Source of the DNA: an uncultured Pelagibacteraceae bacterium
Lineage (GTDB): Bacteria; Pseudomonadota; Alphaproteobacteria; Pelagibacterales; Pelagibacteraceae
Length of the DNA stretch: 64,000 nucleotides
Assembly: GCA_902581585.1 (NCBI GenBank)
Contig: CACHPB010000002.1
Coordinates: 1-64,000, forward strand
Reading direction: 5' to 3'
Shown here: one piece after another, positions 1-64,000 of the stretch
Layout of the letters: each line of letters opens with the position of its first letter
Position numbering within the stretch: position 1 is the stretch's first letter
Program-made: the position numbers and the translations under genes
Notes under the pieces: model-generated
What the model was told of the DNA's origin: nothing
What the model saw: only the letters and a program-made list of their open reading frames with translations
Databases searched by the model: none

Positions 1-1
1 A

Positions 2-667
2 AAGAATGCAGAATATAATTATGCCGAACTTTTATTAAAAGCATTCTTAATAAGTTATCCAAATCATAGTCTATCTGGAGATGCTCAGTATTGGCTTGCT
101 GAAACATTCAGAAATAGACAAATGTATGATGAGGCAGTTTATGCATACTTTCAAAGTTATGTGAAATATCCAAATAGTGAGAAAGCACCAATAAGCCTTC
201 TAGGGTTAGGACAAACTTTAATTAAAACTGGTGATAAAGAACAAGGCTGTGAAAGAATTGATAGTGTCAAAAAAGAATATCCTAATGCATCAAAATATGT
301 TCTTCAAAAAGCTAAATATTCAATGACTATTCATAACTGTAAGGAGACCCTAGAAATTTTAAAATCTCCAAAGAAGAAATTATCGCTCTCTACAGAGGAT
401 AATCTTAAGGCCAGAATTTATACCTGTTGGAGCATACCGATGGGTTTGCCCTATGATAAAAAAGATTTAAAAGTAAGAATAAGACTAAAAGTTAGTGATA
501 ATGGAGCTGTATTAAATAACAAAATAGTTGATTATGAAAAAATGTCAGATCCAATTTATAAAATGGTCGCTGAAAGTGTCATAAGAGCTTTAAAATTATG
601 TGAGCCTTTTGAAGTTTTAAAAGGTCAAGAAGTAATTCTTAATTTTGATCCAAAAGAAATGTTTTAA
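2..667 (+). CDS. cpoB: CpoB (YbgF) tail fused to a TolA C-terminal domain, 5' partial
   Basis: The gene enters from the left edge and is open from base 2, so its start is not in the window. Bases 2 to about 340 encode the TPR repeats of CpoB, including the family pattern SGDAQYWLAETF and a typical CpoB end with a Cys near 338-340. CpoB is the periplasmic Tol-Pal coordinator of envelope constriction. Instead of stopping, the frame continues through a short linker into what looks like a complete TolA C-terminal domain (about 380-667), recognised by LSLSTEDNLKARI, CWSIP, the DPIYKMVAESVIRAL helix and the ending NFDPKEM. TolA and CpoB are normally separate proteins of the tol-pal operon. I infer a fusion, or a recombination or assembly junction. 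The stop codon directly abuts the convergent gene that ends at 668. Confidence 0.75.
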   Translation, partial: KNAEYNYAELLLKAFLISYPNHSLSGDAQYWLAETFRNRQMYDEAVYAYFQSYVKYPNSEKAPISLLGLGQTLIKTGDKEQGCERIDSVKKEYPNASKYVLQKAKYSMTIHNCKETLEILKSPKKKLSLSTEDNLKARIYTCWSIPMGLPYDKKDLKVRIRLKVSDNGAVLNNKIVDYEKMSDPIYKMVAESVIRALKLCEPFEVLKGQEVILNFDPKEMF

Positions 668-1639
668 TTACCTTTGATATTCAACGAATTTTTTAAGAGA
701 CTTATTTAGAAATTTATCATATCTGATGCCGCTATTTTTATATTTTTTCTGATTTAAAAGAGAATGGTTCATTTTAAAGTCATAAGAGGGTTCAAAAAAG
801 AAAGGAACAGAGAGCCTTTTTTGCTTATTCCACAATACCCTATGATTTGTTGCTTTAAACTTACCCTTGCTTAAATATTCTAGCGCTCTACCTGTATTCA
901 CTACCAAGGCATTTTTATTGAAAGGAACATCATGCCATTTTTTTGTTTTCCGGTTTTGAACTTGAAGACCACCTTTTTTATTTTGATATAAAACTGTGAA
1001 AATACCACTATCAACATGTGTTTCACATCCAAGTGCGACCCCATCTTGTTTTGAAATTTCAACTGGTTTAGATTGATTTGGGTAATAATTAAATCTTAAA
1101 GTGCTAAGTGTTTTTAATCTCGAAAAGGCTTTTTTTGATAAATTGGGGTTTTTTTTATAAAGTTTTATAATACTTTTAAAAAGAGTTTCGCTTAAATTAA
1201 ATAAATTTTCAAAATAATCTGCTAGTTTTGCAATAGATTGCTTATTAAATGACCTCTCTATACTTAAATGCTCGATGTATTGATTTCTAGTTTTTTTTGA
1301 AAAATCCTTTGTTACTTTTAAGTCACCTAAGTCTAATCCTTCCTTTCCATTAACATCATTTGGAAAATATCCTCTATAAATATTTTTACTCTTTTTATTC
1401 CATTTCTTTGGAGCCAATTTAAATTTATTATTCTTATTTGATTTAAAAAAATTTTCTCCGATTTTGCATACCTTATTTATTTTATTTAATTTAATTCCAT
1501 GACCGACTATTTGAAAAAAACCAACCTCAACACAAGCTTTTTCAATTTCCCTTGTAATTTTTAATGTTACTTTTGAATCAAAGTTATTTTTTAGAATAGG
1601 ATTTATATTTATTGTTGGAATATAATTTTTTCTTATCAT
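668..1639 (-). CDS. 2-oxoglutarate/Fe(II) oxygenase, isopenicillin-N-synthase family
   Basis: The 323-residue protein has the two-domain layout of IPNS-like oxygenases. An N-terminal DIOX_N-type segment (about 8-110, with VGFFQIVGHGI) precedes the jelly-roll core. The iron triad is visible as H208-x-D210 and H266, and the 2OG-binding R275-x-S277 (RLS) follows. Such enzymes hydroxylate or cyclise small molecules, and the substrate cannot be read from sequence. The start codon overlaps the stop of the upstream DMT permease by 4 bp, so it is the last gene of the minus-strand operon that begins near 7098. The protein is unusually rich in Lys and Asn even for this genome. Confidence 0.8.
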   Translation of the reverse strand: MIRKNYIPTININPILKNNFDSKVTLKITREIEKACVEVGFFQIVGHGIKLNKINKVCKIGENFFKSNKNNKFKLAPKKWNKKSKNIYRGYFPNDVNGKEGLDLGDLKVTKDFSKKTRNQYIEHLSIERSFNKQSIAKLADYFENLFNLSETLFKSIIKLYKKNPNLSKKAFSRLKTLSTLRFNYYPNQSKPVEISKQDGVALGCETHVDSGIFTVLYQNKKGGLQVQNRKTKKWHDVPFNKNALVVNTGRALEYLSKGKFKATNHRVLWNKQKRLSVPFFFEPSYDFKMNHSLLNQKKYKNSGIRYDKFLNKSLKKFVEYQR

Positions 1640-2586
1640 CTATTCGCTGGTGTATCTGTAGCAATCATTTGTCCTCGGACTTTTTCTCTAAAATAAATAT
1701 ACACGCCAGCACCAATAATTATTGATGCTCCTAGAAAAGTTCTTGGCACTGGTATTGTTTCAAATAATATATAACCAGCTACCATTGCAAACACTATGTA
1801 TGAATACTCAAATAATGAAACCACAGAAGGTGAGGCAATACTATAAGCAGTAAATACACAAAAAAATGAAATCGAAGCTACTATTCCCATTATTAAAACA
1901 TAGGGCCATGCCTCTCCTGGATTAGTAAACCATTCTCTAACAATAAATTGCAAAGTTGGATCTGTAAAAGTGTTAAATTTTCCATCGCCGCTAACAAAAA
2001 ATATTACCAAACTTGCAAATAATGCAAAAATATAAAGCCAAGTCATTTGAGTATAAATACTATCTTTATCGGATGTATATTTTGTTATTGTCATCGAGAT
2101 TGAATAGCAAAGCGCACATGCTACAGGTGCTAATTTAAAGAAATTAAAATCATCTAAAGATGGATTTAAAACAATTAATACTCCAATAAATCCAACTACA
2201 ATTGCACTCCATCTTCTAATTCCAATTTTTTCTTTTAAGAAAAATTTAGCAAAGATAGACATAAAGAACGGGCAGGAGAAAAATAGTGCACTTGTCATCG
2301 CAAGCGTCATAAAAGTCAGTGAAATATAAAAAAAACTAAAACCAAAGAAAAAACATACAACTCTTATTAATGTTAATAATGGGTAATGGGTTTTTAAAGA
2401 TATTGTTTTTTTAGTGATTAAAACAAATGATAGCAAAAATACTGATTGTATAAGGGTTCTTCCAAAATAAAGCTCGAATAAAGCAATATCTTCAAAAATA
2501 AATTTAATTAAAGAGTCTTGTATTGAAAAAAAAGCCATACCAGTCATTATAAAAAAAATACCTCTGGTATTTTGGTTTGTGTCCAT
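1636..2586 (-). CDS. DMT superfamily (EamA) permease
   Basis: The 316-residue protein is hydrophobic, with about ten transmembrane segments in two EamA repeats. The first repeat starts with a GIFFIMTGMAFFSIQDSLIK helix and the second repeat begins near residue 150. DMT/RhaT-like permeases of this length move metabolites or amino acids across the inner membrane, usually as exporters, and specificity cannot be predicted. It lies between a GMC oxidoreductase (36 bp upstream) and an IPNS-like oxygenase (4 bp overlap), which suggests movement of a substrate or product of this catabolic operon. It is one of four DMT permeases in the window. Confidence 0.85.
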   Translation of the reverse strand: MDTNQNTRGIFFIMTGMAFFSIQDSLIKFIFEDIALFELYFGRTLIQSVFLLSFVLITKKTISLKTHYPLLTLIRVVCFFFGFSFFYISLTFMTLAMTSALFFSCPFFMSIFAKFFLKEKIGIRRWSAIVVGFIGVLIVLNPSLDDFNFFKLAPVACALCYSISMTITKYTSDKDSIYTQMTWLYIFALFASLVIFFVSGDGKFNTFTDPTLQFIVREWFTNPGEAWPYVLIMGIVASISFFCVFTAYSIASPSVVSLFEYSYIVFAMVAGYILFETIPVPRTFLGASIIIGAGVYIYFREKVRGQMIATDTPANR

Positions 2587-2621
2587 GAGACACCTATATC
2601 AAATCAGTGGTGATAATAATA

Positions 2622-4208
2622 TTAATTATTTAAAATTGCCTCTGAACCTTTTTCAGCAATCATAAGTGTAGGAGCATTTAGGTTTGCACTTGGTATTTCA
2701 GGTATCACTGATGCATCAATCACTCTTAAATTTCCAATTCCATTTACCTTCAAATCCTGGTCTACTACTGCCATATCATCAACTCCCATTTTGCATGTTC
2801 CACAAGGATGATATGCAGTGTCTGCTTTAGATCTAATATATTCATTTAATTCATCATCTGACTGTGCATCAAAACCTGGCCCAACTTCATCACCAGCATG
2901 CTCTGCTAAAGCTGGCTGAGATAGAATTTTTCTTGCAACATGAATACATTCTCTTGTTTGTTTAAGATCTTCTTCTTCTTTTAAATAGTTAAATAAAATT
3001 TTAGGATAATCGTATGGATCTGAGGAATTTAGTGTTATTTCACCTCTACTTTTTGGATGATTTGGACTTGCATGTAATTGATAACCATGTGTGTCAGGCT
3101 CTTCTAGGCCATGATTTATCACAAATGATGGAAAAAAATGAAATTGAATATTAGCAACTTTTCTATCAGGCGATGACTTTGCAAAACCACCAGCCTCTAA
3201 AAATGATTTTGAGCAGGGTCCAGATTTAAACATAAACCATTGCATACCTGCTAAAATTTTAGGTATTAATTTTGTATATGTGTAAAGTGTATTAGGAGTT
3301 TTACATTTTTGTTGTATATAAGTTTCAAGATGATCTTGTAAATTTTTTCCAACACCCTTTGAGTGATAAATAACTTCAATACCATTATCTCTAAGATGGT
3401 TTTCGTCGCCTATACCAGATAACATTAATAATTGTGGAGAGTTTATAGATCCTCCACTCAAAATGACTTCCTTATTTGCATAAATCTTTTCAACCTTGTT
3501 ATTTATTTTTACTTGAAGACCAACTGCTTTTTTTCCCTCAAATAGTATTTTTTCTACAAATGAGTTTTTTAAAATATTTAAATTTTTTCTATTTTTAACA
3601 GGGTTTAAATAATACTTGGCAACTCCAGCTCTCTCGCCTTGATGCATTGTAGTATCAAACATGCCAAAACCTTCTTGTTCCTCACCATTCATATCTATAT
3701 TTGTTTTGTGACCTGCTTCAGCTGCAGCATCAATAAATACTTTAAATAATGGATTTGAATTTTTAGATAAATTTACTGGAAGTGGTCCCAATGAACCTCT
3801 ATATTGATTTTCACCTTCAGACCAAGTTTCAATCTTCTTAAAATAAGGAAGAACTTTATCATAGGACCAATTATCCAAACCAAAATTTTCCCATCTAGTA
3901 TAGTCATCTCTATTTCCTCTTACAAAGACCATTCCATTATGAGATGAGCATCCTCCAATCATCTTTCCTCTTGGGCAAAAAACACGTCTATTGTTCAAAT
4001 ATGGCTCAGGTTCTGAATAATATTTCCAATTATATTTGGGGTCATGCATTGTATATAGAAGAGCTAATGGCATTTTAACCTTCCAAATATCACTAGATCC
4101 ACCTGCCTCAAATATAGCTACAGAATTATTAGCATTCTCAGATAATCTGTTAGCTACTACACATCCAGCTGAACCAGCACCAACTATTAGATAATCAAAA
4201 GCTTGCAT
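2622..4208 (-). CDS. GMC family FAD-dependent oxidoreductase (choline dehydrogenase-like)
   Basis: At 528 residues the protein has normal GMC length. The FAD-binding Rossmann motif GAGSAGCVVANRLSE lies at residues about 9-23, followed by the ADP-ribose Glu in IFEAG. The GMC signature GGCSSHNGMVFVRGN is near residue 85-100, and the C-terminal catalytic pair is H467 (YHPCGTCKMG) and N511 (LNAPTLM). GMC enzymes oxidise primary alcohols such as choline to aldehydes. BetA is the closest functional analogue, but an assignment to choline is not secure. It ends one base from the preceding dioxygenase gene, in the carnitine-linked minus-strand operon, where an alcohol- or choline-type substrate would fit. 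Confidence 0.85.
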   Translation of the reverse strand: MQAFDYLIVGAGSAGCVVANRLSENANNSVAIFEAGGSSDIWKVKMPLALLYTMHDPKYNWKYYSEPEPYLNNRRVFCPRGKMIGGCSSHNGMVFVRGNRDDYTRWENFGLDNWSYDKVLPYFKKIETWSEGENQYRGSLGPLPVNLSKNSNPLFKVFIDAAAEAGHKTNIDMNGEEQEGFGMFDTTMHQGERAGVAKYYLNPVKNRKNLNILKNSFVEKILFEGKKAVGLQVKINNKVEKIYANKEVILSGGSINSPQLLMLSGIGDENHLRDNGIEVIYHSKGVGKNLQDHLETYIQQKCKTPNTLYTYTKLIPKILAGMQWFMFKSGPCSKSFLEAGGFAKSSPDRKVANIQFHFFPSFVINHGLEEPDTHGYQLHASPNHPKSRGEITLNSSDPYDYPKILFNYLKEEEDLKQTRECIHVARKILSQPALAEHAGDEVGPGFDAQSDDELNEYIRSKADTAYHPCGTCKMGVDDMAVVDQDLKVNGIGNLRVIDASVIPEIPSANLNAPTLMIAEKGSEAILNN

Positions 4209-5036
4209 TTAATTTGGATGATCACCCTCGACTGCAATCCTGTCCATAACTCTTTCATGGCCCAATCCTCTGCCAGGAAAAAAATCAGTCAAACCTTGGT
4301 GAAGGGTGCTTCTATTGTCCCAAATTGCTACAGCATTTTCAGTCCATTTAAATCTGCATGTAAAATCAAGTCTTTCTTGATGTAAAAATATTTCATTTAA
4401 AATATCTGAACTTTCATTTTCATCTAAATCTAAAATTCTTTTAGTGTACATTGAATTTACATACAAAATTTTTTTTCCTGTTTCAGGATGAGTTCTAACT
4501 ACTGGATGGGAATTTGAATATTCATCTAGATTACCATTCCCTTCCATTTCCTTATATGCATCAACAAATGCTGCTGCCCCTAGAGAGCTATGAATGGCTC
4601 TCTTATCATTAACCTTATCTTTAATTTTATCGCTTAATGTGTCGTAAGCGATTTCCATATTAGAAAACATTGTATCTCCACCAACTGGTGGTACTTTAAT
4701 TGATCTTAAGATAATTACTTTTGTAGGTTTAGGATTATAACTTACATCAGTATGCCAAGTTTCACCCCATTGTCTTTTTTCTTCTGGAGCTTTAATTATT
4801 CTTAATATTTCAGGATAATCTTTTCTTCCTTTAACATAAATATGTCTTTCTAATGGACCAAAATGTTTTGCTAAATTTATCTGTTCTTGCGATGTAATAT
4901 CTTGATCTCTAAAGAAAAGAGCTTTATGTTCTAATAATAGATTATTTATATTCTTCCAATTTTCTAAAGAGCTATCTTTTAAATCGATACCTCTTACTTC
5001 TGCACCTAATGCACCTGATACTAATTTAATTTCCAT
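4209..5036 (-). CDS. TauD/TfdA family 2-oxoglutarate dioxygenase
   Basis: The 275-residue protein has standard TauD length. The Fe(II) triad is H95-x-D97 (WHTDVSY) and H246 (LHQG), and the late Arg region (GRGLGHERVMDRIAVEGD) supplies the 2OG salt bridge. The N-terminal LGAEVRGIDLKD and the FFRDQDIT segment are also family hallmarks. These enzymes hydroxylate a carbon next to a heteroatom and release sulfite, glyoxylate or an amine. Taurine itself is not implied, because the neighbours are a betainyl-CoA thioesterase-like gene 3 bp upstream and a GMC alcohol oxidase directly downstream. A role on a quaternary amine is possible but inferred. Confidence 0.85.
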   Translation of the reverse strand: MEIKLVSGALGAEVRGIDLKDSSLENWKNINNLLLEHKALFFRDQDITSQEQINLAKHFGPLERHIYVKGRKDYPEILRIIKAPEEKRQWGETWHTDVSYNPKPTKVIILRSIKVPPVGGDTMFSNMEIAYDTLSDKIKDKVNDKRAIHSSLGAAAFVDAYKEMEGNGNLDEYSNSHPVVRTHPETGKKILYVNSMYTKRILDLDENESSDILNEIFLHQERLDFTCRFKWTENAVAIWDNRSTLHQGLTDFFPGRGLGHERVMDRIAVEGDHPN

Positions 5037-5039
5037 AAT

Positions 5040-5507
5040 TTATTTTTTTAACCTACCAGATAATTCTAAATTTTCAGACTTAAAACTTGATTTATTTTCG
5101 TCAATAAATTCACCCATAATTTTAAGCTTATCTTCCTCAAATTCTGTGACCTTTCTTTTCCCCAAGTCAATATAAAGGGACAAACTCTCCATAGTAGCAG
5201 CAAGAGTTTTAGTTTCTTTTTCGTACATTTCACATTTTAAATGTAATCTTTTTTTATCGTGATCAAAATGTGTGCAATATACCTCTACTTCTTGATTTTC
5301 TTTAACCTCATTATTGTAAGTGGTTCTAGTTTCAACAACCATAGTACTTCTCAGATTTGATTTTGCATTTTCACCACCCATTTGAAATTTATTAAGCATC
5401 GTTTCCCATGCTTGATCAAAGATTAAGATATAATAAGCCATATTCATATGTTCATTATAATCTGTCCACTCTTTGATTATTTTTCTAGTTGCTAGATGAT
5501 ACGACAT
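5040..5507 (-). CDS. cdhB: Hotdog acyl-CoA thioesterase, probable betainyl-CoA thioesterase
   Basis: The 155-residue protein has a 4-hydroxybenzoyl-CoA thioesterase-type hotdog fold. The active-site motif is W-T-D-Y-N-E-H-M-N near residues 14-22, with the Asp/Asn-and-His pattern of the family, and FDQAWETML forms the long helix. In known carnitine catabolism CdhB hydrolyses betainyl-CoA to glycine betaine, and this domain is found fused to or beside carnitine dehydrogenase. Here CdhC and CdhA lie divergently only 1.6 kb away, which supports the assignment. It sits 3 bp from the CitE-like gene upstream. A generic thioesterase role is the alternative. Confidence 0.7.
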   Translation of the reverse strand: MSYHLATRKIIKEWTDYNEHMNMAYYILIFDQAWETMLNKFQMGGENAKSNLRSTMVVETRTTYNNEVKENQEVEVYCTHFDHDKKRLHLKCEMYEKETKTLAATMESLSLYIDLGKRKVTEFEEDKLKIMGEFIDENKSSFKSENLELSGRLKK

Positions 5508-5510
5508 TTT

Positions 5511-6371
5511 TTATCCTTTATTAATTTTATCAGCTATGAGTATTTTTCTTTTCATTTCTCTAAGGACTGGTTTTTCAATTAACTTACCATCTATAACTAC
5601 TAAACCTGTATTTGAATTGTTAAATTCTTCTAATATTTTTTTTGCCTTAGTAATTTCATCTTTTGGAGGTGTAAATACTTCATTTAAAATTTGAATTTGT
5701 TTGGGATGAATAGAGCCTTTTCCAGTAAATCCAAGATTTCTGACTTGTTCAGCTTCTTTCCTCATTCCATCCATGTTTTCTAAATCTAAATAAGGCACAT
5801 CTATAACGTCTACACCGACACTAGCTCCCGCATGAACCAACTTTGATCTTGCGTGAACAAGATTTTCCCATTTATTCTCAACTCTAAGCTCTGCTGCCAT
5901 ATCAACTCCACCAAAATATAAAGCTACAATTCTCTTACTAGCATGAGCGATATTATAAATATTTTCTAAAGCTTCATTTGTTTCCATTATAACATGAAGA
6001 TCGGTATCTAAATTACAGTCTGTAAGAAGATCGTCTATAAATGTTATTTCATCTGGTGTTTTAACTTTTGGTAACATAATAGCCTTTAGATTTACTTTAC
6101 TTGATATAAAAGCTTCTAGATCTAAAAGACCAAATTTAGTTCTTTGATTATTAAACCTTACAACCAGTTCTACATCATTTTTAACTTCGAGCGTTTTAAG
6201 AGCTTCTATAGTATTTTTTCGGGCTTGTTCTTTGTCATTTATTGCTATCCCATCTTCTAATTCAATACAAACCATATCAGCACCTGATGCAATCGCTTTT
6301 GGAAACATTTCAGGGTGGAGACCTGGTGTAAAAATAAAACTTCTTCTTACTTTTAATTTATCTAAGTCCAT
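5511..6371 (-). CDS. CitE/HpcH-HpaI family CoA-ester lyase-like protein
   Basis: The 286-residue protein is a TIM-barrel lyase of the HpcH/HpaI family. RRSFIFTPG at the N-terminus carries the CoA-ester-binding Arg, ELEDGI near residue 36-41 holds the metal-linked acid, and YFGGVDMAAEL and GSIHPKQI are conserved CitE/malyl-CoA lyase blocks. Family members cleave 3-hydroxyacyl-CoA esters (citryl-, malyl- or citramalyl-CoA) to acetyl-CoA or another acyl-CoA plus an oxo acid. It lies 1 bp downstream of a class II aldolase and 3 bp upstream of the thioesterase, so a C-C cleavage or CoA-ester step in this operon is likely. The exact substrate is unknown. Confidence 0.8.
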   Translation of the reverse strand: MDLDKLKVRRSFIFTPGLHPEMFPKAIASGADMVCIELEDGIAINDKEQARKNTIEALKTLEVKNDVELVVRFNNQRTKFGLLDLEAFISSKVNLKAIMLPKVKTPDEITFIDDLLTDCNLDTDLHVIMETNEALENIYNIAHASKRIVALYFGGVDMAAELRVENKWENLVHARSKLVHAGASVGVDVIDVPYLDLENMDGMRKEAEQVRNLGFTGKGSIHPKQIQILNEVFTPPKDEITKAKKILEEFNNSNTGLVVIDGKLIEKPVLREMKRKILIADKINKG

Positions 6372-6372
6372 C

Positions 6373-7098
6373 TTAATTTTTATAATCTGGCTCTTCTTTG
6401 TCTAAAATGATCCTGATTTGAGATAAAAATAAATTTGCAAAATCTGTAGGAAAATTTTCATGCTCCTCTGCAGTTTTTTCTGCAATTTCATGGCTTACAA
6501 CATTAAGTTCCTGGTTTGTTGATAGAGCTGTAAGATATGTTTCTGCTGCTCTCTCAAAATAATAAAGAGAGTTAAAACCTTCGGCCACTGTTCTTCCTGT
6601 GGTTAAAATTCCATGATTTGCAAGCAACATGTGTTGTTTGTTTCCTAAAGCATTTGCCATCTTAATAGACTCCTCTTCTAGTCCTAGACCTCCAAATTCT
6701 TTGAATGCAGATACTCTATTGTAAAACATCATTGTATTTTGATCGATAGGTTTCATAACAGGATCTTTAAGAGTGGAGAGGGCAGTTGCATATTTTGAGT
6801 GAACATGAAAAATGCATCTTGCATGTGGTGCTTTTTCATGTATCGCGCTATGTATATATAGAGCTGTTGGATCAATTATGTCTGGTTTATTCTTTAGTTC
6901 TTTCTTATTTTCTTTAGTCACCAAGATTAAATCACTTGCCTTCATATTACTAAAATGAATGCCTGCCTTATTTACGTAAAAATCAGAAGAGTCAGGGACG
7001 CATGCACTAAAATGGTTTGCAACACCCTCATGCATATTTAGTCTTGCTGTCCATCTAAAAGTTGCAGCTAATTCTTTCTGTAATTCAGATATTTCCAT
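6373..7098 (-). CDS. Class II aldolase/adducin family protein
   Basis: At 241 residues this is a single-domain class II aldolase (FucA/AraD fold). The metal site is visible as H98 and H100 (FHVHSKYATAL) with H162 (ANHGIL), and the N-terminal NHFSACVP matches the phosphate/carboxylate-binding loop. Family members perform retro-aldol cleavage, epimerisation or decarboxylation of hydroxy acids. It is the first gene of the minus-strand operon and starts only 35 bp from the divergent cdhC. The substrate is unknown, and its pairing with a CitE-like lyase suggests processing of a hydroxyacid skeleton. Confidence 0.8.
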   Translation of the reverse strand: MEISELQKELAATFRWTARLNMHEGVANHFSACVPDSSDFYVNKAGIHFSNMKASDLILVTKENKKELKNKPDIIDPTALYIHSAIHEKAPHARCIFHVHSKYATALSTLKDPVMKPIDQNTMMFYNRVSAFKEFGGLGLEEESIKMANALGNKQHMLLANHGILTTGRTVAEGFNSLYYFERAAETYLTALSTNQELNVVSHEIAEKTAEEHENFPTDFANLFLSQIRIILDKEEPDYKN

Positions 7099-7133
7099 TT
7101 GTATGATTTTAAAATATAGTTGAAAAATAAATT
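7099..7133. promoter_or_regulatory. Divergent intergenic region, probable bidirectional control
   Basis: Only 35 AT-rich bases separate the start codons of the class II aldolase (minus) and cdhC (plus). Any promoters for both operons must sit here or overlap the coding starts, and I cannot define clear -35/-10 pairs. Co-control of the two operons is an inference from the geometry. Confidence 0.4.
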
Positions 7134-8021
7134 ATGAACAATAACGTTTTTATCTCATGCGCGGTTACTGGGTCTGGAGATACTGCAAGCAAACATCCTG
7201 ATTTACCAAAAACTCCAGAGCAAATAGCTAAATCAGCAATAGAAGCAGCAAAAGCAGGAGCTGCAATTGCCCATATTCATGTAAGAGAAGAGGATGGAAC
7301 GCCAAGCAGAAGGCTAGAATTATATAAAGAAGTAGTAGATAGAATTAGATCAAGTGAAACAGATGTTATTTTAAATTTAACAACTGGGATGGGTGGAGAT
7401 TTAGACATTGGTCAAGGTAAAAATCCATTAGAGTTTGGTCCAATGACCGATATGGCAAATGTGATGGAAAGAATTGCTAATGCAGAACAATTTTTACCTG
7501 AAATTTGTACTCTAGACGCAGGTACATTAAATTTTGGAGACGGTTCAGTAATTACAGTTAATACACCAAATGATTTAAGGAAGGCTGCAAAAAAATTACA
7601 AGAGATTAAAGTTAAACCAGAAATAGAGGCATTTGATTTAGGAAATATGTGGTTTGGATCACAATTGTACAAAGAAGGTTTGCTTGATGATCCACCAATG
7701 TTTCAAATGTGTTTAGGTATTCCTTGGGGAGCTCCCGCTACCCCACTAGCAATGCAAGCTATGAAAGACATAATGCCTAAAGAAGGAGTGTGGTCAGGTT
7801 TTGCAATATCAAAAAATGAAATGCCATTTGTAGCTCAAACAGTTGTAATGGGAGGAAACCCAAGAGTAGGTTTGGAGGATAATTTATATTTATCAAAGGG
7901 CAAACTAGCAACAAATGCTCAATTAGTAGAGAAAGCAATTAGGATAGTTACAGATCTTGGAGCATCAATAATGACAGCAGAGGAAACTAGGACAAAACTT
8001 AAGCTTGTTAAACACAAGTAA
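7134..8021 (+). CDS. cdhC: 3-dehydrocarnitine:acetyl-CoA trimethylamine-acetyl transferase (BKACE, DUF849)
   Basis: The 295-residue protein is a beta-keto acid cleavage enzyme. The N-terminus reads FISCAVTGSGDTASKHP, the zinc-binding histidines are H47 and H49 (AHIHVRE), and the glycine-rich NLTTGMGG loop and the C-terminal WSGFAISKNEMPFVAQ block follow. BKACE enzymes transfer the end of a beta-keto acid to acetyl-CoA. The AVTGSGDT/KHP signature is that of the 3-dehydrocarnitine-cleaving subgroup CdhC, which makes betainyl-CoA and acetoacetate. It overlaps the carnitine dehydrogenase gene by one base (TAATG). Divergent placement from the thioesterase gene fits a carnitine-to-betaine route. 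Confidence 0.8.
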   Translation: MNNNVFISCAVTGSGDTASKHPDLPKTPEQIAKSAIEAAKAGAAIAHIHVREEDGTPSRRLELYKEVVDRIRSSETDVILNLTTGMGGDLDIGQGKNPLEFGPMTDMANVMERIANAEQFLPEICTLDAGTLNFGDGSVITVNTPNDLRKAAKKLQEIKVKPEIEAFDLGNMWFGSQLYKEGLLDDPPMFQMCLGIPWGAPATPLAMQAMKDIMPKEGVWSGFAISKNEMPFVAQTVVMGGNPRVGLEDNLYLSKGKLATNAQLVEKAIRIVTDLGASIMTAEETRTKLKLVKHK

Positions 8022-8965
8022 TGTTAAATATTAAAAAAGTTGCTGTAGTTGGAACAGGTGTTATCGGAATAGGGTGGATTATAAGATTTCTAGCTCATAA
8101 TAAAATCGTTTATGCTTATGACAAAAATCTTAAGCAAAAGAAAATTTTAATAAACGAAATCAAAAGAGCACTACCATATGTAAAAAAACTTTTTAACAAA
8201 AAAAAAATAAACTTAAATAATTTAAAATTTTTCTTATCTTTGGAAGAGGCAGTTAAAGATGCTGATTTTATTCAAGAATGTGCACCAGAGAATTATAATT
8301 TAAAAACTGTTTTAATCAGGGAAATTTCTAAAAGTTGCAAAAAAAATGTTTTAATTTCATCAAGTTCTTCAGGATTGTTGCCATCAAAGATTTTTTCAAA
8401 ATGTAAAAATATTCAGAGAGGCATAATTGGCCATCCATTCAATCCTGTATATTTATTACCTTTGGTAGAAATAGTACCTGGTAAAAAAACTAGTGAGAAA
8501 TCTTTAAAAATTGCAAATAAATTTTATAAGTCAATTTCAATGAATCCAATAGTTCTAAAAAAAGAATTACCTGGTTATTTATCTGATAGACTTCAAGAAG
8601 CCTTATGGAGAGAGGCACTTCATATTATTAATGAAGGATACGCTACAACAGAGGATTTAGATAGAGCCATAGAGGATGGTCCCGGTTTAAGATATTCTTT
8701 GATGGGAACATTTTTAACCTTCCATTTAGCGGGTGGAAAGGCTGGGATGAAGCATATGTTAGAACAATTTGGGCCAGCATTAAAACTTCCATGGACTAAG
8801 CTTAAAGCGCCAAAATTATCAAAAAAACTCTCAGAAAGGTTGATTTCAGGCACAAAAAAACAAGCTAAAGGAAAATCAATAAATCAACTGTCAAATATAA
8901 GAGACGAGTATTTAGTCAACTTACAAATATTTAGGAAAAAATATGAAAATAAAATTAGAAAATAG
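8021..8965 (+). CDS. cdhA: L-carnitine 3-dehydrogenase (3-hydroxyacyl-CoA dehydrogenase family)
   Basis: The 314-residue protein has an N-terminal NAD-binding Rossmann fold (VAVVGTGVIGIGW, residues about 5-17) and a C-terminal HCDH domain. The motif GHPFNPVYLLPLVEIVPG near residue 140-160 carries the catalytic His of this family. CdhA oxidises L-carnitine to 3-dehydrocarnitine, the substrate of CdhC encoded directly upstream with a one-base overlap. Some carnitine dehydrogenases are fused to a thioesterase, but this one is not, and the thioesterase is encoded separately on the other strand. A generic 3-hydroxyacyl-CoA dehydrogenase is the alternative and is disfavoured by the context. Confidence 0.8.
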   Translation: MLNIKKVAVVGTGVIGIGWIIRFLAHNKIVYAYDKNLKQKKILINEIKRALPYVKKLFNKKKINLNNLKFFLSLEEAVKDADFIQECAPENYNLKTVLIREISKSCKKNVLISSSSSGLLPSKIFSKCKNIQRGIIGHPFNPVYLLPLVEIVPGKKTSEKSLKIANKFYKSISMNPIVLKKELPGYLSDRLQEALWREALHIINEGYATTEDLDRAIEDGPGLRYSLMGTFLTFHLAGGKAGMKHMLEQFGPALKLPWTKLKAPKLSKKLSERLISGTKKQAKGKSINQLSNIRDEYLVNLQIFRKKYENKIRK

Positions 8966-9001
8966 ATATCTAAAGAAAAATTAAAATGGTAAATTAAATA
9001 C

Positions 9002-10036
9002 ATGGACTTCAATCACTTCTTAACTAGCTATATGCCAGATACAAATGTAGGTTCAAAACAACATTTTAAAAATATGTTGGAAGAATGTGTTGTTGCAGAG
9101 AAACTTGGTTATGCAACAGTATCAATTCCTGAACATCATTTAATAAATTTACTTATGATGCCATCACCTTTGCAGATGGCTGTAAAAATTGCATCTATCA
9201 CAAAAAACATTAAAATCACAACTGGAATAGTTGTTTTGCCTCTTCACGATATGAGAACATATGCTGGTGAGGTTGCAACAGCAGATATTTTAACTGATGG
9301 CAGATTAATTTTAGGTGTTGGAAGAGGTGCTTTTGCTTGGGAGATGCAAAGATTAGGAACTCCCATAGAAAAATCAAAAGAAAAATTTATAGAGTCACTC
9401 GAGGTTTTACAATTATTGTTAAAAAATAAAGAAGTTTCATATAAAGGTAAATTCTATGATTTTGAACCAATTACTATTATGCCTCGACCGATAAGTAATC
9501 CTGTGCAAATGATGGTAGCTGCCATGAATTTAGAAAGTATTAAAGATGCAGCATCAAAGGGATTTCATGTTCAATCAACTGTATTGTCAGGTACTAAAGA
9601 TCTTTTATTAAGTAGAGTGAATGCGTTTAAGGAAGGTTGTGCAAAGTTAGGAGAAGAGGGAAAACTAATAAAACTTTCTATGCAACGTATGGCTTATTTG
9701 GCGAAAGATGAAAATGAAGCTAGAGAAAAAACAAAACTTGCTTACGAATATTACAAACGATTTGATAATATGTTTACTGGTCCTGGTAAAGTAAATGAAG
9801 GAAATATTGAAGCTTTGCCTAGAAAACAAACTTTAGATGAATTAAAAGAAAATCTTTTGATCTGTCCTCTGAATGAGATGGTTGATAAGTTAAGTGTCTA
9901 TGCCGAGGCTGGAGTTGATGAAATTATTCTTAGTTCAAGTTTTGGCCAATCACAAAAAGATTTAATAGAGTCTATGCATAGAATTGGTGAAAATGTAATT
10001 CCATATTTTAAAAAATCAAACATACAAGTAGCATAA
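9002..10036 (+). CDS. LLM class flavin-dependent monooxygenase
   Basis: The 344-residue protein is a luciferase-like monooxygenase. It has the TIM-barrel strand patterns SIPEHHL, ITTGIVVLPLHDMRTYAGEVATAD and GRLILGVGRGAF, and the C-terminal GVDEIILSSSFG. Members use reduced FMN from a separate reductase to oxygenate small organics such as aldehydes, sulfonates or amines. No flavin reductase gene is visible nearby, so a reductase elsewhere must serve it. It follows cdhA by 36 bp and precedes an alpha/beta hydrolase by 6 bp, so an oxygenation-then-ester-hydrolysis pair is a reasonable inference. The substrate is unknown. Confidence 0.8.
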   Translation: MDFNHFLTSYMPDTNVGSKQHFKNMLEECVVAEKLGYATVSIPEHHLINLLMMPSPLQMAVKIASITKNIKITTGIVVLPLHDMRTYAGEVATADILTDGRLILGVGRGAFAWEMQRLGTPIEKSKEKFIESLEVLQLLLKNKEVSYKGKFYDFEPITIMPRPISNPVQMMVAAMNLESIKDAASKGFHVQSTVLSGTKDLLLSRVNAFKEGCAKLGEEGKLIKLSMQRMAYLAKDENEAREKTKLAYEYYKRFDNMFTGPGKVNEGNIEALPRKQTLDELKENLLICPLNEMVDKLSVYAEAGVDEIILSSSFGQSQKDLIESMHRIGENVIPYFKKSNIQVA

Positions 10037-10042
10037 AGATCT

Positions 10043-10813
10043 ATGAGTATCATAGATTGTAATTATTCAGTAACAGGATCAGGACCTGCAATTTTTTTTA
10101 CCCATGGAGTAGGAGGAGCAGAGGATGCATGGAGATTCATAGTTCCAAAACTCAAAGATAAGTTCACAGTTGTAACCTATGATTTAAGAGGTCATGGAAA
10201 ATCACCTGTGAGTAATAAAGATTTTAATCTAGATGATCTTGTTTTAGATCTTGAGAGAGTTAGAGAAAGAACAGGTATAGAAAAAGCCCATTTTATAGGG
10301 CATTCTCTTGGAGGAATGATTGCACCTGCTTATGCAAGGAAATTTCCAGACAGAGTAAATTCAGTAGGTTTATTGTCAACAGTGGCAGGAAGATCGGATG
10401 AAGATAAACAAAAAGTATGGAATGTGATCTCTGATTTAAAAAATAAGGGTGTTGAACAAACTTTAAAAAATTTAACCACGAGGTGGTTTACAGATGACTT
10501 CATAGAAAAAAATCCTGATCTTGTATCAAGAAGATTAAAACAGGTTATAGATACTGACAAAGATGTTTTTATTAATGTATTTAAAATATATGCAGAAACC
10601 GAGATGATTCCTTGGTTAAAAGAAATTAAGAAGCCATGTTTATTTATGACAGGAGAAAATGATGGAGGTTGTACACCTTTTCATAATGAAAGAATGTCAA
10701 ATGAGATTGAAATTTCTAAATTGGTTATAATACCAAAGGTAAAACACTCTTTTTTGATAGAGGCTCCTGAGCAAATAACAAAAAACTTATTAGAATTTAT
10801 TGAAAGTTTATAA
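10043..10813 (+). CDS. Alpha/beta hydrolase (3-oxoadipate enol-lactonase-like)
   Basis: The 256-residue protein has the full alpha/beta hydrolase set. The HGVGG oxyanion segment is near residue 20, GHGKS is near 53, the nucleophile is S88 (GHSLGG), the acid is D207 (GENDGG) and the base is H235 (KHSF). Lactonases and ester hydrolases of this size are common. It is 6 bp downstream of the flavin monooxygenase, with which it probably acts, for example to open an ester made by oxygenation. It ends 4 bp before the convergent SDR gene. Confidence 0.8.
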   Translation: MSIIDCNYSVTGSGPAIFFTHGVGGAEDAWRFIVPKLKDKFTVVTYDLRGHGKSPVSNKDFNLDDLVLDLERVRERTGIEKAHFIGHSLGGMIAPAYARKFPDRVNSVGLLSTVAGRSDEDKQKVWNVISDLKNKGVEQTLKNLTTRWFTDDFIEKNPDLVSRRLKQVIDTDKDVFINVFKIYAETEMIPWLKEIKKPCLFMTGENDGGCTPFHNERMSNEIEISKLVIIPKVKHSFLIEAPEQITKNLLEFIESL

Positions 10814-10817
10814 AAAC

Positions 10818-11603
10818 TTAATGCATTCTTAATGTATTTCCATCAACCCCAACCACTTGTCCTGAAATTCTAGAAGACTCATCTGAAATTAAATAGCAAC
10901 ACATATTTCCAATATCTTTCTCATAAACCCAAGTGTTAAGAGATGTCATAGAAACAAACTCACTCTCAACAGCTTTCTTAGAAATTTTTAAAAATTTTGC
11001 TTTATCTCTGATTACTCTGCCCATCCTATCTCCTTTGACAGTTCCTGGACAAATCGCATTTACTCTTATTTTGAATTTTCCTAATTCCATTGCTAAGGTT
11101 TTTGTCATACCCACAACTGCCCATTTACTTGCTGAATACGGAGATCTTAATGGAAAGCCAAATATACCTGCAGTAGAAGATAGATTAACCACAGATCCAC
11201 CTTTATTTTTTTTTAACATTGGAATTGCTAATTTTGAAAAAATAAAATGACTAATTACATTTATTTTTAATGTTTGTTCCCAATCTTTTGTCTTAAGTTT
11301 TTCCATAGTTCCAGTTGGGCCTGCTACTCCAACATTATTAATTAGAGCATCAATTTTTTGTGTTTTTTTTTTAATTTCTTTAAAAAAATTTATCACGTCA
11401 TTTTCATTTGAAGCATCGCAATGAAAACTAAACAATCTTTTATTATTTAATGGATGTTTTTTTAATTTATTTATTGATTTTAGATCTATGTCACACAAAA
11501 ATACTTTTGCACCTTTTTCAAGACACTCTTTTGCTGTCGCCCAACCAATCCCTGTAGCACCAGCAGAAATAATTATTTTTTTACTTTCTAAATTGTATGA
11601 CAT
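10818..11603 (-). CDS. Short-chain dehydrogenase/reductase
   Basis: The 261-residue protein is a classical SDR. The N-terminal nucleotide-binding loop SAGATGIGWA departs slightly from the TGxxxGxG consensus (the first Thr is Ala). NNVG is present, the catalytic residues are Y156 and K160 (YSASKWAV), and GQVVGVDGN is the usual C-terminal motif. It would interconvert a secondary alcohol and a ketone with NAD(P). It lies 8 bp downstream of a 2OG oxygenase and shares its operon with a betaine ATPase, so it may oxidise a hydroxylated osmolyte. The substrate is not readable. Confidence 0.85.
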   Translation of the reverse strand: MSYNLESKKIIISAGATGIGWATAKECLEKGAKVFLCDIDLKSINKLKKHPLNNKRLFSFHCDASNENDVINFFKEIKKKTQKIDALINNVGVAGPTGTMEKLKTKDWEQTLKINVISHFIFSKLAIPMLKKNKGGSVVNLSSTAGIFGFPLRSPYSASKWAVVGMTKTLAMELGKFKIRVNAICPGTVKGDRMGRVIRDKAKFLKISKKAVESEFVSMTSLNTWVYEKDIGNMCCYLISDESSRISGQVVGVDGNTLRMH

Positions 11604-11611
11604 TAGTAAAT

Positions 11612-12463
11612 TTAATCGGTTAAACCATCAGATCTAACTTTATTTCTTTCTATATGTATGGGCAACACCTTTCCATAAATTGCTTTAGAATGTTCAGGTG
11701 TATTTACTCTCCATGGATCTAATACATATGCTGGTATACACATATAGCGTGAGGTTTTTCCTATTATTTTGGTTACTCTATGCATAGTAAATCGTCCTTT
11801 AAATATTTGTAAATCACCAGGTTTTAGTTCAAGTTGCTTAACTTTTGAACGATCTCCATCTAACACTTTTTTTACTTCGTCAAATCTTTCATTTCCTGGT
11901 TCTCTTATATTTGGACAATACTCAAATACCCCACCTTGCTCTGGTTTTTGTATCATAAGACTTAAAGTAAATTCACAACTATCAAAATGCCAAGGCAATA
12001 TACCATCAGGCTCCATTACATTATAAGCATGACAAGCTAAGGGATCAGCCCATCTATATATTGGAGAAATTCCTAGACAAGCAGATACAAATTTAAGTAA
12101 TTCTTCAGTTTCATAAAGAAATTTCATTTCGGAGTTTTTTGCAAAGCAATCAGAGTTTAGATATCCATTGTATCTGTTCATAAATATTCTTTTTGGATGA
12201 TCCTTTGGAAGAGAGGGATCATCTTTTGCATAAAGATATGCATTGATACTTTCCTTAGACATGTAAACTTCATCTAGCTGTTGCTCTAATTCTTTTCTCA
12301 TAACTTCTAAAGAATTTGGTAAAATAAAGTTTGGGATTACTGAACAACTATCATTTTCTAATTCTGTTTTACATTTTTCAATTATTTTTTTTATCTTAGG
12401 AGAATGTAAGTCATGAATAGGATATTTTTCTAAATCAACAATTTTGCCTAAGTTTTTTTCCAT
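11612..12463 (-). CDS. 2OG-Fe(II) oxygenase of the ArpA/HalD-like type
   Basis: The 283-residue protein has the iron triad H159-x-D161 (WHFDSCEF) and H228 (MHRVTK), with an Arg near residue 240 (TSRYM) as the likely 2OG ligand. The layout, with ADPLACHAYNVM before the HxD and a PGDLQIFKGRF strand before the distal His, recalls the HalD/BesD/ArpA group. That group acts on free amino acids and related amines. The Asp in HxD argues for hydroxylation, because radical halogenases have Gly or Ala there. It sits between a betaine ABC ATPase (16 bp) and an SDR (8 bp). Hydroxylation of a quaternary amine or amino acid is plausible but inferred. Confidence 0.7.
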   Translation of the reverse strand: MEKNLGKIVDLEKYPIHDLHSPKIKKIIEKCKTELENDSCSVIPNFILPNSLEVMRKELEQQLDEVYMSKESINAYLYAKDDPSLPKDHPKRIFMNRYNGYLNSDCFAKNSEMKFLYETEELLKFVSACLGISPIYRWADPLACHAYNVMEPDGILPWHFDSCEFTLSLMIQKPEQGGVFEYCPNIREPGNERFDEVKKVLDGDRSKVKQLELKPGDLQIFKGRFTMHRVTKIIGKTSRYMCIPAYVLDPWRVNTPEHSKAIYGKVLPIHIERNKVRSDGLTD

Positions 12464-12479
12464 AACTGCACAATATAAA

Positions 12480-13505
12480 TTATGAGCTTCTTAGCGATTC
12501 TTGTAATTCTTTATTTGAAATATAACCTTTAGCATTTCCTTGTTTATCAATAACTTCACAATTGGAATTACTACAAACAACTTGGGGTAGAAACTCTTCA
12601 ATAAATTGATCTTCTTCAACTTTAATTAGGTTTGTCTTATCAATATCATCTGATTGATTAATAGGTTTCATAATAATTTTTGCTTTAATAACTTTGGTTC
12701 TATTCACATCTTTTACAAATGCCTCTACATATTCGTCTGCTGGGTTCATTATAATATCTACTGGCGTTCCTACTTGTACAAGTTTTCCCGCATTTAAAAT
12801 TCCAATATGATCTCCTAATCTAAGTGACTCATCAAGATCGTGAGTTATAAAAACTATAGTTTTTTTTAATTCTGCTTGGAGATCTATCAATTGTTTTTGC
12901 ATGTCACTTCTTATTAATGGATCTAATGCTGAGAAAGCTTCATCCATAAGCATAATGTCAGTATCAGTGGCTAAAGCCCTTGCAAGTCCTACCCGTTGCT
13001 GCATTCCACCAGATAGTTGAGCTGGATATTGATTTTCAAATCCTGATAAACCTACAGACTCAATTTTCTCCATTGCAGTAGCATTTCTTTTTTCAATTTC
13101 CACACCTTGCATTTCAAGTCCGTACCCAACGTTCTGTAAAACTGTCTTATGCGGAAATAAGCCAAACCTTTGAAATACCATACTCATTTTTTGCCTTCTA
13201 AATTCAATTAGTTGCTCTTTATTAAGAGTAGTTACATCCTTACCTTCAACTAAAATTTCCCCAGAAGTAGGATCTATCAATCTATTTAAGTGTCTGATTA
13301 ATGTTGATTTTCCAGATCCAGATAAACCCATGCAAACAAAGGTTTCTCCTTCCTCGATTTTTAAAGAAACATTATCTAATCCAACTGTATGTCCTGTTTG
13401 CTCTAAAACATCCTCTTTTGTAGCACCATCCTGAACCATTTTGAGAACGCTGGATGGTTTAGGTCCAAAAATTTTATATACATTATTGATTTCAATTTTT
13501 GACAT
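12480..13505 (-). CDS. proV: Glycine betaine/choline-type ABC transporter ATPase
   Basis: The 341-residue protein is a ProV/OpuAA-type ATPase. Walker A is GLSGSGKST near residue 57-65, the Q-loop lies in MSMVFQRFGLFPH, the signature is LSGGMQQRVGLARAL, Walker B is IMLMDEAFSALD and the H-loop is FITHD. The C-terminal 70 residues are a degenerate CBS-like regulatory region. The N-terminal region with a helix before the first strand (KIFGPKPSSVLKMVQDGATKEDV) is typical of the betaine/choline subfamily. A second ATPase of the same type lies at 18742-19788, on the other side of the permease. The two may form a heterodimer, or one may serve another system. Confidence 0.9.
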   Translation of the reverse strand: MSKIEINNVYKIFGPKPSSVLKMVQDGATKEDVLEQTGHTVGLDNVSLKIEEGETFVCMGLSGSGKSTLIRHLNRLIDPTSGEILVEGKDVTTLNKEQLIEFRRQKMSMVFQRFGLFPHKTVLQNVGYGLEMQGVEIEKRNATAMEKIESVGLSGFENQYPAQLSGGMQQRVGLARALATDTDIMLMDEAFSALDPLIRSDMQKQLIDLQAELKKTIVFITHDLDESLRLGDHIGILNAGKLVQVGTPVDIIMNPADEYVEAFVKDVNRTKVIKAKIIMKPINQSDDIDKTNLIKVEEDQFIEEFLPQVVCSNSNCEVIDKQGNAKGYISNKELQESLRSS

Positions 13506-13618
13506 TTCTAAAAGTCTAATTCTTTTAATGTATCAAAGCAAACCCACAATTAAATAAATAAAAAGCTTTCAACCATTAATTGAATTGAAATTTTTACCAT
13601 TTTATATAATTATTTATC
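13506..13618. promoter_or_regulatory. Divergent promoter region with a TATAAT close to a start codon
   Basis: These 113 AT-rich bases separate the betaine ATPase from the gamma-butyrobetaine dioxygenase. A perfect -10 hexamer TATAAT lies at 13605-13610, only 8 bases before the ATG at 13619. That would put transcription start at or next to the start codon, meaning a leaderless or very short leader. No good -35 is visible at 17 bp. I see no other gene here. Confidence 0.35.
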
Positions 13619-14752
13619 ATGAATTCAATTTCTAAAATCTCAAAAAATAGTACTTACCTTCAAATTATTTGGAATGATGGAGAGGAAAGTAAATTCAATT
13701 ATATGTGGCTAAGAGACAATTGTCCAACCGCGCATGACAAGGACTCACGACATAGAATGTTTAATATTTTAGAAGTTTCTAAAGATATAAATCCAAAAAA
13801 ATATTCTCTTAATGATGATGGAAAATTAGAAATTGAGTGGAGTGAGGGAGAACACATAAGTTATTATGACCCAAAATGGTTAAGAGAAAATTGCTATACA
13901 ATTAAAAATAAACAAAAATATACATCTCCTTATCAACTTTGGGATAATAATTTAAAAAATAATTTTGAAAGTATATGTATTGAACATGATGAAGTAATTG
14001 ACTCTGACAAAGGTTTAATAAGGTGGCTTGAACTATTACATCATAAAGGTATTGCGATAGTTAAAAATGCACCAACAGAAAAAAAATCAGGATTTAAAAT
14101 ACTACATCGGATAAGCCATGTGAGAGAAACATTTTTTAAAACCCCTTTTGAGGTAATAAATATTCCAAAACCAAATAATTCTGCATACACGGCGCATGCT
14201 TTAAGAAATCATATGGATTTACCTTGGTTTGAATTACCACCTGGTTATCAGTTTTTGCATTGTTTAGTAAATGATGCAAATGGTGGAGACTCTTCAGCAA
14301 TCGATGGGTTTGCTGTAGCCGATTATCTTAGACAAAATGAAAAAGATATATTTGAGACACTGGTTTCTGTGCCTCTTAAATTTAGAGATAAAGATTATAC
14401 TCAAGAATCTCACAGAAGCTATCATGCACCCGCAATTAGTTTAACAAAAGATAAAGATTTTCATGATATTAGATTTAGTGTTGCAACGATGGATGCTTTA
14501 GATTGTCATCCAGATAAAATGGATAAAGTTTATAAAGCCCACCATAGATTTGGAAATCTTCTACACGATGATAAGTTTCAGATTAAATTTAGATTAGGAC
14601 CTGGAGACATATTTTCTTTTAATAATAGGCGTGTTTTACACGGCAGAACTGCTTTTGACCCAAATTCAGGTCATCGTCATCTTCAAGGATATTATTTAGA
14701 TAGAGATGAAATACTTGGAAGATTGGAATATCTTAAAAAATATAAATCATAA
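13619..14752 (+). CDS. Gamma-butyrobetaine dioxygenase-like 2OG oxygenase
   Basis: The 377-residue protein has the two-domain BBOX layout: an N-terminal domain (about 1-100) with W-L-R-D-N-C and a second W-L-R-E-N-C, then a TauD-type core. Iron ligands are H198-x-D200 (NHMDLP) and H341 (LHGRTAF), with HRHLQGYYLD supplying the 2OG Arg. BBOX hydroxylates gamma-butyrobetaine to L-carnitine, and the nearby CdhA, CdhC and CdhB homologues would take carnitine onward. The N-domain keeps the Cys of RDNC but lacks the cluster of cysteines that bind zinc in animal BBOX. The 3' end overlaps the convergent GDPD gene by 6 bp. Trimethyllysine dioxygenase is a related alternative. Confidence 0.75.
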   Translation: MNSISKISKNSTYLQIIWNDGEESKFNYMWLRDNCPTAHDKDSRHRMFNILEVSKDINPKKYSLNDDGKLEIEWSEGEHISYYDPKWLRENCYTIKNKQKYTSPYQLWDNNLKNNFESICIEHDEVIDSDKGLIRWLELLHHKGIAIVKNAPTEKKSGFKILHRISHVRETFFKTPFEVINIPKPNNSAYTAHALRNHMDLPWFELPPGYQFLHCLVNDANGGDSSAIDGFAVADYLRQNEKDIFETLVSVPLKFRDKDYTQESHRSYHAPAISLTKDKDFHDIRFSVATMDALDCHPDKMDKVYKAHHRFGNLLHDDKFQIKFRLGPGDIFSFNNRRVLHGRTAFDPNSGHRHLQGYYLDRDEILGRLEYLKKYKS

Positions 14753-15385
14753 GTTTTCAAATATAAGATTGTTATCTTTTTCATATTTCAAAAATTCCTT
14801 TTTGTTTTTAATCGTGTAATAATATTTCTCTTTATTAATTATTTGTATTCTTCGACTATTTAAAAACTTTTTATCTAATATTAGATATTTTATTTTTTTG
14901 TTTAGGCTACTTTTTAAAATAGATTTTATGCTAGATTTGTTGGAAAAAGATAAACCTACTGATAGTTTTGAGTTAAGTTTAAGAAGATTATAGATATTTT
15001 CATGCTTAAAAGAGATAAAAGTACATTTTTTAAAACTTCTAGTTTCTTTAATCAAATTAGATAAAAGTTCTTTATTAAATAATGGCTTTATTTCAATAAA
15101 GATAGGAAATTTTTTTTTTGAAATTTTTAGAACCTCTTTTAATGGTGGTATTTGAAAGTTTTTATTTTTAATTTTTTTTAGATCTTCATAATTAATATTT
15201 TTGATACTTTTGCTTATTTTAAAAATTCTCTTTAAAGTAAAATCATGAAAGCATACAAACTTTTTATCTTTGGTTGAATGAATATCTGTTTCAATCCCAA
15301 ATCTTTTTTTAAATGATGCTCGAAAAGATTCTAAGCAGTTTTCTTTGTAACTCTTATTTACAATTCCTCTATGTATTATATGCAT
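14747..15385 (-). CDS. Glycerophosphodiester phosphodiesterase
   Basis: The 212-residue protein keeps the GDPD catalytic set: H5-R6 (IIHRG), E32 and D34 (IETDIHST), H47 (FHDFTLKR) and IEIK in mid-protein, with ENCLESF as the usual first-helix motif. It hydrolyses glycerophosphodiesters to glycerol-3-phosphate plus an alcohol. No signal peptide is visible, so a cytoplasmic site is likely. Its start lies just past the intrinsic terminator of the betaine binding-protein gene. If the substrate were glycerophosphocholine, the choline released would suit this betaine-rich neighbourhood, but that is inference. Confidence 0.8.
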   Translation of the reverse strand: MHIIHRGIVNKSYKENCLESFRASFKKRFGIETDIHSTKDKKFVCFHDFTLKRIFKISKSIKNINYEDLKKIKNKNFQIPPLKEVLKISKKKFPIFIEIKPLFNKELLSNLIKETRSFKKCTFISFKHENIYNLLKLNSKLSVGLSFSNKSSIKSILKSSLNKKIKYLILDKKFLNSRRIQIINKEKYYYTIKNKKEFLKYEKDNNLIFENL

Positions 15386-15387
15386 GT

Positions 15388-15420
15388 AAAAAAAAAGGGC
15401 TCTGTTTCCACAAAGCCCTT
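15388..15420 (-). terminator. Intrinsic terminator after the betaine binding-protein gene
   Basis: Read on the minus strand, a stem AAGGGCT/AGCCCTT (15395-15401 with 15414-15420), extended by a TGT/ACA pair around a four-base loop, is followed by nine Ts (bases 15388-15396). This is a textbook rho-independent terminator 24 bp downstream of the stop codon. It would insulate the GDPD gene from the presumably abundant binding-protein transcript. Confidence 0.85.
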
Positions 15421-15444
15421 AATTATTTTTTTGAAGTTTAATTA

Positions 15445-16455
15445 TTAGTTAGGTAACCAACTTTTCCATTTATCTGGATTATTGTCTAACCACTCATTTA
15501 CAACTTCTTTAACGTCTCTTTTTTTGATGTCAACTTCAACAAGCATCTTAGCTTGGTCTAAGTTTTCTAATTTCATTCTTTCAAAAAAAGCTTTTGCTTT
15601 AGCATGTTCTGGTTTAGCAAATGTGTCAGGATTTCCATAATTCATAGTGTAATCTTTATCCCAACCAGTTGCTGGCCATCCATCTGTACCGCAAGTTTTC
15701 CAGTTGTTTGCTTCAGTAAATGTGTCTCCTTCACAAGTTTTGTATTCAGGAAGTTGAACTCCTACCATGTCAAACTCACCAAAGAACCAGTGTGGTGACC
15801 ATAAGTATAACAAGAACGGCTCTTTTCTCATGTAAGCAGCTTTTGCTTCTGCAATTGCAGCCGCTTCAGTACCTAGCTCATCTGCTTGGAAATCAATTCC
15901 TAAAAGATCAAGTCTTTTTTGGTCATGACAGTTCCAACCAGCTACAGGACATCCAATTAATCTTCCTTTACCGCCGGTTTCAATAGTTGCAAATTTAGCT
16001 TTATGTTTGTTTAGGTCTCTCCAAGTTTTAATGCCCATTTCTTCTGCAGCATATCTAGGTATCCAGTAATCTGACATACCGATGATTCCAGTAGTTCCTA
16101 AAAGATCAACTGTTCCATCTCCTTTATAAGACTTTACTACTTTGCCGTCATAAATTAAATCTTCATTAAACATTACATCGTCTGCCTCTGCATAACTTGG
16201 CCAACTCTCGCAAGCGAAATCAAGTTCTCCAGCTGCAATTGCTTCCCATAATCCAGTACCAGACGGGAAAACTGTTTGTTTAATTTTATAGCCCATTTCT
16301 CGTTCAAGAATTGCTACTGCAACTTCACAAGTGATTATTCCACCTGTCCAGTCAGCAATAGCAGCATGTAATCTTTTTGCATTTGCCTGAGTAAGACTAG
16401 CAAGTAAAATTACGAAAGATAAAAATAGAGCTGATATTGTTTTTGATAACCTCAT
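15445..16455 (-). CDS. proX: Glycine betaine/choline ABC transporter periplasmic binding protein
   Basis: The 336-residue protein has a signal peptide (about 1-26, ending ANA) and an OpuAC/ProX-type ligand-binding domain. Trp-rich stretches such as ADWTGGIITCEVA, FACESWPSYAEAD and LYLWSPHWFFGEFD would supply the aromatic cage that holds a quaternary ammonium group. A purine-rich AGAGAGGAAA ribosome site precedes the start and closely resembles that of the peptide-type binding protein at 45580. It follows the fused permease gene by 89 bp and ends in a strong terminator. Specificity among glycine betaine, choline, carnitine and related compounds cannot be read. Confidence 0.9.
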   Translation of the reverse strand: MRLSKTISALFLSFVILLASLTQANAKRLHAAIADWTGGIITCEVAVAILEREMGYKIKQTVFPSGTGLWEAIAAGELDFACESWPSYAEADDVMFNEDLIYDGKVVKSYKGDGTVDLLGTTGIIGMSDYWIPRYAAEEMGIKTWRDLNKHKAKFATIETGGKGRLIGCPVAGWNCHDQKRLDLLGIDFQADELGTEAAAIAEAKAAYMRKEPFLLYLWSPHWFFGEFDMVGVQLPEYKTCEGDTFTEANNWKTCGTDGWPATGWDKDYTMNYGNPDTFAKPEHAKAKAFFERMKLENLDQAKMLVEVDIKKRDVKEVVNEWLDNNPDKWKSWLPN

Positions 16456-16544
16456 TTATTTCCTCTCTTTTAATTAATTAAAGTGTTATTCTAAAACAAA
16501 AATTACTAGTTTGTAAACTGTGAATAATGATGCTTTTACTTGAC

Positions 16545-18662
16545 TTATAAACCTAGAGCTTCTCTCTGTTTTTTAGTCCAAGCAAGTGAAATTCTGTCTA
16601 TAATTATTGCTAATAATACAATTCCTATACCTGCTGCCAACCCTCTACCGGTATCAGATCTTGCTAATCCATTAAATACTTCCAAACCTAATCCTTTTCC
16701 ACCAATTAAAGGTGTAACAATCTGCATTGCGAAAGCCATAATTACTGTTTGATTAAATCCAATAACTAAACTTGGAATAGCTAATGGAAATTTAATTTTA
16801 TTTAGAGTTTGTAATAAAGTACCACCAAATGAACGTGAAACCTCTGAGTAAGTCCCAGATACTTGAGTTAAACCTAAAGATGTTAATCGAATGATGGGTG
16901 GTATAGAGTATATAACTGTTGCAAGTACTGCAGATACTATTCCTCCTCCAAAAAACATTAAAACAGGAATTAAATAACAGAAGTAAGGTAAAGTCTGCAT
17001 GGCATCCAAAACCACGTTTTGAACATTTCTAAATCTCTCATTATAAGAGGCAATTATTCCAAGAGGAACTCCAATTATAAAGCATAAAGCTACAGACACT
17101 AAAACAGATGATAGTGTTATCATTGATTGTGGCCATATCCCACAAGCACCAATGAAAAGTAATAATATTGCTGTAATAATTGCAAATCTAATACCGACAG
17201 TAAAATATCCAATTGCTGCAAATACCCCTAATGTATACCACCATGGCACATGAGTTAAGAATATATCAAGTGGTCTTAAGAGTTTAAGATATACAAATCC
17301 CCTAAGAGCTTTTGTAAATGCAATAAAACTAGGATTAACAGTTAAAGATTCTACACTACTAGAAATCGGCTGCCTAATTGACAATCTCCACTCTTCAGGA
17401 AATGATCCTATACTTACCATATAAGAGTCAACGAATGAAATAGTCAGAACAAGTAAAAAAGAAGGTATTATATAATATCTTCTAGAAATTATTTCACCAA
17501 TATCTCTTGCTGTTTCTTTATTTGCTAAAGAAACACAAAATTCAAATACATACGCAATAAATTTTGTTAAATTTGTACAAACAAAATTAATTAAACCAGC
17601 TAAAAATTCTAAAGGCTTTTCTATAATTCTTACTATTGCAAATTTTTCCCAAGATTGTGGGAGTAAATAAAATTTTTGAACATTCGATGGAAGTATTTGT
17701 TTTGTTTTGCTAAATGACATACTAAATCTATCAAACATTATTGCCATGAAAAGAATACAAAGTCCTCCTTCCATTGCCCACCCAACATCAAGTCTTCTAA
17801 TTGCTTGCCATACTTGACCACCAATTCCTTCAGCTCCAATGAAACATGCCAAAACTACAAGTGCTAAAGCCATCATTATCACCTGATTAATTCCCATCAT
17901 TATACTTGGTAGCGAGAGTGGAATTTTAATTTTAAATAGTAGTTGTAACTTACTTGATCCAAATGAGGTAGCAGACTCAATTGTTTCTGCTGAAACTTGT
18001 CTTATACCAGTATTTGTTAATCTTATTATTGGAGGCATTGAGTAAATCATAGTGGCTAATATTGCTGGCGCTCCTCCAATTCCAAAAAAGAAAAGAGCTG
18101 GAAAAAGATAAACAAACGCAGGCATTACTTGCATTGTATCTAAAATAGGCTTCATAAAATTTTCAAACCTGTCACTTTGTGAACAAAGCACACCTAGAGT
18201 CACTCCAACTACGACACATAGTAAAACCGATAAACCCATCAATGCTACCGTTTGCAGAGATGGTTCCCACATTCCTGTTGCACCCCAAAAATAAATGACA
18301 AATAAAGAGTACAATCCTAATCTTAAACCACCTGCAATTAAGCAAGGCAAAAATATTAATGCTGCAATTAATAGCCAAGGTGAGTCGATAAGGAAATCTT
18401 CAACAAAGTAATATACATTTTTAATATAACTGGCTATTATTTTGGTAATCCATCTATAATTTTTCTTTAAATAATCTTCACCTTCATTAACCCATGCTGT
18501 AAATGTAAATTGATCAGTGACGACCTTTGGCATTTTTGAAGGACCATCGCTTTGAAAAGATAACCACAGTGCAACTAAAAATGTTATTAAGATTACAGAA
18601 TATGTAATAATATTTTTTGATGAATTTGGCTTTCCTTGGATACTTGCTACTTCAGAAGACAT
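16545..18662 (-). CDS. proW: Betaine-type ABC transporter permease, two fused BPD domains
   Basis: At 705 residues it is about twice the length of a single ProW permease. Two BPD_transp_1 modules are visible: the first about residues 120-330 with ESATSFGSSKLQLLFKIKIPLSLPSIM, and the second about 490-690 with EVSRSFGGTLLQTLNKIKFPLAIPSLV. Each is the EAA-type loop that contacts an ATPase. Extra transmembrane helices precede each module. Because both permease halves are in one chain, one gene supplies the whole membrane channel. Its partners are the ProX-like protein downstream and the ATPases at 12480 and 18742. Confidence 0.9.
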   Translation of the reverse strand: MSSEVASIQGKPNSSKNIITYSVILITFLVALWLSFQSDGPSKMPKVVTDQFTFTAWVNEGEDYLKKNYRWITKIIASYIKNVYYFVEDFLIDSPWLLIAALIFLPCLIAGGLRLGLYSLFVIYFWGATGMWEPSLQTVALMGLSVLLCVVVGVTLGVLCSQSDRFENFMKPILDTMQVMPAFVYLFPALFFFGIGGAPAILATMIYSMPPIIRLTNTGIRQVSAETIESATSFGSSKLQLLFKIKIPLSLPSIMMGINQVIMMALALVVLACFIGAEGIGGQVWQAIRRLDVGWAMEGGLCILFMAIMFDRFSMSFSKTKQILPSNVQKFYLLPQSWEKFAIVRIIEKPLEFLAGLINFVCTNLTKFIAYVFEFCVSLANKETARDIGEIISRRYYIIPSFLLVLTISFVDSYMVSIGSFPEEWRLSIRQPISSSVESLTVNPSFIAFTKALRGFVYLKLLRPLDIFLTHVPWWYTLGVFAAIGYFTVGIRFAIITAILLLFIGACGIWPQSMITLSSVLVSVALCFIIGVPLGIIASYNERFRNVQNVVLDAMQTLPYFCYLIPVLMFFGGGIVSAVLATVIYSIPPIIRLTSLGLTQVSGTYSEVSRSFGGTLLQTLNKIKFPLAIPSLVIGFNQTVIMAFAMQIVTPLIGGKGLGLEVFNGLARSDTGRGLAAGIGIVLLAIIIDRISLAWTKKQREALGL

Positions 18663-18741
18663 ATTATCTAAAATTTAAAATAAATAATTTTACTTTTAAA
18701 GAAAAATATTGTCTATTTTTGTGTTATTAAAATAATAAAAT

Positions 18742-19788
18742 ATGAATAATCAACCAAAAATAACGTGTTCAAATGTTTGGAAATTATTTGGTTCTGACGA
18801 ACAAAGAATAATTAAAGATTTAGATAAAAGTTTATCAATAAAAGAAGTTCAAGAAAAAACCGGACATGTGGTTGCAGTAAAAGATGTTAGCTTTTCAATA
18901 GAGAAAGGTGAGACATTTGTTGTAATGGGATTATCAGGAAGTGGAAAATCAACCTTAGTTAGATGTATTTCAAGACTAATCGAACCAACTGCCGGAACTG
19001 TAAAAATGGATGATGTTGACGTAACAAAAATGAGTGGCAGAGAACTATTAGATTTAAGAAGAAATAAAATGAGCATGGTTTTTCAACATTTTGGTTTATT
19101 TCCACATAGAACAGTTGTGGAAAATATTGGATACGGTTTAGAGATTAGAGGAAATAAAAAAAATGATAGAATAGAAAAATCAATGGAAGTTTTAAAAATG
19201 GTTGGTTTAGAAGGTTGGCACAACAATTACCCAAGAGAGTTATCAGGAGGAATGCAGCAAAGAGTAGGTTTAGCTCGTGCATTAGCTGTAGATCCAGAAA
19301 TTTTAATTTTTGATGAACCTTTTTCAGCTTTAGATCCATTAATTAGAAGAGAAATGCAGGATGAGCTATTAAAGATTCAAGAAAAATTACAAAAGACAAT
19401 GGTGTTTATTACTCATGATTTCTTAGAGGCAATTAAAATGGGTGATCATATAGCAATTATGAAAGATGGAGAAGTTTCTCAAGTGGGAACGCCAGAGGAA
19501 ATTGTTGCTAACCCCAAGGATCAATATGTAAAAGATTTTTGCGAAGACGTACCAAAATACAAAGTCCTTAGTGCAAGCAAAGTAATGAGAGAAGAATGTT
19601 GTGATGACACAAAAAAAATGTTTGAAAGCGGATCAAATAATATCCCTCACAATTCAAAAATAGAAACTTTAATTGATAAGCTTGTAGATACAGATCAGAA
19701 ATTTCCAGTGGTTAATAGTGAGACAGGTGAGCTTATTGGTGAAATTGATAGAGCAATAGTTATGAAATCAATGAAATCTGCTAGTTAA
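18742..19788 (+). CDS. proV: Second glycine betaine/choline-type ABC ATPase
   Basis: The 348-residue protein carries Walker A (GLSGSGKST), the Q-loop (MSMVFQHFGLFPH), the signature (LSGGMQQRVGLARAL), Walker B (ILIFDEPFSALD) and the H-loop (FITHD). A C-terminal CBS-like segment of about 80 residues ends in an EIDRAIVM motif. It is divergent from the fused permease, with 79 AT-rich bases between the starts. It is a clear paralogue of the ATPase at 12480-13505. The 3' end overlaps the convergent DMT permease gene by 8 bp. Confidence 0.9.
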   Translation: MNNQPKITCSNVWKLFGSDEQRIIKDLDKSLSIKEVQEKTGHVVAVKDVSFSIEKGETFVVMGLSGSGKSTLVRCISRLIEPTAGTVKMDDVDVTKMSGRELLDLRRNKMSMVFQHFGLFPHRTVVENIGYGLEIRGNKKNDRIEKSMEVLKMVGLEGWHNNYPRELSGGMQQRVGLARALAVDPEILIFDEPFSALDPLIRREMQDELLKIQEKLQKTMVFITHDFLEAIKMGDHIAIMKDGEVSQVGTPEEIVANPKDQYVKDFCEDVPKYKVLSASKVMREECCDDTKKMFESGSNNIPHNSKIETLIDKLVDTDQKFPVVNSETGELIGEIDRAIVMKSMKSAS

Positions 19789-20713
19789 TTTCTCTACTCA
19801 CTTTAGTTTTTTTTTGTTTTACTTTATCTCTCCAAATTATAATCATTCCAGCAAACACAATTACAAAAACTCCTGGAAATAATTGTCCCCAAGGAGCCTC
19901 ATTAAAAAATAACCAACCTAAAACAAATGATGAAGGAATACCAAAATATTCAAACGAAGCCATCTTACTTGCAGAGATTAATCTATAAGAATAGATAAAA
20001 AGTATTGCTGCAGTACCTCCAAGAATACCAGTCAATGTCATAAGAAAAAAATCTTGGGTACTTTTTATTTCTACATGTCCGGTAGTTAATAAAAACAGTA
20101 CAACACCACCAATTACATTAAATATTAAAGTGTATAATTGAATTTTTGCTGTTGAGTGACCATCCGGTATAAATTTTAAAATTATCACACTTAATGCCCA
20201 AGCAATAGCAGTTAGAATTGGAAATATTGAGTAAAAACTAAATATATCACTTCCTGGCTGAACAATTAAAACAACGCCAAAAAAACCTATAAAAATTGCA
20301 GACCATCTATAAATACCAACTTTATCCTTTAAAAAAATTATTGATAAAATTACAATGAAAAATGGCGAAGAAAATGTAAGAACCATAGCGGTAGCAAATT
20401 CTAAATTAATAACTGAAATAAATATAAATATATTCATTGATAAGAAAGCCAACCCCCTAAAAAAGCTTAAGACAATGAATTTGTTGTTTAGGTTCCTAAA
20501 AACTGAAATGTACTCTTTAGTAAATAAAATAAGTATAAATAAAGGGATTACCCCCGCAATATTTCTGAATACTGCTAACTGAATTACAGTATATTCATTA
20601 CCCAAAAACTTTATTACAACCATATACATATCCACACATAGTATTGCTAAGAGCATGGTAAATATCGCTAAATATGTTTTTTTTAAATCTGTTTTTTCTG
20701 AAGAAATATTCAT
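19781..20713 (-). CDS. DMT superfamily (EamA) permease
   Basis: The 310-residue protein has about ten hydrophobic helices in two EamA repeats. Markers include FRNIAGVIPLFIL in repeat one, VGIYRWSAIFIGFFGVVLIVQPG at the inter-repeat boundary, and a C-terminal basic tail (RDKVKQKKTK). It closely resembles the DMT permease at 1636-2586, which shares an RRWSAIVVGFIGVLIVLNP-like segment, so the two look like paralogues. The start is divergent from the iron alcohol dehydrogenase with 36 bp between. The transported compound is unknown. Confidence 0.85.
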   Translation of the reverse strand: MNISSEKTDLKKTYLAIFTMLLAILCVDMYMVVIKFLGNEYTVIQLAVFRNIAGVIPLFILILFTKEYISVFRNLNNKFIVLSFFRGLAFLSMNIFIFISVINLEFATAMVLTFSSPFFIVILSIIFLKDKVGIYRWSAIFIGFFGVVLIVQPGSDIFSFYSIFPILTAIAWALSVIILKFIPDGHSTAKIQLYTLIFNVIGGVVLFLLTTGHVEIKSTQDFFLMTLTGILGGTAAILFIYSYRLISASKMASFEYFGIPSSFVLGWLFFNEAPWGQLFPGVFVIVFAGMIIIWRDKVKQKKTKVSREIN

Positions 20714-20749
20714 TTATAATTTTTTAAAATTGTATACTTTATAAAAGAA

Positions 20750-21940
20750 ATGCAAAGTTTTAAACTTAACGAAACTGATATTCTATCCAATCAAGATTGG
20801 ACGTTTCCGACTAATATTGCATACGGTCCAGGTAGATTGAAAGAAATAGGTGGTATCTGTAATAATTTAGATATTAAAAACCCTTTAATTGTTACAGATA
20901 AAGGCAGCACAAAATTACCATTTATAATTAATTTACAAAATTATTTAAAAAGTTCTGATGTAAAATCCGATTTATTTTTTGATATATCTCCAAACCCAAG
21001 AGAAGATGAGGTTTCAAATGGTGTTAGTAAATTTAAAGATGGAAACCATGATGCTATAATTGCAATTGGTGGAGGCAGTGCCATGGATGGAGGAAAATTA
21101 ATTTGCCTCACAGCAAACAATGACGTTCCATTAAGAGATTTTGAGTTTGAATTAACTCCGCCTAAAATTAGTAAGGATAACCCATTCCCAAAAATTATAA
21201 CTATACCAACAACTGCTGGAACTGGAGCTGAAACAGAAATTTCAGCTATGGTTACTTATTTAAAAGAAGGCATGAAATTTTGTATGTGGCATCCAGATGT
21301 TAGACCTTCCTTAGCATTGTTAGATCCAGAACTAACTATTGGATTGCCAGCAAATTTAACGGCATGGACTGGTGCAGATGCTTTAATCCATGGTATAGAG
21401 GGTTATTGTGTTCCTGGTTTCAATCCAATGTGTGATGGTGCTGCTTTAGAGGGTTTATCTTTGATATCAAAATCTTTAATCACAGCTGTAGAAGATCCTA
21501 GCAATATAGTTGCAAGAGGTGGAATGCATGTTGGATCTTGTTTAGCGGGAATTTCTTTTTTAAAAGGTTTAGGATTAGTACATGCTATTGCTCATATGGT
21601 TGGAGCCGAATACAATACTCATCACGGACTAACGAATGCAATAATATTACCTGTAGTTTTAAAATATAATTTACCAGGTATGGAAGAAAAAGTTAAAAGA
21701 ATGTCAGAGGCTATGCAATTTAAAGATCATTCTGTAGATGCATTTATATCAAACATTGAAAACATTCTTGATAGAATTAAAATTCCAAAAAGTTTGAGCG
21801 AAATTGGAGTCCCCGAGGATTGTGTTGATAGAATTGCTGAAAAATCAATGAAAGATCAAGCCTATGGACAAAATCCTAGAAAAGCAACTTTAGAAGAAAT
21901 AAAGGAAATTACTCTAGCATCCATTAAAAAAGCTAGGTAA
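20750..21940 (+). CDS. Iron-containing (group III) alcohol dehydrogenase
   Basis: The 396-residue protein shows the NAD-binding GGGSAMDGGK loop (about residues 106-115), the TTAGTGAETE block, and the metal ligands D210, H214, H278 and H292 (DALIHG, LVHAIAH, NTHHG). Such enzymes oxidise or reduce small alcohols, including propanediol, methanol-like and 4-hydroxybutyrate-type substrates. It begins a plus-strand run with an amidase (12 bp downstream), an EamA permease and a homocysteine methyltransferase. A TATACT -10-like hexamer at 20733-20738 lies 11 bp before the start, so the leader would be very short. Confidence 0.88.
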   Translation: MQSFKLNETDILSNQDWTFPTNIAYGPGRLKEIGGICNNLDIKNPLIVTDKGSTKLPFIINLQNYLKSSDVKSDLFFDISPNPREDEVSNGVSKFKDGNHDAIIAIGGGSAMDGGKLICLTANNDVPLRDFEFELTPPKISKDNPFPKIITIPTTAGTGAETEISAMVTYLKEGMKFCMWHPDVRPSLALLDPELTIGLPANLTAWTGADALIHGIEGYCVPGFNPMCDGAALEGLSLISKSLITAVEDPSNIVARGGMHVGSCLAGISFLKGLGLVHAIAHMVGAEYNTHHGLTNAIILPVVLKYNLPGMEEKVKRMSEAMQFKDHSVDAFISNIENILDRIKIPKSLSEIGVPEDCVDRIAEKSMKDQAYGQNPRKATLEEIKEITLASIKKAR

Positions 21941-21952
21941 TAGTAAATTCCC

Positions 21953-23371
21953 ATGCTTGAATATAAATCAGTTAAAGAAATTATTTCTTTAATTAAGAAA
22001 AAGGATGTTTCAGTAAAAGAAATAGTTGGCTTATATTTTGAAAGAATAAAAAAATTTAATCCATCTTTGAATGCTATTGTTTCAATTAAGGATGAAGAGG
22101 AAATAATTAAAGAAGCTGAGATTAAGGACAAAAATTTTGAACAGAATAAGCCGTTATTTGGCTTACCTCTTGCCTCTAAAGATTTGCTAGATGTAGTTGG
22201 TTTTCCAACCACTTATGGTTTTCCTGGATATAAAGATTATTTTCCAAAAAAAAATTCTATAATTGTTGATCGTCAGATAGATGCTGGTGGATTAATAATT
22301 GGAAAGACAAATACTGCTGAATTAGGAGTGGGCGCTCATACAGCTAATAGATTATTTGGAATAACACCAAACATATATGGAAATAGTCAATCATCAGGTG
22401 GATCGAGTGGTGGAGCTGGTGTTGCAGTTGCAGCAAATTTACTGCCATTTGCTGATGGTACAGATATGATGGGTTCTTGTAGAACACCTGCTGCTTACGC
22501 AAATGTTTATGGTTTTAGACCAACACCAGGATTACTTCCCGATTATCGAACAAATGAAAAAAAGAAAAATCTTCCAGTTATTTCAACACCAGGATGTCTA
22601 GCCAGAACACCTGAAGATATGTCTATTTTTTTAGATGTCATAGTTGGAGAACATAAAGAAGATCCAATTTCTTTCAGTTTAGATAATTCTTTTAGTGAGG
22701 TTAATTTAAGTGACCAGGAATTTTCAAAAATAAAAATTGGATGGTTATCTGATATGAATGGTAATTATCAATATGATCCTGAGATAATTGAAATATGCAA
22801 CAAACAACTTAACAATCTTGAAAAGTATAAAGTTATAATTGAAAACTTAAAACCAAAAATAGATGCTCATAAATTATGGAATTGCTGGGGAACGTTGAGA
22901 GCAAAAAGTATTTATGAGGATATTATTACAATGAATATAAAAGATGTTAATGAAATGACTCCTCAAGCGATATGGGAATACAATAAAGGTATCAAACTTA
23001 CAGATGAAGATGTAAAATCTGCTCTTAACTCAAGAATTGAATTATCAAATGATGTAAATTGTTTGTTTGGTGATTTTGATTTTTTAGCTTTACCATCTCA
23101 ACAATCATTTCCTTTTGATAAAAATTTAAGACATCCAGAAAAAATAAATGAAAAATTAATGGACACTTATCATAGATGGATTGAAATACATATATTTGCT
23201 AGTCTTTTTTACTTGCCATCAATTTCTTTACCTATTGGTTTTAATAAAGATGGATTTCCAATAGGTATTCAAATTATAGCAAAAGAAAAAGAAGATTTAA
23301 AAGTGATATCTTTTGCAAAAAGATATGAAGAAATTTTTAATTTTTCTAAAATTAAACCAAAATTAAACTAA
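21953..23371 (+). CDS. Amidase signature family amidohydrolase
   Basis: The 472-residue protein has the amidase signature triad: K76 (LASKDLLD), the bridging S151 in GGSSGG, and the nucleophile S175 (GTDMMGSCRTPA). The 24-residue spacing from bridge to nucleophile is normal. The usual GTDTGGSIR is altered to GTDMMGSCR, which may change substrate choice. Such enzymes hydrolyse amides, carbamoyl compounds or allophanate-like ureides. The stop overlaps the next start by one base (TAATG). It is not GatA-like in context, because no gatB or gatC is nearby. The substrate is unknown. Confidence 0.85.
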   Translation: MLEYKSVKEIISLIKKKDVSVKEIVGLYFERIKKFNPSLNAIVSIKDEEEIIKEAEIKDKNFEQNKPLFGLPLASKDLLDVVGFPTTYGFPGYKDYFPKKNSIIVDRQIDAGGLIIGKTNTAELGVGAHTANRLFGITPNIYGNSQSSGGSSGGAGVAVAANLLPFADGTDMMGSCRTPAAYANVYGFRPTPGLLPDYRTNEKKKNLPVISTPGCLARTPEDMSIFLDVIVGEHKEDPISFSLDNSFSEVNLSDQEFSKIKIGWLSDMNGNYQYDPEIIEICNKQLNNLEKYKVIIENLKPKIDAHKLWNCWGTLRAKSIYEDIITMNIKDVNEMTPQAIWEYNKGIKLTDEDVKSALNSRIELSNDVNCLFGDFDFLALPSQQSFPFDKNLRHPEKINEKLMDTYHRWIEIHIFASLFYLPSISLPIGFNKDGFPIGIQIIAKEKEDLKVISFAKRYEEIFNFSKIKPKLN

Positions 23372-24264
23372 TGGTCAGACACAAACATCATTTTAAAATA
23401 GCTTTTGCGTTAGCAATAGCTGCTGGGTCATGGGGAGTTTATTGGCTACCTCAAAGAATTTTAGAAGATGGGGGACTCACTGGAGGTTGGGGAACAATTT
23501 CTCAAATGATGATCGGAATTTTATTACTTACACCCATCTCTTTGTGGAGAAAGTATAAAGGTCGTACATCTGGTTTAGAAATTCCTTTTGTTGGTTTTTT
23601 AACGGGCAGTGGTTTTATATGTTACGCATTAAGTTTCTTGCTTACAGATGTTGTGCGAGCATTAATCATGTTTTACATGATACCTGTCTGGACGACTATT
23701 TTTGAAATATATTTTTTAAAAAAAAGACCAGGTTTAGAAAGAGTTTTAACTTTAAGCTTAGCACTAGGGGGTTTGTGGGTAGTTTTTAGTCAATCTAACA
23801 TTATACCGTTACCACAAAATGCAGGAGATTGGTTGGCATTGGTTGGTGGTGTGCTATTTGGGGCTGGGTTGGTACGTTTAGAAATTTCCAAAACAGATGG
23901 TGTCTTTCCAGTAATTTTTTCTTTCTTTGTTTATGGGACAATATTTAATATTTTTGCTGGCTTTATTTTAAAAGATTACTTAGGACCTATGCCGCCGATT
24001 GAAGCTTTTACATCAATGTTTACTTTTTTAGTTCTTATTTCAGTATTTTATTTTATTCCTACTGGAGTAGTTATAATGTGGTCTCCATCTGTTTTAGGTG
24101 CAGGCCTTTGTGCAATATTATATTTAAGCGAAATAGTAGTTGGAGTTATATCAGCTGGCATTCTGACTGACGAAACATTTGGTTGGAGAGAAGTTGTTGG
24201 AAGTACAATGATTGTTGTAGGAGGAGTATTAGCTGTTGTTCTAGCACCAAAAGAAGAAAAGTAG
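23371..24264 (+). CDS. EamA/DMT-type permease
   Basis: The 297-residue protein has about ten hydrophobic segments and the paired-repeat plan of the DMT superfamily. Its sequence (AAGSWGVYWLPQRIL, FYMIPVWTTIFEIYFLKKRPG, YLSEIVVGVISAGILTDE) is clearly distinct from the other three DMT proteins here. It is translationally coupled to the amidase (1-bp overlap) and is followed with no gap by a homocysteine S-methyltransferase gene. It may import or export the amidase substrate or product, but specificity is unknown. Confidence 0.8.
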   Translation: MVRHKHHFKIAFALAIAAGSWGVYWLPQRILEDGGLTGGWGTISQMMIGILLLTPISLWRKYKGRTSGLEIPFVGFLTGSGFICYALSFLLTDVVRALIMFYMIPVWTTIFEIYFLKKRPGLERVLTLSLALGGLWVVFSQSNIIPLPQNAGDWLALVGGVLFGAGLVRLEISKTDGVFPVIFSFFVYGTIFNIFAGFILKDYLGPMPPIEAFTSMFTFLVLISVFYFIPTGVVIMWSPSVLGAGLCAILYLSEIVVGVISAGILTDETFGWREVVGSTMIVVGGVLAVVLAPKEEK

Positions 24265-25254
24265 ATGCTGTTTAAAGAAAAGTTTAAATCAAATTCAAAA
24301 ATATTCTTAGATGGTGGAAATGGTTCTGAGATTGCAAACTTAGGAGGTGAGATGACGCCAGCTTTTTCTGCATTAGCAACAATCACAGCACCAGAAATTG
24401 TAAGACAAGTTCATGAAAATTTTATGGATGCAGGCTGTGATCTTATTACAGCAAATACCTTTAGCACTACAAGACACAATATGAATAGCATTAATAGAGG
24501 TAATGAAACAAAGGAGTTTATTGTTAGATCTGTCGAAATAGCCAAAAAGGCAATTAAGAATAAGGGAAAAGAAAATATAGTTGGAATAGCAGGGAGTATG
24601 TCGAATTTTTTCTCATTGAAGGAAAATGAATTTGTTCCAAACCCAAAATACATACCTTCATTTAGAGAGGAAGAGAGAAATTATAAAGAGGCTGCTAAAA
24701 TCTTAAAAGAAGAGGGAGTCGATCTTTTAATTCTAGAAATGATATTAGATATAGATCACTCAAAAATCTTACTTAACTCTGCATTAGAAACTGGTTTACC
24801 TGTTTGGGTTGGACTTAGTTGCTGTATAAGCAAGTTTGATAATAACGTTATTGGAAGAAATTTTAGAGCTGAAAAAGAAAAATCACTTATTTATGATGAA
24901 AGTATATACAAAGAGCAACCAAAATTTATTCCTGATGATAAGATTGTTCTTTTAGATGATATTATGAAATCTCTAACAAATATCGGCGGAGATGTTTATG
25001 GTATTATGCATACTTGGCTTGTTGATGCCTTTGATGGATTGAAGGTGATTAAAAATAATTGGCAGGGTCCAATTATGTTTTATCCAGAGATACATAAGTT
25101 TGATACAAAAACACATAAGGCAACAGTGACATACGCAGAGGATGAATTTGCTGATGAATGTGGAAAATTAATTGATGACCAAATTCAAATTATTGGAGGG
25201 TGTTGTGGTGTCACAGATAATCATCTCAAAAAATTAATTTCAAGGTATTCTTAA
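24265..25254 (+). CDS. Homocysteine S-methyltransferase family protein
   Basis: The 329-residue TIM-barrel protein has the zinc-thiolate motif near its end (IIGGCCG) and a further Cys in GLSCCIS about one third earlier. The N-terminal DGGNGSEIA matches the family start. MmuM/BHMT-like enzymes transfer a methyl group from S-methylmethionine, betaine or a sulfonium donor to homocysteine. The ATG directly abuts the permease stop. A second member of the family lies at 26888-27802. The methyl donor is unknown; betaine or DMSP-related donors would suit this window but are inference. Confidence 0.82.
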   Translation: MLFKEKFKSNSKIFLDGGNGSEIANLGGEMTPAFSALATITAPEIVRQVHENFMDAGCDLITANTFSTTRHNMNSINRGNETKEFIVRSVEIAKKAIKNKGKENIVGIAGSMSNFFSLKENEFVPNPKYIPSFREEERNYKEAAKILKEEGVDLLILEMILDIDHSKILLNSALETGLPVWVGLSCCISKFDNNVIGRNFRAEKEKSLIYDESIYKEQPKFIPDDKIVLLDDIMKSLTNIGGDVYGIMHTWLVDAFDGLKVIKNNWQGPIMFYPEIHKFDTKTHKATVTYAEDEFADECGKLIDDQIQIIGGCCGVTDNHLKKLISRYS

Positions 25255-25262
25255 TTTTAATA

Positions 25263-26420
25263 TTAATTTTTAACTAAGTTTATCAACATATTAATCATAT
25301 CAACTTTATAACTCTCTTTTGTTGCAGATTTTGTTTCTAATACTGAGAAAAATGCTGCGACTTTGCCGGTTTTAAAATTTGTTGCCAAAAACTGACCTCC
25401 ATATCCAGAGTGTCCAATCATGTTACCTGATACCATTGTTGAATTTGAGTAATACAAATATTTATTTTTTGATAATTCCATGTATTTAGGTCCTAAATTT
25501 TTAATAGTTTTGTCTAAAAAAGAAGGTGATCCAACTTTTCTATTTCCGACCCCCATACCTTTTCTTGCAAAAAGTAAACCCATTCTTAAAAAATCTCTTG
25601 TAATTAAACAACCACCACCAGACATCCATGGCATCCCATATCTATCAGAGGCAATATATAAACCTTCTTCAAAGCCAGCAGCTTCAACTGCCGATAAAAC
25701 CCAATCTCTTAAAGTTCTTCCACTTACCTTTTCTACAATTAATCCAACTACATCAGTATTTGCAGATTTGTAAAATGCATATTCAGATCTATTTATTAAA
25801 CTTTTGTTTTTAATTTTTTTAATTGTATTTAAATATTCTTCTTGGCTTAAATGATTTTTTAAATTTTTTGGTAGCCTCCAACCTCCAACAGGCTCATGTA
25901 AAAAGGAGGAAGAATATGCCTTAGTATAATCTTCGGTATAGGAATTTATAATATTCATATTCAAAACATCTTGTACTTTTGCATCAGAATAACCGCTTCC
26001 AATTTTAGGCAAATAATGTGAAACTTTTTTATTCAAATTTATTGAATTATCTTTCACAAGTTCACCTACAAATAAGTTAACAAACATTTTAGTTATTGAC
26101 ATAATTGTCTGTGGTTGATTTTTTTTGAAATCTTTAGCGTATTTTTCAAATAATATATTTTGACCTCTGCCAACGATTATTGAACAAAAAGATTTATTTT
26201 TGATCATTTTTTTTACCAATGGTATTTTACCAATTTTATTATTGGGTTTTGACTTTAGTTTTAATACTAGATCAGATCTTAGATAAAGACTGTACCTATT
26301 TATTTTATGTAAATTTCTGTAACCAAATCTTCTAGTTTTTGGAAGATTCCATTTAGCCTTATTATCTCTAATTGTTTTTAATTCAGGATTTTTAACAGAG
26401 GCTAATTTTTTTATTTTCAA
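25263..26420 (-). CDS. Serine hydrolase, beta-lactamase class C/6-aminohexanoate-dimer hydrolase-like
   Basis: The 385-residue protein carries the SxxK motif S108-I-T-K111, a YKSANTD (Y-x-x-x-N) segment matching the YxN-type catalytic Tyr region of NylB-like hydrolases, and an HSGYGGQ motif near the C-terminus in place of KTG. No signal peptide is visible; the N-terminal 80 residues are basic. Family members hydrolyse amide or ester bonds of diverse compounds, so it need not act on beta-lactams. The start overlaps the stop of msrA by 4 bp. It is the last gene of the minus-strand run that starts at 31480. Confidence 0.8.
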   Translation of the reverse strand: MKIKKLASVKNPELKTIRDNKAKWNLPKTRRFGYRNLHKINRYSLYLRSDLVLKLKSKPNNKIGKIPLVKKMIKNKSFCSIIVGRGQNILFEKYAKDFKKNQPQTIMSITKMFVNLFVGELVKDNSINLNKKVSHYLPKIGSGYSDAKVQDVLNMNIINSYTEDYTKAYSSSFLHEPVGGWRLPKNLKNHLSQEEYLNTIKKIKNKSLINRSEYAFYKSANTDVVGLIVEKVSGRTLRDWVLSAVEAAGFEEGLYIASDRYGMPWMSGGGCLITRDFLRMGLLFARKGMGVGNRKVGSPSFLDKTIKNLGPKYMELSKNKYLYYSNSTMVSGNMIGHSGYGGQFLATNFKTGKVAAFFSVLETKSATKESYKVDMINMLINLVKN

Positions 26421-26869
26421 TATTTTAAAGATTTTTTTTGTTCGTATTTCTGGTGATATCCTTCTGCTTTACAATAATTTTTTTCCTTGGATATTTTTGT
26501 TGATACCTTACCATTTAATTTTTTGTTCACTTCATTTAATACTTTTTCAGCAATCTTTTTTTCTTCATCAGTATTATAAAATATTTCTGATCTATATTGA
26601 ATTCCTACATAAGTACCTTGTCGATTTACTTGAGTAGAGTCGTGTAATTCAAAAAATAGATTAACCATGTCCTCATACGATTTTTCTTTTTCATCATATT
26701 GAACTTTCACAACTTCAATATGACCAGTGTCACCACCGCACACAGCTTTATAGGTTACATTGGGATCATCTCCTCCACAGTAACCACATTCGGTAGAGAT
26801 TATACCTTCAATACCTTCGTACTTAGTTTCATCCCAAAAACAACCAATACCGCCAATAAATGTCTTCAT
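26417..26869 (-). CDS. msrA: Peptide-methionine (S)-S-oxide reductase MsrA
   Basis: The 150-residue protein carries the catalytic C10 in GCFWD, where most MsrA enzymes have GCFWG. The GYCGG, HIEVVKVQYD, VGIQYRSEIF and GYHQKY blocks are also present. It reduces methionine-S-sulfoxide, free or in protein, using thioredoxin. There is no adjacent MsrB. The start is followed downstream by a 4-bp overlap with the serine hydrolase, in an operon containing a homocysteine methyltransferase, so it may salvage oxidised methionine made in this pathway. Confidence 0.88.
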   Translation of the reverse strand: MKTFIGGIGCFWDETKYEGIEGIISTECGYCGGDDPNVTYKAVCGGDTGHIEVVKVQYDEKEKSYEDMVNLFFELHDSTQVNRQGTYVGIQYRSEIFYNTDEEKKIAEKVLNEVNKKLNGKVSTKISKEKNYCKAEGYHQKYEQKKSLKY

Positions 26870-26887
26870 TATTTCTTAATTTATACT

Positions 26888-27802
26888 TTAGTTTTTTAAA
26901 ATTGAAATGGCTTTAATTTCATCAACTCCTATTCCACAACAGCCACCTATAATTTGAGCTCCATCTTTTACCCAATTTTTTACTTCATTCAAATAATCAT
27001 CAGGAGTCATATCATCTATAAATCTCCAATGTGGTTTTTCATAATATCCTTTATTTGGATACGCTCCTATAGCTCCATCAAAATTTTCTCTCGCGGTTTT
27101 TATTGCCTTACCTGTAGTTTTAATATCAGAGTGGGCTACTAAAATTGGACCGTTATGAATTTTTTTAAAATTATTTATAGATTTTTCAAAATTTTCATAG
27201 ATGTGAGTATCAGAGTCAATTGTATCGTTGTACCCGAGCATTATTTGATTTTGATCATTCGTTACACACGATACCGACAACCAAACTGGTATACTTATCT
27301 TTGTAGAACAGTTTAACATTGTTTCCACAATATCTGCTTGAGAAGACATAGCCTCTAAAATAATTAAATCTACTCCTTCACCTGATAAAATTTTAAGTTG
27401 TTCATCAAAGCCAGGTATCATTGCTTTAACTCCTAATTTATAAAAATTACCAAAAGTTGAAACGCTTCCAGCAAGAGCAATATCTTTGTTTGAATTTTTA
27501 ATTGCATCTTTTGCAACTTGAACACTTTTTTTATTAAATTCCTCTATTAAGTCTTCATAACCATACTGTCTCATCGATATAGGTGTAGTACTATATGTAT
27601 TAGTAGTTATTACATCAGCACCCGCATTTATATAATCTTCATGAATTTTTCTTACTAATTCTGGATTATCTACTGAGCATTTTCCACACCACATTTTTTC
27701 ATCCATTTTAGCGCCATTCTTTTCTAATTCAGCACCCATCCCGCCATCTAAAATAATAGTTTTTTTATTTTCTAATTTTTCATGAATTGATGAATAAGAC
27801 AT
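26888..27802 (-). CDS. Homocysteine S-methyltransferase family protein
   Basis: I start this gene at 27802 (MSYSSIHEKLENKK), not at the upstream in-frame ATG at 27898. The internal start has an AAGGAA ribosome site about 8 bases upstream and avoids a 92-bp overlap with the VOC gene that ends at 27807. That gives 304 residues, normal for the family. DGGMGAELEKNG opens the barrel, SVSC is the first zinc Cys region, and IIGGCCG near the C-terminus supplies the other two. It transfers methyl groups to homocysteine to make methionine. It is a paralogue of the gene at 24265 that reads toward it on the opposite strand. Confidence 0.82.
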   Translation of the reverse strand: MSYSSIHEKLENKKTIILDGGMGAELEKNGAKMDEKMWCGKCSVDNPELVRKIHEDYINAGADVITTNTYSTTPISMRQYGYEDLIEEFNKKSVQVAKDAIKNSNKDIALAGSVSTFGNFYKLGVKAMIPGFDEQLKILSGEGVDLIILEAMSSQADIVETMLNCSTKISIPVWLSVSCVTNDQNQIMLGYNDTIDSDTHIYENFEKSINNFKKIHNGPILVAHSDIKTTGKAIKTARENFDGAIGAYPNKGYYEKPHWRFIDDMTPDDYLNEVKNWVKDGAQIIGGCCGIGVDEIKAISILKN

Positions 27803-27806
27803 ACTA

Positions 27807-28193
27807 TTATTCCTTGCTATTTGTGAAGGTGCAAATTTTATTTCCATCAAGATCACGTACGTAAGAATAATAAACTCCTGATCCCTCTGGTCGTTCACCT
27901 CCCGATCCTTCGCTAGTACCTCCAGCTTTTAGTCCTGTTTCGTGAAATCTATCAACAATAACTCTTGAAGAAGTTATAAATGATATTTGTGTTCCATTTC
28001 CAAAAGTTGCTTCTTTTTTATTAAACGGTTTTGTGATGTAAAACTCTATTTCGTTTGTATCTTTCTTTCCATATGCAGCATAATCATTTTCTACAGTTTC
28101 GTTTCTTGTTAGCCCAATAACTCCCAAAACTTCATCATAAAACTTAATGGCAGCATCTAAATTATTTGTACCCACCATTACATAACCAATCAT
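27807..28193 (-). CDS. VOC (glyoxalase/dioxygenase) family protein
   Basis: The 128-residue protein has the two beta-alpha-beta-beta-beta units of a VOC fold. VGTNNLDAAIKFYDEVLG opens the first, and VRDLDGNKICTF closes the second with its metal-ligand-like positions. VOC proteins are very diverse (glyoxalase, dioxygenase or binding roles), so the function is open. It is 30 bp downstream of the aldehyde dehydrogenase gene and 4 bp upstream of the homocysteine methyltransferase start, which places it firmly in the operon. Confidence 0.8.
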   Translation of the reverse strand: MIGYVMVGTNNLDAAIKFYDEVLGVIGLTRNETVENDYAAYGKKDTNEIEFYITKPFNKKEATFGNGTQISFITSSRVIVDRFHETGLKAGGTSEGSGGERPEGSGVYYSYVRDLDGNKICTFTNSKE

Positions 28194-28223
28194 CTAAACC
28201 TCAATTATTTTGAATATAATTTT

Positions 28224-29654
28224 TTAATTCCAACCAGTAATTGCCTTAACCTCTAGGTATTCAGTAAAACCCCATAGTCCACCCTCTCGACCATTTCCTG
28301 ATTGCTTAAATCCTCCAAAAGGTGCTCCAGTTTCGGCTCCTTGACCGTTGATATAGACTGTTCCTGCTCTTACTTTTCTTGCTACTCTTTTTGCTTTTTC
28401 TTTATCTTCAGTTTGTAAATAGTTACCTAATCCGTAAGATGTATCATTTGTAATTTTAATTGCCTCTTCTTCTGTATCAAATGGAATAATTGAAAGTACT
28501 GGACCAAATATTTCCTCTCTAGCAATTTTCATATCGTTGTTGACATCTGTAAAAATCGTAGGTTTAACAAAATACCCCTTATTAAGACCATTTGGTAGAT
28601 CGGGTCCGCCAGCAGCAAGAGTTGCACCTTCTTTAATTCCCTCATTAATAAGATTAATAACTTTATCATATTGAACTTTGGACACTAAAGGTCCAATGTG
28701 ATCGCCTTTTTTAGATGCCACGTCTACTTTAATTTTATTTGCTTCATCTACAGCTTCTTTTACTGCTCTATCATATATTGATCTTTGAACTAGCATTCGT
28801 GTTGGAGCATCACAAGACTGTCCAGTGTTACTCATTATACTTCTTACTCCATCTCTCACTGCATCTGGATACGAATCCTCAAAAACTATATTTCCACCTT
28901 TACCACCAAGCTCAAGAGTTACCTTTTTAATTGTATCAGCTGCATTTTTTTGTATTAGTTTTCCTGCTCTAGTAGATCCTGTAAATGAGACCATATCAAT
29001 ATCGGGGTGGCCAGATATATGGTTTCCAACTACTTCTCCATTACCATTAACTAAATTAAATACTCCTGGGGGAAAACCAGCTTCATCAATCATTTCTGCA
29101 AACAAAACTCCTGATACTGGAGCAATTTCAGATGGTTTTAAAATCATTGTACAACCAGCTGCTAGTGCTGGAATAACTTTAAGTACGATTTGGTTCATTG
29201 GAAAATTCCAAGGGGTTATTAGTCCACAAACTCCAATTGGCTCATATCTAATTTGGTTGTTTGATTTTGGATCAAACTGATGTTCAAAATTAAAATTTTT
29301 TAAAATATCTATTGTATTTCTAGATATATCTGCACCCATTTTAGTATGAATATCTGATGCAAAATCTAATGGTGCACCCATTTCCATTGATTGTGCTTCA
29401 ACCATTTCATTCCATCTTCTGTTATAAATTTTATCAAATTTTTCTAATAATTTTACTCTCTCTTCTTTTGTAGTTTCTCTCCAAGTTTCAAATGCAACTT
29501 TAGCAGCACTTATAGCTTTATCAGTATCCTCAATAGATCCTAAAGATATTACTGCAAAAGCCTCCTCAGTTGATGGATCAATTACATCAAAGTCATTAGG
29601 TTTGACTGGTGTAACCCATTTTCCGTTTATATAAAAATTTTTTTTTTCAATCAT
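28224..29654 (-). CDS. NAD(P)-dependent aldehyde dehydrogenase
   Basis: The 476-residue protein is a canonical ALDH. ITPWNFPMNQ is the cofactor-binding block, FTGSTRAG the glycine loop, ELGGKG holds the general base Glu, C281 in GQSCDAPTR is the nucleophile, and EEIFGPVLS completes the set. It oxidises an aldehyde to a carboxylate. It closely matches the ALDH at 56472-57905, including the shared IEKKNFYING start. It lies 22 bp downstream of a 3-hydroxyisobutyrate dehydrogenase-like gene. That pairing often makes and removes semialdehydes, but this ALDH is not clearly the CoA-dependent MmsA type. Confidence 0.9.
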   Translation of the reverse strand: MIEKKNFYINGKWVTPVKPNDFDVIDPSTEEAFAVISLGSIEDTDKAISAAKVAFETWRETTKEERVKLLEKFDKIYNRRWNEMVEAQSMEMGAPLDFASDIHTKMGADISRNTIDILKNFNFEHQFDPKSNNQIRYEPIGVCGLITPWNFPMNQIVLKVIPALAAGCTMILKPSEIAPVSGVLFAEMIDEAGFPPGVFNLVNGNGEVVGNHISGHPDIDMVSFTGSTRAGKLIQKNAADTIKKVTLELGGKGGNIVFEDSYPDAVRDGVRSIMSNTGQSCDAPTRMLVQRSIYDRAVKEAVDEANKIKVDVASKKGDHIGPLVSKVQYDKVINLINEGIKEGATLAAGGPDLPNGLNKGYFVKPTIFTDVNNDMKIAREEIFGPVLSIIPFDTEEEAIKITNDTSYGLGNYLQTEDKEKAKRVARKVRAGTVYINGQGAETGAPFGGFKQSGNGREGGLWGFTEYLEVKAITGWN

Positions 29655-29675
29655 AATTGTACTTTAACATAAAAT

Positions 29676-30617
29676 TTAAATTTCATAACCTTTTTCTTCA
29701 GGTTGATTATCAATCAACTCCTCTGGAAAACCTTTAGATCTAAAATCAATTTTATTTAGATCTTCCATTCTTTTTACTATCATTGATGACCAGGCTCTTG
29801 AGCCATATTTTTTTTGGCCATCTTTAAAAATTTCAACTATCTTTGGAGAAATTTCTAAAGGTGCATTTAATTTTTTTGCGAGTTCATCGAATAGTCCTGT
29901 ATCTTTTAAAACAAGATCCATTGTAAAATTTATATTATAAGAGCCATTTAAAATGACTTGGCTCTCAGTTTCATGAACAAATGAATTTCCTGATGATACG
30001 GCAATTCCTTTATAAGCTTTTGCAAGATCTAGATTTGATTTTTTAGCCACTGTCCATGCCTCTCCAAGAGCAACCAAATGTGTGGAGGCCAAATAATTTG
30101 TAATTACTTTAAGAACAGAAGCAGTGCCTAATTCTCCTGTATGTAATATTTTTCGCCCCATTACAGTTAAAGCAGGTAAAATCTCCTCGAATGCATCCCT
30201 TTCTCCGCCAACAAATATTGCTATATTTCCTGACGCTGCTCTATGGCATCCACCACTTACTGGACCATCTAGGGGTATTGCCTTTTTTTCAATTATTTTT
30301 TTACCAATCCTTTTTACCTCTGCCTCATCAGTAGTACTCATTTCCAACCATATTTTATTTTCAGAAATACCTTCTAGAATTCCATTTTGACCTTCCATCA
30401 CTTCTGCACAAATTTCAGGAGAAGGAAGACAAGTTATTATTAAATCAACCTCCTCAGCTAGCTCTTTAGCCGAGTTTGCAATTTTAGCTCCCAAAGCTTC
30501 AAATTGTTTTGTTAAATTTTTATCTAAATCTCTAACTGTTAAATTAAATTTATTCCTCAACAAACTTCCAGCTAGTTTTCCCCCAACATTTCCTAAACCA
30601 ATAAATCCTATCTTCAT
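29676..30617 (-). CDS. 3-hydroxyisobutyrate dehydrogenase family oxidoreductase
   Basis: The 313-residue protein is a beta-hydroxyacid dehydrogenase. The Rossmann motif GFIGLGNVGGKLAG lies at residues about 4-17, the substrate-binding GPVSGGCHRAASG is near residue 120, and the catalytic Lys is in KVITNYLAS. Members oxidise 3-hydroxyisobutyrate, tartronate semialdehyde or related hydroxyacids with NAD(P). It shares one base with the upstream EamA gene and precedes the ALDH by 21 bp. A two-step hydroxyacid to semialdehyde to acid conversion is a reasonable inference. Confidence 0.85.
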   Translation of the reverse strand: MKIGFIGLGNVGGKLAGSLLRNKFNLTVRDLDKNLTKQFEALGAKIANSAKELAEEVDLIITCLPSPEICAEVMEGQNGILEGISENKIWLEMSTTDEAEVKRIGKKIIEKKAIPLDGPVSGGCHRAASGNIAIFVGGERDAFEEILPALTVMGRKILHTGELGTASVLKVITNYLASTHLVALGEAWTVAKKSNLDLAKAYKGIAVSSGNSFVHETESQVILNGSYNINFTMDLVLKDTGLFDELAKKLNAPLEISPKIVEIFKDGQKKYGSRAWSSMIVKRMEDLNKIDFRSKGFPEELIDNQPEEKGYEI

Positions 30618-31480
30618 TAATTTACCTCCTCTTTCTTTTTATATAATATCATTATGACACCAAATATTATTACTACTCCTCCAATAAATAATTCAGCTGT
30701 TGGTTTCTCGCCTAATAAAAAAATAGCTGCAAGCAATCCAGTCGGTGGTATACCCATAGTTACTATAGGTAACACTTTATATAATGGATTATTTTTTAGA
30801 ACATAATAAAAGCATCCATAAGTTATAGGTTGCATAATAAATCCAATGTAAAAAGCTATTAACCAATGATTAAATTTAGCAGTTGATAAATATGATATGG
30901 TATCACCTTCAATTACTGCAGAAATTAAAATTAAAGTAGGTCCGGAAAATAATGCAAGCCATGCAACTAAAGCTATAGGATTAATTTCTTTACTCAAAGG
31001 TTTAACAATTACTTGACCGAGTGCCCATATTGCTGAACCTAGAATAGTAAGAGCGATACCAAATATCTTTCCATCTAAATTAGGTGAGCCGGTTAAAATG
31101 TAAACTCCTATAAAGGCAACTCCTATCCCAATCAAAGCTCTTAAGGTTGGCTTCTCTTTTAACATGAAAAAAGCAAATATTACTCCAAATGGAACTTCTG
31201 TTTGTACTAATAATACTGCAGCTGATGCATCTATAAAATTTAAACCAGTATAGGTAATACTGTATTGTAATGTGTTTGCTATAAACGAAGCAAAAAAGAT
31301 TTTTTTTAAGAAACCTTTTGGAATAGGAAACCACCAAATTAAAATAGAAGCAGCAAAAATAAATCTTAATCCCATTAAAAGTATTGGAGGAAAAGACTCA
31401 AAAGCAGGTTTCGCAATTACAAAACCAAAACCTAAAAAGATAGGAACAAGTGATGCAACTAAAGTATCTTTAAAATTCAT
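30617..31480 (-). CDS. EamA/DMT-type permease
   Basis: The 287-residue protein has two EamA repeats and about ten transmembrane helices. The start is VASLVPIFLGFGFVIAKPAFESFPP, MGLRFIFAASILIWWFP is the conserved second helix, and a VGIPPTGLLAAIFLLGEKPT-type motif lies near the end. It resembles YdcZ/PecM-like and amino-acid exporters. It is the first gene of the minus-strand run reaching 25263, and 60 bp separate it from the divergent eutA. It is a distinct DMT lineage from the three others in the window. Confidence 0.82.
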   Translation of the reverse strand: MNFKDTLVASLVPIFLGFGFVIAKPAFESFPPILLMGLRFIFAASILIWWFPIPKGFLKKIFFASFIANTLQYSITYTGLNFIDASAAVLLVQTEVPFGVIFAFFMLKEKPTLRALIGIGVAFIGVYILTGSPNLDGKIFGIALTILGSAIWALGQVIVKPLSKEINPIALVAWLALFSGPTLILISAVIEGDTISYLSTAKFNHWLIAFYIGFIMQPITYGCFYYVLKNNPLYKVLPIVTMGIPPTGLLAAIFLLGEKPTAELFIGGVVIIFGVIMILYKKKEEVN

Positions 31481-31540
31481 TCAATTCATTTAATATTAAT
31501 GATTATTCAAGAACTTATGATATATTCACTTTTTTAAAAT

Positions 31541-32281
31541 ATGAATTCAACAAAAATAGAACCAAAATACATAAGTAAATCAAATCCACGAGTTGGCCTT
31601 ATTGCTCTTGCAAGTGATTTTATGATTGAGAGAGATTTTATTAATGTAATAAAGGATAGAGAAATTGATTTTTTTGTTAATAGAATAGAGTGTTATAATC
31701 CTTTAACCAAAGAAAATCTGATTAAAATGTCAGATAAAGTAACCGATGTTGCAAAAGATATTCTTCCAGACCAGGATATAGATTGTGTTGTCTATGGTTG
31801 CACTTCAGGAACAATAGCCGCAGGATACAATTCCATAGAACAAAAAGTAAAAGCAGCAAAACCAATGGCTAAGGTTACAACACCAAGCACCGCTGCTATA
31901 AAAGCTTTAAAGAAATTAAATATAAGCAAGCTTTGTTTATTTACTCCATACAGCAAAAAACTAAATGATGATGTTATAGAATATTTTAAATCTGAAGGAT
32001 TTGAAATAACCTCAAATTCTTATTTTGATATAGAGTCGGACTACGATATTGGTAAAGTAGATCAAAATTATTTGTATGATGTGTTGTCTAAAATAGACTT
32101 AAATGGCGCGGAAGCATTATTTGTATCTTGCACAGCTTTACCTGTGCTTCCAATAATTGATAAACTTGAAAAAAAATTGAATACAGTTGTTTTATCAAGT
32201 AACCAGGCTTTAATATGGGATACACTTGTTAAAATAAATAAAGATAATCAAGTTGAGGGTTTTGGAAAATTATTCAAATAG
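31541..32281 (+). CDS. eutA: EutA-like Asp/Glu racemase-fold protein (ectoine utilisation)
   Basis: The 246-residue protein belongs to the maleate isomerase/arylmalonate decarboxylase branch of the Asp/Glu racemase superfamily. The two catalytic cysteines are C87 (YGCTSGT) and C197 (SCTAL). EutA of the hydroxyectoine-degradation operons is of this family, and the next gene (6 bp downstream) looks like ectoine hydrolase DoeA, which supports the name. Without that context the protein could be a maleate isomerase. In ectoine catabolism EutA is thought to work with EutB and EutC on hydroxylated products, but no eutB or eutC is visible here. Confidence 0.65.
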   Translation: MNSTKIEPKYISKSNPRVGLIALASDFMIERDFINVIKDREIDFFVNRIECYNPLTKENLIKMSDKVTDVAKDILPDQDIDCVVYGCTSGTIAAGYNSIEQKVKAAKPMAKVTTPSTAAIKALKKLNISKLCLFTPYSKKLNDDVIEYFKSEGFEITSNSYFDIESDYDIGKVDQNYLYDVLSKIDLNGAEALFVSCTALPVLPIIDKLEKKLNTVVLSSNQALIWDTLVKINKDNQVEGFGKLFK

Positions 32282-32287
32282 AAATTT

Positions 32288-33457
32288 ATGTCATTTACCA
32301 AAGATGAATACAAACAAAGATTAAAAAAAGTCCAGTCAATGATGGAAAAAAAAGGCATTGAACTTTTAATTTCTCACGACACTAATAATATGAACTATTT
32401 GACTGGTTATGATGCATGGTCTTTTTATTATGCTCAATGTGCAATTGTTCATATAAATGCAGAAGAACCTCTTTGTTTTGTAAGAGCACAAGATGCTGGA
32501 GGCGCTTATATAAAAACTTATCTTAAAGATGAAAACATAATTGTTTATGACGAAAATTATATTCACACATGGCCAAAACATCCCTACGATTATTTAGTAA
32601 AAATAATTAAAGATAGAAAATGGGATAAACTTTCAATTGGTGTTGAAATGGATGCACATTACTTCACAGCTTTTTGCTATGAAAAGATAAAACAAGGTTT
32701 GCCAAACGCAAAAATTAAAGACTCAGAACGTTTAGTCAACTGGGCAAGATTTGCAAAATCTGATGCAGAAATAAAATATATGAAAAATGCTGCATTGATT
32801 TCAGAAAAAGGGATGAAAACTGCAATGGAAGTAATTAAACCCGGCGTAAGGCAATGTGATGCTGTTGGAGAAATTCAAAAAACTTTATTTTATGGAACAC
32901 CAGAGTTTGGAGGCGAATATTCGAGTATTGCAACACTTCTTCCAACAGGGAAGGGAACCTCAGCTTCACATTTAACTGCTACACAAGATAAGTTTGTAGA
33001 GGGGGAAGCAACAATTGTAGAGTTATCTGGTGTTTACAAAAGATATCATGCTCCAATGGCAAGAACTGTTTTGTTAGGAAAACCCGATCAACTAAAAATT
33101 GATACGATGAAAAAGACTATTGAAGCTCTAGAAGCTGGAATTAAAGTAACAAAAGCCGGAAATACTGCAAATGATGTTGCTCGAGCATTTTGGGGAGTTT
33201 TAGACAAATATGGAATAGAGAAAAAGTCTAGAACAGGTTACTCAATTGGTATTGGTTACCCACCAGATTGGGGTGAACATACTTTAAATATATATAAAGA
33301 GGAAATGACAGAATTAGTTCCAAATTCTTGTTTTCATATGATAGCTGTAATGCAATTTGGTGATTGGGGAGTTGAAGCATCAGAATCTATAAGAGTTACT
33401 GACAATGGATGTGAATTATTTTGTAATTATCCAAAAGAGCTTCATATAAAGAGTTAA
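32288..33457 (+). CDS. doeA: Ectoine hydrolase-like M24 (creatinase-fold) protein
   Basis: The 389-residue pita-bread protein has a creatinase-type N-domain (LISHDTNNMNYLTGY) and an M24 catalytic domain from about residue 160. The metal-site residues of aminopeptidases are changed: the usual D..D pair appears as VELSG and YHAPMARTV. The protein is thus likely metal-free, as for creatinase and DoeA/EutD. PPDWGEHTLN and FGDWGVEASESI are close to ectoine hydrolase blocks. DoeA opens ectoine to N-acetyl-diaminobutyrate. No doeB deacetylase of the usual succinylglutamate-desuccinylase type is visible in this window. It lies 45 bp upstream of an ABC importer. Confidence 0.68.
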   Translation: MSFTKDEYKQRLKKVQSMMEKKGIELLISHDTNNMNYLTGYDAWSFYYAQCAIVHINAEEPLCFVRAQDAGGAYIKTYLKDENIIVYDENYIHTWPKHPYDYLVKIIKDRKWDKLSIGVEMDAHYFTAFCYEKIKQGLPNAKIKDSERLVNWARFAKSDAEIKYMKNAALISEKGMKTAMEVIKPGVRQCDAVGEIQKTLFYGTPEFGGEYSSIATLLPTGKGTSASHLTATQDKFVEGEATIVELSGVYKRYHAPMARTVLLGKPDQLKIDTMKKTIEALEAGIKVTKAGNTANDVARAFWGVLDKYGIEKKSRTGYSIGIGYPPDWGEHTLNIYKEEMTELVPNSCFHMIAVMQFGDWGVEASESIRVTDNGCELFCNYPKELHIKS

Positions 33458-33502
33458 TTAACTGTTGCAAATAACATAACTAAATGTTTTAAAAACTATC
33501 TT

Positions 33503-34588
33503 ATGTCAAAAAAAGCTGATTTCGTAAAATTTGATAAAGTAGACAAAAGTTACGACGGAAAAGTGTTAGTAGTAAAAGATCTGAATTTAGATATTGAAGA
33601 AGGTGAGTTTGTAACAATGCTTGGACCTTCTGGTTCAGGAAAAACTACATGTCTAATGATGCTTGCTGGTTTTGAAACTCCAACTAATGGAGAAATATTT
33701 TTAGATAACAATCCAATTTCAAATATTCCACCACATAAAAGAGGGATAGGAATGGTTTTTCAAAATTATGCTCTATTTCCTCACATGACAGTCTTTGAAA
33801 ATTTAGCATTTCCATTAAAGGTTAGAAAGATGTCTAAAGAAGATATAGAAAAAAGAGTCGACAAAGCTTTATCAATGGTCTCACTGGGTGGATTTGCAAA
33901 CAGAATGCCAGGTCAATTGTCAGGTGGTCAACAACAAAGAGTTGCAGTTGCAAGAGCTTTAGTTTTTGATCCGGCTGTTGTTTTAATGGATGAGCCTTTA
34001 GGTGCGTTAGATAAAAATTTAAGAGAAAGCATGCAGTATGAAATTAAACATATTCATGAAAGTATTGGTGTAACAGTAGTTTATGTAACTCATGATCAGG
34101 GTGAGGCTTTAACGATGTCAAATAGGATTGCGGTATTTAATGATGGTAAAGTTCAACAACTATCAAGCCCTGATAAGTTATATGAAGAACCAGTTAACTC
34201 TTTTGTTGCAGAATTTATTGGTGAAAATAATACTTTTGGTGGAGAAGTTTCTGAAATTTCAAATGGAACATGTAAAGTTAAATTAGAAAAAGGTGAAATA
34301 ATTGCTAATCCAATTTCAGTTAAATCTGTTGGAGAAAAAACTACAGTATCAATCAGACCAGAACGTGCATTGATAAACCCTAAAGATAAAATGGATAATA
34401 ATCAAAAAGGAAAAATTGAAGAAGTCATTTATCATGGGGATCATACTAGAGTTAGATTAAATTTACTTGGTAATTCAGAATTTATACTGAAAGTTCCAAA
34501 TAGTTCTCAAAACCTAGATATTAAACTTGGTAATGAAATTAATATTGGCTGGAACAGTCATGACGCTAGAGCTTTAGACCCAAAATAA
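33503..34588 (+). CDS. potA: Pot-type ABC transporter ATPase
   Basis: The 361-residue protein has Walker A (GPSGSGKT), a Q-loop in MVFQNYALFPHM, the LSGGQQQRVAVARAL signature, Walker B (VVLMDEPLGALD) and the H-loop (YVTHD), followed by a TOBE domain from about residue 280. This is the PotA/FbpC subfamily that energises spermidine/putrescine and related importers. The binding-protein gene is 99 bp downstream, and two permease genes follow. Proximity to eutA/doeA suggests uptake of an osmolyte or its product, but the substrate is unknown. Confidence 0.88.
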   Translation: MSKKADFVKFDKVDKSYDGKVLVVKDLNLDIEEGEFVTMLGPSGSGKTTCLMMLAGFETPTNGEIFLDNNPISNIPPHKRGIGMVFQNYALFPHMTVFENLAFPLKVRKMSKEDIEKRVDKALSMVSLGGFANRMPGQLSGGQQQRVAVARALVFDPAVVLMDEPLGALDKNLRESMQYEIKHIHESIGVTVVYVTHDQGEALTMSNRIAVFNDGKVQQLSSPDKLYEEPVNSFVAEFIGENNTFGGEVSEISNGTCKVKLEKGEIIANPISVKSVGEKTTVSIRPERALINPKDKMDNNQKGKIEEVIYHGDHTRVRLNLLGNSEFILKVPNSSQNLDIKLGNEINIGWNSHDARALDPK

Positions 34589-34621
34589 GCTAAATTATTA
34601 CATTTTCGCTAAAATCACCTG

Positions 34622-34650
34622 TTGACTCTTATATTCTATGTTGCTGTACT
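34622..34650 (+). promoter_or_regulatory. Possible promoter before the Pot-type binding-protein gene
   Basis: A TTGACT hexamer at 34622-34627 is spaced 17 bp from TGTACT at 34645-34650, a 5/6-like -35 and a 4/6 -10. It lies in the 99-bp gap between the ATPase and binding-protein genes. The downstream start at 34688 has an excellent GGAGG ribosome site (34679-34683), which together with a separate promoter would explain high expression of the binding protein. Confidence 0.35.
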
Positions 34651-34687
34651 CCTTTTTTTATAAAAAAAACGTTTAAACGGAGGATAA

Positions 34688-35806
34688 ATGAAAAAATTAA
34701 GTAAATTATTACTTGCTTTGACATTTGCAGTTTCTGTATCTACATCCGCTTTTGCAGTAGTTGTTGCATCATGGGGTGGAGCATATACAGAAAGTCAAAA
34801 GTTAGGATATGGAGATCCAACATCGAAAGCATTAGGTATACCAATCGAGTGGGTTGACTATTCTGGTGGACTTTCAGAAATTAAAGCGCAAATAGAAGCA
34901 GGAGCAATCACATGGGATATTATAGACGTATTCGCTTATGATACTATTAATGGTTGTGACGAAGGAATTTTTGTTGAATTTGATTTTGACAAAGACTTCC
35001 CACCAGCACCAGATGGTACACCAGCTAGTGAAGACTTCTTCACTGATATGCCAAGTAAATGTGCGGTAGGAAATATCTTATACTCTTGGAACTATGCTTA
35101 TAATAGTGATCTATTAAAAAGCACTCCAAAGACTATCAAAGATTTCTTTAACACAAAAAGATTTCCTGGAAAAAGAGCTATTTACAAAAGTGCATTAACT
35201 AACTTAGAAATTGCATTAGCAGCAGATGGCGTAAAAATGGGTAAAGGTGGAGAATTTATCTACAAAAAATTAGAAGAGCCAGGATATGTTGACAGAGCAA
35301 TGAACAAGATTAAAGCACTTTGTGAGGATCCAAATGGCGGATGTGTATTCTGGTCAGCTGGAGCTCAACCACCAGAATTATTAATGAGTGGTGAAGTTGT
35401 AATGGCAACTGGTTGGAATGGAAGATTTTTCAATGCAGCAGTTGGAGAAGGTGCTCCAATAGTTCAAGTTTGGGATGGACAAGGACTTGACTATGAATAT
35501 TTTGCATTAGTAAAAGGTGGACCAAACCAAGCTGACGCTATGAAAGCTTTAGCAATGATGACTAACACTGAAATGTTAGCAGGAAGTGCAAAATATATTG
35601 CATACGCTCCTTGGAGAAAATCATCAATTGCAGTTATGGAAGCAGGAGAGCCGTGGTATAAAGATGGAAAAACAAATATGGTTCCACATATGCCAACAGC
35701 GCCAGCTAACCTTAAAAAATACTTCTTAGTAAACGCTGAGTACTGGGCTGACAATGGCACAGAGCTTGGTGAAAAATGGGAAGCTATGAAAGCTAGTATT
35801 AAATAA
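34688..35806 (+). CDS. potD: Pot-type ABC transporter periplasmic binding protein
   Basis: The 372-residue protein has a signal peptide (about 1-23, ending AFA) and a PotD/PotF-like domain. VVASWGGAYTESQ is the first strand, YSGGLSEIKAQIEAGAITWDIIDV the second, and a WSAGAQPPELLMSGEVVMATGWNG-type hinge region follows. It captures a cationic or zwitterionic solute and delivers it to the permeases encoded after it. A GGAGG ribosome site is 4 bp from ATG. A strong terminator follows the stop, so expression probably exceeds that of the permeases. Confidence 0.88.
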   Translation: MKKLSKLLLALTFAVSVSTSAFAVVVASWGGAYTESQKLGYGDPTSKALGIPIEWVDYSGGLSEIKAQIEAGAITWDIIDVFAYDTINGCDEGIFVEFDFDKDFPPAPDGTPASEDFFTDMPSKCAVGNILYSWNYAYNSDLLKSTPKTIKDFFNTKRFPGKRAIYKSALTNLEIALAADGVKMGKGGEFIYKKLEEPGYVDRAMNKIKALCEDPNGGCVFWSAGAQPPELLMSGEVVMATGWNGRFFNAAVGEGAPIVQVWDGQGLDYEYFALVKGGPNQADAMKALAMMTNTEMLAGSAKYIAYAPWRKSSIAVMEAGEPWYKDGKTNMVPHMPTAPANLKKYFLVNAEYWADNGTELGEKWEAMKASIK

Positions 35807-35841
35807 TTAAAGTTTTAAACACTTTAATTTTATATTATATT

Positions 35842-35871
35842 AAGGGCGGTTATTTTAACCGCCCTTTTTTT
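35842..35871 (+). terminator. Intrinsic terminator between binding-protein and permease genes
   Basis: A stem AAGGGCGGTTA/TAACCGCCCTT (about 35842-35852 with 35856-35866) with a three-base loop is followed by a T-run to 35871. The next gene starts at 35872. It should end most binding-protein transcripts and leave little read-through into the permease genes. The hairpin sits directly upstream of the start codon and leaves no room for a normal ribosome site. Confidence 0.85.
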
Positions 35872-37125
35872 ATGAGCTCAGAAACAGGAAAAATTTTAAC
35901 AACAGATGGAATTCCCTTAGAGGAAAGTCTTAAACAGGCAGAAAAGAAAAATAAAATTAAAGCTTTTCTACTGGTTGCGCCATTATTATTGTTTTTAATA
36001 ATTACATACATGATTCCAATCGGAGATATGTTTTCTAGAAGCATAGACGACAAAATGGTTACAAACATGCTTCCCAAAACTTATAAAGCAATGGAAACTT
36101 GGGATGGTAAAGAACTTCCACCAGAGGAAGTTTTTGAAGCATTTTACTTAGACTATAAAATTCTAGTTAAAAATAAAACAGCAGGAAAATTACAGACACA
36201 ATTAAATTATGAAAAAAATGGTTTTAAGAGTGTTTTAAAAAAACTTGCCAGAAAACAAAAGAAATTCGAGGAAGGAAACTACAAAGAACAAATAATGAAA
36301 GTTCACAAAAGATGGAGAAATGTTGAATATTGGAGAGCGATTAAAAGAAGAGCTCCATCTTATACATATTCAAAATACCTGAAAGGTGTAGACATGTACT
36401 CCAATGAAGACGGAAAAATTGTTCAAGTTTCTGAGGATAGAAGAATTCATAGAATATTATGGATAAGGACAGTTGAGGTAGCTTTTTTTGTTACTTTATT
36501 TTGTTTTTTAATGGCTTATCCAATTGCACATTTACTGGCAACTCTACCAATGAAATATAGTAATTTGCTGATGATCTGTGTTCTTCTTCCTTTCTGGACA
36601 TCTTTACTTGTAAGAACTGCAAGTTGGATGATTTTGTTACAGCAACAAGGAATTGTGAATGATTTCTTTGTTTGGACAGGTCTTGTTGCAGACGATAACA
36701 GACCTGAGATGATGTACAATAAAACTGGAACTTACGTAGCAATGACTCAAATACTTTTACCTTTTATGGTTTTACCTTTGTATAGTGTTATGAAAACGAT
36801 CTCTCCAAGTCTTATGAGGGCTGGTAAGTCTTTAGGTGCAACTCCAGCGGTTGCTTTTTTTAAAGTTTATTTTCCACTTACAATTCCAGGAATAGGCGCA
36901 GGTTGTCTATTAGTGTTTATTTTAGCAATTGGCTATTATATTACACCAGCACTTGTTGGAGGTGCATCTGGAACACTAATTAGTAATCAAATAGCATATC
37001 ATATGAAAAGTACTTTAGATTGGAGTTTTGCATCTGCAATGGGTCTGATGCTTTTAACAGGCGTGTTAGTAATATATTGGATCTATAATAAACTTGTGGG
37101 AGTTGATAACATCAAATTAGGTTAA
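35872..37125 (+). CDS. potB: Pot-type ABC transporter permease (first)
   Basis: The 417-residue protein is longer than PotB (about 285). The extra length is a hydrophilic region of about 150 residues (about 50-195) between the first transmembrane helix (about 30-52) and the BPD_transp_1 module (about 200-410). The module contains the ATPase-contact loop RAGKSLGATPAVAFFKVYFPL. Long-insertion relatives occur in marine alphaproteobacteria, and the insertion probably lies in the periplasm. The next in-frame Met is after the first helix, so the start at 35872 is the reasonable one, although it directly abuts a terminator. Confidence 0.85.
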   Translation: MSSETGKILTTDGIPLEESLKQAEKKNKIKAFLLVAPLLLFLIITYMIPIGDMFSRSIDDKMVTNMLPKTYKAMETWDGKELPPEEVFEAFYLDYKILVKNKTAGKLQTQLNYEKNGFKSVLKKLARKQKKFEEGNYKEQIMKVHKRWRNVEYWRAIKRRAPSYTYSKYLKGVDMYSNEDGKIVQVSEDRRIHRILWIRTVEVAFFVTLFCFLMAYPIAHLLATLPMKYSNLLMICVLLPFWTSLLVRTASWMILLQQQGIVNDFFVWTGLVADDNRPEMMYNKTGTYVAMTQILLPFMVLPLYSVMKTISPSLMRAGKSLGATPAVAFFKVYFPLTIPGIGAGCLLVFILAIGYYITPALVGGASGTLISNQIAYHMKSTLDWSFASAMGLMLLTGVLVIYWIYNKLVGVDNIKLG

Positions 37126-37127
37126 TT

Positions 37128-37982
37128 ATGGCATTACCAAAGTATACAGAACCACATTATAGAATTTGGCATTACTTTTATTTATTAATTTGTGGTTGTG
37201 TCTTTTTCTTTTTGATAGCTCCTTTATTTGTAATTTTCCCGTTGTCTTTTAATGCTGAGGAGTTCTTAGTTTTTTCTGATGGAATGAAAAGGTTAGATCC
37301 TGATGCATTCTCTTTAAGATGGTATAAAGACATGATTTATGGAACAAAAAATCCATGGGGTTTGGCTGCAAGAAATAGTTTTATAATTGCAATTTTTGCT
37401 ACATTGGGATCAATTATTTTAGGTACTCTTGCTGCATTAGGTTTAAGCAGTAGACATATGCCTTACAAGGGTTTGATAATGGCAATTTTAATTTCACCAA
37501 TGATAGTTCCGCTAATTATTTCTGGAGTAGCAATTTTCTTTTTCATGGCAAAGGTAGGTTTGGCAGCAACTCATTTAGGTATTATATTGGCACATATTAT
37601 TCTTGGAACACCGTTTGTGGTAATAACTGTAACTGCAACACTTTCAGGTTTTGATCATAGTATTACACGTGCTGCTTCAAGTCTTGGAAGTAGTCCATAT
37701 AATACATTTATGAAAATTACTTTACCTTTAATATTACCCGGGGTTATATCTGGCGGTCTTTTTGCTTTTGTAACCTCTTTTGATGAAGTCGTCGTTGTAT
37801 TATTCTTAGCTGGCTTAGATAATACTACAATTCCAATACAAATGTGGACTGGGCTTCGAGAACAATTAAGTCCAACAATATTAGCTGTAGCAACCTGTTT
37901 GATTATATTATCAGTATTGATTTTATTAACCGCTGAACTTTTAAGAAGAAGATCTGAGAGATTAAGAGGAATAAATAGATAG
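37128..37982 (+). CDS. potC: Pot-type ABC transporter permease (second)
   Basis: The 284-residue protein has six transmembrane helices and the PotC-like EAA loop RAASSLGSSPYNTFMKITLPL near residue 190. The N-terminus (LLICGCVFFFLIAPLFVIFPLSF) is the first helix, followed by a short periplasmic segment. It is 2 bp downstream of the first permease gene, and with it forms the heterodimeric channel. It ends 1 bp before the convergent thiolase gene and has no visible terminator of its own. Confidence 0.9.
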   Translation: MALPKYTEPHYRIWHYFYLLICGCVFFFLIAPLFVIFPLSFNAEEFLVFSDGMKRLDPDAFSLRWYKDMIYGTKNPWGLAARNSFIIAIFATLGSIILGTLAALGLSSRHMPYKGLIMAILISPMIVPLIISGVAIFFFMAKVGLAATHLGIILAHIILGTPFVVITVTATLSGFDHSITRAASSLGSSPYNTFMKITLPLILPGVISGGLFAFVTSFDEVVVVLFLAGLDNTTIPIQMWTGLREQLSPTILAVATCLIILSVLILLTAELLRRRSERLRGINR

Positions 37983-37983
37983 T

Positions 37984-39108
37984 TTAATTTACAGACTCAA
38001 TTACTGTAGCTATCCCCATTCCCAAACCAATACACTGAGTAGATAGGGCATATTTTTTATTTTCTCGTTTTAATAGATCAGCTGCTTTACCAGTAATTCT
38101 TGCACCTGTTGCGCCAAGTGGATGACCAAGAGCAAGAGCTCCACCATCTAAATTAACTTTATTTTTATCTATACCTAAGTCTTTAATGCACGCTAATGAT
38201 TGAGAAGCAAAAGCTTCGTTTAATTCAACAATATCTATTTGATCAGCGGACAAGTTGGCCCTCTTTAAAGCTTTTTTTGAAGCACCAATTGGACCTAGAC
38301 CCATATAATCAGGATCACAGCCTTCAACAGCAGTAGATACTATTCTTCCTAAAATATTTAAATTATTTTCTCTTGCATAATTTTCCTCACAAATTAAAGT
38401 TGCCGCAGCACCATCTGTTAAAGGTGACGAAGTTGCTGCTGTAACTGTTCCATTTTCGTCAAAAGCAAGTTTCAAACCATCTAATTTTTCCATTGTACTA
38501 TTTGGTCTTATGTTTCCATCAGTATCACAATCACCAATTGATACGATTTCATTCTTAAAATTCCCTTTGGTTTGTGCTTCATGTGCTTTTTGATGACTTG
38601 ATATAGCAAACTCTTGTTGTTCATTTCTTGAAATGTTATATTTTCTAGCAACATTTTCTGCAGTTGTTCCCATTGAAAAATAAACATGTGGATTATCTGT
38701 CTTACTTTCAGGGTAGGGGATTGGTTCAAAACCAGTATTTACTCTTGTCATGCTTTCAACCCCTCCACAAACAAATACTTTTCCAGCACCCAATGAAATT
38801 TTACCAGCTGCAATATGAATAGCCTCCATTGATGAACCACACCATCTATCTACTGTCATGCCTGAGGTTTTAACATTCATACCACTTAGAAAAGTTGTCA
38901 ACTTTCCAATATTAAAACTTTGTTCTCCTGTTTGAAATGCACAACCAACTACGATATCTTCAATGTCATCTTTTTTAACATTTGATTTTGATACTAAATC
39001 TTTAATTACTTCTGCTAATAGATTAACCGGTTTTGAGTCTATTAAAGCACCTTTTCTAGCCATAGTAAAAGGTGATCTTGAAAATCCTGCTATAACTGGT
39101 TTAAACAT
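37984..39108 (-). CDS. Thiolase (acetyl-CoA acyltransferase)
   Basis: The 374-residue protein has thiolase catalytic residues C90 (RWCGSSMEA), H329 (LGHPLGATGAR) and C359 (STQCIGLGMG), plus the NEAFA motif. Thiolases cleave 3-ketoacyl-CoA with CoA to acetyl-CoA, or run the reverse condensation. It is the last gene of the seven-gene minus-strand operon that begins at 45463. There it may finish breakdown of a CoA-linked product, or partner the FadB-like protein at 51718. The family is certain, but the acyl chain is not. Confidence 0.88.
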   Translation of the reverse strand: MFKPVIAGFSRSPFTMARKGALIDSKPVNLLAEVIKDLVSKSNVKKDDIEDIVVGCAFQTGEQSFNIGKLTTFLSGMNVKTSGMTVDRWCGSSMEAIHIAAGKISLGAGKVFVCGGVESMTRVNTGFEPIPYPESKTDNPHVYFSMGTTAENVARKYNISRNEQQEFAISSHQKAHEAQTKGNFKNEIVSIGDCDTDGNIRPNSTMEKLDGLKLAFDENGTVTAATSSPLTDGAAATLICEENYARENNLNILGRIVSTAVEGCDPDYMGLGPIGASKKALKRANLSADQIDIVELNEAFASQSLACIKDLGIDKNKVNLDGGALALGHPLGATGARITGKAADLLKRENKKYALSTQCIGLGMGIATVIESVN

Positions 39109-39123
39109 AATTTAAATATAAGG

Positions 39124-40290
39124 TTAATCAGGAAATGGTAAAGAAGTTATTATGCCTTTTCTGTTTTTTCCATTAAAAGTGTTTATAAAAACTTCATTCC
39201 CCAAATCCCAAAAATCTCTATTTATCATTGATAAACCTATATTTTTCTTAATTCTTGGGGAATAAATTCCGGAAGCAATTTGTCCAATCTTTTTATTGTT
39301 TTTTGAGTATACCGGCAAAGGAACTCCTGTTGGTTTACAGGGTTCACCATCAAAAATTATTCCTCTCATCTGTTGTTTAATTCCTTCAGATTGGATCTTT
39401 CTCAAAGCATGTTTTCCAATAAAATCATGATCATCTTCTTGTTTACAATATTTCTCTAGATTGCATTCTAGTGGATTATTTTCTCTAGTGAAATCATTGC
39501 CATAGGACATAAGTCCTGCCTCAATTCTATCAATGAGGTTTGGACATCCTGGAGATATATTAAATTTTTGACCATTATCCCAAACAATATCCCAAAGCTT
39601 TTCACCAAGTTCAATTTCATTAAAATGAGTTTCAAATCCTTTGAAATAAATTTCAAAACCATCTTGCTTGCTATAACCTGACCTTGCGATTATTTGTTTT
39701 GTACCTAAAAAGTCAAAAACTTTAAAATTGAAAAATTTTAATTTTTTTATGTCTTCACCAAATATTGAAACCAAAAGATCTTCGGATTTTGGGCCTTGAA
39801 TAGCCAATGGATAAACATCTGGCTCTACTATTTCAACATTATATCCAGAACCTAATGCAATACCTTTTGCCCATAGAAGAATATCTGAGTCAGCTATTGA
39901 AATCCAAAACATATCATCGTCTAGTTTAAGTAAAACAGGATCATTAATCATTCCTGCAGTCTCATCTATTATTGGAATATAAAAACATTTTCCAGTTTCC
40001 ATTTTTTTTATTGAGCGAGGTGTCATTTTTTGTACAAGTTTTGCTGCATCAGGACCTGAGATTTGTACTTGTCTTTGGCAAGATACATCCCAGACCTGAA
40101 CTTCCTTTCTTAAATGCCAGTAATCTTCCTCAACTGAGTTTTTAAATCCTTTTGGTAACAACATGTGGTTTACAACGGTAAAATCTGACACGCCACATTC
40201 TTCAACCTTGTTAGTAAATGGAGTACGCCTTATACGTCTTGACATATTTAATTTAATATTTTTTTGATGTATTAAATTTTCACCACTCAT
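39124..40290 (-). CDS. dmdA: GcvT-family demethylase, DmdA-like (DMSP demethylase)
   Basis: The 388-residue protein is of the aminomethyltransferase (GcvT) fold. Its start (SRRIRRTPFTNKVEECGVS), NHMLLP, EVQVWDVSCQRQV, IVEPDVYPLAIQGP, RSGYSKQDGFEIY and GLMSYGNDFTREN match my recollection of the DmdA pattern for DMSP demethylase very well. DmdA moves a methyl group from dimethylsulfoniopropionate to tetrahydrofolate, leaving methylmercaptopropionate. DmdB, C and D are not in the window. The operon context with hydroxyacid oxidase and ThDP enzyme is unusual for DmdA, so a relative acting on another methylated sulfonium or amine is the alternative. Confidence 0.7.
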   Translation of the reverse strand: MSGENLIHQKNIKLNMSRRIRRTPFTNKVEECGVSDFTVVNHMLLPKGFKNSVEEDYWHLRKEVQVWDVSCQRQVQISGPDAAKLVQKMTPRSIKKMETGKCFYIPIIDETAGMINDPVLLKLDDDMFWISIADSDILLWAKGIALGSGYNVEIVEPDVYPLAIQGPKSEDLLVSIFGEDIKKLKFFNFKVFDFLGTKQIIARSGYSKQDGFEIYFKGFETHFNEIELGEKLWDIVWDNGQKFNISPGCPNLIDRIEAGLMSYGNDFTRENNPLECNLEKYCKQEDDHDFIGKHALRKIQSEGIKQQMRGIIFDGEPCKPTGVPLPVYSKNNKKIGQIASGIYSPRIKKNIGLSMINRDFWDLGNEVFINTFNGKNRKGIITSLPFPD

Positions 40291-40291
40291 T

Positions 40292-40627
40292 CTATTTTGA
40301 CCACCACACAGTGTAGCTATTTTTAGAAATTATTATGGGTATATGATATTTTTTATTATTATCTTCCATTTTAAATTTAATATTTATTTCAGAAATAATT
40401 CTTTTCTCAGAAAAATAATCCCCAGTTTTGCAAATCATTTCATATTCGCACTTGGTATCATCATCACTTAGATCAAATTCTTTATGTATTCTACCACCAT
40501 CATCAGATTTACTTTCACAGAAAATTTCTTTATCTCCATTTTTTTTTATTTGATAAATTATTACATCAATATTCCCAGCATGAGATCCATTAGTAGCATC
40601 TAATAAGTGTGATGAAAATATTGCCAT
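40292..40627 (-). CDS. Transthyretin-like/5-hydroxyisourate hydrolase-like protein
   Basis: The 111-residue protein matches the transthyretin-fold HIU hydrolase. It has H7 in FSSHLLDATNGS (family: S-x-H-V-L-D), R46 in DDGGRI, H95 in YHIPIIIS, and a DYFSEK turn. The family ends with the tetrapeptide YRGS that completes the active site; this protein ends with VWWSK, so the final motif is altered. Known HIUases open 5-hydroxyisourate in urate breakdown. No other urate gene is visible, and it lies tightly between a ThDP enzyme and a DmdA-like protein. It may hydrolyse a different ring or lactam. Confidence 0.7.
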   Translation of the reverse strand: MAIFSSHLLDATNGSHAGNIDVIIYQIKKNGDKEIFCESKSDDGGRIHKEFDLSDDDTKCEYEMICKTGDYFSEKRIISEINIKFKMEDNNKKYHIPIIISKNSYTVWWSK

Positions 40628-40628
40628 T

Positions 40629-42371
40629 TTATTCTATTGATGACTTTTCTCTTTTGCTTGCAACTGCAGAGACTATTGGGCTTAATACTGGTTTTGCTTT
40701 AACATTTACACATGCAGGTTTTCCACTTTCCATTGCCCTTTTAAGTGCCGGTGCTAGCTCTTCTCTTTTATTAACTAATTCTCCATACCCTCCAAAACCT
40801 TCAAAAATCTTATGAAATGGGATGTCTCTAAAATCAGTTGCAACGCTTTTGCCACTTTTAAATAATCTTTCTTGTTGTTGTCCAATTGAGGCCAATCCAC
40901 CATTGTTATCAATTACAACAGTAATAGGTTTTTTTTCATAAAATACACTTTCAATAGACATACCTCCTGATAAAAACGCACCATCTCCACTTATAAGAAC
41001 AACATTTGAATCTGGATTGTGATTTTTAGCAGATAAAGCAAACGATACACCAACACCTAACATGCTAAATGTTCCAGGGTGCAAGATGCCTTTTAATTTT
41101 TTACCTTTTGCACCTGCAATATTAATTGCAATTTCTGACCAGAAATGTGTATTTCCTCCATCTATAACAAGCCAGTCATTTTCACCCATTGCTTCTTGGA
41201 CATCTAATGAAAGTTGTAGAGGATGGATTTTCCCTCCATTTTTTTTTGATGCCTCAGCCTCTATCTCTAAGTCTTTCAAGGATTTATCTACCCATTCTTT
41301 TTTCTTTTTTTTGTTTTCTTCGAACCAAGTTGTGTCTAAAGTCCACTTATTATTTTTCTTTAAATTAGATAATGTATCTAGAAAAACACCAGGATCACTT
41401 AACAAACAAAAATCAGCTACTCTATTAAGTTCTACTTCCTCATGAGAACCATTTATACAAATCAATTTTGTTGATTTAGGTATAAAAGGTGGATTTCCAA
41501 AATTCATTTGATTGTCTAAACGCGCCCCAACCACAAGTACTAAATCTGAATTTTGTAGTGCATACTCTGAGGGAGGATATTGGTGTATATCCGCCAATCC
41601 CATATAAGCATTTGCTTCCTCACCTAATAATTTTTGATGATATGGGACATTAAAAATTGGTATATTTAAATTATTACCAGCTGCTTCAAGATTTTTTTCT
41701 GAATGCGACCACCAAACTCCATGACCACCTATTATAATTGGTTTTTTAGCATTACAAGCAAGCTCTAAAACTTCTGATAGAGAATTTGGATCTGGCCAAG
41801 CTTTTGCTAAAGGTTTAGCTTTATGAGAAAATGGTCTTTCTTCTAATCCTACTTCTTCTGCAAAAGATGAAAACATTATATCTACTGGAAGACTAAGATG
41901 TACTGCACCTGGATAACCGTTGGTGGCAATGTGATATGCTTTGTCGACAAATTCTCTTATTCTAGCTCCATCGGTAATGCTTGCACTGTATTTTGTTAAA
42001 GGGGCTGCAATTGAAACATCATCTATTTCTTTAAAACCACCTGAACCTTGCCTTTTAAGACTGCTTGAACCTGTAATATAAATAACAGGACTTCTCTCAC
42101 CCCAAGCCTCCATCATAGAGGGAACTGCGTTTGTAAATCCCTCTGGTCCAACTAAGCATACTGATGGTTTACGAGTAATTCTTGTATTACCATCTGCTAA
42201 ATGACCTGCAATTTGTTCATGAGGAGTATTTATCACTTCAATTTGACACTCAGCAAATCCTTCAATTGCTGGATTACAAAAACCTCCCGCAAGAGTAAAA
42301 ACTTTACTAATTCCCTTGTCTTTTAGAGCTCTAGCTAATAATGCTCCACCTCTAATCTTATTCTCAGCCAT
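40629..42371 (-). CDS. Thiamine-diphosphate-dependent enzyme (acetolactate-synthase-like)
   Basis: The 580-residue protein has the three-domain plan of acetohydroxyacid synthase and relatives. The catalytic Glu is E52 (TPHEQIAGH), the central nucleotide-fold domain is about residues 190-330, and the ThDP/Mg motif G-D463-G-A ending in DNN is near 460-490. Members decarboxylate or ligate 2-oxo acids. It lacks the adjacent small subunit ilvN, so it is probably a catabolic decarboxylase or carboligase (oxalyl-CoA- or benzoylformate-like). It is adjacent to an alpha-hydroxyacid oxidase, which would make a 2-oxo acid substrate. Confidence 0.85.
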   Translation of the reverse strand: MAENKIRGGALLARALKDKGISKVFTLAGGFCNPAIEGFAECQIEVINTPHEQIAGHLADGNTRITRKPSVCLVGPEGFTNAVPSMMEAWGERSPVIYITGSSSLKRQGSGGFKEIDDVSIAAPLTKYSASITDGARIREFVDKAYHIATNGYPGAVHLSLPVDIMFSSFAEEVGLEERPFSHKAKPLAKAWPDPNSLSEVLELACNAKKPIIIGGHGVWWSHSEKNLEAAGNNLNIPIFNVPYHQKLLGEEANAYMGLADIHQYPPSEYALQNSDLVLVVGARLDNQMNFGNPPFIPKSTKLICINGSHEEVELNRVADFCLLSDPGVFLDTLSNLKKNNKWTLDTTWFEENKKKKKEWVDKSLKDLEIEAEASKKNGGKIHPLQLSLDVQEAMGENDWLVIDGGNTHFWSEIAINIAGAKGKKLKGILHPGTFSMLGVGVSFALSAKNHNPDSNVVLISGDGAFLSGGMSIESVFYEKKPITVVIDNNGGLASIGQQQERLFKSGKSVATDFRDIPFHKIFEGFGGYGELVNKREELAPALKRAMESGKPACVNVKAKPVLSPIVSAVASKREKSSIE

Positions 42372-43535
42372 CTAGTAGTTTACCTTATTAATAGTATTCT
42401 CTATTACTATCTCAGATGTTACATCATTAATATCATTTAATCCAACCAACCCTAGAGTGGTACTAACTTCTTCTTTTATAATCTCAACTATTCTTCTTAA
42501 TCCTTTTTTTCCATCTGCTCCCATTGCATACATAACGGGTCTTCCAATCATTGTATAATCTGCACCAAACGCAAGCGCTCTTACTATATCACTTCCACTT
42601 CTTATCCCACTATCAAAGATTAAAGGAAAATTACTTCCAACCGATTTTCTAATTAGTGGAAGCATATTTATCGCTGCTGTAGCACTGTCTAATTGTCTAC
42701 CTCCATGGTTTGAAACTTGAATAGCATCTGCACCAGCATCTTTTATTTTTATTGCATCATCAGGAGACATTACTCCTTTAACTATAAGTTTTCCTTTCCA
42801 TTTATCCCTTACTCTCTTAAGCGTATTCCAATCAGTAGAACCTCTACTTTCTTTTCTTTTAAAAATTCCGTCTCCACTTTTTGATGTTACATAATTCATA
42901 GGTTTAGGAATTCCACTCATTAAAGTTGATAGAGACCAAGTTGGATGAGTTGCAAAATCAAAAAATTGTTTTGGACCTATCTTAAAAGGATAAGAGAAAC
43001 CATTTTTGTCATCTCTGGTTCTTCTAGATAAAACTGGCACATCCACAGTTAAAATTGCTACCTCATAACCAGTATTTTTTGCTCTTTCCAAAAGCTCCAT
43101 TACGAAATTTTCATCTTGGAAAATATATAACTGCATCCAAGAATGACCTTCTGAGAGTTCATACATCTTTTCTAATGTTGTAGTAGAGGCCATAGAAACA
43201 CAAGTTGGAATATTATTTCTTGCACTTTCAGCGGCTAACATAGAGTCTGCTCCTGGCCAAGACAAATTAGTCATTCCCATGGGAGCAAAACCAAATGGAA
43301 AATTAAATTCATATCCTAAAACCTTTTTTTTAAGTGATCTTTTTTCAACGTTTCTTAAAACTTTAGGCTCTAGTCTTATTTGGTCAAGAGCAATACTGTT
43401 GATTTCAGCAAGTTTCTCATCTCCTGATGCTCCATCAATAAAATCAAAAACTAATTTGGGAAGACGTTTACGCGAAAGTTCTCTTGCATCTTTTATGCTA
43501 AAGATTTTTTGACTTGGTAAAATATTATCACTCAT
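42372..43535 (-). CDS. FMN-dependent alpha-hydroxy acid oxidase/dehydrogenase
   Basis: The 387-residue protein is an LldD/glycolate-oxidase-type TIM barrel. Visible marks are the FDFIDGASGDE substrate region, FGFAPMGM, WMQLYIFQD, LTVDVPVLSRRTRD, the catalytic H277 in VSNHGGRQLDS, and the FMN loop GIRSGSDIVRALAFGAD. It oxidises 2-hydroxy acids (lactate, glycolate, mandelate or others) to 2-oxo acids. It overlaps the upstream peptidase-E-like gene by 8 bp and ends 1 bp before the ThDP gene. The substrate is unknown, but the ThDP neighbour is a natural consumer of its product. Confidence 0.88.
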   Translation of the reverse strand: MSDNILPSQKIFSIKDARELSRKRLPKLVFDFIDGASGDEKLAEINSIALDQIRLEPKVLRNVEKRSLKKKVLGYEFNFPFGFAPMGMTNLSWPGADSMLAAESARNNIPTCVSMASTTTLEKMYELSEGHSWMQLYIFQDENFVMELLERAKNTGYEVAILTVDVPVLSRRTRDDKNGFSYPFKIGPKQFFDFATHPTWSLSTLMSGIPKPMNYVTSKSGDGIFKRKESRGSTDWNTLKRVRDKWKGKLIVKGVMSPDDAIKIKDAGADAIQVSNHGGRQLDSATAAINMLPLIRKSVGSNFPLIFDSGIRSGSDIVRALAFGADYTMIGRPVMYAMGADGKKGLRRIVEIIKEEVSTTLGLVGLNDINDVTSEIVIENTINKVNY

Positions 43536-44220
43536 TATTAATTTTAATGTATTCTTTTAAGTTAAATTGTTTATTTTGATTAACAAAATAAGCATTATGA
43601 CCTTTTCTAGAAGAATAAACCTCTGTTGGTTTTCCGTCAATAAAAAGTACCGCAACACCATCATCAACAGCAATACCATCTGGTAAAGTTTTGTTTTTAA
43701 TATTTTCTCTATATTTTTCCGCTCTTTTTAAGTCCGAATAATGTGGTGTAAAACTTCCGGTTAATAACCCAATGCCGTTCATAGATTTAAATCCAGGTCC
43801 ATCTGAGTCAGTTAGAAAGTGATCGAACCAACATGCGGCACCAGCACTTACGCCTGATAAAATTATACCAGAATTATAAACTTCTTTGAAAAGACCAATT
43901 AAATTATTTTCTTTCCAATATTTGATCATGAATTTTGTATTTCCACCACCAACATAAACTACATCAAGATTTGAAAGCCAATTTTCAAAACCTTTTACGC
44001 TAGAGATAAGATTAAAGTGAGACACATTTAAACCTGAAATTTCAAACCTTTTATAAAAGAGGTTAGTTTTGCTTGAGTCATCGTTACTAGCGGTCGGTAA
44101 AAATCCTAATGAGCAATTTTTTTTGTTGATACAGTCTAAAATGAATTGTTCCTGATCATCATCTTGGTTATGAGTAAACCCTCCACCTCCAATAGTAATT
44201 ATTTTTTTTTTGATCTTCAC
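43528..44220 (-). CDS. Peptidase E (S51)-like hydrolase
   Basis: The 230-residue protein has the S51 nucleophile elbow S125 in GVSAGAACWF, the upstream VYVGGGNT strand, and a downstream HYSDLKRA segment with a plausible catalytic His. Peptidase E cleaves Asp-X dipeptides, and cyanophycinase and related acylases share the fold. Its placement in a demethylation operon suggests a specific amide hydrolysis, not general peptide degradation. It follows the GcvT-like gene by 25 bp and overlaps the oxidase gene by 8 bp. Confidence 0.8.
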   Translation of the reverse strand: MKIKKKIITIGGGGFTHNQDDDQEQFILDCINKKNCSLGFLPTASNDDSSKTNLFYKRFEISGLNVSHFNLISSVKGFENWLSNLDVVYVGGGNTKFMIKYWKENNLIGLFKEVYNSGIILSGVSAGAACWFDHFLTDSDGPGFKSMNGIGLLTGSFTPHYSDLKRAEKYRENIKNKTLPDGIAVDDGVAVLFIDGKPTEVYSSRKGHNAYFVNQNKQFNLKEYIKINNE

Positions 44221-44245
44221 TAGTTATATTTTTAATAATTTAAGC

Positions 44246-45463
44246 TTAAACACCAATCCAAGGTTTTGGCTCATTTGGGATATTTCTGTCTATACCTCTT
44301 ACTATTTCTCCCTTTTCATCATACATTGGTAATTTACAGATTTGACCTTTATGTAATTTCCCGTCTGTGCATTTAACATAAACTATATCACCTGGTCCAT
44401 TTTCATGATTATTAAGGTGAACTATACCAACACCGCAAACTTGATAAGGTGACCATGTGCTTGAGGTTATTTTACCAATCTCTTTTTCATTTAATTTAAT
44501 ACTCTCTCCTTTAATTGCAGTTCCAGACACAACTCTAATTCCCCAAGTCATACATTTTTTCTCTGATGACATGAGTGCATCTTTTCCAATAAAATCCTCT
44601 TTATCAAAATTTATAAACTTTCCAAGGCCAACTGAAAAAGGGTTGGTATTTTTTGAAAAATCTTGTCCAGCAGATAACAGCCCAGCTTCAATTCTTCGAC
44701 ATCTAAATCCTGGTGTAGCCACCAAAATCATACCTAATTTTTTTCCTTGCTCAAGAATATAATCACCAATTTTCTCTGTTTCATTTTCTGGCCTAAAATA
44801 AATTTCCCAACCAAGTTCATTAGTAAAACCACTTCTGCTTACTATTACTTTTTGATCTAAAATTTGTAACTCTTTCCAGTCAAAATATTTCCAATCTTTC
44901 TCTGAAAAACCATTACTTAAATTTTCAAGTAGCTTCATGGACAATGGGCCTTGAACTTGACTTACCCAAACATTTGGATCATTAATTTCTACATTCAAAT
45001 CTTTAGAATGTGCTTTATACCAAGAAAATAGGTCACCATCAGCTTGCGCAAACCAAAATTTATTTTTATCAATTCTTAAAAGTATACCATCCGTAATCAT
45101 CCCACCATCATGATAACAAGCAAACTGATACGAACATCTTCCCACAGCGATTTTTGAAATATCTCTCGGAAATATTTTTTGTAAAAATTTAAGTGAATCT
45201 GGTCCTGATATTTCAAATGGATGTTCTCCTGTATGCCTAAAAATAATTTCTCTCCTTGCTTTCCAATACATTTCTTCAGGACTTACATTAGATAATTTTT
45301 CAAGTGTTAATCTTCCTGCGTAATTTGAATATTCTGGATCATATGGCAATTCTTGATAAGTTAAGGGGTGAACCTGAATTGATCTTGCAAGCTCTAATGA
45401 ATTGGAATTTTCAAGGCTAACTGGCTTTACAGTAAACCTATATTTATTGATTAAATTGTTCAT
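44246..45463 (-). CDS. GcvT-family methyl/aminomethyltransferase (second copy)
   Basis: The 405-residue protein shares the GcvT fold: GEHPFEISGPDSLKFLQKIFPRD, WFAQADGDLFSWYKA, a QGPLSMKLLENL segment, RSGFTNELGWEIYF, RRIEAGLLSAGQDF and FIGKDAL. It differs from DmdA at the N-terminus and in several blocks. It may use THF to accept a one-carbon unit from a methylated amine or sulfonium compound. It is the first gene of the seven-gene minus-strand operon and lies 116 bp from the divergent binding-protein gene. The substrate is unknown. Confidence 0.78.
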   Translation of the reverse strand: MNNLINKYRFTVKPVSLENSNSLELARSIQVHPLTYQELPYDPEYSNYAGRLTLEKLSNVSPEEMYWKARREIIFRHTGEHPFEISGPDSLKFLQKIFPRDISKIAVGRCSYQFACYHDGGMITDGILLRIDKNKFWFAQADGDLFSWYKAHSKDLNVEINDPNVWVSQVQGPLSMKLLENLSNGFSEKDWKYFDWKELQILDQKVIVSRSGFTNELGWEIYFRPENETEKIGDYILEQGKKLGMILVATPGFRCRRIEAGLLSAGQDFSKNTNPFSVGLGKFINFDKEDFIGKDALMSSEKKCMTWGIRVVSGTAIKGESIKLNEKEIGKITSSTWSPYQVCGVGIVHLNNHENGPGDIVYVKCTDGKLHKGQICKLPMYDEKGEIVRGIDRNIPNEPKPWIGV

Positions 45464-45579
45464 TATTATTTTTGTAGATAATCAGAATACATCAATAAAA
45501 TAAATAAAAAATGTCCATTTTGACTGTTGCTATATAAGTATCTAATTGTTACCTTTTGTTTTTTTAAAGAGAGGAAATT
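45464..45579. promoter_or_regulatory. Divergent control region between the GcvT-like operon and the peptide-type importer
   Basis: These 116 AT-rich bases hold no gene. A TTGACT hexamer at 45520-45525 is the best -35-like element for the plus strand, but no good -10 sits at 17 bp (TAATTG is weak). A purine-rich site AGAGAGGAAA lies just before the ATG at 45580. Shared control of the two divergent operons is inferred. Confidence 0.35.
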
Positions 45580-47067
45580 ATGAAAAACATTTTAAAATTG
45601 ATATCAATTTCATTGGTATCACTATTTGTAACATTTTCATTTGCCAACGCTTCAAGTGGGGTTTTTAAGTTATCTCATGATCTTGGTTTTGGAAAAGATA
45701 CAAATTTAGATGCGATTACTAAAGGAAGACTATTTCAAGTAGTAATAATGACTCAAAACCGTCTTGTAAGAAAAGATCTTAAAGGAGTTACTTCTCCCGA
45801 GTTAGCTACTGACTGGTCAGGTAACGCAGATGCAACTGAATGGACTTTTAACTTAAGAAAAGGTGTTAAATTCCATGATGGATCTGATTTTGATGCAGAG
45901 GATGTAAAATACTCTTTGATGAGAGTTAAAGATCCTGAAATTGGTTCACCTGCTAAAAAAAGTATGAGTGCAGTAACAGATATTGAAGTTGTTGACTCAC
46001 ATACAGTAAAAATAAAGTTGAATACATCATTCGCAGATTTTCCACTTTTATTAACTGATTATAGGTTAAGAATGATACCAAATGGATCAGGCGATACAAT
46101 TGGGAAAACAGGTATTGGAACTGGGCCGTTTATGGTTGATAAATTTGATGCAGAGGGAACTACAATTCTTAAAGCTAACCCAAATTATTGGGAAGGAGCA
46201 CCGAAACTCGCTGAGGTACATGTAATAGCTATCCCAGATGGTCAAGCTAGAATTCAAGCCTTGCTGACTGGTCAAATAGATATGAATAGATATGTTCCAT
46301 TCAATCAGAAAAAAATATTTGATGGTAATTCAAAATTTAACGTGTCAGTTATTCCTACAGGAAACTGGAGAGGCATGGTAATGAGAACTGACGTAGCTCC
46401 ATTTGATGACCCTAGAGTTAGAAAAGCTGTCAGAATAGCTGTGGATAGACAAGAATTAGTTGATCTTGTTATGGCTGGAGCAGCAACTGTATCTTGCGAT
46501 ACTCCTGTTGCACCATCAGATCAATATAGAATGAAAAAGAATTGTCCACCACAACCAGCTACAGCAAAAAAATTACTTGCAGAGGCAGGTTACCCAGATG
46601 GTATTGATTTCACAATTCATGTATCTACAAAAGAACCAACTTGGCCAACTATTGCTGAGGTTTTACAACAACAATTTGCTAAAGCTAACATCAGAGCAGA
46701 TATTCAAATGACACCTTCAAAAAGTTATTGGAATGAAACTTGGATGAAAAAGCCTGTAGCAATGACACGTTGGAACGAAAGACCAGCAGATAGTATTTTG
46801 CATGAAGCTTATCACAGTGAGGCAAAATGGAACGAGTCATATTATAAAAGTGCTTCTTTTGATAAGAATTTAGCTGATGCAAGAGGTGAGTTAAAGTTCA
46901 GCAAAAGAAAAGCAGCATATATTAATGCTCAGAAAACATTATGGGAAGAATCTGGAACAATGATTCCTTACCATGTGTCTCGACTTGTTGTTACATCTTC
47001 TAGAGTGAAAAATCTTGACGAAGTTGAGTATTTTTCAATTAGATGGCACACAGTAAGCGTTCAGTAA
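45580..47067 (+). CDS. Peptide/nickel/osmolyte-type ABC transporter binding protein (SBP_bac_5)
   Basis: The 495-residue protein has a signal peptide (about 1-25, ending ANA) and a family-5 binding-protein body. WTFNLRKGVKFHDGSDFDAEDVKYS is the signature block, then the GIGTGPF segment and FDDPRVRKAVRIAVDR. Such proteins bind peptides but also opines, sugars or zwitterions. The strong ribosome site and signal peptide predict an abundant periplasmic protein. A hairpin follows the stop, and the permeases and a double ATPase follow that. The divergent GcvT-like operon suggests that the ligand is a methylated compound. Confidence 0.9.
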   Translation: MKNILKLISISLVSLFVTFSFANASSGVFKLSHDLGFGKDTNLDAITKGRLFQVVIMTQNRLVRKDLKGVTSPELATDWSGNADATEWTFNLRKGVKFHDGSDFDAEDVKYSLMRVKDPEIGSPAKKSMSAVTDIEVVDSHTVKIKLNTSFADFPLLLTDYRLRMIPNGSGDTIGKTGIGTGPFMVDKFDAEGTTILKANPNYWEGAPKLAEVHVIAIPDGQARIQALLTGQIDMNRYVPFNQKKIFDGNSKFNVSVIPTGNWRGMVMRTDVAPFDDPRVRKAVRIAVDRQELVDLVMAGAATVSCDTPVAPSDQYRMKKNCPPQPATAKKLLAEAGYPDGIDFTIHVSTKEPTWPTIAEVLQQQFAKANIRADIQMTPSKSYWNETWMKKPVAMTRWNERPADSILHEAYHSEAKWNESYYKSASFDKNLADARGELKFSKRKAAYINAQKTLWEESGTMIPYHVSRLVVTSSRVKNLDEVEYFSIRWHTVSVQ

Positions 47068-47076
47068 TAACTTTTG

Positions 47077-47106
47077 TTTTACAGGCCTTTAAGTAGGCCT
47101 GTAAAA
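47077..47106 (+). terminator. Hairpin after the peptide-type binding-protein gene
   Basis: A palindrome TTTTACAGGCC/GGCCTGTAAAA (about 47077-47087 with 47096-47106) encloses an eight-base loop ten bases after the stop. The 3' side is followed by C/T-rich sequence, not a clean T-run on the plus strand. It may attenuate read-through or protect the upstream mRNA 3' end more than fully terminate. It sits 44 bp before the permease start. Confidence 0.6.
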
Positions 47107-47149
47107 CCTCTTTCATTTCAAAATAAATAATTTAAAATTTAATATTGTT

Positions 47150-48106
47150 ATGCTTTTTTTAATTATAAAGAGAATCTTATTAGGTTTTATTACTTTATTT
47201 ATTGTATCTATAATTACATTTGTCGGCACTGAAGTTTTACCTGGGGATGCTTGCACAACTTATCTAGAAAGGCAGGCTTTTGGTGAACAATTAGAAGCTT
47301 GTTATAGAAGGCTTGGTTTAAATGTTCCAGCATATGAGAGATATGTATCGTGGGCATTAAATGCTATTCAAGGAGATTTTGGTTATTCTTTAAGTGGAGA
47401 GATGCCTATAAAAGATGTTTTAGGACCTAGAATTAAAAATTCACTAGTACTAGCATCAGCTGCAATTTTTATAGGTATTCCGATAGCTTTAATTTTAGGA
47501 ATTATTACTGCTCTGTGGAGAGATAAGTTACCCGACGTTGCAATTTCAACAGTTACAATATTTGCAATGACTATTCCAGAATTTATCAGTGCTACTTTAT
47601 TAATTTTAATTATTGCAATCTGGCTAGAGTGGTTGCCTGGTATCGTAATAGTTCCAACTGATGTATCTTTCCTAGAGTTGCTGCCAAATATAATTTTACC
47701 GGTTGTTGCTATAGCGATGATCATGACAGCTCATATGGCTCGGATGGTAAGGTCAAGTGTAATACAAGTAATGGCAAGTGAATATGTTCAAATGGCAATT
47801 CTTAAAGGAGTTCCTTATTGGAAAATGGTTTTCAAACATGTTTTACCAAACGCTTTATTACCTGCTATTAATGTGGTGGCATTGACTATTGCATGGCTTT
47901 TGGGTGGAGTTGTAGTAACTGAAGTTGTGTTTAATTACCCTGGTCTTGGAAGATTAGTTATTGAGTCAATTTCAAATAGAGACCTTCCTACAGTTCAAGC
48001 ACTAGCTATAATTCTTGCGTCTATATATGTAAGTATAAATTTATTAGCAGATCTGTTGACACTAATGCTTAATCCTAGATTAAAAACATTACAGATAAGA
48101 AAATAA
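47150..48106 (+). CDS. DppB-type ABC transporter permease
   Basis: The 318-residue protein has the DppB/OppB layout. The N-terminal helix LFLIIKRILLGFITLFIV is followed by the periplasmic domain with GLNVPAYERYVSW, and then a BPD_transp_1 module with the ATPase-contact loop KGVPYWKMVFKHVLPNALLP. It is the first permease of the family-5 importer. It ends 1 bp before the partner permease gene. Together with the protein at 48108 it forms the channel for the ligand of the binding protein at 45580. Confidence 0.9.
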   Translation: MLFLIIKRILLGFITLFIVSIITFVGTEVLPGDACTTYLERQAFGEQLEACYRRLGLNVPAYERYVSWALNAIQGDFGYSLSGEMPIKDVLGPRIKNSLVLASAAIFIGIPIALILGIITALWRDKLPDVAISTVTIFAMTIPEFISATLLILIIAIWLEWLPGIVIVPTDVSFLELLPNIILPVVAIAMIMTAHMARMVRSSVIQVMASEYVQMAILKGVPYWKMVFKHVLPNALLPAINVVALTIAWLLGGVVVTEVVFNYPGLGRLVIESISNRDLPTVQALAIILASIYVSINLLADLLTLMLNPRLKTLQIRK

Positions 48107-48107
48107 T

Positions 48108-49001
48108 ATGAAATTAGATAATATATATAAAGAGGAGAAGAAAAGCGCTTTCGCAAAATTATCAGAAATTATTATTACAATGGCTTCTAGACCATCTGGA
48201 CTTATCGGACTTAGTATTTTAGTTTTTCATATAATTCTTGCATTTATAAGCCCTTATATTGCGCCTCATGATTTCAAAGCTATAGATCCAACATTAATGC
48301 TCCAGTCTCCCTCTGCCGAGTATTGGTTTGGAACGGACGATCTTGGAAGAGATGTTTTTACTAGAACAATTTTGGGGGGAAGGACGGCTCTTACAATAAC
48401 TTTCTTTGGATCTTTAATAGCACTATTGTGGGGTGGTCTTTTAGGAATATTTTGCGGATTAGTTGGAGGAAAAATTGATGATGTAGTTATGAGAATTGTA
48501 GATGCGTTCTTATCTATTCCATGGATTTTAGCAATGTTATTGATTGTATCTTTGTTAGGTACATCTACCGAAGTATTGATACCTGCTTTAGGTTTTTTTT
48601 ATGGTAAGGGAATTGTAAGAGTTGCAAGAGCAGCAACGCATGATGTCATTGCAAAAGATTTTATAGTTTCTGCAAGAGCAAGAGGACATAGTAATTTTTC
48701 AATTATTTGGAATGAGATAATTCCTAATGTAAGAGATGCAATATTAGTTGAAGGTGCAATGCGATGGTCATGGATGTTACTTGGTTTTAGTTCTTTATCT
48801 TTTTTAGGTTTTGGTGTTAGCCCTCCAACTCCAGACTGGGGATTAATGATATCAAATGCAAGAGGGTTAATGTCTTTCGCTTATTGGGCAGTAATAGCGC
48901 CTATAGTTGGATTAAGTAGTTTAATTATAGGTATTAATTTAACAGCAGACGCTTTTGCTAAAGCTTTAGGCATTGATAGATCAACTAAAGCTCCCGTTTA
49001 A
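48108..49001 (+). CDS. DppC-type ABC transporter permease
   Basis: The 297-residue protein has the DppC/OppC plan. An N-terminal helix (about 26-46) is followed by FGTDDLGRDVFTRTILGGR, the standard post-helix motif, and then a BPD module with ARARGHSNFSIIWNEIIPN as the ATPase-contact loop. It begins 1 bp after the DppB-type gene and ends 2 bp before the double ATPase gene, so the importer genes are a tight operon. Confidence 0.9.
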   Translation: MKLDNIYKEEKKSAFAKLSEIIITMASRPSGLIGLSILVFHIILAFISPYIAPHDFKAIDPTLMLQSPSAEYWFGTDDLGRDVFTRTILGGRTALTITFFGSLIALLWGGLLGIFCGLVGGKIDDVVMRIVDAFLSIPWILAMLLIVSLLGTSTEVLIPALGFFYGKGIVRVARAATHDVIAKDFIVSARARGHSNFSIIWNEIIPNVRDAILVEGAMRWSWMLLGFSSLSFLGFGVSPPTPDWGLMISNARGLMSFAYWAVIAPIVGLSSLIIGINLTADAFAKALGIDRSTKAPV

Positions 49002-49003
49002 TA

Positions 49004-51028
49004 ATGACCGATATAATTGAAAAAGTAAAAAACTTATCTATTGGATTTAGAAGTAAAAAAGGCGAAGAAATTTTAATTTTAAAAAATATAAGCACAAATA
49101 TCAAAAAAGGTGAAACAGTTGGAATAGTAGGGGAGTCTGGTTCAGGAAAAAGCACATTAGCATTAGCAATGATGGGATATGTTAAGCATGGACTTTATAC
49201 TATTGGAGGAGAATGTCAGTTTCATTCATCAAATTTACTGAAAATGAAAAGTAAAGATTTAGAAAAAATCAGAGGTAGAAAGATAGCAATGATCCCACAA
49301 AATGCAGGCCAAGCATTGACACCAAACTTAAAGATAGGCTATCAAATTGATGAAGCTTTACAATTGCACTCAGATTTAGATGAAAAAGAAAGAGAAAAAA
49401 AAATTTCAGAACTATTGAATAAAGTTAGACTTCCTTCACCAGAGACGATTGCTTTAAGATATCCTCATGAACTCTCAGGAGGTCAACAACAGAGAGTTGC
49501 TGTTGCCATGGCATTAGCCGGAACACCAGATTTACTTCTTTTAGACGAACCTACAACAGGATTGGATGTAACAACACAAGCTCATGTTTTGGAACTTCTA
49601 AATTTTATTGCAAAAGATACTGGAACATCGATGGTTTATGTAAGTCATGATTTAGGAGCCATTGCTCAAGTGAGTGACAGAATTATTGTTATGTATTCAG
49701 GAGAAATCGTTTTAGAAGGTCCATCAAGAGATATCCTTAAAAGACCAATTCATCCTTATACCCACGGATTGCTCAAATCTATACCAAAATTATCTTTAGC
49801 CGGTCTTCCAGAGTCAATGCCTGGCAGTCAACCTCAACCAGGTACAATTAAAGGTGGCTGTAGTTTTTTTGATAGATGTAACTTTTCAGATGAAAATTGT
49901 AAAAATAATTCTCCTAAATTAGAATTTTTAAAAGATTTAAATACTAGTGTTAGATGTTTTAATTATGAAAAACTTGTGAATGAGAGTCAAGCTAGTCAAA
50001 CTGTTAATAAAATTAAGAATAAATCACAAGATAAAGAAATATTAAATTTATCAGAAGTATCTATAAGTTATGCTAAACAAAAACTTTTAGATCAAATTTT
50101 CAATAGAATTTCTGATGATAACCCTACAGTTAAAGATATTAATATTAATATTAAAAAGGGAGAGACAATAGCTTTAGTAGGAGAGTCAGGAAGTGGAAAA
50201 TCAACAATCCTGAAATCTATTGCTGGACTACTTAGAACCAAAGATGGTTTAATAAGGTTTGATGAAAATAGAAATTTATCGTCTGATTTGAAAGAAAGAG
50301 ATCCTAATGATTTAAGAATTATTCAATTAATATTTCAAAATCCAGATGAGTCTTTGAATCCAAACCACACGGTAGAAGAAATTATTGCACAACCATTAAA
50401 ATTATATTTTGGGTTAAAAGGTGAAGAATTAAAAAAAAATATTATAGATTTACTTCAAAAAGTAAGACTTGGAGAATTTTATACATCTAGATACCCAAGA
50501 CAACTATCAGGTGGTGAAAAACAAAGAGTAGCTGTTGCAAGAGCTTTTGCTGCAAAGCCAGATATTATTTTATGTGATGAGGTAACTTCTGCTTTAGATG
50601 TTTCTGTGCAAGCTGCTGTATTAAACTTATTACAACAACTGAAAGAAGACTTTGGAACTACGTACATATTTGTGTCACACGATTTAGCAGTTGTAAGAGC
50701 AATTAGTGATAGAGTAGCAGTTCTTTATCAAGGAAGGCTTTGTGAAGTTGGACCCTCAAATGATGTTTATAAGTTTCCATCTCACCCTTATACAGAAGTT
50801 TTGTTAGGTGCTGTCTTAGAGCCAGATCCAGATATAAAACCTAAATTAGTTGCTGAGGATATTGTTGAAGAAAGACCTCCTGAAAAAGGTTGCTGTTTTC
50901 AAGGCAGATGCTCCAGAATTGTTGGAGATATTTGTAAGAAAGAATTACCACCATGGCAATTAACAGATAGTGGTAATGCTATCAGATGTCATATACCCAT
51001 TAAAGAATTACAAAAAGAACAATTTTAA
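49004..51028 (+). CDS. Fused DppD/DppF-type ABC ATPase
   Basis: The 674-residue protein holds two complete ATPase modules, DppD-like then DppF-like. The first has GESGSGKST near residue 45, LSGGQQQRVAVAMAL and LLLLDEPTTGLDV. The second has GESGSGKST near residue 393, LSGGEKQRVAVARAF and IILCDEVTSALDV. Each module ends in an oligopeptide/dipeptide C-terminal Cys-rich segment (CSFFDRCNF, CCFQGRC). One gene thus replaces the usual two. It follows the DppC-type gene by 2 bp and completes the importer. Confidence 0.9.
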   Translation: MTDIIEKVKNLSIGFRSKKGEEILILKNISTNIKKGETVGIVGESGSGKSTLALAMMGYVKHGLYTIGGECQFHSSNLLKMKSKDLEKIRGRKIAMIPQNAGQALTPNLKIGYQIDEALQLHSDLDEKEREKKISELLNKVRLPSPETIALRYPHELSGGQQQRVAVAMALAGTPDLLLLDEPTTGLDVTTQAHVLELLNFIAKDTGTSMVYVSHDLGAIAQVSDRIIVMYSGEIVLEGPSRDILKRPIHPYTHGLLKSIPKLSLAGLPESMPGSQPQPGTIKGGCSFFDRCNFSDENCKNNSPKLEFLKDLNTSVRCFNYEKLVNESQASQTVNKIKNKSQDKEILNLSEVSISYAKQKLLDQIFNRISDDNPTVKDININIKKGETIALVGESGSGKSTILKSIAGLLRTKDGLIRFDENRNLSSDLKERDPNDLRIIQLIFQNPDESLNPNHTVEEIIAQPLKLYFGLKGEELKKNIIDLLQKVRLGEFYTSRYPRQLSGGEKQRVAVARAFAAKPDIILCDEVTSALDVSVQAAVLNLLQQLKEDFGTTYIFVSHDLAVVRAISDRVAVLYQGRLCEVGPSNDVYKFPSHPYTEVLLGAVLEPDPDIKPKLVAEDIVEERPPEKGCCFQGRCSRIVGDICKKELPPWQLTDSGNAIRCHIPIKELQKEQF

Positions 51029-51081
51029 AAGATTAAATTTATTATTTTAAAATTTATTTATTTGTGCTTAAATAATAATGT

Positions 51082-51645
51082 ATGAAAAATAATTCTACAT
51101 TAATAAAAAATTTACTTTCAGATTATAGAATAAATGCCTTTTTTCAAAATATTTCTTTAATGTTGATTGGTACATTAATTTTAGCATTTTCATCAAAAGT
51201 ACAAGTGCCATTCTGGCCAGTACCAATGACTATGCAAACGTTTGTAGTATTTATAATTGGAATGACTTATGGTTCTAAATTAGCTTTCTTTACACTTTTA
51301 CTTTACCTATTCGAGGGAGCTATTGGACTGCCAGTTTTTGCTAAAGGAGGAGGATTACTTTATTTAACAGGACCTACTGCAGGATATCTTTATGGAATGA
51401 CAATCGCAGCAGGGGTTATCGGTTTTTTATCTGAAAGAAATTTTAACGACTCATACTTTAAAAGTTTAATTTCACTACTGATTGCAACTTCAATTATTTT
51501 TATAGTTGGGGTGAGCTATTTAGGCTCAGTTATTGGATATGACAAGGCACTTGCTGGTGGTTTATATCCTTTTTTACCGAGTGAATTGTTTAAAATTGCA
51601 CTAGCAGTTGCAATTATTCCTTCAATTACAAAATTTATTAGATAA
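51082..51645 (+). CDS. bioY: BioY biotin-specific transporter component
   Basis: The 187-residue integral membrane protein has about six helices and the BioY pattern VPFWPVPMTMQTFVV, GLPVFAKGGGL and GPTAGYLYG. BioY is the substrate-binding S component of ECF transporters and can import biotin alone or with BioM and BioN. No energising genes are adjacent. The 53-bp gap before it holds only AT-rich DNA. It implies biotin uptake, consistent with a streamlined vitamin-dependent marine bacterium, but that is inference. Confidence 0.88.
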   Translation: MKNNSTLIKNLLSDYRINAFFQNISLMLIGTLILAFSSKVQVPFWPVPMTMQTFVVFIIGMTYGSKLAFFTLLLYLFEGAIGLPVFAKGGGLLYLTGPTAGYLYGMTIAAGVIGFLSERNFNDSYFKSLISLLIATSIIFIVGVSYLGSVIGYDKALAGGLYPFLPSELFKIALAVAIIPSITKFIR

Positions 51646-51667
51646 TATTTTAAGAGTTATTTAACGG

Positions 51668-51696
51668 CTTTAAGTTGCCCTTAAAGAAATTTTTTA
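51668..51696 (+). terminator. Weak hairpin after bioY
   Basis: A stem CTTTAAG/CTTAAAG (51668-51674 with 51680-51686) with a five-base loop is followed by AAATTTTTT. It is AT-rich and less stable than the terminators at 15388 and 35842, so it may only partly stop transcription before the FadB-like gene. Confidence 0.35.
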
Positions 51697-51717
51697 CTAT
51701 AAGCATTTATTCTCAAT

Positions 51718-53940
51718 ATGAAAATTAATAAAGTTGTTGTAATAGGTTCAGGGACGATGGGGAGCGGGATAGCTGCTCAACTATGTAATGCAAATGTTCC
51801 AGTAACATTACTAGATTTAACAACGGAAATATCTGAGAAAGCTAGAGAAAGAATTCTAAAATCAAGACCTCCTTTATTGATCGATAAATCAAAAATCAAT
51901 AATATTAATGTTGGTAACATAAATGATAACTTTAATGAAGTTGGTGAGGCTGACTGGATTGTTGAAGCTGTTGTAGAAAGAATTGATATCAAACATAATA
52001 TTTATGAAAAAATTTTTAAAGAAAGAAAAAAAGGTTCAATTGTATCCTCAAATACATCTTCTATTCCAATCAAAGTACTTTCAGAAAAACTTTCAAATGA
52101 AGAAAAAAAAGACTTTTGTATAACTCACTTTTTCAATCCAGTTAGATATATGGATTTATTAGAAATTGTGAAAAATGAAAATAATGATTTAGAACAGATA
52201 AATTCACTTAAAAATTTTTGTGAAAAAGATTTAGGAAAAGGAACTTTAATTTGTAACGATACGCCAGGCTTCTTAGGGAATAGGATTGGTGTCTATGCCA
52301 TGCAAGTAGCAATGACAGAAGCATTCAAAATGAAACTAACAATTGAAGAAGCAGATGCAGTTTTTGGTCGACCAATGGGAATACCAAAAACAGGCGTTTT
52401 TGGACTATATGATTTGATTGGGATTGACTTAATGGCTGATGTTTTAAAAAGTTTTATAAAGGAACTTCCCGAGGTAGATGATTTTCAAGTTGTTGCTAAA
52501 GAAATACCACTTGTAAAAAAACTTATCGAAACTGGTTACACAGGAAGAAAAGGCAAAGGTGGATTTTATAGAATGAATAAAGCTGATGGTAAAAAAGTTC
52601 TCGAAGGTATCAATTTAGAAACTGGTGAATATTCAATATCACAAAAATTTAATCTAGGATCAGAAAAGATGGATATTGTGAACTTAATCAACAGAAAAGA
52701 TAAATATGGAGAATATGCCTGGTCAGTAATCTCAAAAATTATTAAATATGCATCTTCATTGGTTCCAGGGATAACGGACAAATTTAATGATATCGATGAA
52801 GCAATGAGACTAGGTTTTAACTGGTCTAAAGGACCTTTTGAAATGCTGAAAGAAATTGGAGTAAAAAATTTTTTTGAAAGATTAGATGCTTTTGAAAATA
52901 ACAAGTTTCTTGAGGATTTATCGAAAAGTAAGGATGAAGACTTTTATGGAGAAAGACAACAATATACTGATCTAGAAACCCTTGGAAAAATTAAGCCGAG
53001 AGCAATCAAATTAGATAAAAACAATTCAGCTGAAATCTATAGATTTAATGACTTTAACATAGTTGAATTTACTACAAAAGCTAATGCATTAGATTATGAC
53101 TCAATGGATAGTTTAAAAAATGCAACTGATAAACCCCTTATAATTATAAATGAGGCAATGCAGTTTTCTGCTGGAGTAAACTTATCTTATACAATGAATT
53201 TTGCAGACAAGGGTGATTTTAAATCTATTGAAAAGTTTGTTAAATATTTTCAAGAAACTTGTAAACATTTAAAGTATTCAAAATTTCCCGTTGTTTCAGC
53301 TCCATCTGGCTTGGCATTAGGTGGTGGTTTTGAAGTTTTATGTCAAAGTAATTTCGTAGCTTCTCATACAAATATTGTTGTTGGTCTCGTAGAAACAATG
53401 GTTGGATTAATCCCAGCCGGCGGTGGATGCAAAGAGATGTTATGGCGATGGTCTCAGACAGAGGAAGCCAAGAATGATCCTGATTATGCACCTCTTAAAG
53501 TATTTGATATTATTGGTTACGCAAAAACTGCAACCTCTCCAATTGAAGCTGAGCCATTAAAATACTTAAGACCTGAGGATAAAAAAATAATGAGTAGAAA
53601 TAGTTTATTATCAGTTTCAAAAGAAATTATTCAACGAAATAAAGATTTTACTCCACCAAATGAAGTTTCTTTCAATCTATCTGGAAAAAAAGCTTATGAA
53701 AAAATGATACAAATGCTAGAGAAATTATATAATGATAAAATTATACTTGATCATGGTATGGAAGTTGGAAAAGAATTGGCAAAAGTTTTGAGTGGTGGAG
53801 ATACTACTTTGGAACATACTTTATCAGAGGATGACTTGTATAAGCTTGAGTTAGATGCGTTTATGAAATTAATTGAAACAGAAAAAACACAAGATAGAAT
53901 AAAACACACTTTAGCCACTGGAAAACCACTAGTTAACTAA
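51718..53940 (+). CDS. 3-hydroxyacyl-CoA dehydrogenase/enoyl-CoA hydratase bifunctional protein
   Basis: The 740-residue protein starts with the NAD-binding Rossmann domain (VVVIGSGTMGSGIAAQL, about 6-22), then the HCDH block with THFFNPVRYMDLLEIV and NDTPGFLGNRIG. A crotonase-like domain follows in the last 300 residues (AGVNLSYTMNFAD, FPVVSAPSGLALGGGFE, GLVETMVGLIPAGGG). The order is dehydrogenase first, hydratase second, the reverse of FadB/FadJ. It performs two steps of beta-oxidation of CoA esters. The thiolase partner is not adjacent; the nearest is at 37984. Confidence 0.9.
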   Translation: MKINKVVVIGSGTMGSGIAAQLCNANVPVTLLDLTTEISEKARERILKSRPPLLIDKSKINNINVGNINDNFNEVGEADWIVEAVVERIDIKHNIYEKIFKERKKGSIVSSNTSSIPIKVLSEKLSNEEKKDFCITHFFNPVRYMDLLEIVKNENNDLEQINSLKNFCEKDLGKGTLICNDTPGFLGNRIGVYAMQVAMTEAFKMKLTIEEADAVFGRPMGIPKTGVFGLYDLIGIDLMADVLKSFIKELPEVDDFQVVAKEIPLVKKLIETGYTGRKGKGGFYRMNKADGKKVLEGINLETGEYSISQKFNLGSEKMDIVNLINRKDKYGEYAWSVISKIIKYASSLVPGITDKFNDIDEAMRLGFNWSKGPFEMLKEIGVKNFFERLDAFENNKFLEDLSKSKDEDFYGERQQYTDLETLGKIKPRAIKLDKNNSAEIYRFNDFNIVEFTTKANALDYDSMDSLKNATDKPLIIINEAMQFSAGVNLSYTMNFADKGDFKSIEKFVKYFQETCKHLKYSKFPVVSAPSGLALGGGFEVLCQSNFVASHTNIVVGLVETMVGLIPAGGGCKEMLWRWSQTEEAKNDPDYAPLKVFDIIGYAKTATSPIEAEPLKYLRPEDKKIMSRNSLLSVSKEIIQRNKDFTPPNEVSFNLSGKKAYEKMIQMLEKLYNDKIILDHGMEVGKELAKVLSGGDTTLEHTLSEDDLYKLELDAFMKLIETEKTQDRIKHTLATGKPLVN

Positions 53941-53947
53941 ATTTATT

Positions 53948-54076
53948 ATGTCGAAAAAACCAACAAAAAAACAAGTAGATACAGCTACAAAAATTCTAAT
54001 TTCTTGGAAAAAGAAAATGCCATATTATTATGCAACTGCAATAATAATAGTTTTTTTAATTGTATTGTTCCAATAA
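53948..54076 (+). CDS. Small predicted single-pass membrane protein, 42 residues
   Basis: A 43-codon frame starts 7 bp after the FadB-like stop. The product is basic at its N-terminus (SKKPTKKQ), has a short amphipathic stretch with W20, and ends with one helix of about 15 residues (TAIIIVFLIVLF). Its 3' end overlaps the convergent cyclophilin gene by 21 bp. I recognise no family. Basic start, hydrophobic tail and position support a real coding sequence, but the short length means chance cannot be excluded. Confidence 0.45.
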   Translation: MSKKPTKKQVDTATKILISWKKKMPYYYATAIIIVFLIVLFQ

Positions 54077-54709
54077 TTTTAAATCACTTAAGAAATCTGG
54101 TCTTAAAACATATTCTGTCTTATCTGAGGATTTAATTTTAGTTAATGCATCCAATCCATAAATAACTTTACCAATTGGTGTATATTCTCCTTTAAATAAA
54201 GGTACATCTTTTAATAAAATAAAAAATTCACTATCTTCAGTATTGAATTCATCACCTCTAACTAAACCTACACTACCAGCATTAAACTCAAATTTATTAT
54301 TTATTTCAGAGTTAATTGGACCAAGTTTTGATTTACCACTACCCACTCTGAAATAATCTATATTTTCTATGTTACCAAATTCTAAATCCCCTGCTTGCAA
54401 TAATGTATTTTTGATAACTCTATAAAAAGCTGATCCATCATAATCTCCATTTGATATAAAAAATTTAAACCTTTCTACAGAATTTGGAGATAAATTTGGT
54501 AAAAGCTCAATAATAACCATACCGCATTCTACATTCATAATTGCAATATTATTTTTATTTGGGAAATTGATTTTTTTTAAATCTATTTTATCGACAAAAA
54601 GGCACTTATTTTTAATTGCGTAAAAAAATACAAACGAAGTAATTGTAAGTAAAATTAAAAAAATAAATAATATTTTCTCCCCTGTTGATGCTTTTATTTT
54701 TTTTATCAT
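54056..54709 (-). CDS. Membrane-anchored cyclophilin-type peptidyl-prolyl isomerase
   Basis: The 217-residue protein has an N-terminal helix (about 13-31, ILFIFLILLTITSFVFFYA) that anchors it to the inner membrane, then a cyclophilin domain. The domain shows ELLPNLSPNSVERFKFFISNGDYDGSAFYRVI, the catalytic Arg in FYR, LQAGD, and SEFFIL in place of the usual SQFFI. It would catalyse proline isomerisation of envelope proteins in the periplasm. It is convergent with the 42-residue protein and lies 6 bp from the remnant of a frameshifted metallopeptidase gene upstream on the same strand. Confidence 0.85.
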   Translation of the reverse strand: MIKKIKASTGEKILFIFLILLTITSFVFFYAIKNKCLFVDKIDLKKINFPNKNNIAIMNVECGMVIIELLPNLSPNSVERFKFFISNGDYDGSAFYRVIKNTLLQAGDLEFGNIENIDYFRVGSGKSKLGPINSEINNKFEFNAGSVGLVRGDEFNTEDSEFFILLKDVPLFKGEYTPIGKVIYGLDALTKIKSSDKTEYVLRPDFLSDLKLLEQYN

Positions 54710-54715
54710 AAATGA

Positions 54716-55439
54716 TTATAAATTATTTATCTTTTTTATTCTGGACTCTATGAATTCAGCTTTTTTAAATATTATTGGATCGATTTTTTTAATTTTTTCT
54801 AAATTTTTATTATCTGTAATTAAAAAAGAATAGACTTCAGCCATATCCTCTGATGGTATTGTCTTAGAGTATTCGGTTAAAAAACCATCTGTATCTTTGT
54901 AAATATCTAAGCCTAATTTATCTGTACATGTAGAACAATCTGCATATTTAAAACCTTTTTTTATTTAAATTTGACCAAGCTTCTTCATTAAATATTTCTG
55001 GAAAACTATCATGTATTAGATGAAACACTTCATGATGTATAACTCTTTCAAAATATTTCTCATTAAACTTTAGATCCAATATTAATGTTCTTTTATTCAA
55101 ATCAGGTATCCCAGCTGTATTTATTTTTGATATGTATAGATTTTGACAAAGAACTATAAATCTTAAATTTATTTTTTTTAAAAACTCATAATCGTAAATA
55201 TCTAAATTTCTCTTTATCAATGAAAATTTATTTTCTAAGTTTTTTTCTCCTAGTTTATTACAACTAATATTACTCTGGACGCCAATTTTAAAATTTTTTT
55301 TAGCTGTTAAGTACTTAAGACCATTTTTATTATTTAAACTAAAAGTTTTTAGGTTTGGAATCTTTAATAGATAATTAATCTCATCAGCTTTGAGTAAATT
55401 AAATTGAAATATCAGCAATAAAATAAACAAAATTCTCAT
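54716..55439 (-). pseudogene. Secreted zinc metallopeptidase-like gene broken by a frameshift
   Basis: The first 163 codons (55439 to 54948) encode a signal peptide (about 1-18, ending LKA) and the zinc motif HEVFH in IHHEVFHLIHDSF, then stop after NLNKKRF. Dropping one A from the run of seven As (54956-54962, Ts on the plus strand) lets the frame continue as NLNKKGFKYADCSTCTDKLG, then EDMAEVY, to a stop at 54716. That EDMAE Glu is the expected third zinc ligand of this gluzincin-like group, so the parts belong together. The break may be a real mutation, a sequencing error in a homopolymer, or programmed slippage. The final product would be about 240 residues. Confidence 0.72.
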
Positions 55440-55491
55440 TAAATAAACATAGAACTATATGCTAAAATAATATTACTTTAGAAAATTAAAA

Positions 55492-56451
55492 ATGAAAAAA
55501 GAAAAAAATAAAAACCCAAAACAGCCAGTGAGCGGAACTAAAGTCCCTAGATATGCTGGACCCTCAACATTTGCTAGGTTACCTGAACTTAGAGATGTAG
55601 ATAGTTGTGATGTAGCAATTGTGGGAGTGCCTTTTGACTCTGGAACAAGTTACAGACCTGGTGCAAGATTTGGACCACAGAGTATACGACAAGCATCAAG
55701 GCATTTAAGAACAAATTATCACCCAAACTATGATGTAGAGCCTTTCAAAGTGCAGCAAGTTGCAGATGCGGGAGATATTGCATGTAATCCGTTTAATATT
55801 GATGAAGCAATAAAACAAATTGAAGTTGGTGCTACGGATTTATTAGATAAAGTGGGTGGAATAATTAGTTTAGGTGGGGATCATACCATTGCAGTTCCCT
55901 TGCTAAGAGCAGCTAACAAAAAAAATAATGGACCAGTATCATTAGTTCATTTTGATGCACATTTGGATACTTGGGATACTTATTTTGGAGCTCCATATAC
56001 TCATGGAACTCCTTTTAGAAGAGCGCGTGAGGAAAATTTATTTTTAGATGATGCTTCTATGCATGTTGGGATACGTGGTCCACTTTACAGCAGAGATGAT
56101 ATAAAGAATGATGAGAGTTTTGGTTTTAAAATAATTCATTGTGATGAATTTCAAACAGAAGGAACTGATAAAATTGCAGAAAGAATAAAAAAAAGAGTAG
56201 GAGATAATGCTTTGTATTTATCTATTGATATAGATGTATTGGATCCTGCATTTGCTCCAGGGACAGGAACGCCTGAAATTGCAGGTATGACAACAAGAGA
56301 AATGGTAAATGTTTTGAGAGGATTGTCAGGTCTAAATCTAATTTCTGCAGATGTTGTAGAAGTTGCTCCCGCATATGATCATGCTGAAGTTACTTCTCTT
56401 GCAGCTGCTACGATTGTTTACGAATTGACAAATTTATTTGCAAAATCATAA
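55492..56451 (+). CDS. Ureohydrolase: agmatinase/guanidinobutyrase-like
   Basis: The 319-residue protein is a manganese ureohydrolase. The metal ligands are H131 (GGDHTI), D155, H157 and D159 (FDAHLDTW), and D246 and D248 (SIDIDVLDPAFAPG). The N-terminal region (PVSGTKVPRYAGPSTFARLPE) is typical of the branch with guanidinobutyrase, guanidinopropionase and some agmatinases. It hydrolyses a guanidino compound to urea and an amine. The next gene, 21 bp downstream, is an ALDH, so guanidinobutyrate or agmatine to a GABA-like product is a sensible inference. I cannot choose between them. Confidence 0.82.
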   Translation: MKKEKNKNPKQPVSGTKVPRYAGPSTFARLPELRDVDSCDVAIVGVPFDSGTSYRPGARFGPQSIRQASRHLRTNYHPNYDVEPFKVQQVADAGDIACNPFNIDEAIKQIEVGATDLLDKVGGIISLGGDHTIAVPLLRAANKKNNGPVSLVHFDAHLDTWDTYFGAPYTHGTPFRRAREENLFLDDASMHVGIRGPLYSRDDIKNDESFGFKIIHCDEFQTEGTDKIAERIKKRVGDNALYLSIDIDVLDPAFAPGTGTPEIAGMTTREMVNVLRGLSGLNLISADVVEVAPAYDHAEVTSLAAATIVYELTNLFAKS

Positions 56452-56471
56452 ATAAAGGATAGTTTGCGCGC

Positions 56472-57905
56472 ATGATTGAAAAGAAAAATTTTTATATTAA
56501 TGGTTCATGGGTTGCACCGAAAAATCAAAAAGATATCCAAGTTATTAACCCTGCAACCGAAAAAAGTTGTGCAGTAATTTCCTTAGGGGGCAAAGAGGAT
56601 ATTAATGATGCAGTATTAGCAGCTAAAGAGGCTTTTAAAACTTGGGGATTTTCCTCAAAACAAGAAAGAGTCGAATTACTGGAAGACTTTTATGTACTTT
56701 ATAAAAAAAGATGGAGCGATATTACAGATGCAATTATTCAAGAAATGGGCGCACCAAAAGATTTTGCTTCAAAACTTCAAACAGGAACTGGTGCTAGTCA
56801 TACAAAATCTTTCATTCGTTATTTAAAAGAGTTTGAGTTTGAAAAACCACTTGGAGAACATGCTAAAAATCAAAGATTAATTTATGAACCAAAAGGTGTT
56901 TGCGCATTAATTACTCCTTGGAACTGGCCTATAAATCAAGTTACTTTAAAAGTTATTCCTGCTTTAGCCTCTGGCTGTACTATGATTTTAAAACCCTCAG
57001 AGCTAGCACCATTATCTGCAATGATTATTGCAGAATTAATTGATGAAGCAAAGTTTCCAAAAGGTGTATTTAATTTAGTAAATGGAGACGGCGCAACTAC
57101 CGGAGATGCATTAACAAGTCATCCTGATGTAAATATGATTTCATTTACTGGCTCTACGAGAGCGGGAGCATTAATTTCACAAAATGCAGCTAAAGATTTT
57201 AAAAGGGTAAGTTTAGAGTTAGGGGGAAAAGGTGCAAATATCATATTTAAAGATGCAGATTCAGAGGCTATAGAGAGAGGTGCTTTTAGATGTTTTAGAA
57301 ATTCTGGACAATCCTGTAATGCACCTACAAGAATGTTAGTTGAAAAAACAATTTATGATGATGCTATTGAAAGACTTAAAAAGTATGCAAATGAGTTTAA
57401 AGTAGATGATCCAAATAAAGAGGGTGAACATATAGGTCCTGTAATTTCAGATGTACAATTTAATAAAATTCAAGGTTTAATCCAAAAGGGAATAGACGAA
57501 GGAGCAAAATTAATTGCTGGCGGCCCAGGAAAACCTGAAGGATTAAAAGATGGTTATTATGTAAAACCTACAGTATTTGCTGATGTTAGTAATGACATGG
57601 AAATTGCAAGAACCGAAATTTTTGGTCCAGTCTTATCTGTAATTCCATTTGAAACTGAGGAAGAAGCTATCCAGATTGCAAATGACACTGATTATGGATT
57701 AACAAATTATATTCAAACTCAAGATAATGATAAAGTACAAAGGGTTGCTAGAAAACTTAGATCTGGAATGGTAGATGTTAATGGGGCAGGTATTGCAGTT
57801 GATGCACCGTTTGGGGGATTTAAACATTCAGGGATTGGAAGAGAGGCTGGAAAAGAAGGTCTGCTTGAATTTTTAGAAGTTAAATCTGTTGGTGGTTGGA
57901 ATTAA
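56472..57905 (+). CDS. NAD(P)-dependent aldehyde dehydrogenase
   Basis: The 477-residue ALDH has ITPWNWPINQ, FTGSTRAG, ELGGKGAN with the general base Glu, and the nucleophile C282 (GQSCNAPTR). It is a close paralogue of the ALDH at 28224-29654 and shares its IEKKNFYING start. It is transcribed with the ureohydrolase, suggesting oxidation of an aminoaldehyde or succinate-semialdehyde-like compound. The 3' end overlaps the convergent M20 deacylase gene by 4 bp. The aldehyde substrate is uncertain. Confidence 0.9.
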   Translation: MIEKKNFYINGSWVAPKNQKDIQVINPATEKSCAVISLGGKEDINDAVLAAKEAFKTWGFSSKQERVELLEDFYVLYKKRWSDITDAIIQEMGAPKDFASKLQTGTGASHTKSFIRYLKEFEFEKPLGEHAKNQRLIYEPKGVCALITPWNWPINQVTLKVIPALASGCTMILKPSELAPLSAMIIAELIDEAKFPKGVFNLVNGDGATTGDALTSHPDVNMISFTGSTRAGALISQNAAKDFKRVSLELGGKGANIIFKDADSEAIERGAFRCFRNSGQSCNAPTRMLVEKTIYDDAIERLKKYANEFKVDDPNKEGEHIGPVISDVQFNKIQGLIQKGIDEGAKLIAGGPGKPEGLKDGYYVKPTVFADVSNDMEIARTEIFGPVLSVIPFETEEEAIQIANDTDYGLTNYIQTQDNDKVQRVARKLRSGMVDVNGAGIAVDAPFGGFKHSGIGREAGKEGLLEFLEVKSVGGWN

Positions 57906-59092
57906 TTCAAAGACTTATTTTTTACACCATCTAAAAAACTAATACATTTTTTTATTTCAGAAAGTTTTATAAACTCATCAATCTTATGCGCTTGCTTAAT
58001 TGATCCTGGACCACACACAACTGTACTTATTCCTATTTCTTGAAATAACCCTGCTTCGGTACCAAAAGAGACTACCTCTCTCGAATTATCTCCAGTTATA
58101 CTAGATACAAATTCACAGGCCTCAGAATTTGAAATTCTATCAAAACCTGTAATTTCACCAATAATATTTTTTTTTATACTTGATTTTGGGTATATTTTTT
58201 TCATTTCAGGCAAAAGAGTTTCGTTAGTAAATTTATCTATTTCATGATTTAAAAAAATTCCATCTTCTTTTACAACAGGTCTTGTTTCCCAATTCACATG
58301 ACATTTGTCAGCAATTACATTATGTGCAATTCCACCAAATATTCCGCCAACTTGCAAAGTTGAATATGGAGGATCAAAGATGGAGTCTTTTAATTCTCTT
58401 TCTTTCAATTTCTCTTTTAATTCTAGAAGTTTATTTACATATCTTGCAGCAAATTCAACTGCACTTACACCTTTGTCTGGTTCAGAACTATGTCCAGCAA
58501 GACCTTCAAAATAGGTTGTATATTCATAGCATCCTTTATGTGCATCAATAATTTTCATATTTGTTGGTTCACCAACAATACAAATACAATCTTTAATGCC
58601 TCTTTTTTTAAGTTCTGTAATCAAAATTGGTGCACCTTTACATGCTGTTTCTTCGTCGAAAGTAAATGAAAAATGAATATCTCTATCTAAATTTGATGAA
58701 GAAAAAATTGGTGCGTATGCTAATGCACATGCAATAAAACCTTTCATATCACAGGATCCTCTACCAAATAATTTATCTTCCTTGATTGTTGCATCAAAAG
58801 GGTCTGTTGCCCAACCTTTTGAAACTGGAACAACATCTGTATGTCCAGATAAAATAATTGGTTTTTTATTACTATTTTTTTTTGCTTTTAAAGTTGAGAA
58901 AAGATTTACTCTTTTTTTTTCCTCATCATAAGTTTTAAAAGAAGTAGCTCCTAAAGAACTTAATATATCATCACAATAATCTATAAGTTGGTTATTATCT
59001 TCACCAGATACTGTTTTAAATGCAATTAAATCTTTTAGAATTCTTATCGAATTATTATATATATCTTCTAAATTATTTCCTGTACTCATCAA
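57902..59092 (-). CDS. M20 family deacylase, acetylornithine deacetylase-like
   Basis: The 396-residue protein is of the M20 dinuclear zinc family. Catalytic motifs include SGHTDVVP, FGRGSCDMKGF, the general base in FTFDEETACKGA, and the C-terminal CGPGSIKQAHKIDEF with the final metal His. Its length and the ARCD-like pattern fit ArgE. It would remove an acyl group from an amino acid such as N-acetylornithine. The neighbours (ureohydrolase, ALDH) would fit amino-acid or guanidino metabolism. It starts 22 bp from the divergent CsaA gene. Confidence 0.8.
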   Translation of the reverse strand: MMSTGNNLEDIYNNSIRILKDLIAFKTVSGEDNNQLIDYCDDILSSLGATSFKTYDEEKKRVNLFSTLKAKKNSNKKPIILSGHTDVVPVSKGWATDPFDATIKEDKLFGRGSCDMKGFIACALAYAPIFSSSNLDRDIHFSFTFDEETACKGAPILITELKKRGIKDCICIVGEPTNMKIIDAHKGCYEYTTYFEGLAGHSSEPDKGVSAVEFAARYVNKLLELKEKLKERELKDSIFDPPYSTLQVGGIFGGIAHNVIADKCHVNWETRPVVKEDGIFLNHEIDKFTNETLLPEMKKIYPKSSIKKNIIGEITGFDRISNSEACEFVSSITGDNSREVVSFGTEAGLFQEIGISTVVCGPGSIKQAHKIDEFIKLSEIKKCISFLDGVKNKSLN

Positions 59093-59114
59093 TTATTAAT
59101 TATATATTAAATTT

Positions 59115-59456
59115 ATGAAAGAACAAATAACATACGATACATATGACACAGTAGACATTAGGGTAGGAACAGTAATATCAGTAAAAAAAAATGAAAAAGC
59201 TAGAAAACCATCGCTAGTTGTTGAAGTAGATTTTGGAAAAGAAATAGGAGTTAAACAATCATCTGCACAGATAACTCATTATTACAATGAAGAAAACTTA
59301 GTTGGAAAACAAGTTATAGGAGTTTGTAATTTTCCTGAAAAAAATATAGCAGGTGTTGTTTCTCAAGTTTTAATTCTTGGCTCTATTGATAAGGAAGGAA
59401 AAGTTGTACTTGTTCATCCATCTCAAAAAGTTGAAAATGGTTTGCCAGTAGCATAG
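59115..59456 (+). CDS. csaA: CsaA-like tRNA-binding domain protein
   Basis: The 113-residue protein is a complete OB-fold tRNA-binding domain of the CsaA/EMAPII type: VDIRVGTVISVKKNEKARKPSLVVEVDFGKE, QSSAQITHYY, and VIGVCNFPEKNIAG. CsaA is a small dimeric RNA-binding protein with a reported role in protein export or folding. The gene stands alone, 3 bp before the LysE gene. The family match is very good, while the cellular role is uncertain. Confidence 0.88.
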   Translation: MKEQITYDTYDTVDIRVGTVISVKKNEKARKPSLVVEVDFGKEIGVKQSSAQITHYYNEENLVGKQVIGVCNFPEKNIAGVVSQVLILGSIDKEGKVVLVHPSQKVENGLPVA

Positions 59457-59458
59457 CA

Positions 59459-60049
59459 ATGCATCCTGAATTGCTGTCTCTTTGTTTATTTATGTTTGTG
59501 ACAAGTTGCTCACCCGGACCAAATAATATTGTAGCTTCACATTCAGGATTTAATCATGGGTTTAAAAAGACAATTCCTTTAATGTTGGGGGTAATCTTTG
59601 GTTTTACATTCATGTTGGGAGTTATAAATTTTGGATTAATAAATATTTTTAAGCTTTATCCTATAATTCAAAAGGGTTTAATTTTTACTGGTACAGCATT
59701 TTTAATATATTTGTCATACAAGATATCATTCTCGAAATCTTCAGACGAAAATGAAAAATTAAGACCAGTAAATTTTATGGAAACTTTTCTTTATCAATTT
59801 TTAAATCCAAAAGGCGTTATAGTTGCAATTATTGCAGTATCAACATATGTAGAATCAGGTAGTAATTTCATTTCTTATTCAATTTGGTTATTAGGTATTG
59901 CTTTCATCTTTGCAGTTATTAGTATTATTTTTTGGACAATAATAGGAAAATTTATGAGGAAATTCGCGACAAATGAGAAATTTATTAAATGGTTTAATTA
60001 TGTTATGTCGGCACTCTTACTAAGCTGTATAGCAACTTTTTATTACTAG
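59459..60049 (+). CDS. LysE/RhtB family amino-acid exporter
   Basis: The 196-residue membrane protein has about six helices and the LysE signature near the start: SPGPNNIVASHSGFNHGFKK. FLNPKGVIVAIIAV is the conserved mid-protein block. Members export amino acids or homoserine lactones with the proton gradient. The substrate cannot be predicted. It is 3 bp downstream of csaA and 4 bp upstream of acnA, so it is probably co-transcribed with them. Confidence 0.88.
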   Translation: MHPELLSLCLFMFVTSCSPGPNNIVASHSGFNHGFKKTIPLMLGVIFGFTFMLGVINFGLINIFKLYPIIQKGLIFTGTAFLIYLSYKISFSKSSDENEKLRPVNFMETFLYQFLNPKGVIVAIIAVSTYVESGSNFISYSIWLLGIAFIFAVISIIFWTIIGKFMRKFATNEKFIKWFNYVMSALLLSCIATFYY

Positions 60050-60053
60050 TATT

Positions 60054-62729
60054 ATGAAGCCTGGAAATCAAAATTCGTTCAATTCGCTAAAAGAACTAAA
60101 TATAAATGGAAAAAATTATTCTATTTTTTCTTTAAAAGAAGCTGAAAAAAATGGCTTAGAGGGCATTAACAAATTACCAAAATCAATTAAAGTTTTACTT
60201 GAGAATCTTTTAAGATATGAAGACAATATTACTGTAAATAAACAACAAATATTATCAATTAAAGATTGGTTAAATATAAAAAAATCAAAAACTGAAATTG
60301 CATATAGACCTGCAAGAGTTCTTTTACAAGACTATACAGGTATACCAGCTGTTGCTGACCTTGCCGCGATGAGAGATACAGTCAAAGAAAAAAATAAGGA
60401 TCCAAATAAAATTAATCCACTTTCTTCAGTAGATTTGGTTATTGATCATTCTGTTCAAGTGGATAAATTTGCAACAAAGAATTCATTAAAAGAAAATGTT
60501 GATATCGAATTTGATAGAAACTTTGAAAGATATTCATTTTTAAAGTGGGGACAACAAGCGTTTGATAATTTTAGAATTGTTCCTCCCGGAACTGGAATTT
60601 GCCATCAAGTAAATTTAGAATATTTATCAAAAGTAGTATGGAATGAAAGGTTTGAAGAAAAAGAATATTTGTTTCCTGATACACTAGTTGGTACTGACAG
60701 TCATACAACAATGGTTAATGGTTTATCAGTACTTGGGTGGGGAGTGGGAGGAATTGAGGCAGAAGCAGGTATGCTAGGTCAACCAATATCTATGTTGATA
60801 CCAGAGGTCATCGGATTTGAAATGAAAAATAAACTTCCTGAAGGGACAACTGCAACTGACCTTGTGTTAACAGTTGTAAAAATGCTAAGAGACAAGGGCG
60901 TTGTTGGAAAATTTGTAGAATTTTATGGTGAAGGACTTAAAAATTTAACACTGGCAGATAGAGCAACTATTGCGAACATGGCTCCTGAATATGGAGCAAC
61001 ATGCGGATTCTTCCCAATAGATGAGGAAACTTTAAAATACTTAGAATTTTCTGGAAGATCAAAAGAAAATATTCAGATTGTAGAACAATATGCAAAAGAA
61101 CAAAACTTATGGGCTAGTGATGATATTGTATTTACCGATACTTTGTCTTTAGATATGTCTACAGTAGTCCCTACAATTTCTGGACCAAAAAGACCACAAG
61201 ATAAAGTTTTTCTAACAGATGCATCTAAAAATTTTATTAAAGTCTTTGAAGATGTGTGTAAAAAAACGGAGCCTACTATTGCTAAAGTTGAAAAAGCTGA
61301 TTTTGAAATTAAAGATGGCGATATATTAATTGCAGCCATTACTTCATGTACAAATACTTCAAATCCTAATGTGTTAATTGGTGCAGGACTATTAGCTAAA
61401 AATGCAATAAATAAAGGATTAACAGTTAAACCATGGGTAAAAACTTCATTAGCTCCTGGATCACAAGTGGTTACAGACTACTTAAACAAAGCTGGTTTAA
61501 GTAAATATTTAGATAAATTAGGCTTTAACTTAGTTGGTTACGGATGCACCACTTGTATTGGTAACTCGGGACCTCTACCAGATAATATTACTGATGCAGT
61601 TAAAGAAAATAATTTATATGCAGTATCAGTTTTATCTGGCAATAGAAATTTTGAAGGTAGAATTTCACCACTGGTTAAAGCAAACTATCTTGCTTCTCCA
61701 CCTTTAGTAGTGGCTTATGCAATTGCTGGATCAATGAGAATGGATTTATACAAAGATCCTCTAGGTAGAGATAGCGATGGTAAAGAAGTTTACTTAAAAG
61801 ATATTTGGCCAACAAATAAAGAAATAGAGGATACTCTTATTAAGTCTTTAAACCCTGAAATGTTTGTAAAGAGATACTCAAACGTTTCTAAGGGACCAGA
61901 GCAATGGCAAAAAATTAAAGTTGATAAAGGTAGCATTTACAATTGGGAAGAAAACTCAACTTATGTAAAAAAACCGCCATTTTTTGAAAATTTGCCGGAT
62001 GAACCTGAAGGTTTTAAAGCTATAACTGATGCAAGACCTTTATTAATATTAGGGGATATGGTTACCACAGATCATATATCTCCTGCGGGAACCATACAAA
62101 AAGAAAGTCCAACAGGAAATTATTTTATGAAGCACCAAATTTTGCCAAAAGATTATAATTCCTATGGGTCAAGAAGAGGCAATCATGAGGTAATGATGAG
62201 AGGGACATTTGCTAATATAAGAATCAAAAATGAAATGGCTCCTGGAACAGAAGGTGGTTTTACAAAATTATATCCTGAAGAAAAAGTTGTGCCTATCTAT
62301 GACGCAGTAGTAGAATATAAAAAAAGAGGGGTTGATTTAGTTGTGTTTGGAGGAAAAGAGTACGGAACTGGTTCCTCAAGAGATTGGGCAGCAAAAGGTA
62401 CAAAATTATTGGGTATTAAGGCTGTAATTGCAGAGAGTTTTGAGAGAATTCATAGATCAAACCTCATTGGAATGGGAGTTTTGCCCTTACAATTTATTGA
62501 TAATATGAATAGACAGAATCTAAAATTAAAGGGCTCGGAGCTAATTTCAATATTAGGTCTAGAAAAAGGTATAAACCCAGGCGATAACTTAGAAGTAGAA
62601 ATTAAATACTCTACAGGTGACATCAAAAAAATAAAAACGTTATGCAGAATAGATACTAAAAATGAGTTAGAATACTATAAGAACGGTGGTATCTTACAGT
62701 ATGTTCTGAGGAATATGATAAATGGATGA
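60054..62729 (+). CDS. acnA: Aconitate hydratase AcnA
   Basis: The 891-residue protein is a full-length AcnA. The three cluster cysteines are C432 (TSCTNTSNP) and C498 and C501 (GCTTCIGNSGP). The DSHTTMVNG and GRDSDGKEVYLKDIWP blocks and the C-terminal swivel domain with GKEYGTGSSRDWAAKG are present. It isomerises citrate to isocitrate in the TCA cycle using a 4Fe-4S cluster. The stop overlaps the start of the YfgM-like gene by 8 bp. It belongs to the housekeeping block at the right edge. Confidence 0.95.
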   Translation: MKPGNQNSFNSLKELNINGKNYSIFSLKEAEKNGLEGINKLPKSIKVLLENLLRYEDNITVNKQQILSIKDWLNIKKSKTEIAYRPARVLLQDYTGIPAVADLAAMRDTVKEKNKDPNKINPLSSVDLVIDHSVQVDKFATKNSLKENVDIEFDRNFERYSFLKWGQQAFDNFRIVPPGTGICHQVNLEYLSKVVWNERFEEKEYLFPDTLVGTDSHTTMVNGLSVLGWGVGGIEAEAGMLGQPISMLIPEVIGFEMKNKLPEGTTATDLVLTVVKMLRDKGVVGKFVEFYGEGLKNLTLADRATIANMAPEYGATCGFFPIDEETLKYLEFSGRSKENIQIVEQYAKEQNLWASDDIVFTDTLSLDMSTVVPTISGPKRPQDKVFLTDASKNFIKVFEDVCKKTEPTIAKVEKADFEIKDGDILIAAITSCTNTSNPNVLIGAGLLAKNAINKGLTVKPWVKTSLAPGSQVVTDYLNKAGLSKYLDKLGFNLVGYGCTTCIGNSGPLPDNITDAVKENNLYAVSVLSGNRNFEGRISPLVKANYLASPPLVVAYAIAGSMRMDLYKDPLGRDSDGKEVYLKDIWPTNKEIEDTLIKSLNPEMFVKRYSNVSKGPEQWQKIKVDKGSIYNWEENSTYVKKPPFFENLPDEPEGFKAITDARPLLILGDMVTTDHISPAGTIQKESPTGNYFMKHQILPKDYNSYGSRRGNHEVMMRGTFANIRIKNEMAPGTEGGFTKLYPEEKVVPIYDAVVEYKKRGVDLVVFGGKEYGTGSSRDWAAKGTKLLGIKAVIAESFERIHRSNLIGMGVLPLQFIDNMNRQNLKLKGSELISILGLEKGINPGDNLEVEIKYSTGDIKKIKTLCRIDTKNELEYYKNGGILQYVLRNMING

Positions 62730-63363
62730 AGAAATAGAAATTATTAATAGAAATACAAGAATAGATAAAATAAAAAACTTCTTAATTTTAAAAAAAAAAC
62801 AAATAATTATTTTATTATTAATTATTTTTTTAGTATTGATAAGTTTTTTTGGGTATCAAGAATTTAAAATAAGAAATAAAGAAAAGTTAGCAAATAAATT
62901 TAATAAAATTGTAACAAATTTTGAGAGTGGGCAAAAAGATATAAATACTAGTTTAGTTGAAATAATAAATGCTAAAGACAAAACTTATTCACCTTTAGCT
63001 TTCTTTTTTTTAATGGATAATGATCTAATATCATCAATTGATGAAATTAATTCATATTTTGATCTACTTATTAATGAAGTGCCTTTAGAAAAAGAGATTA
63101 AAAACTTAACTATTTATAAAAAAGGATTATATAATTCTGATTTTACTCAAGAAAATGAATTATTAAGTATTCTTAATCCAATAATAAAATCAGAAAGTAT
63201 GTGGAAACCTCAAGCCTTATATTTAATGGCAGAGTATTATTTATCAAAAAATCAAAAACAAAAGTCTAAAGAATTTTTTAATCAGATAATAGAAATTGAA
63301 AATATTAGTCCAAAAATAAAATTAGAAGTTCAAAAAAGATTACTTTCAGATTTCAGTGAATAA
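62722..63363 (+). CDS. YfgM-like membrane-anchored TPR protein
   Basis: The 213-residue protein has one helix (about 30-48, IIILLLIIFLVLISFFGY), then a TPR-like helical domain. The ending ALYLMAEYYLSKNQKQKSKEFFNQII is a TPR repeat. YfgM is an ancillary SecYEG subunit often encoded immediately before BamB, as here: the stop overlaps the next GTG start by 8 bp. Sequence conservation in the repeats is low, so the assignment leans on position and topology. Confidence 0.75.
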   Translation: MDEEIEIINRNTRIDKIKNFLILKKKQIIILLLIIFLVLISFFGYQEFKIRNKEKLANKFNKIVTNFESGQKDINTSLVEIINAKDKTYSPLAFFFLMDNDLISSIDEINSYFDLLINEVPLEKEIKNLTIYKKGLYNSDFTQENELLSILNPIIKSESMWKPQALYLMAEYYLSKNQKQKSKEFFNQIIEIENISPKIKLEVQKRLLSDFSE

Positions 63364-64000
63364 AGCTATTAAATATATAATAATTTTATTTTTTCTATCA
63401 AATTGCAGTTTTTCCAACAAAAATAAAGTTAAAGATGAAAATCAAATAGATATTTTTAAAAAAATTCAACCAATTAAAAAAGAGTTTAATCAACAACTTA
63501 AAATAAAAAAGTTTAGTTTATTTAAACAAAAATCTTTTATTAATAATAACACTAATAATAATGGAAATGTTGATTTTACGACAAATTTTAAAAAAATTTC
63601 AAATTATAAAATAACTAAAATAAAAAAATTCAATTCAAATCAGCCTGAATTATTTTTTACAAATGATGAAAACATAATATTCTTTAATGGAAAAGGTACT
63701 ATTTTCAAACTAAGTAGTGATCTTAAGGAAATATGGAAGATTAATAATTATAATAAAAAAGAAAAGAAGCTTAATCCAATTTTGTATTTTGCTCAAATTG
63801 ATAAGAAACTTATTATTAATGACAACTTATCAAAAATGTATTCAATAAATTTGGATGATGGAAAAGTTATTTGGTCAAAATATGGCTCATCATCGTTCAA
63901 TTCTAATATTAAAGTTTTTAATGATAAATTTTTAACAGTAGACTTTGATAATGTAATTAGAGCAATCTCTTCAAAAGATGGTAAAGAGATATGGAATTTC
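63356..64000 (+). CDS. bamB: BamB outer-membrane assembly lipoprotein, 3' partial
   Basis: The gene runs off the right edge after 215 codons. I take the GTG at 63356 as start: it overlaps the preceding stop and puts a lipoprotein signal (YIIILFFLSNC, lipobox Cys at about residue 16) at the N-terminus. Then come beta-propeller blades with PQQ-type repeats, for example MYSINLDDGKVIWSKYG and IRAISSKDGKEIWNF. BamB is a lipoprotein of the BAM complex that inserts outer-membrane proteins. Its place after a YfgM-like gene is the usual one. Confidence 0.82.
   Translation, partial: MNKAIKYIIILFFLSNCSFSNKNKVKDENQIDIFKKIQPIKKEFNQQLKIKKFSLFKQKSFINNNTNNNGNVDFTTNFKKISNYKITKIKKFNSNQPELFFTNDENIIFFNGKGTIFKLSSDLKEIWKINNYNKKEKKLNPILYFAQIDKKLIINDNLSKMYSINLDDGKVIWSKYGSSSFNSNIKVFNDKFLTVDFDNVIRAISSKDGKEIWNF

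Follow-up and report, generated by a model that had tools for sequence, protein, structure and literature searches.

In its known form, TolA domain III caps an anchored and energised transducer. TolB binds this domain by strand addition at the third strand (PMC4339652, PMC12204202), an interaction that Tol function requires (PMC4339652). A TolA-type SHLS motif has been described for the motor (PMC12204202), and CpoB of Escherichia coli binds both TolA and PBP1B (PMC4458516). Tol-Pal domains are also found recombined in one protein, as in PorE of the Bacteroidetes, a CpoB-TolB-Pal fusion, and TolB-Pal fusions have been described as well (PMC12204202). PorE resembles the locus presented here in this recombination but differs from it in that its description in PMC12204202 includes no TolA domain III; nor are exported proteins carrying a TolA domain III named in that description. 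Hypervariable regions of SAR11 genomes are described in PMC2217521, the main text of which leaves TolA unmentioned, and a limited search of the open literature, judged by titles and the opening of abstracts, returned no report of a TolA-CpoB fusion or of TolA domain III on exported proteins.

The DNA analysed here, called the window, is a stretch of 64,000 nucleotides from the SAR11 assembly of an uncultured Pelagibacteraceae bacterium (G000; 1.26 Mb, 29 contigs, 82% complete), the base 1 of which is also base 1 of contig C2. On the forward strand, positions 2 to 667 translate as one stop-free frame of 221 codons, open at the 5' end and devoid of a visible start. Since the start of the frame lies off the contig end, these positions hold the 3' fragment of a gene and not a whole protein. 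CpoB and TolA modules are genuinely joined in frame in this fragment, and together they most likely represent the tail of an accessory exported protein located at a variable slot. The corresponding features of the window are as follows:

2..667, + strand: 3' fragment (221 aa) of what is most likely an accessory exported protein, "gene B", delimited by the frame, the contig edge, the slot and the cassette comparison
2..346, + strand: CpoB/YbgF-type TPR domain, residues 1-115 (TIGR02795, 2XEV fold match, cpoB identity)
347..388, + strand: interdomain linker, residues 116-129 (third-position GC, model)
389..664, + strand: TolA domain III-like domain, residues 130-221 (identity to genus tolA, conserved residues, model, fold matches)
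668..1639, - strand: 2OG-Fe(II) oxygenase, convergent with the fusion and forming the right-hand border of the insertion (PF03171, 85 bits; sister genome G005 collinear from 668)

With respect to the first half, the NCBIfam profile TIGR02795 (tol_pal_ybgF) matches residues 2-105 with 90.7 bits, over its cut-off of 90.1, the identity to the C-termini of the cpoB genes of the genus amounts to 44-57% among the matches listed, and 2XEV, the CpoB/YbgF TPR domain, occupies Foldseek ranks 1-3 for the model of the window protein. These results bear out the original prediction, in which the end of CpoB had been recognized at this place. The C-terminal TPR domain is common to CpoB/YbgF and to the window protein; however, the visible part of the latter has no N-terminal coil and, whereas CpoB ends soon after the TPR, it runs on without a stop into TolA domain III. 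In addition, the cpoB gene follows pal in the tol operon (in G003 and G012 it lies after pal and before tilS), whereas the window gene lies outside this operon and is followed by the oxygenase gene, its upstream side being off contig C2. The contig C3 of another genome, G004, also starts within cpoB-type sequence, which in G004 is an ordinary cpoB.

From residue ~124-130 on, the window protein shares 36-53% identity with the C-termini of the tolA genes of the genus. Its TolA-like domain, made of elements in the order helix-strand-strand-helix-strand, keeps both conserved Cys residues, the CWS..P motif and the last strand (residues 210-215), with a shortened loop before this strand. The model of the window protein, which was built from two aligned rows and is of modest confidence (mean pLDDT 60, with ~73-85 across most of the TolA-like part), matches 1LR0, the Pseudomonas TolA domain III (VIA Z 10.1, rmsd 11.0), as well as 2X9A (Z 8.5, 3.3 A over 82) and 6S3W (Z 8.2, 2.8 A over 85); no Foldseek match of this model reached E 0.001, and a PDB profile search with the TolA domain III alignment returned no credible match. 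The Pfam family TolA (PF06519) has no match in G000, an absence which weighs little for the window protein since the ordinary TolA of G003 is also devoid of a Pfam match, and TonB_2 matches the TolA half weakly (15.6 bits for a cut-off of 22). The TolA assignment of the second half rests on the identity to genus tolA, the fold and the operon position in relatives, namely G003 and G012, in which tolA lies between tolR and tolB; in G003, TolQ, TolR and TolB all score over their NCBIfam cut-offs. Both the presence of TolA domain III and its in-frame connection to the CpoB end, as originally predicted, are confirmed by these matches and by the single open frame 2-667. Although fold and sequence of domain III are common to TolA and the window protein, the window gene differs from tolA by its location outside the tolQRA operon, with a 2OG oxygenase gene instead of tolB as 3' neighbour. 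No membrane anchor of the TolA kind is seen; if the gene B found on contig C10 (see below) is its front, the protein would be exported by a signal peptide and, as judged by hydropathy, possess no later transmembrane segment.

The window protein was matched by 54 of 61 genomes, only G000 being matched over both halves; all the other matches in this set correspond to one half, mostly ~3 kb apart on one contig. Larger searches of the genus (321 of 399 genomes matched) and of the order (368 of 397) yielded none spanning both halves among the best matches listed, and 20 stretches were matched when genome contigs were searched with this protein, but no match among them was confirmed. The absence of other fusions covers the matches listed, the 61 genomes and eleven re-searched genomes for which all matches were shown. 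Recurrence of the fused protein in relatives, a point raised in the original prediction, stands for its TolA end, since gene B of G476 (see below) ends in TolA domain III, but not for the CpoB-TolA junction, which no other match listed spans.

Apart from the fusion, no tolA, tolB (TolB_N) or cpoB was found in the 82% complete assembly of G000, so that a search for intact copies elsewhere in this genome came back empty. Because the neighbourhood extending from yebC to ftsH is missing from this incomplete assembly as well, the ordinary tol locus is probably just unassembled. The lack of any other tolA, cpoB or TolB_N match would also fit a rearrangement of the cell's own tol genes, by which the window would encode the only, working TolA/CpoB of the cell; the gap-like loss of yebC, ftsH and the rest of their neighbourhood, together with the ordinary tolA and cpoB possessed by G004, which shares its slot arrangement with G005, makes this scenario extremely unlikely. 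An ordinary tandem duplication of the tol operon, previously invoked for the junction, was rejected: no tol DNA lies next to the fusion and, the fusion aside, the tol locus of G003 has only three matches of 36-66 bases in G000.

In ten relatives with the neighbouring oxygenase, collinearity of the DNA with the window starts only at 651-668, at the stop codon of the fusion (665-667), which abuts the stop of the oxygenase gene. The fusion is located at the edge of an inserted island, as had been suspected. The sister genome G005 shows 94% DNA identity beside the fusion, its oxygenase being followed by a luciferase-like monooxygenase operon, and the 2OG oxygenase gene lies beside the luciferase-like gene both in G005 and in G004. 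Since the G005 stretch maps to C10:1265-11263 of G000 with its luciferase end towards C10:1, and the oxygenase starts on C2 at 668, the ends of C10 and C2 face each other and bracket one insertion between the luciferase-like gene and the oxygenase. The first 23 bases of C2, searched elsewhere in G000 for an overlapping contig end, matched only the window itself. Two genes occur on C10 in this interval:

G000 C10:772-1197, - strand, directed at the window: gene A, 141 aa, with one N-terminal membrane helix
G000 C10:2-775, - strand, directed at the window: front of gene B, 258 codons, with a signal peptide, open at the contig end

The signal peptide calls are based on visual inspection and hydropathy, and it is on this basis that gene B is assigned a signal peptide and no later transmembrane segment. 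The signal peptide precedes an N-terminal domain of ~235 aa, for which neither a family match nor a credible PDB profile match was found; the single-sequence model of its G476 counterpart was unusable (pLDDT 29.7). Front and presumed tail of gene B in G000 are distributed over two contigs with the assembly gap between them. Along the luciferase-like operon of C10, an exported 346-aa protein is encoded at 4234-5274 (locus L161), between the gene of a thiamine-PP-type enzyme and the next gene; it has no Pfam match, and no counterpart of its gene occurs there in G005. Three genomes also share a well conserved stretch (GACGACCGATCCCACTTTCGTA...) ahead of the luciferase-like gene (L161:1285-1371, L050:8800-8890 and L169:10730-10860), and Rfam gave nothing at gathering score on these stretches.

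The A-B pair is directly seen in two additional genomes. One relative of the B N-domain was obtained from 234 pattern-matched stretches. The pair of G476 is located on a contig that equals a record of AG-447-M05, an independent genome of an uncultured Pelagibacteraceae. Its genes A and B are adjacent and share 38% (E 6e-36) and, for the B N-domain, 35% (E 7e-37) identity with those of G000, and its gene B consists of 725 aa in one frame from the N-domain to TolA domain III. No TPR match occurs ahead of TolA domain III in this protein, and upstream of domain III it still resembles ordinary TolA (EFEKKELFEPKE, TNKITQDQ), so that a longer piece of the end of tolA seems to have been taken up here. 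In G299 the pair occupies the same slot as in G000, with 87% identity for A and 57% for the B N-domain. A profile of the B N-domain matched, at E 0.01, six of the 356 genomes of the genus with at least 80% completeness, three strongly (G000, G476 and G299) and three marginally (E 9e-4 to 5e-3), and the one marginal match inspected, that of G513, falls in an unrelated frame. The A-B cassette is rare, with strong matches in 3 of 356 genomes. A relationship of the B N-domain to a tandem family of exported proteins of G585 ('GMSIGDSLLDYF') was dropped at a profile-comparison probability of 2.4%. A viral origin was rejected on the absence of relatives in viral contigs, which were scanned with the alignment of the B N-domain, with the window protein and with the G608 protein described below, and on the absence of PHROGs matches for the window fragment and the B N-domain. 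A defence system was similarly rejected, PADLOC giving no match for the window fragment, the B N-domain or gene B of G476, and a weak match for gene A.

The slot, the facing contig ends and the G476 pair suggest that gene B terminates in the window fragment and that its TolA domain III would dock at the Tol-Pal complex, and it is to this reading that we give moderate confidence. Separate tolA and cpoB genes, regarded in the original prediction as the mark of an assembly chimera, do exist in relatives but establish no chimera, because they are ordinary genes located elsewhere and because G476, with the same cassette, ends a large protein in TolA domain III. A chimera of a cpoB fragment and a tolA fragment, created by assembly or binning, would be in agreement with the position at a contig end of a bin 82% complete, with the lack of a relative with the same junction among the matches listed, and with the lack of any match in G005, the nearest relative found. 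It is nevertheless very improbable: the frame is uninterrupted through the two domains and terminates right where the stop of the neighbour lies, the 94% identity of the sister DNA starts right beside the fragment, and both halves are only ~50% identical to ordinary genus genes, to which a chimera of ordinary genes would be nearer. Moreover, the corresponding front of the cassette is independently present on C10, in the slot expected for it, and in G476 this N-domain is likewise connected to TolA domain III.

Other observations count against the assignment to gene B, beginning with the missing TPR match in gene B of G476. The gene B of G299 has no tail and terminates after 265 aa, just beyond the point where C10 ends (residue 258), so that the window part could be a separate gene, encoding a small exported CpoB-TolA protein placed after a short gene B of ~265 aa. 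Short exported SHOCT-TolA domain III proteins do exist and would provide a precedent. However, N-domain and TolA domain III form one 725-aa frame in G476, and the TolA domains III of G476 and of the window pair in the tree, albeit not firmly, and we consider a separate small protein rather doubtful. In this tree, the window TolA part has a long branch (1.23) with gene B of G476 as sister (92/68), followed by the G608 protein (80/74), both with support below the firm mark; a grouping with the tolA pair of G004 and G031 is not rejected (p 0.23). By identity, too, the closest TolA domain III among the rows compared is that of gene B of G476 (52%). The CpoB half has the longest branch of its own tree (0.91) and is unplaced.

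The long branches of both halves, such as occur in a decaying gene, likewise speak against a functional gene B. A remnant of captured 3' ends of the tol operon, devoid of present function, would also explain the shortened loop before the last strand, the G299 protein without the C-terminal part, and the unusual third positions at the junction, where GC reaches 0.41 in the 22 codons of positions 332-397 (a small sample) versus 0.15-0.18 on either side. Decay is improbable all the same, considering that 221 stop-free codons have a chance of ~2e-8 at the base composition of the window (31.5% GC), that both domains display the third-position pattern of coding DNA, and that the conserved Cys residues, CWS..P and the final strand are kept.

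According to the preferred assignment to gene B, a two-gene cassette A-B would have been inserted between the luciferase-like monooxygenase gene and the 2OG oxygenase gene, with gene A encoding a short protein in which a tail follows a single membrane helix at the N-terminus. One expressed gene B would unite the parts on C10 and C2 and comprise the signal peptide, the ~235-aa domain and, across the assembly gap, the CpoB-type TPR and TolA domain III. Because it would have no TolA membrane anchor, such a protein could not act as an energy-coupled transducer. Its TolA domain III would most likely dock by strand addition on TolB, or on another TolA partner, and its TPR on partners of CpoB/TolA, thereby placing the N-terminal domain at the Tol-Pal complex; alternatively, the protein may compete with TolA. 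The original idea that the fusion could tether CpoB to the function of TolA is incorrect or at least incomplete, the fragment being not a whole CpoB but most likely part of a larger exported cassette protein.

TolA domain III is not restricted to this cassette. It occurs outside the tol operon in six of the eleven re-searched genomes (G608, G476, G585, G602, G630 and G253). In G154 and G286 the extra matches stem from ordinary tol DNA present in a second copy, G146 has a 28% match, G004 an ordinary tolA/cpoB pair and G005 no match. In G286, tolA and cpoB occur twice on one contig as mirror images (locus L155, contig C15), probably an assembly artefact. In G602, G630 and G253, a signal peptide is followed by SHOCT, a linker and TolA domain III; the G585 protein is similarly built from a signal peptide, SHOCT (25.6 bits for a cut-off of 27) and TolA domain III. 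Two larger proteins display still other arrangements:

L148:7960-9744 (G608): 594-aa exported protein with signal peptide, TolA domain III, CpoB TPR, charged coil and Trypsin_2 protease
L173:4268-5683 (G055): 471-aa likely lipoprotein with a lipobox (read by eye), 11 MORN stretches and TolA domain III at the end

The RT-protease rows obtained for the G608 protein cover its protease and coil, and the TolA domain III of G055, which belongs to a second family of the order, is 36% identical to that of the window. Together with gene B of G476, these proteins resemble that proposed for the window as exported carriers of TolA domain III without the anchor of TolA, but they differ from it in their partner domains and, for G608, also in module order. 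The window fusion is one of five architectures found here with TolA domain III outside tolA in SAR11 relatives. Because the modules follow each other as CpoB-TolA in the window and as TolA-CpoB in G608, the ends of the tol operon may just as well have been captured several times as joined in a single old fusion.

The best reading of these architectures is that TolA domain III, known from an anchored transducer but found here repeatedly on exported, unanchored proteins in a lineage with streamlined genomes, would be reused as a docking module for Tol-Pal. If this holds true, the Tol-Pal complex would be a landing site for accessory periplasmic proteins. A more specific proposal, which we advance tentatively and regard as possible rather than likely, is that TolA domain III serves in SAR11 as a portable docking tag, and that A and B form a split TolA-like pair in which A provides the anchor and B the tip. 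Unrelated exported accessory proteins carrying the N-domain of gene B, a protease, SHOCT or MORN would acquire it and thereby be brought to TolB, either at the outer membrane or where the cell divides, and the A-B pair would modulate ordinary TolA or compete with it. Since the sequence of its membrane helix contains no histidine, gene A apparently lacks the TolA-type SHLS motif, which counts against the split-transducer part. In SAR11 assemblies, a C-terminus resembling that of TolA is by itself insufficient for calling a gene tolA. Finally, ~13 tandem exported paralogues with a 'DDIRDFQIEGMSIGDSLLDYYS'-like starting motif are encoded in G585 (L153:2628-12418); two of them were scanned and received no Pfam or NCBIfam name, and the SHOCT-TolA domain III gene of this genome is located among them.
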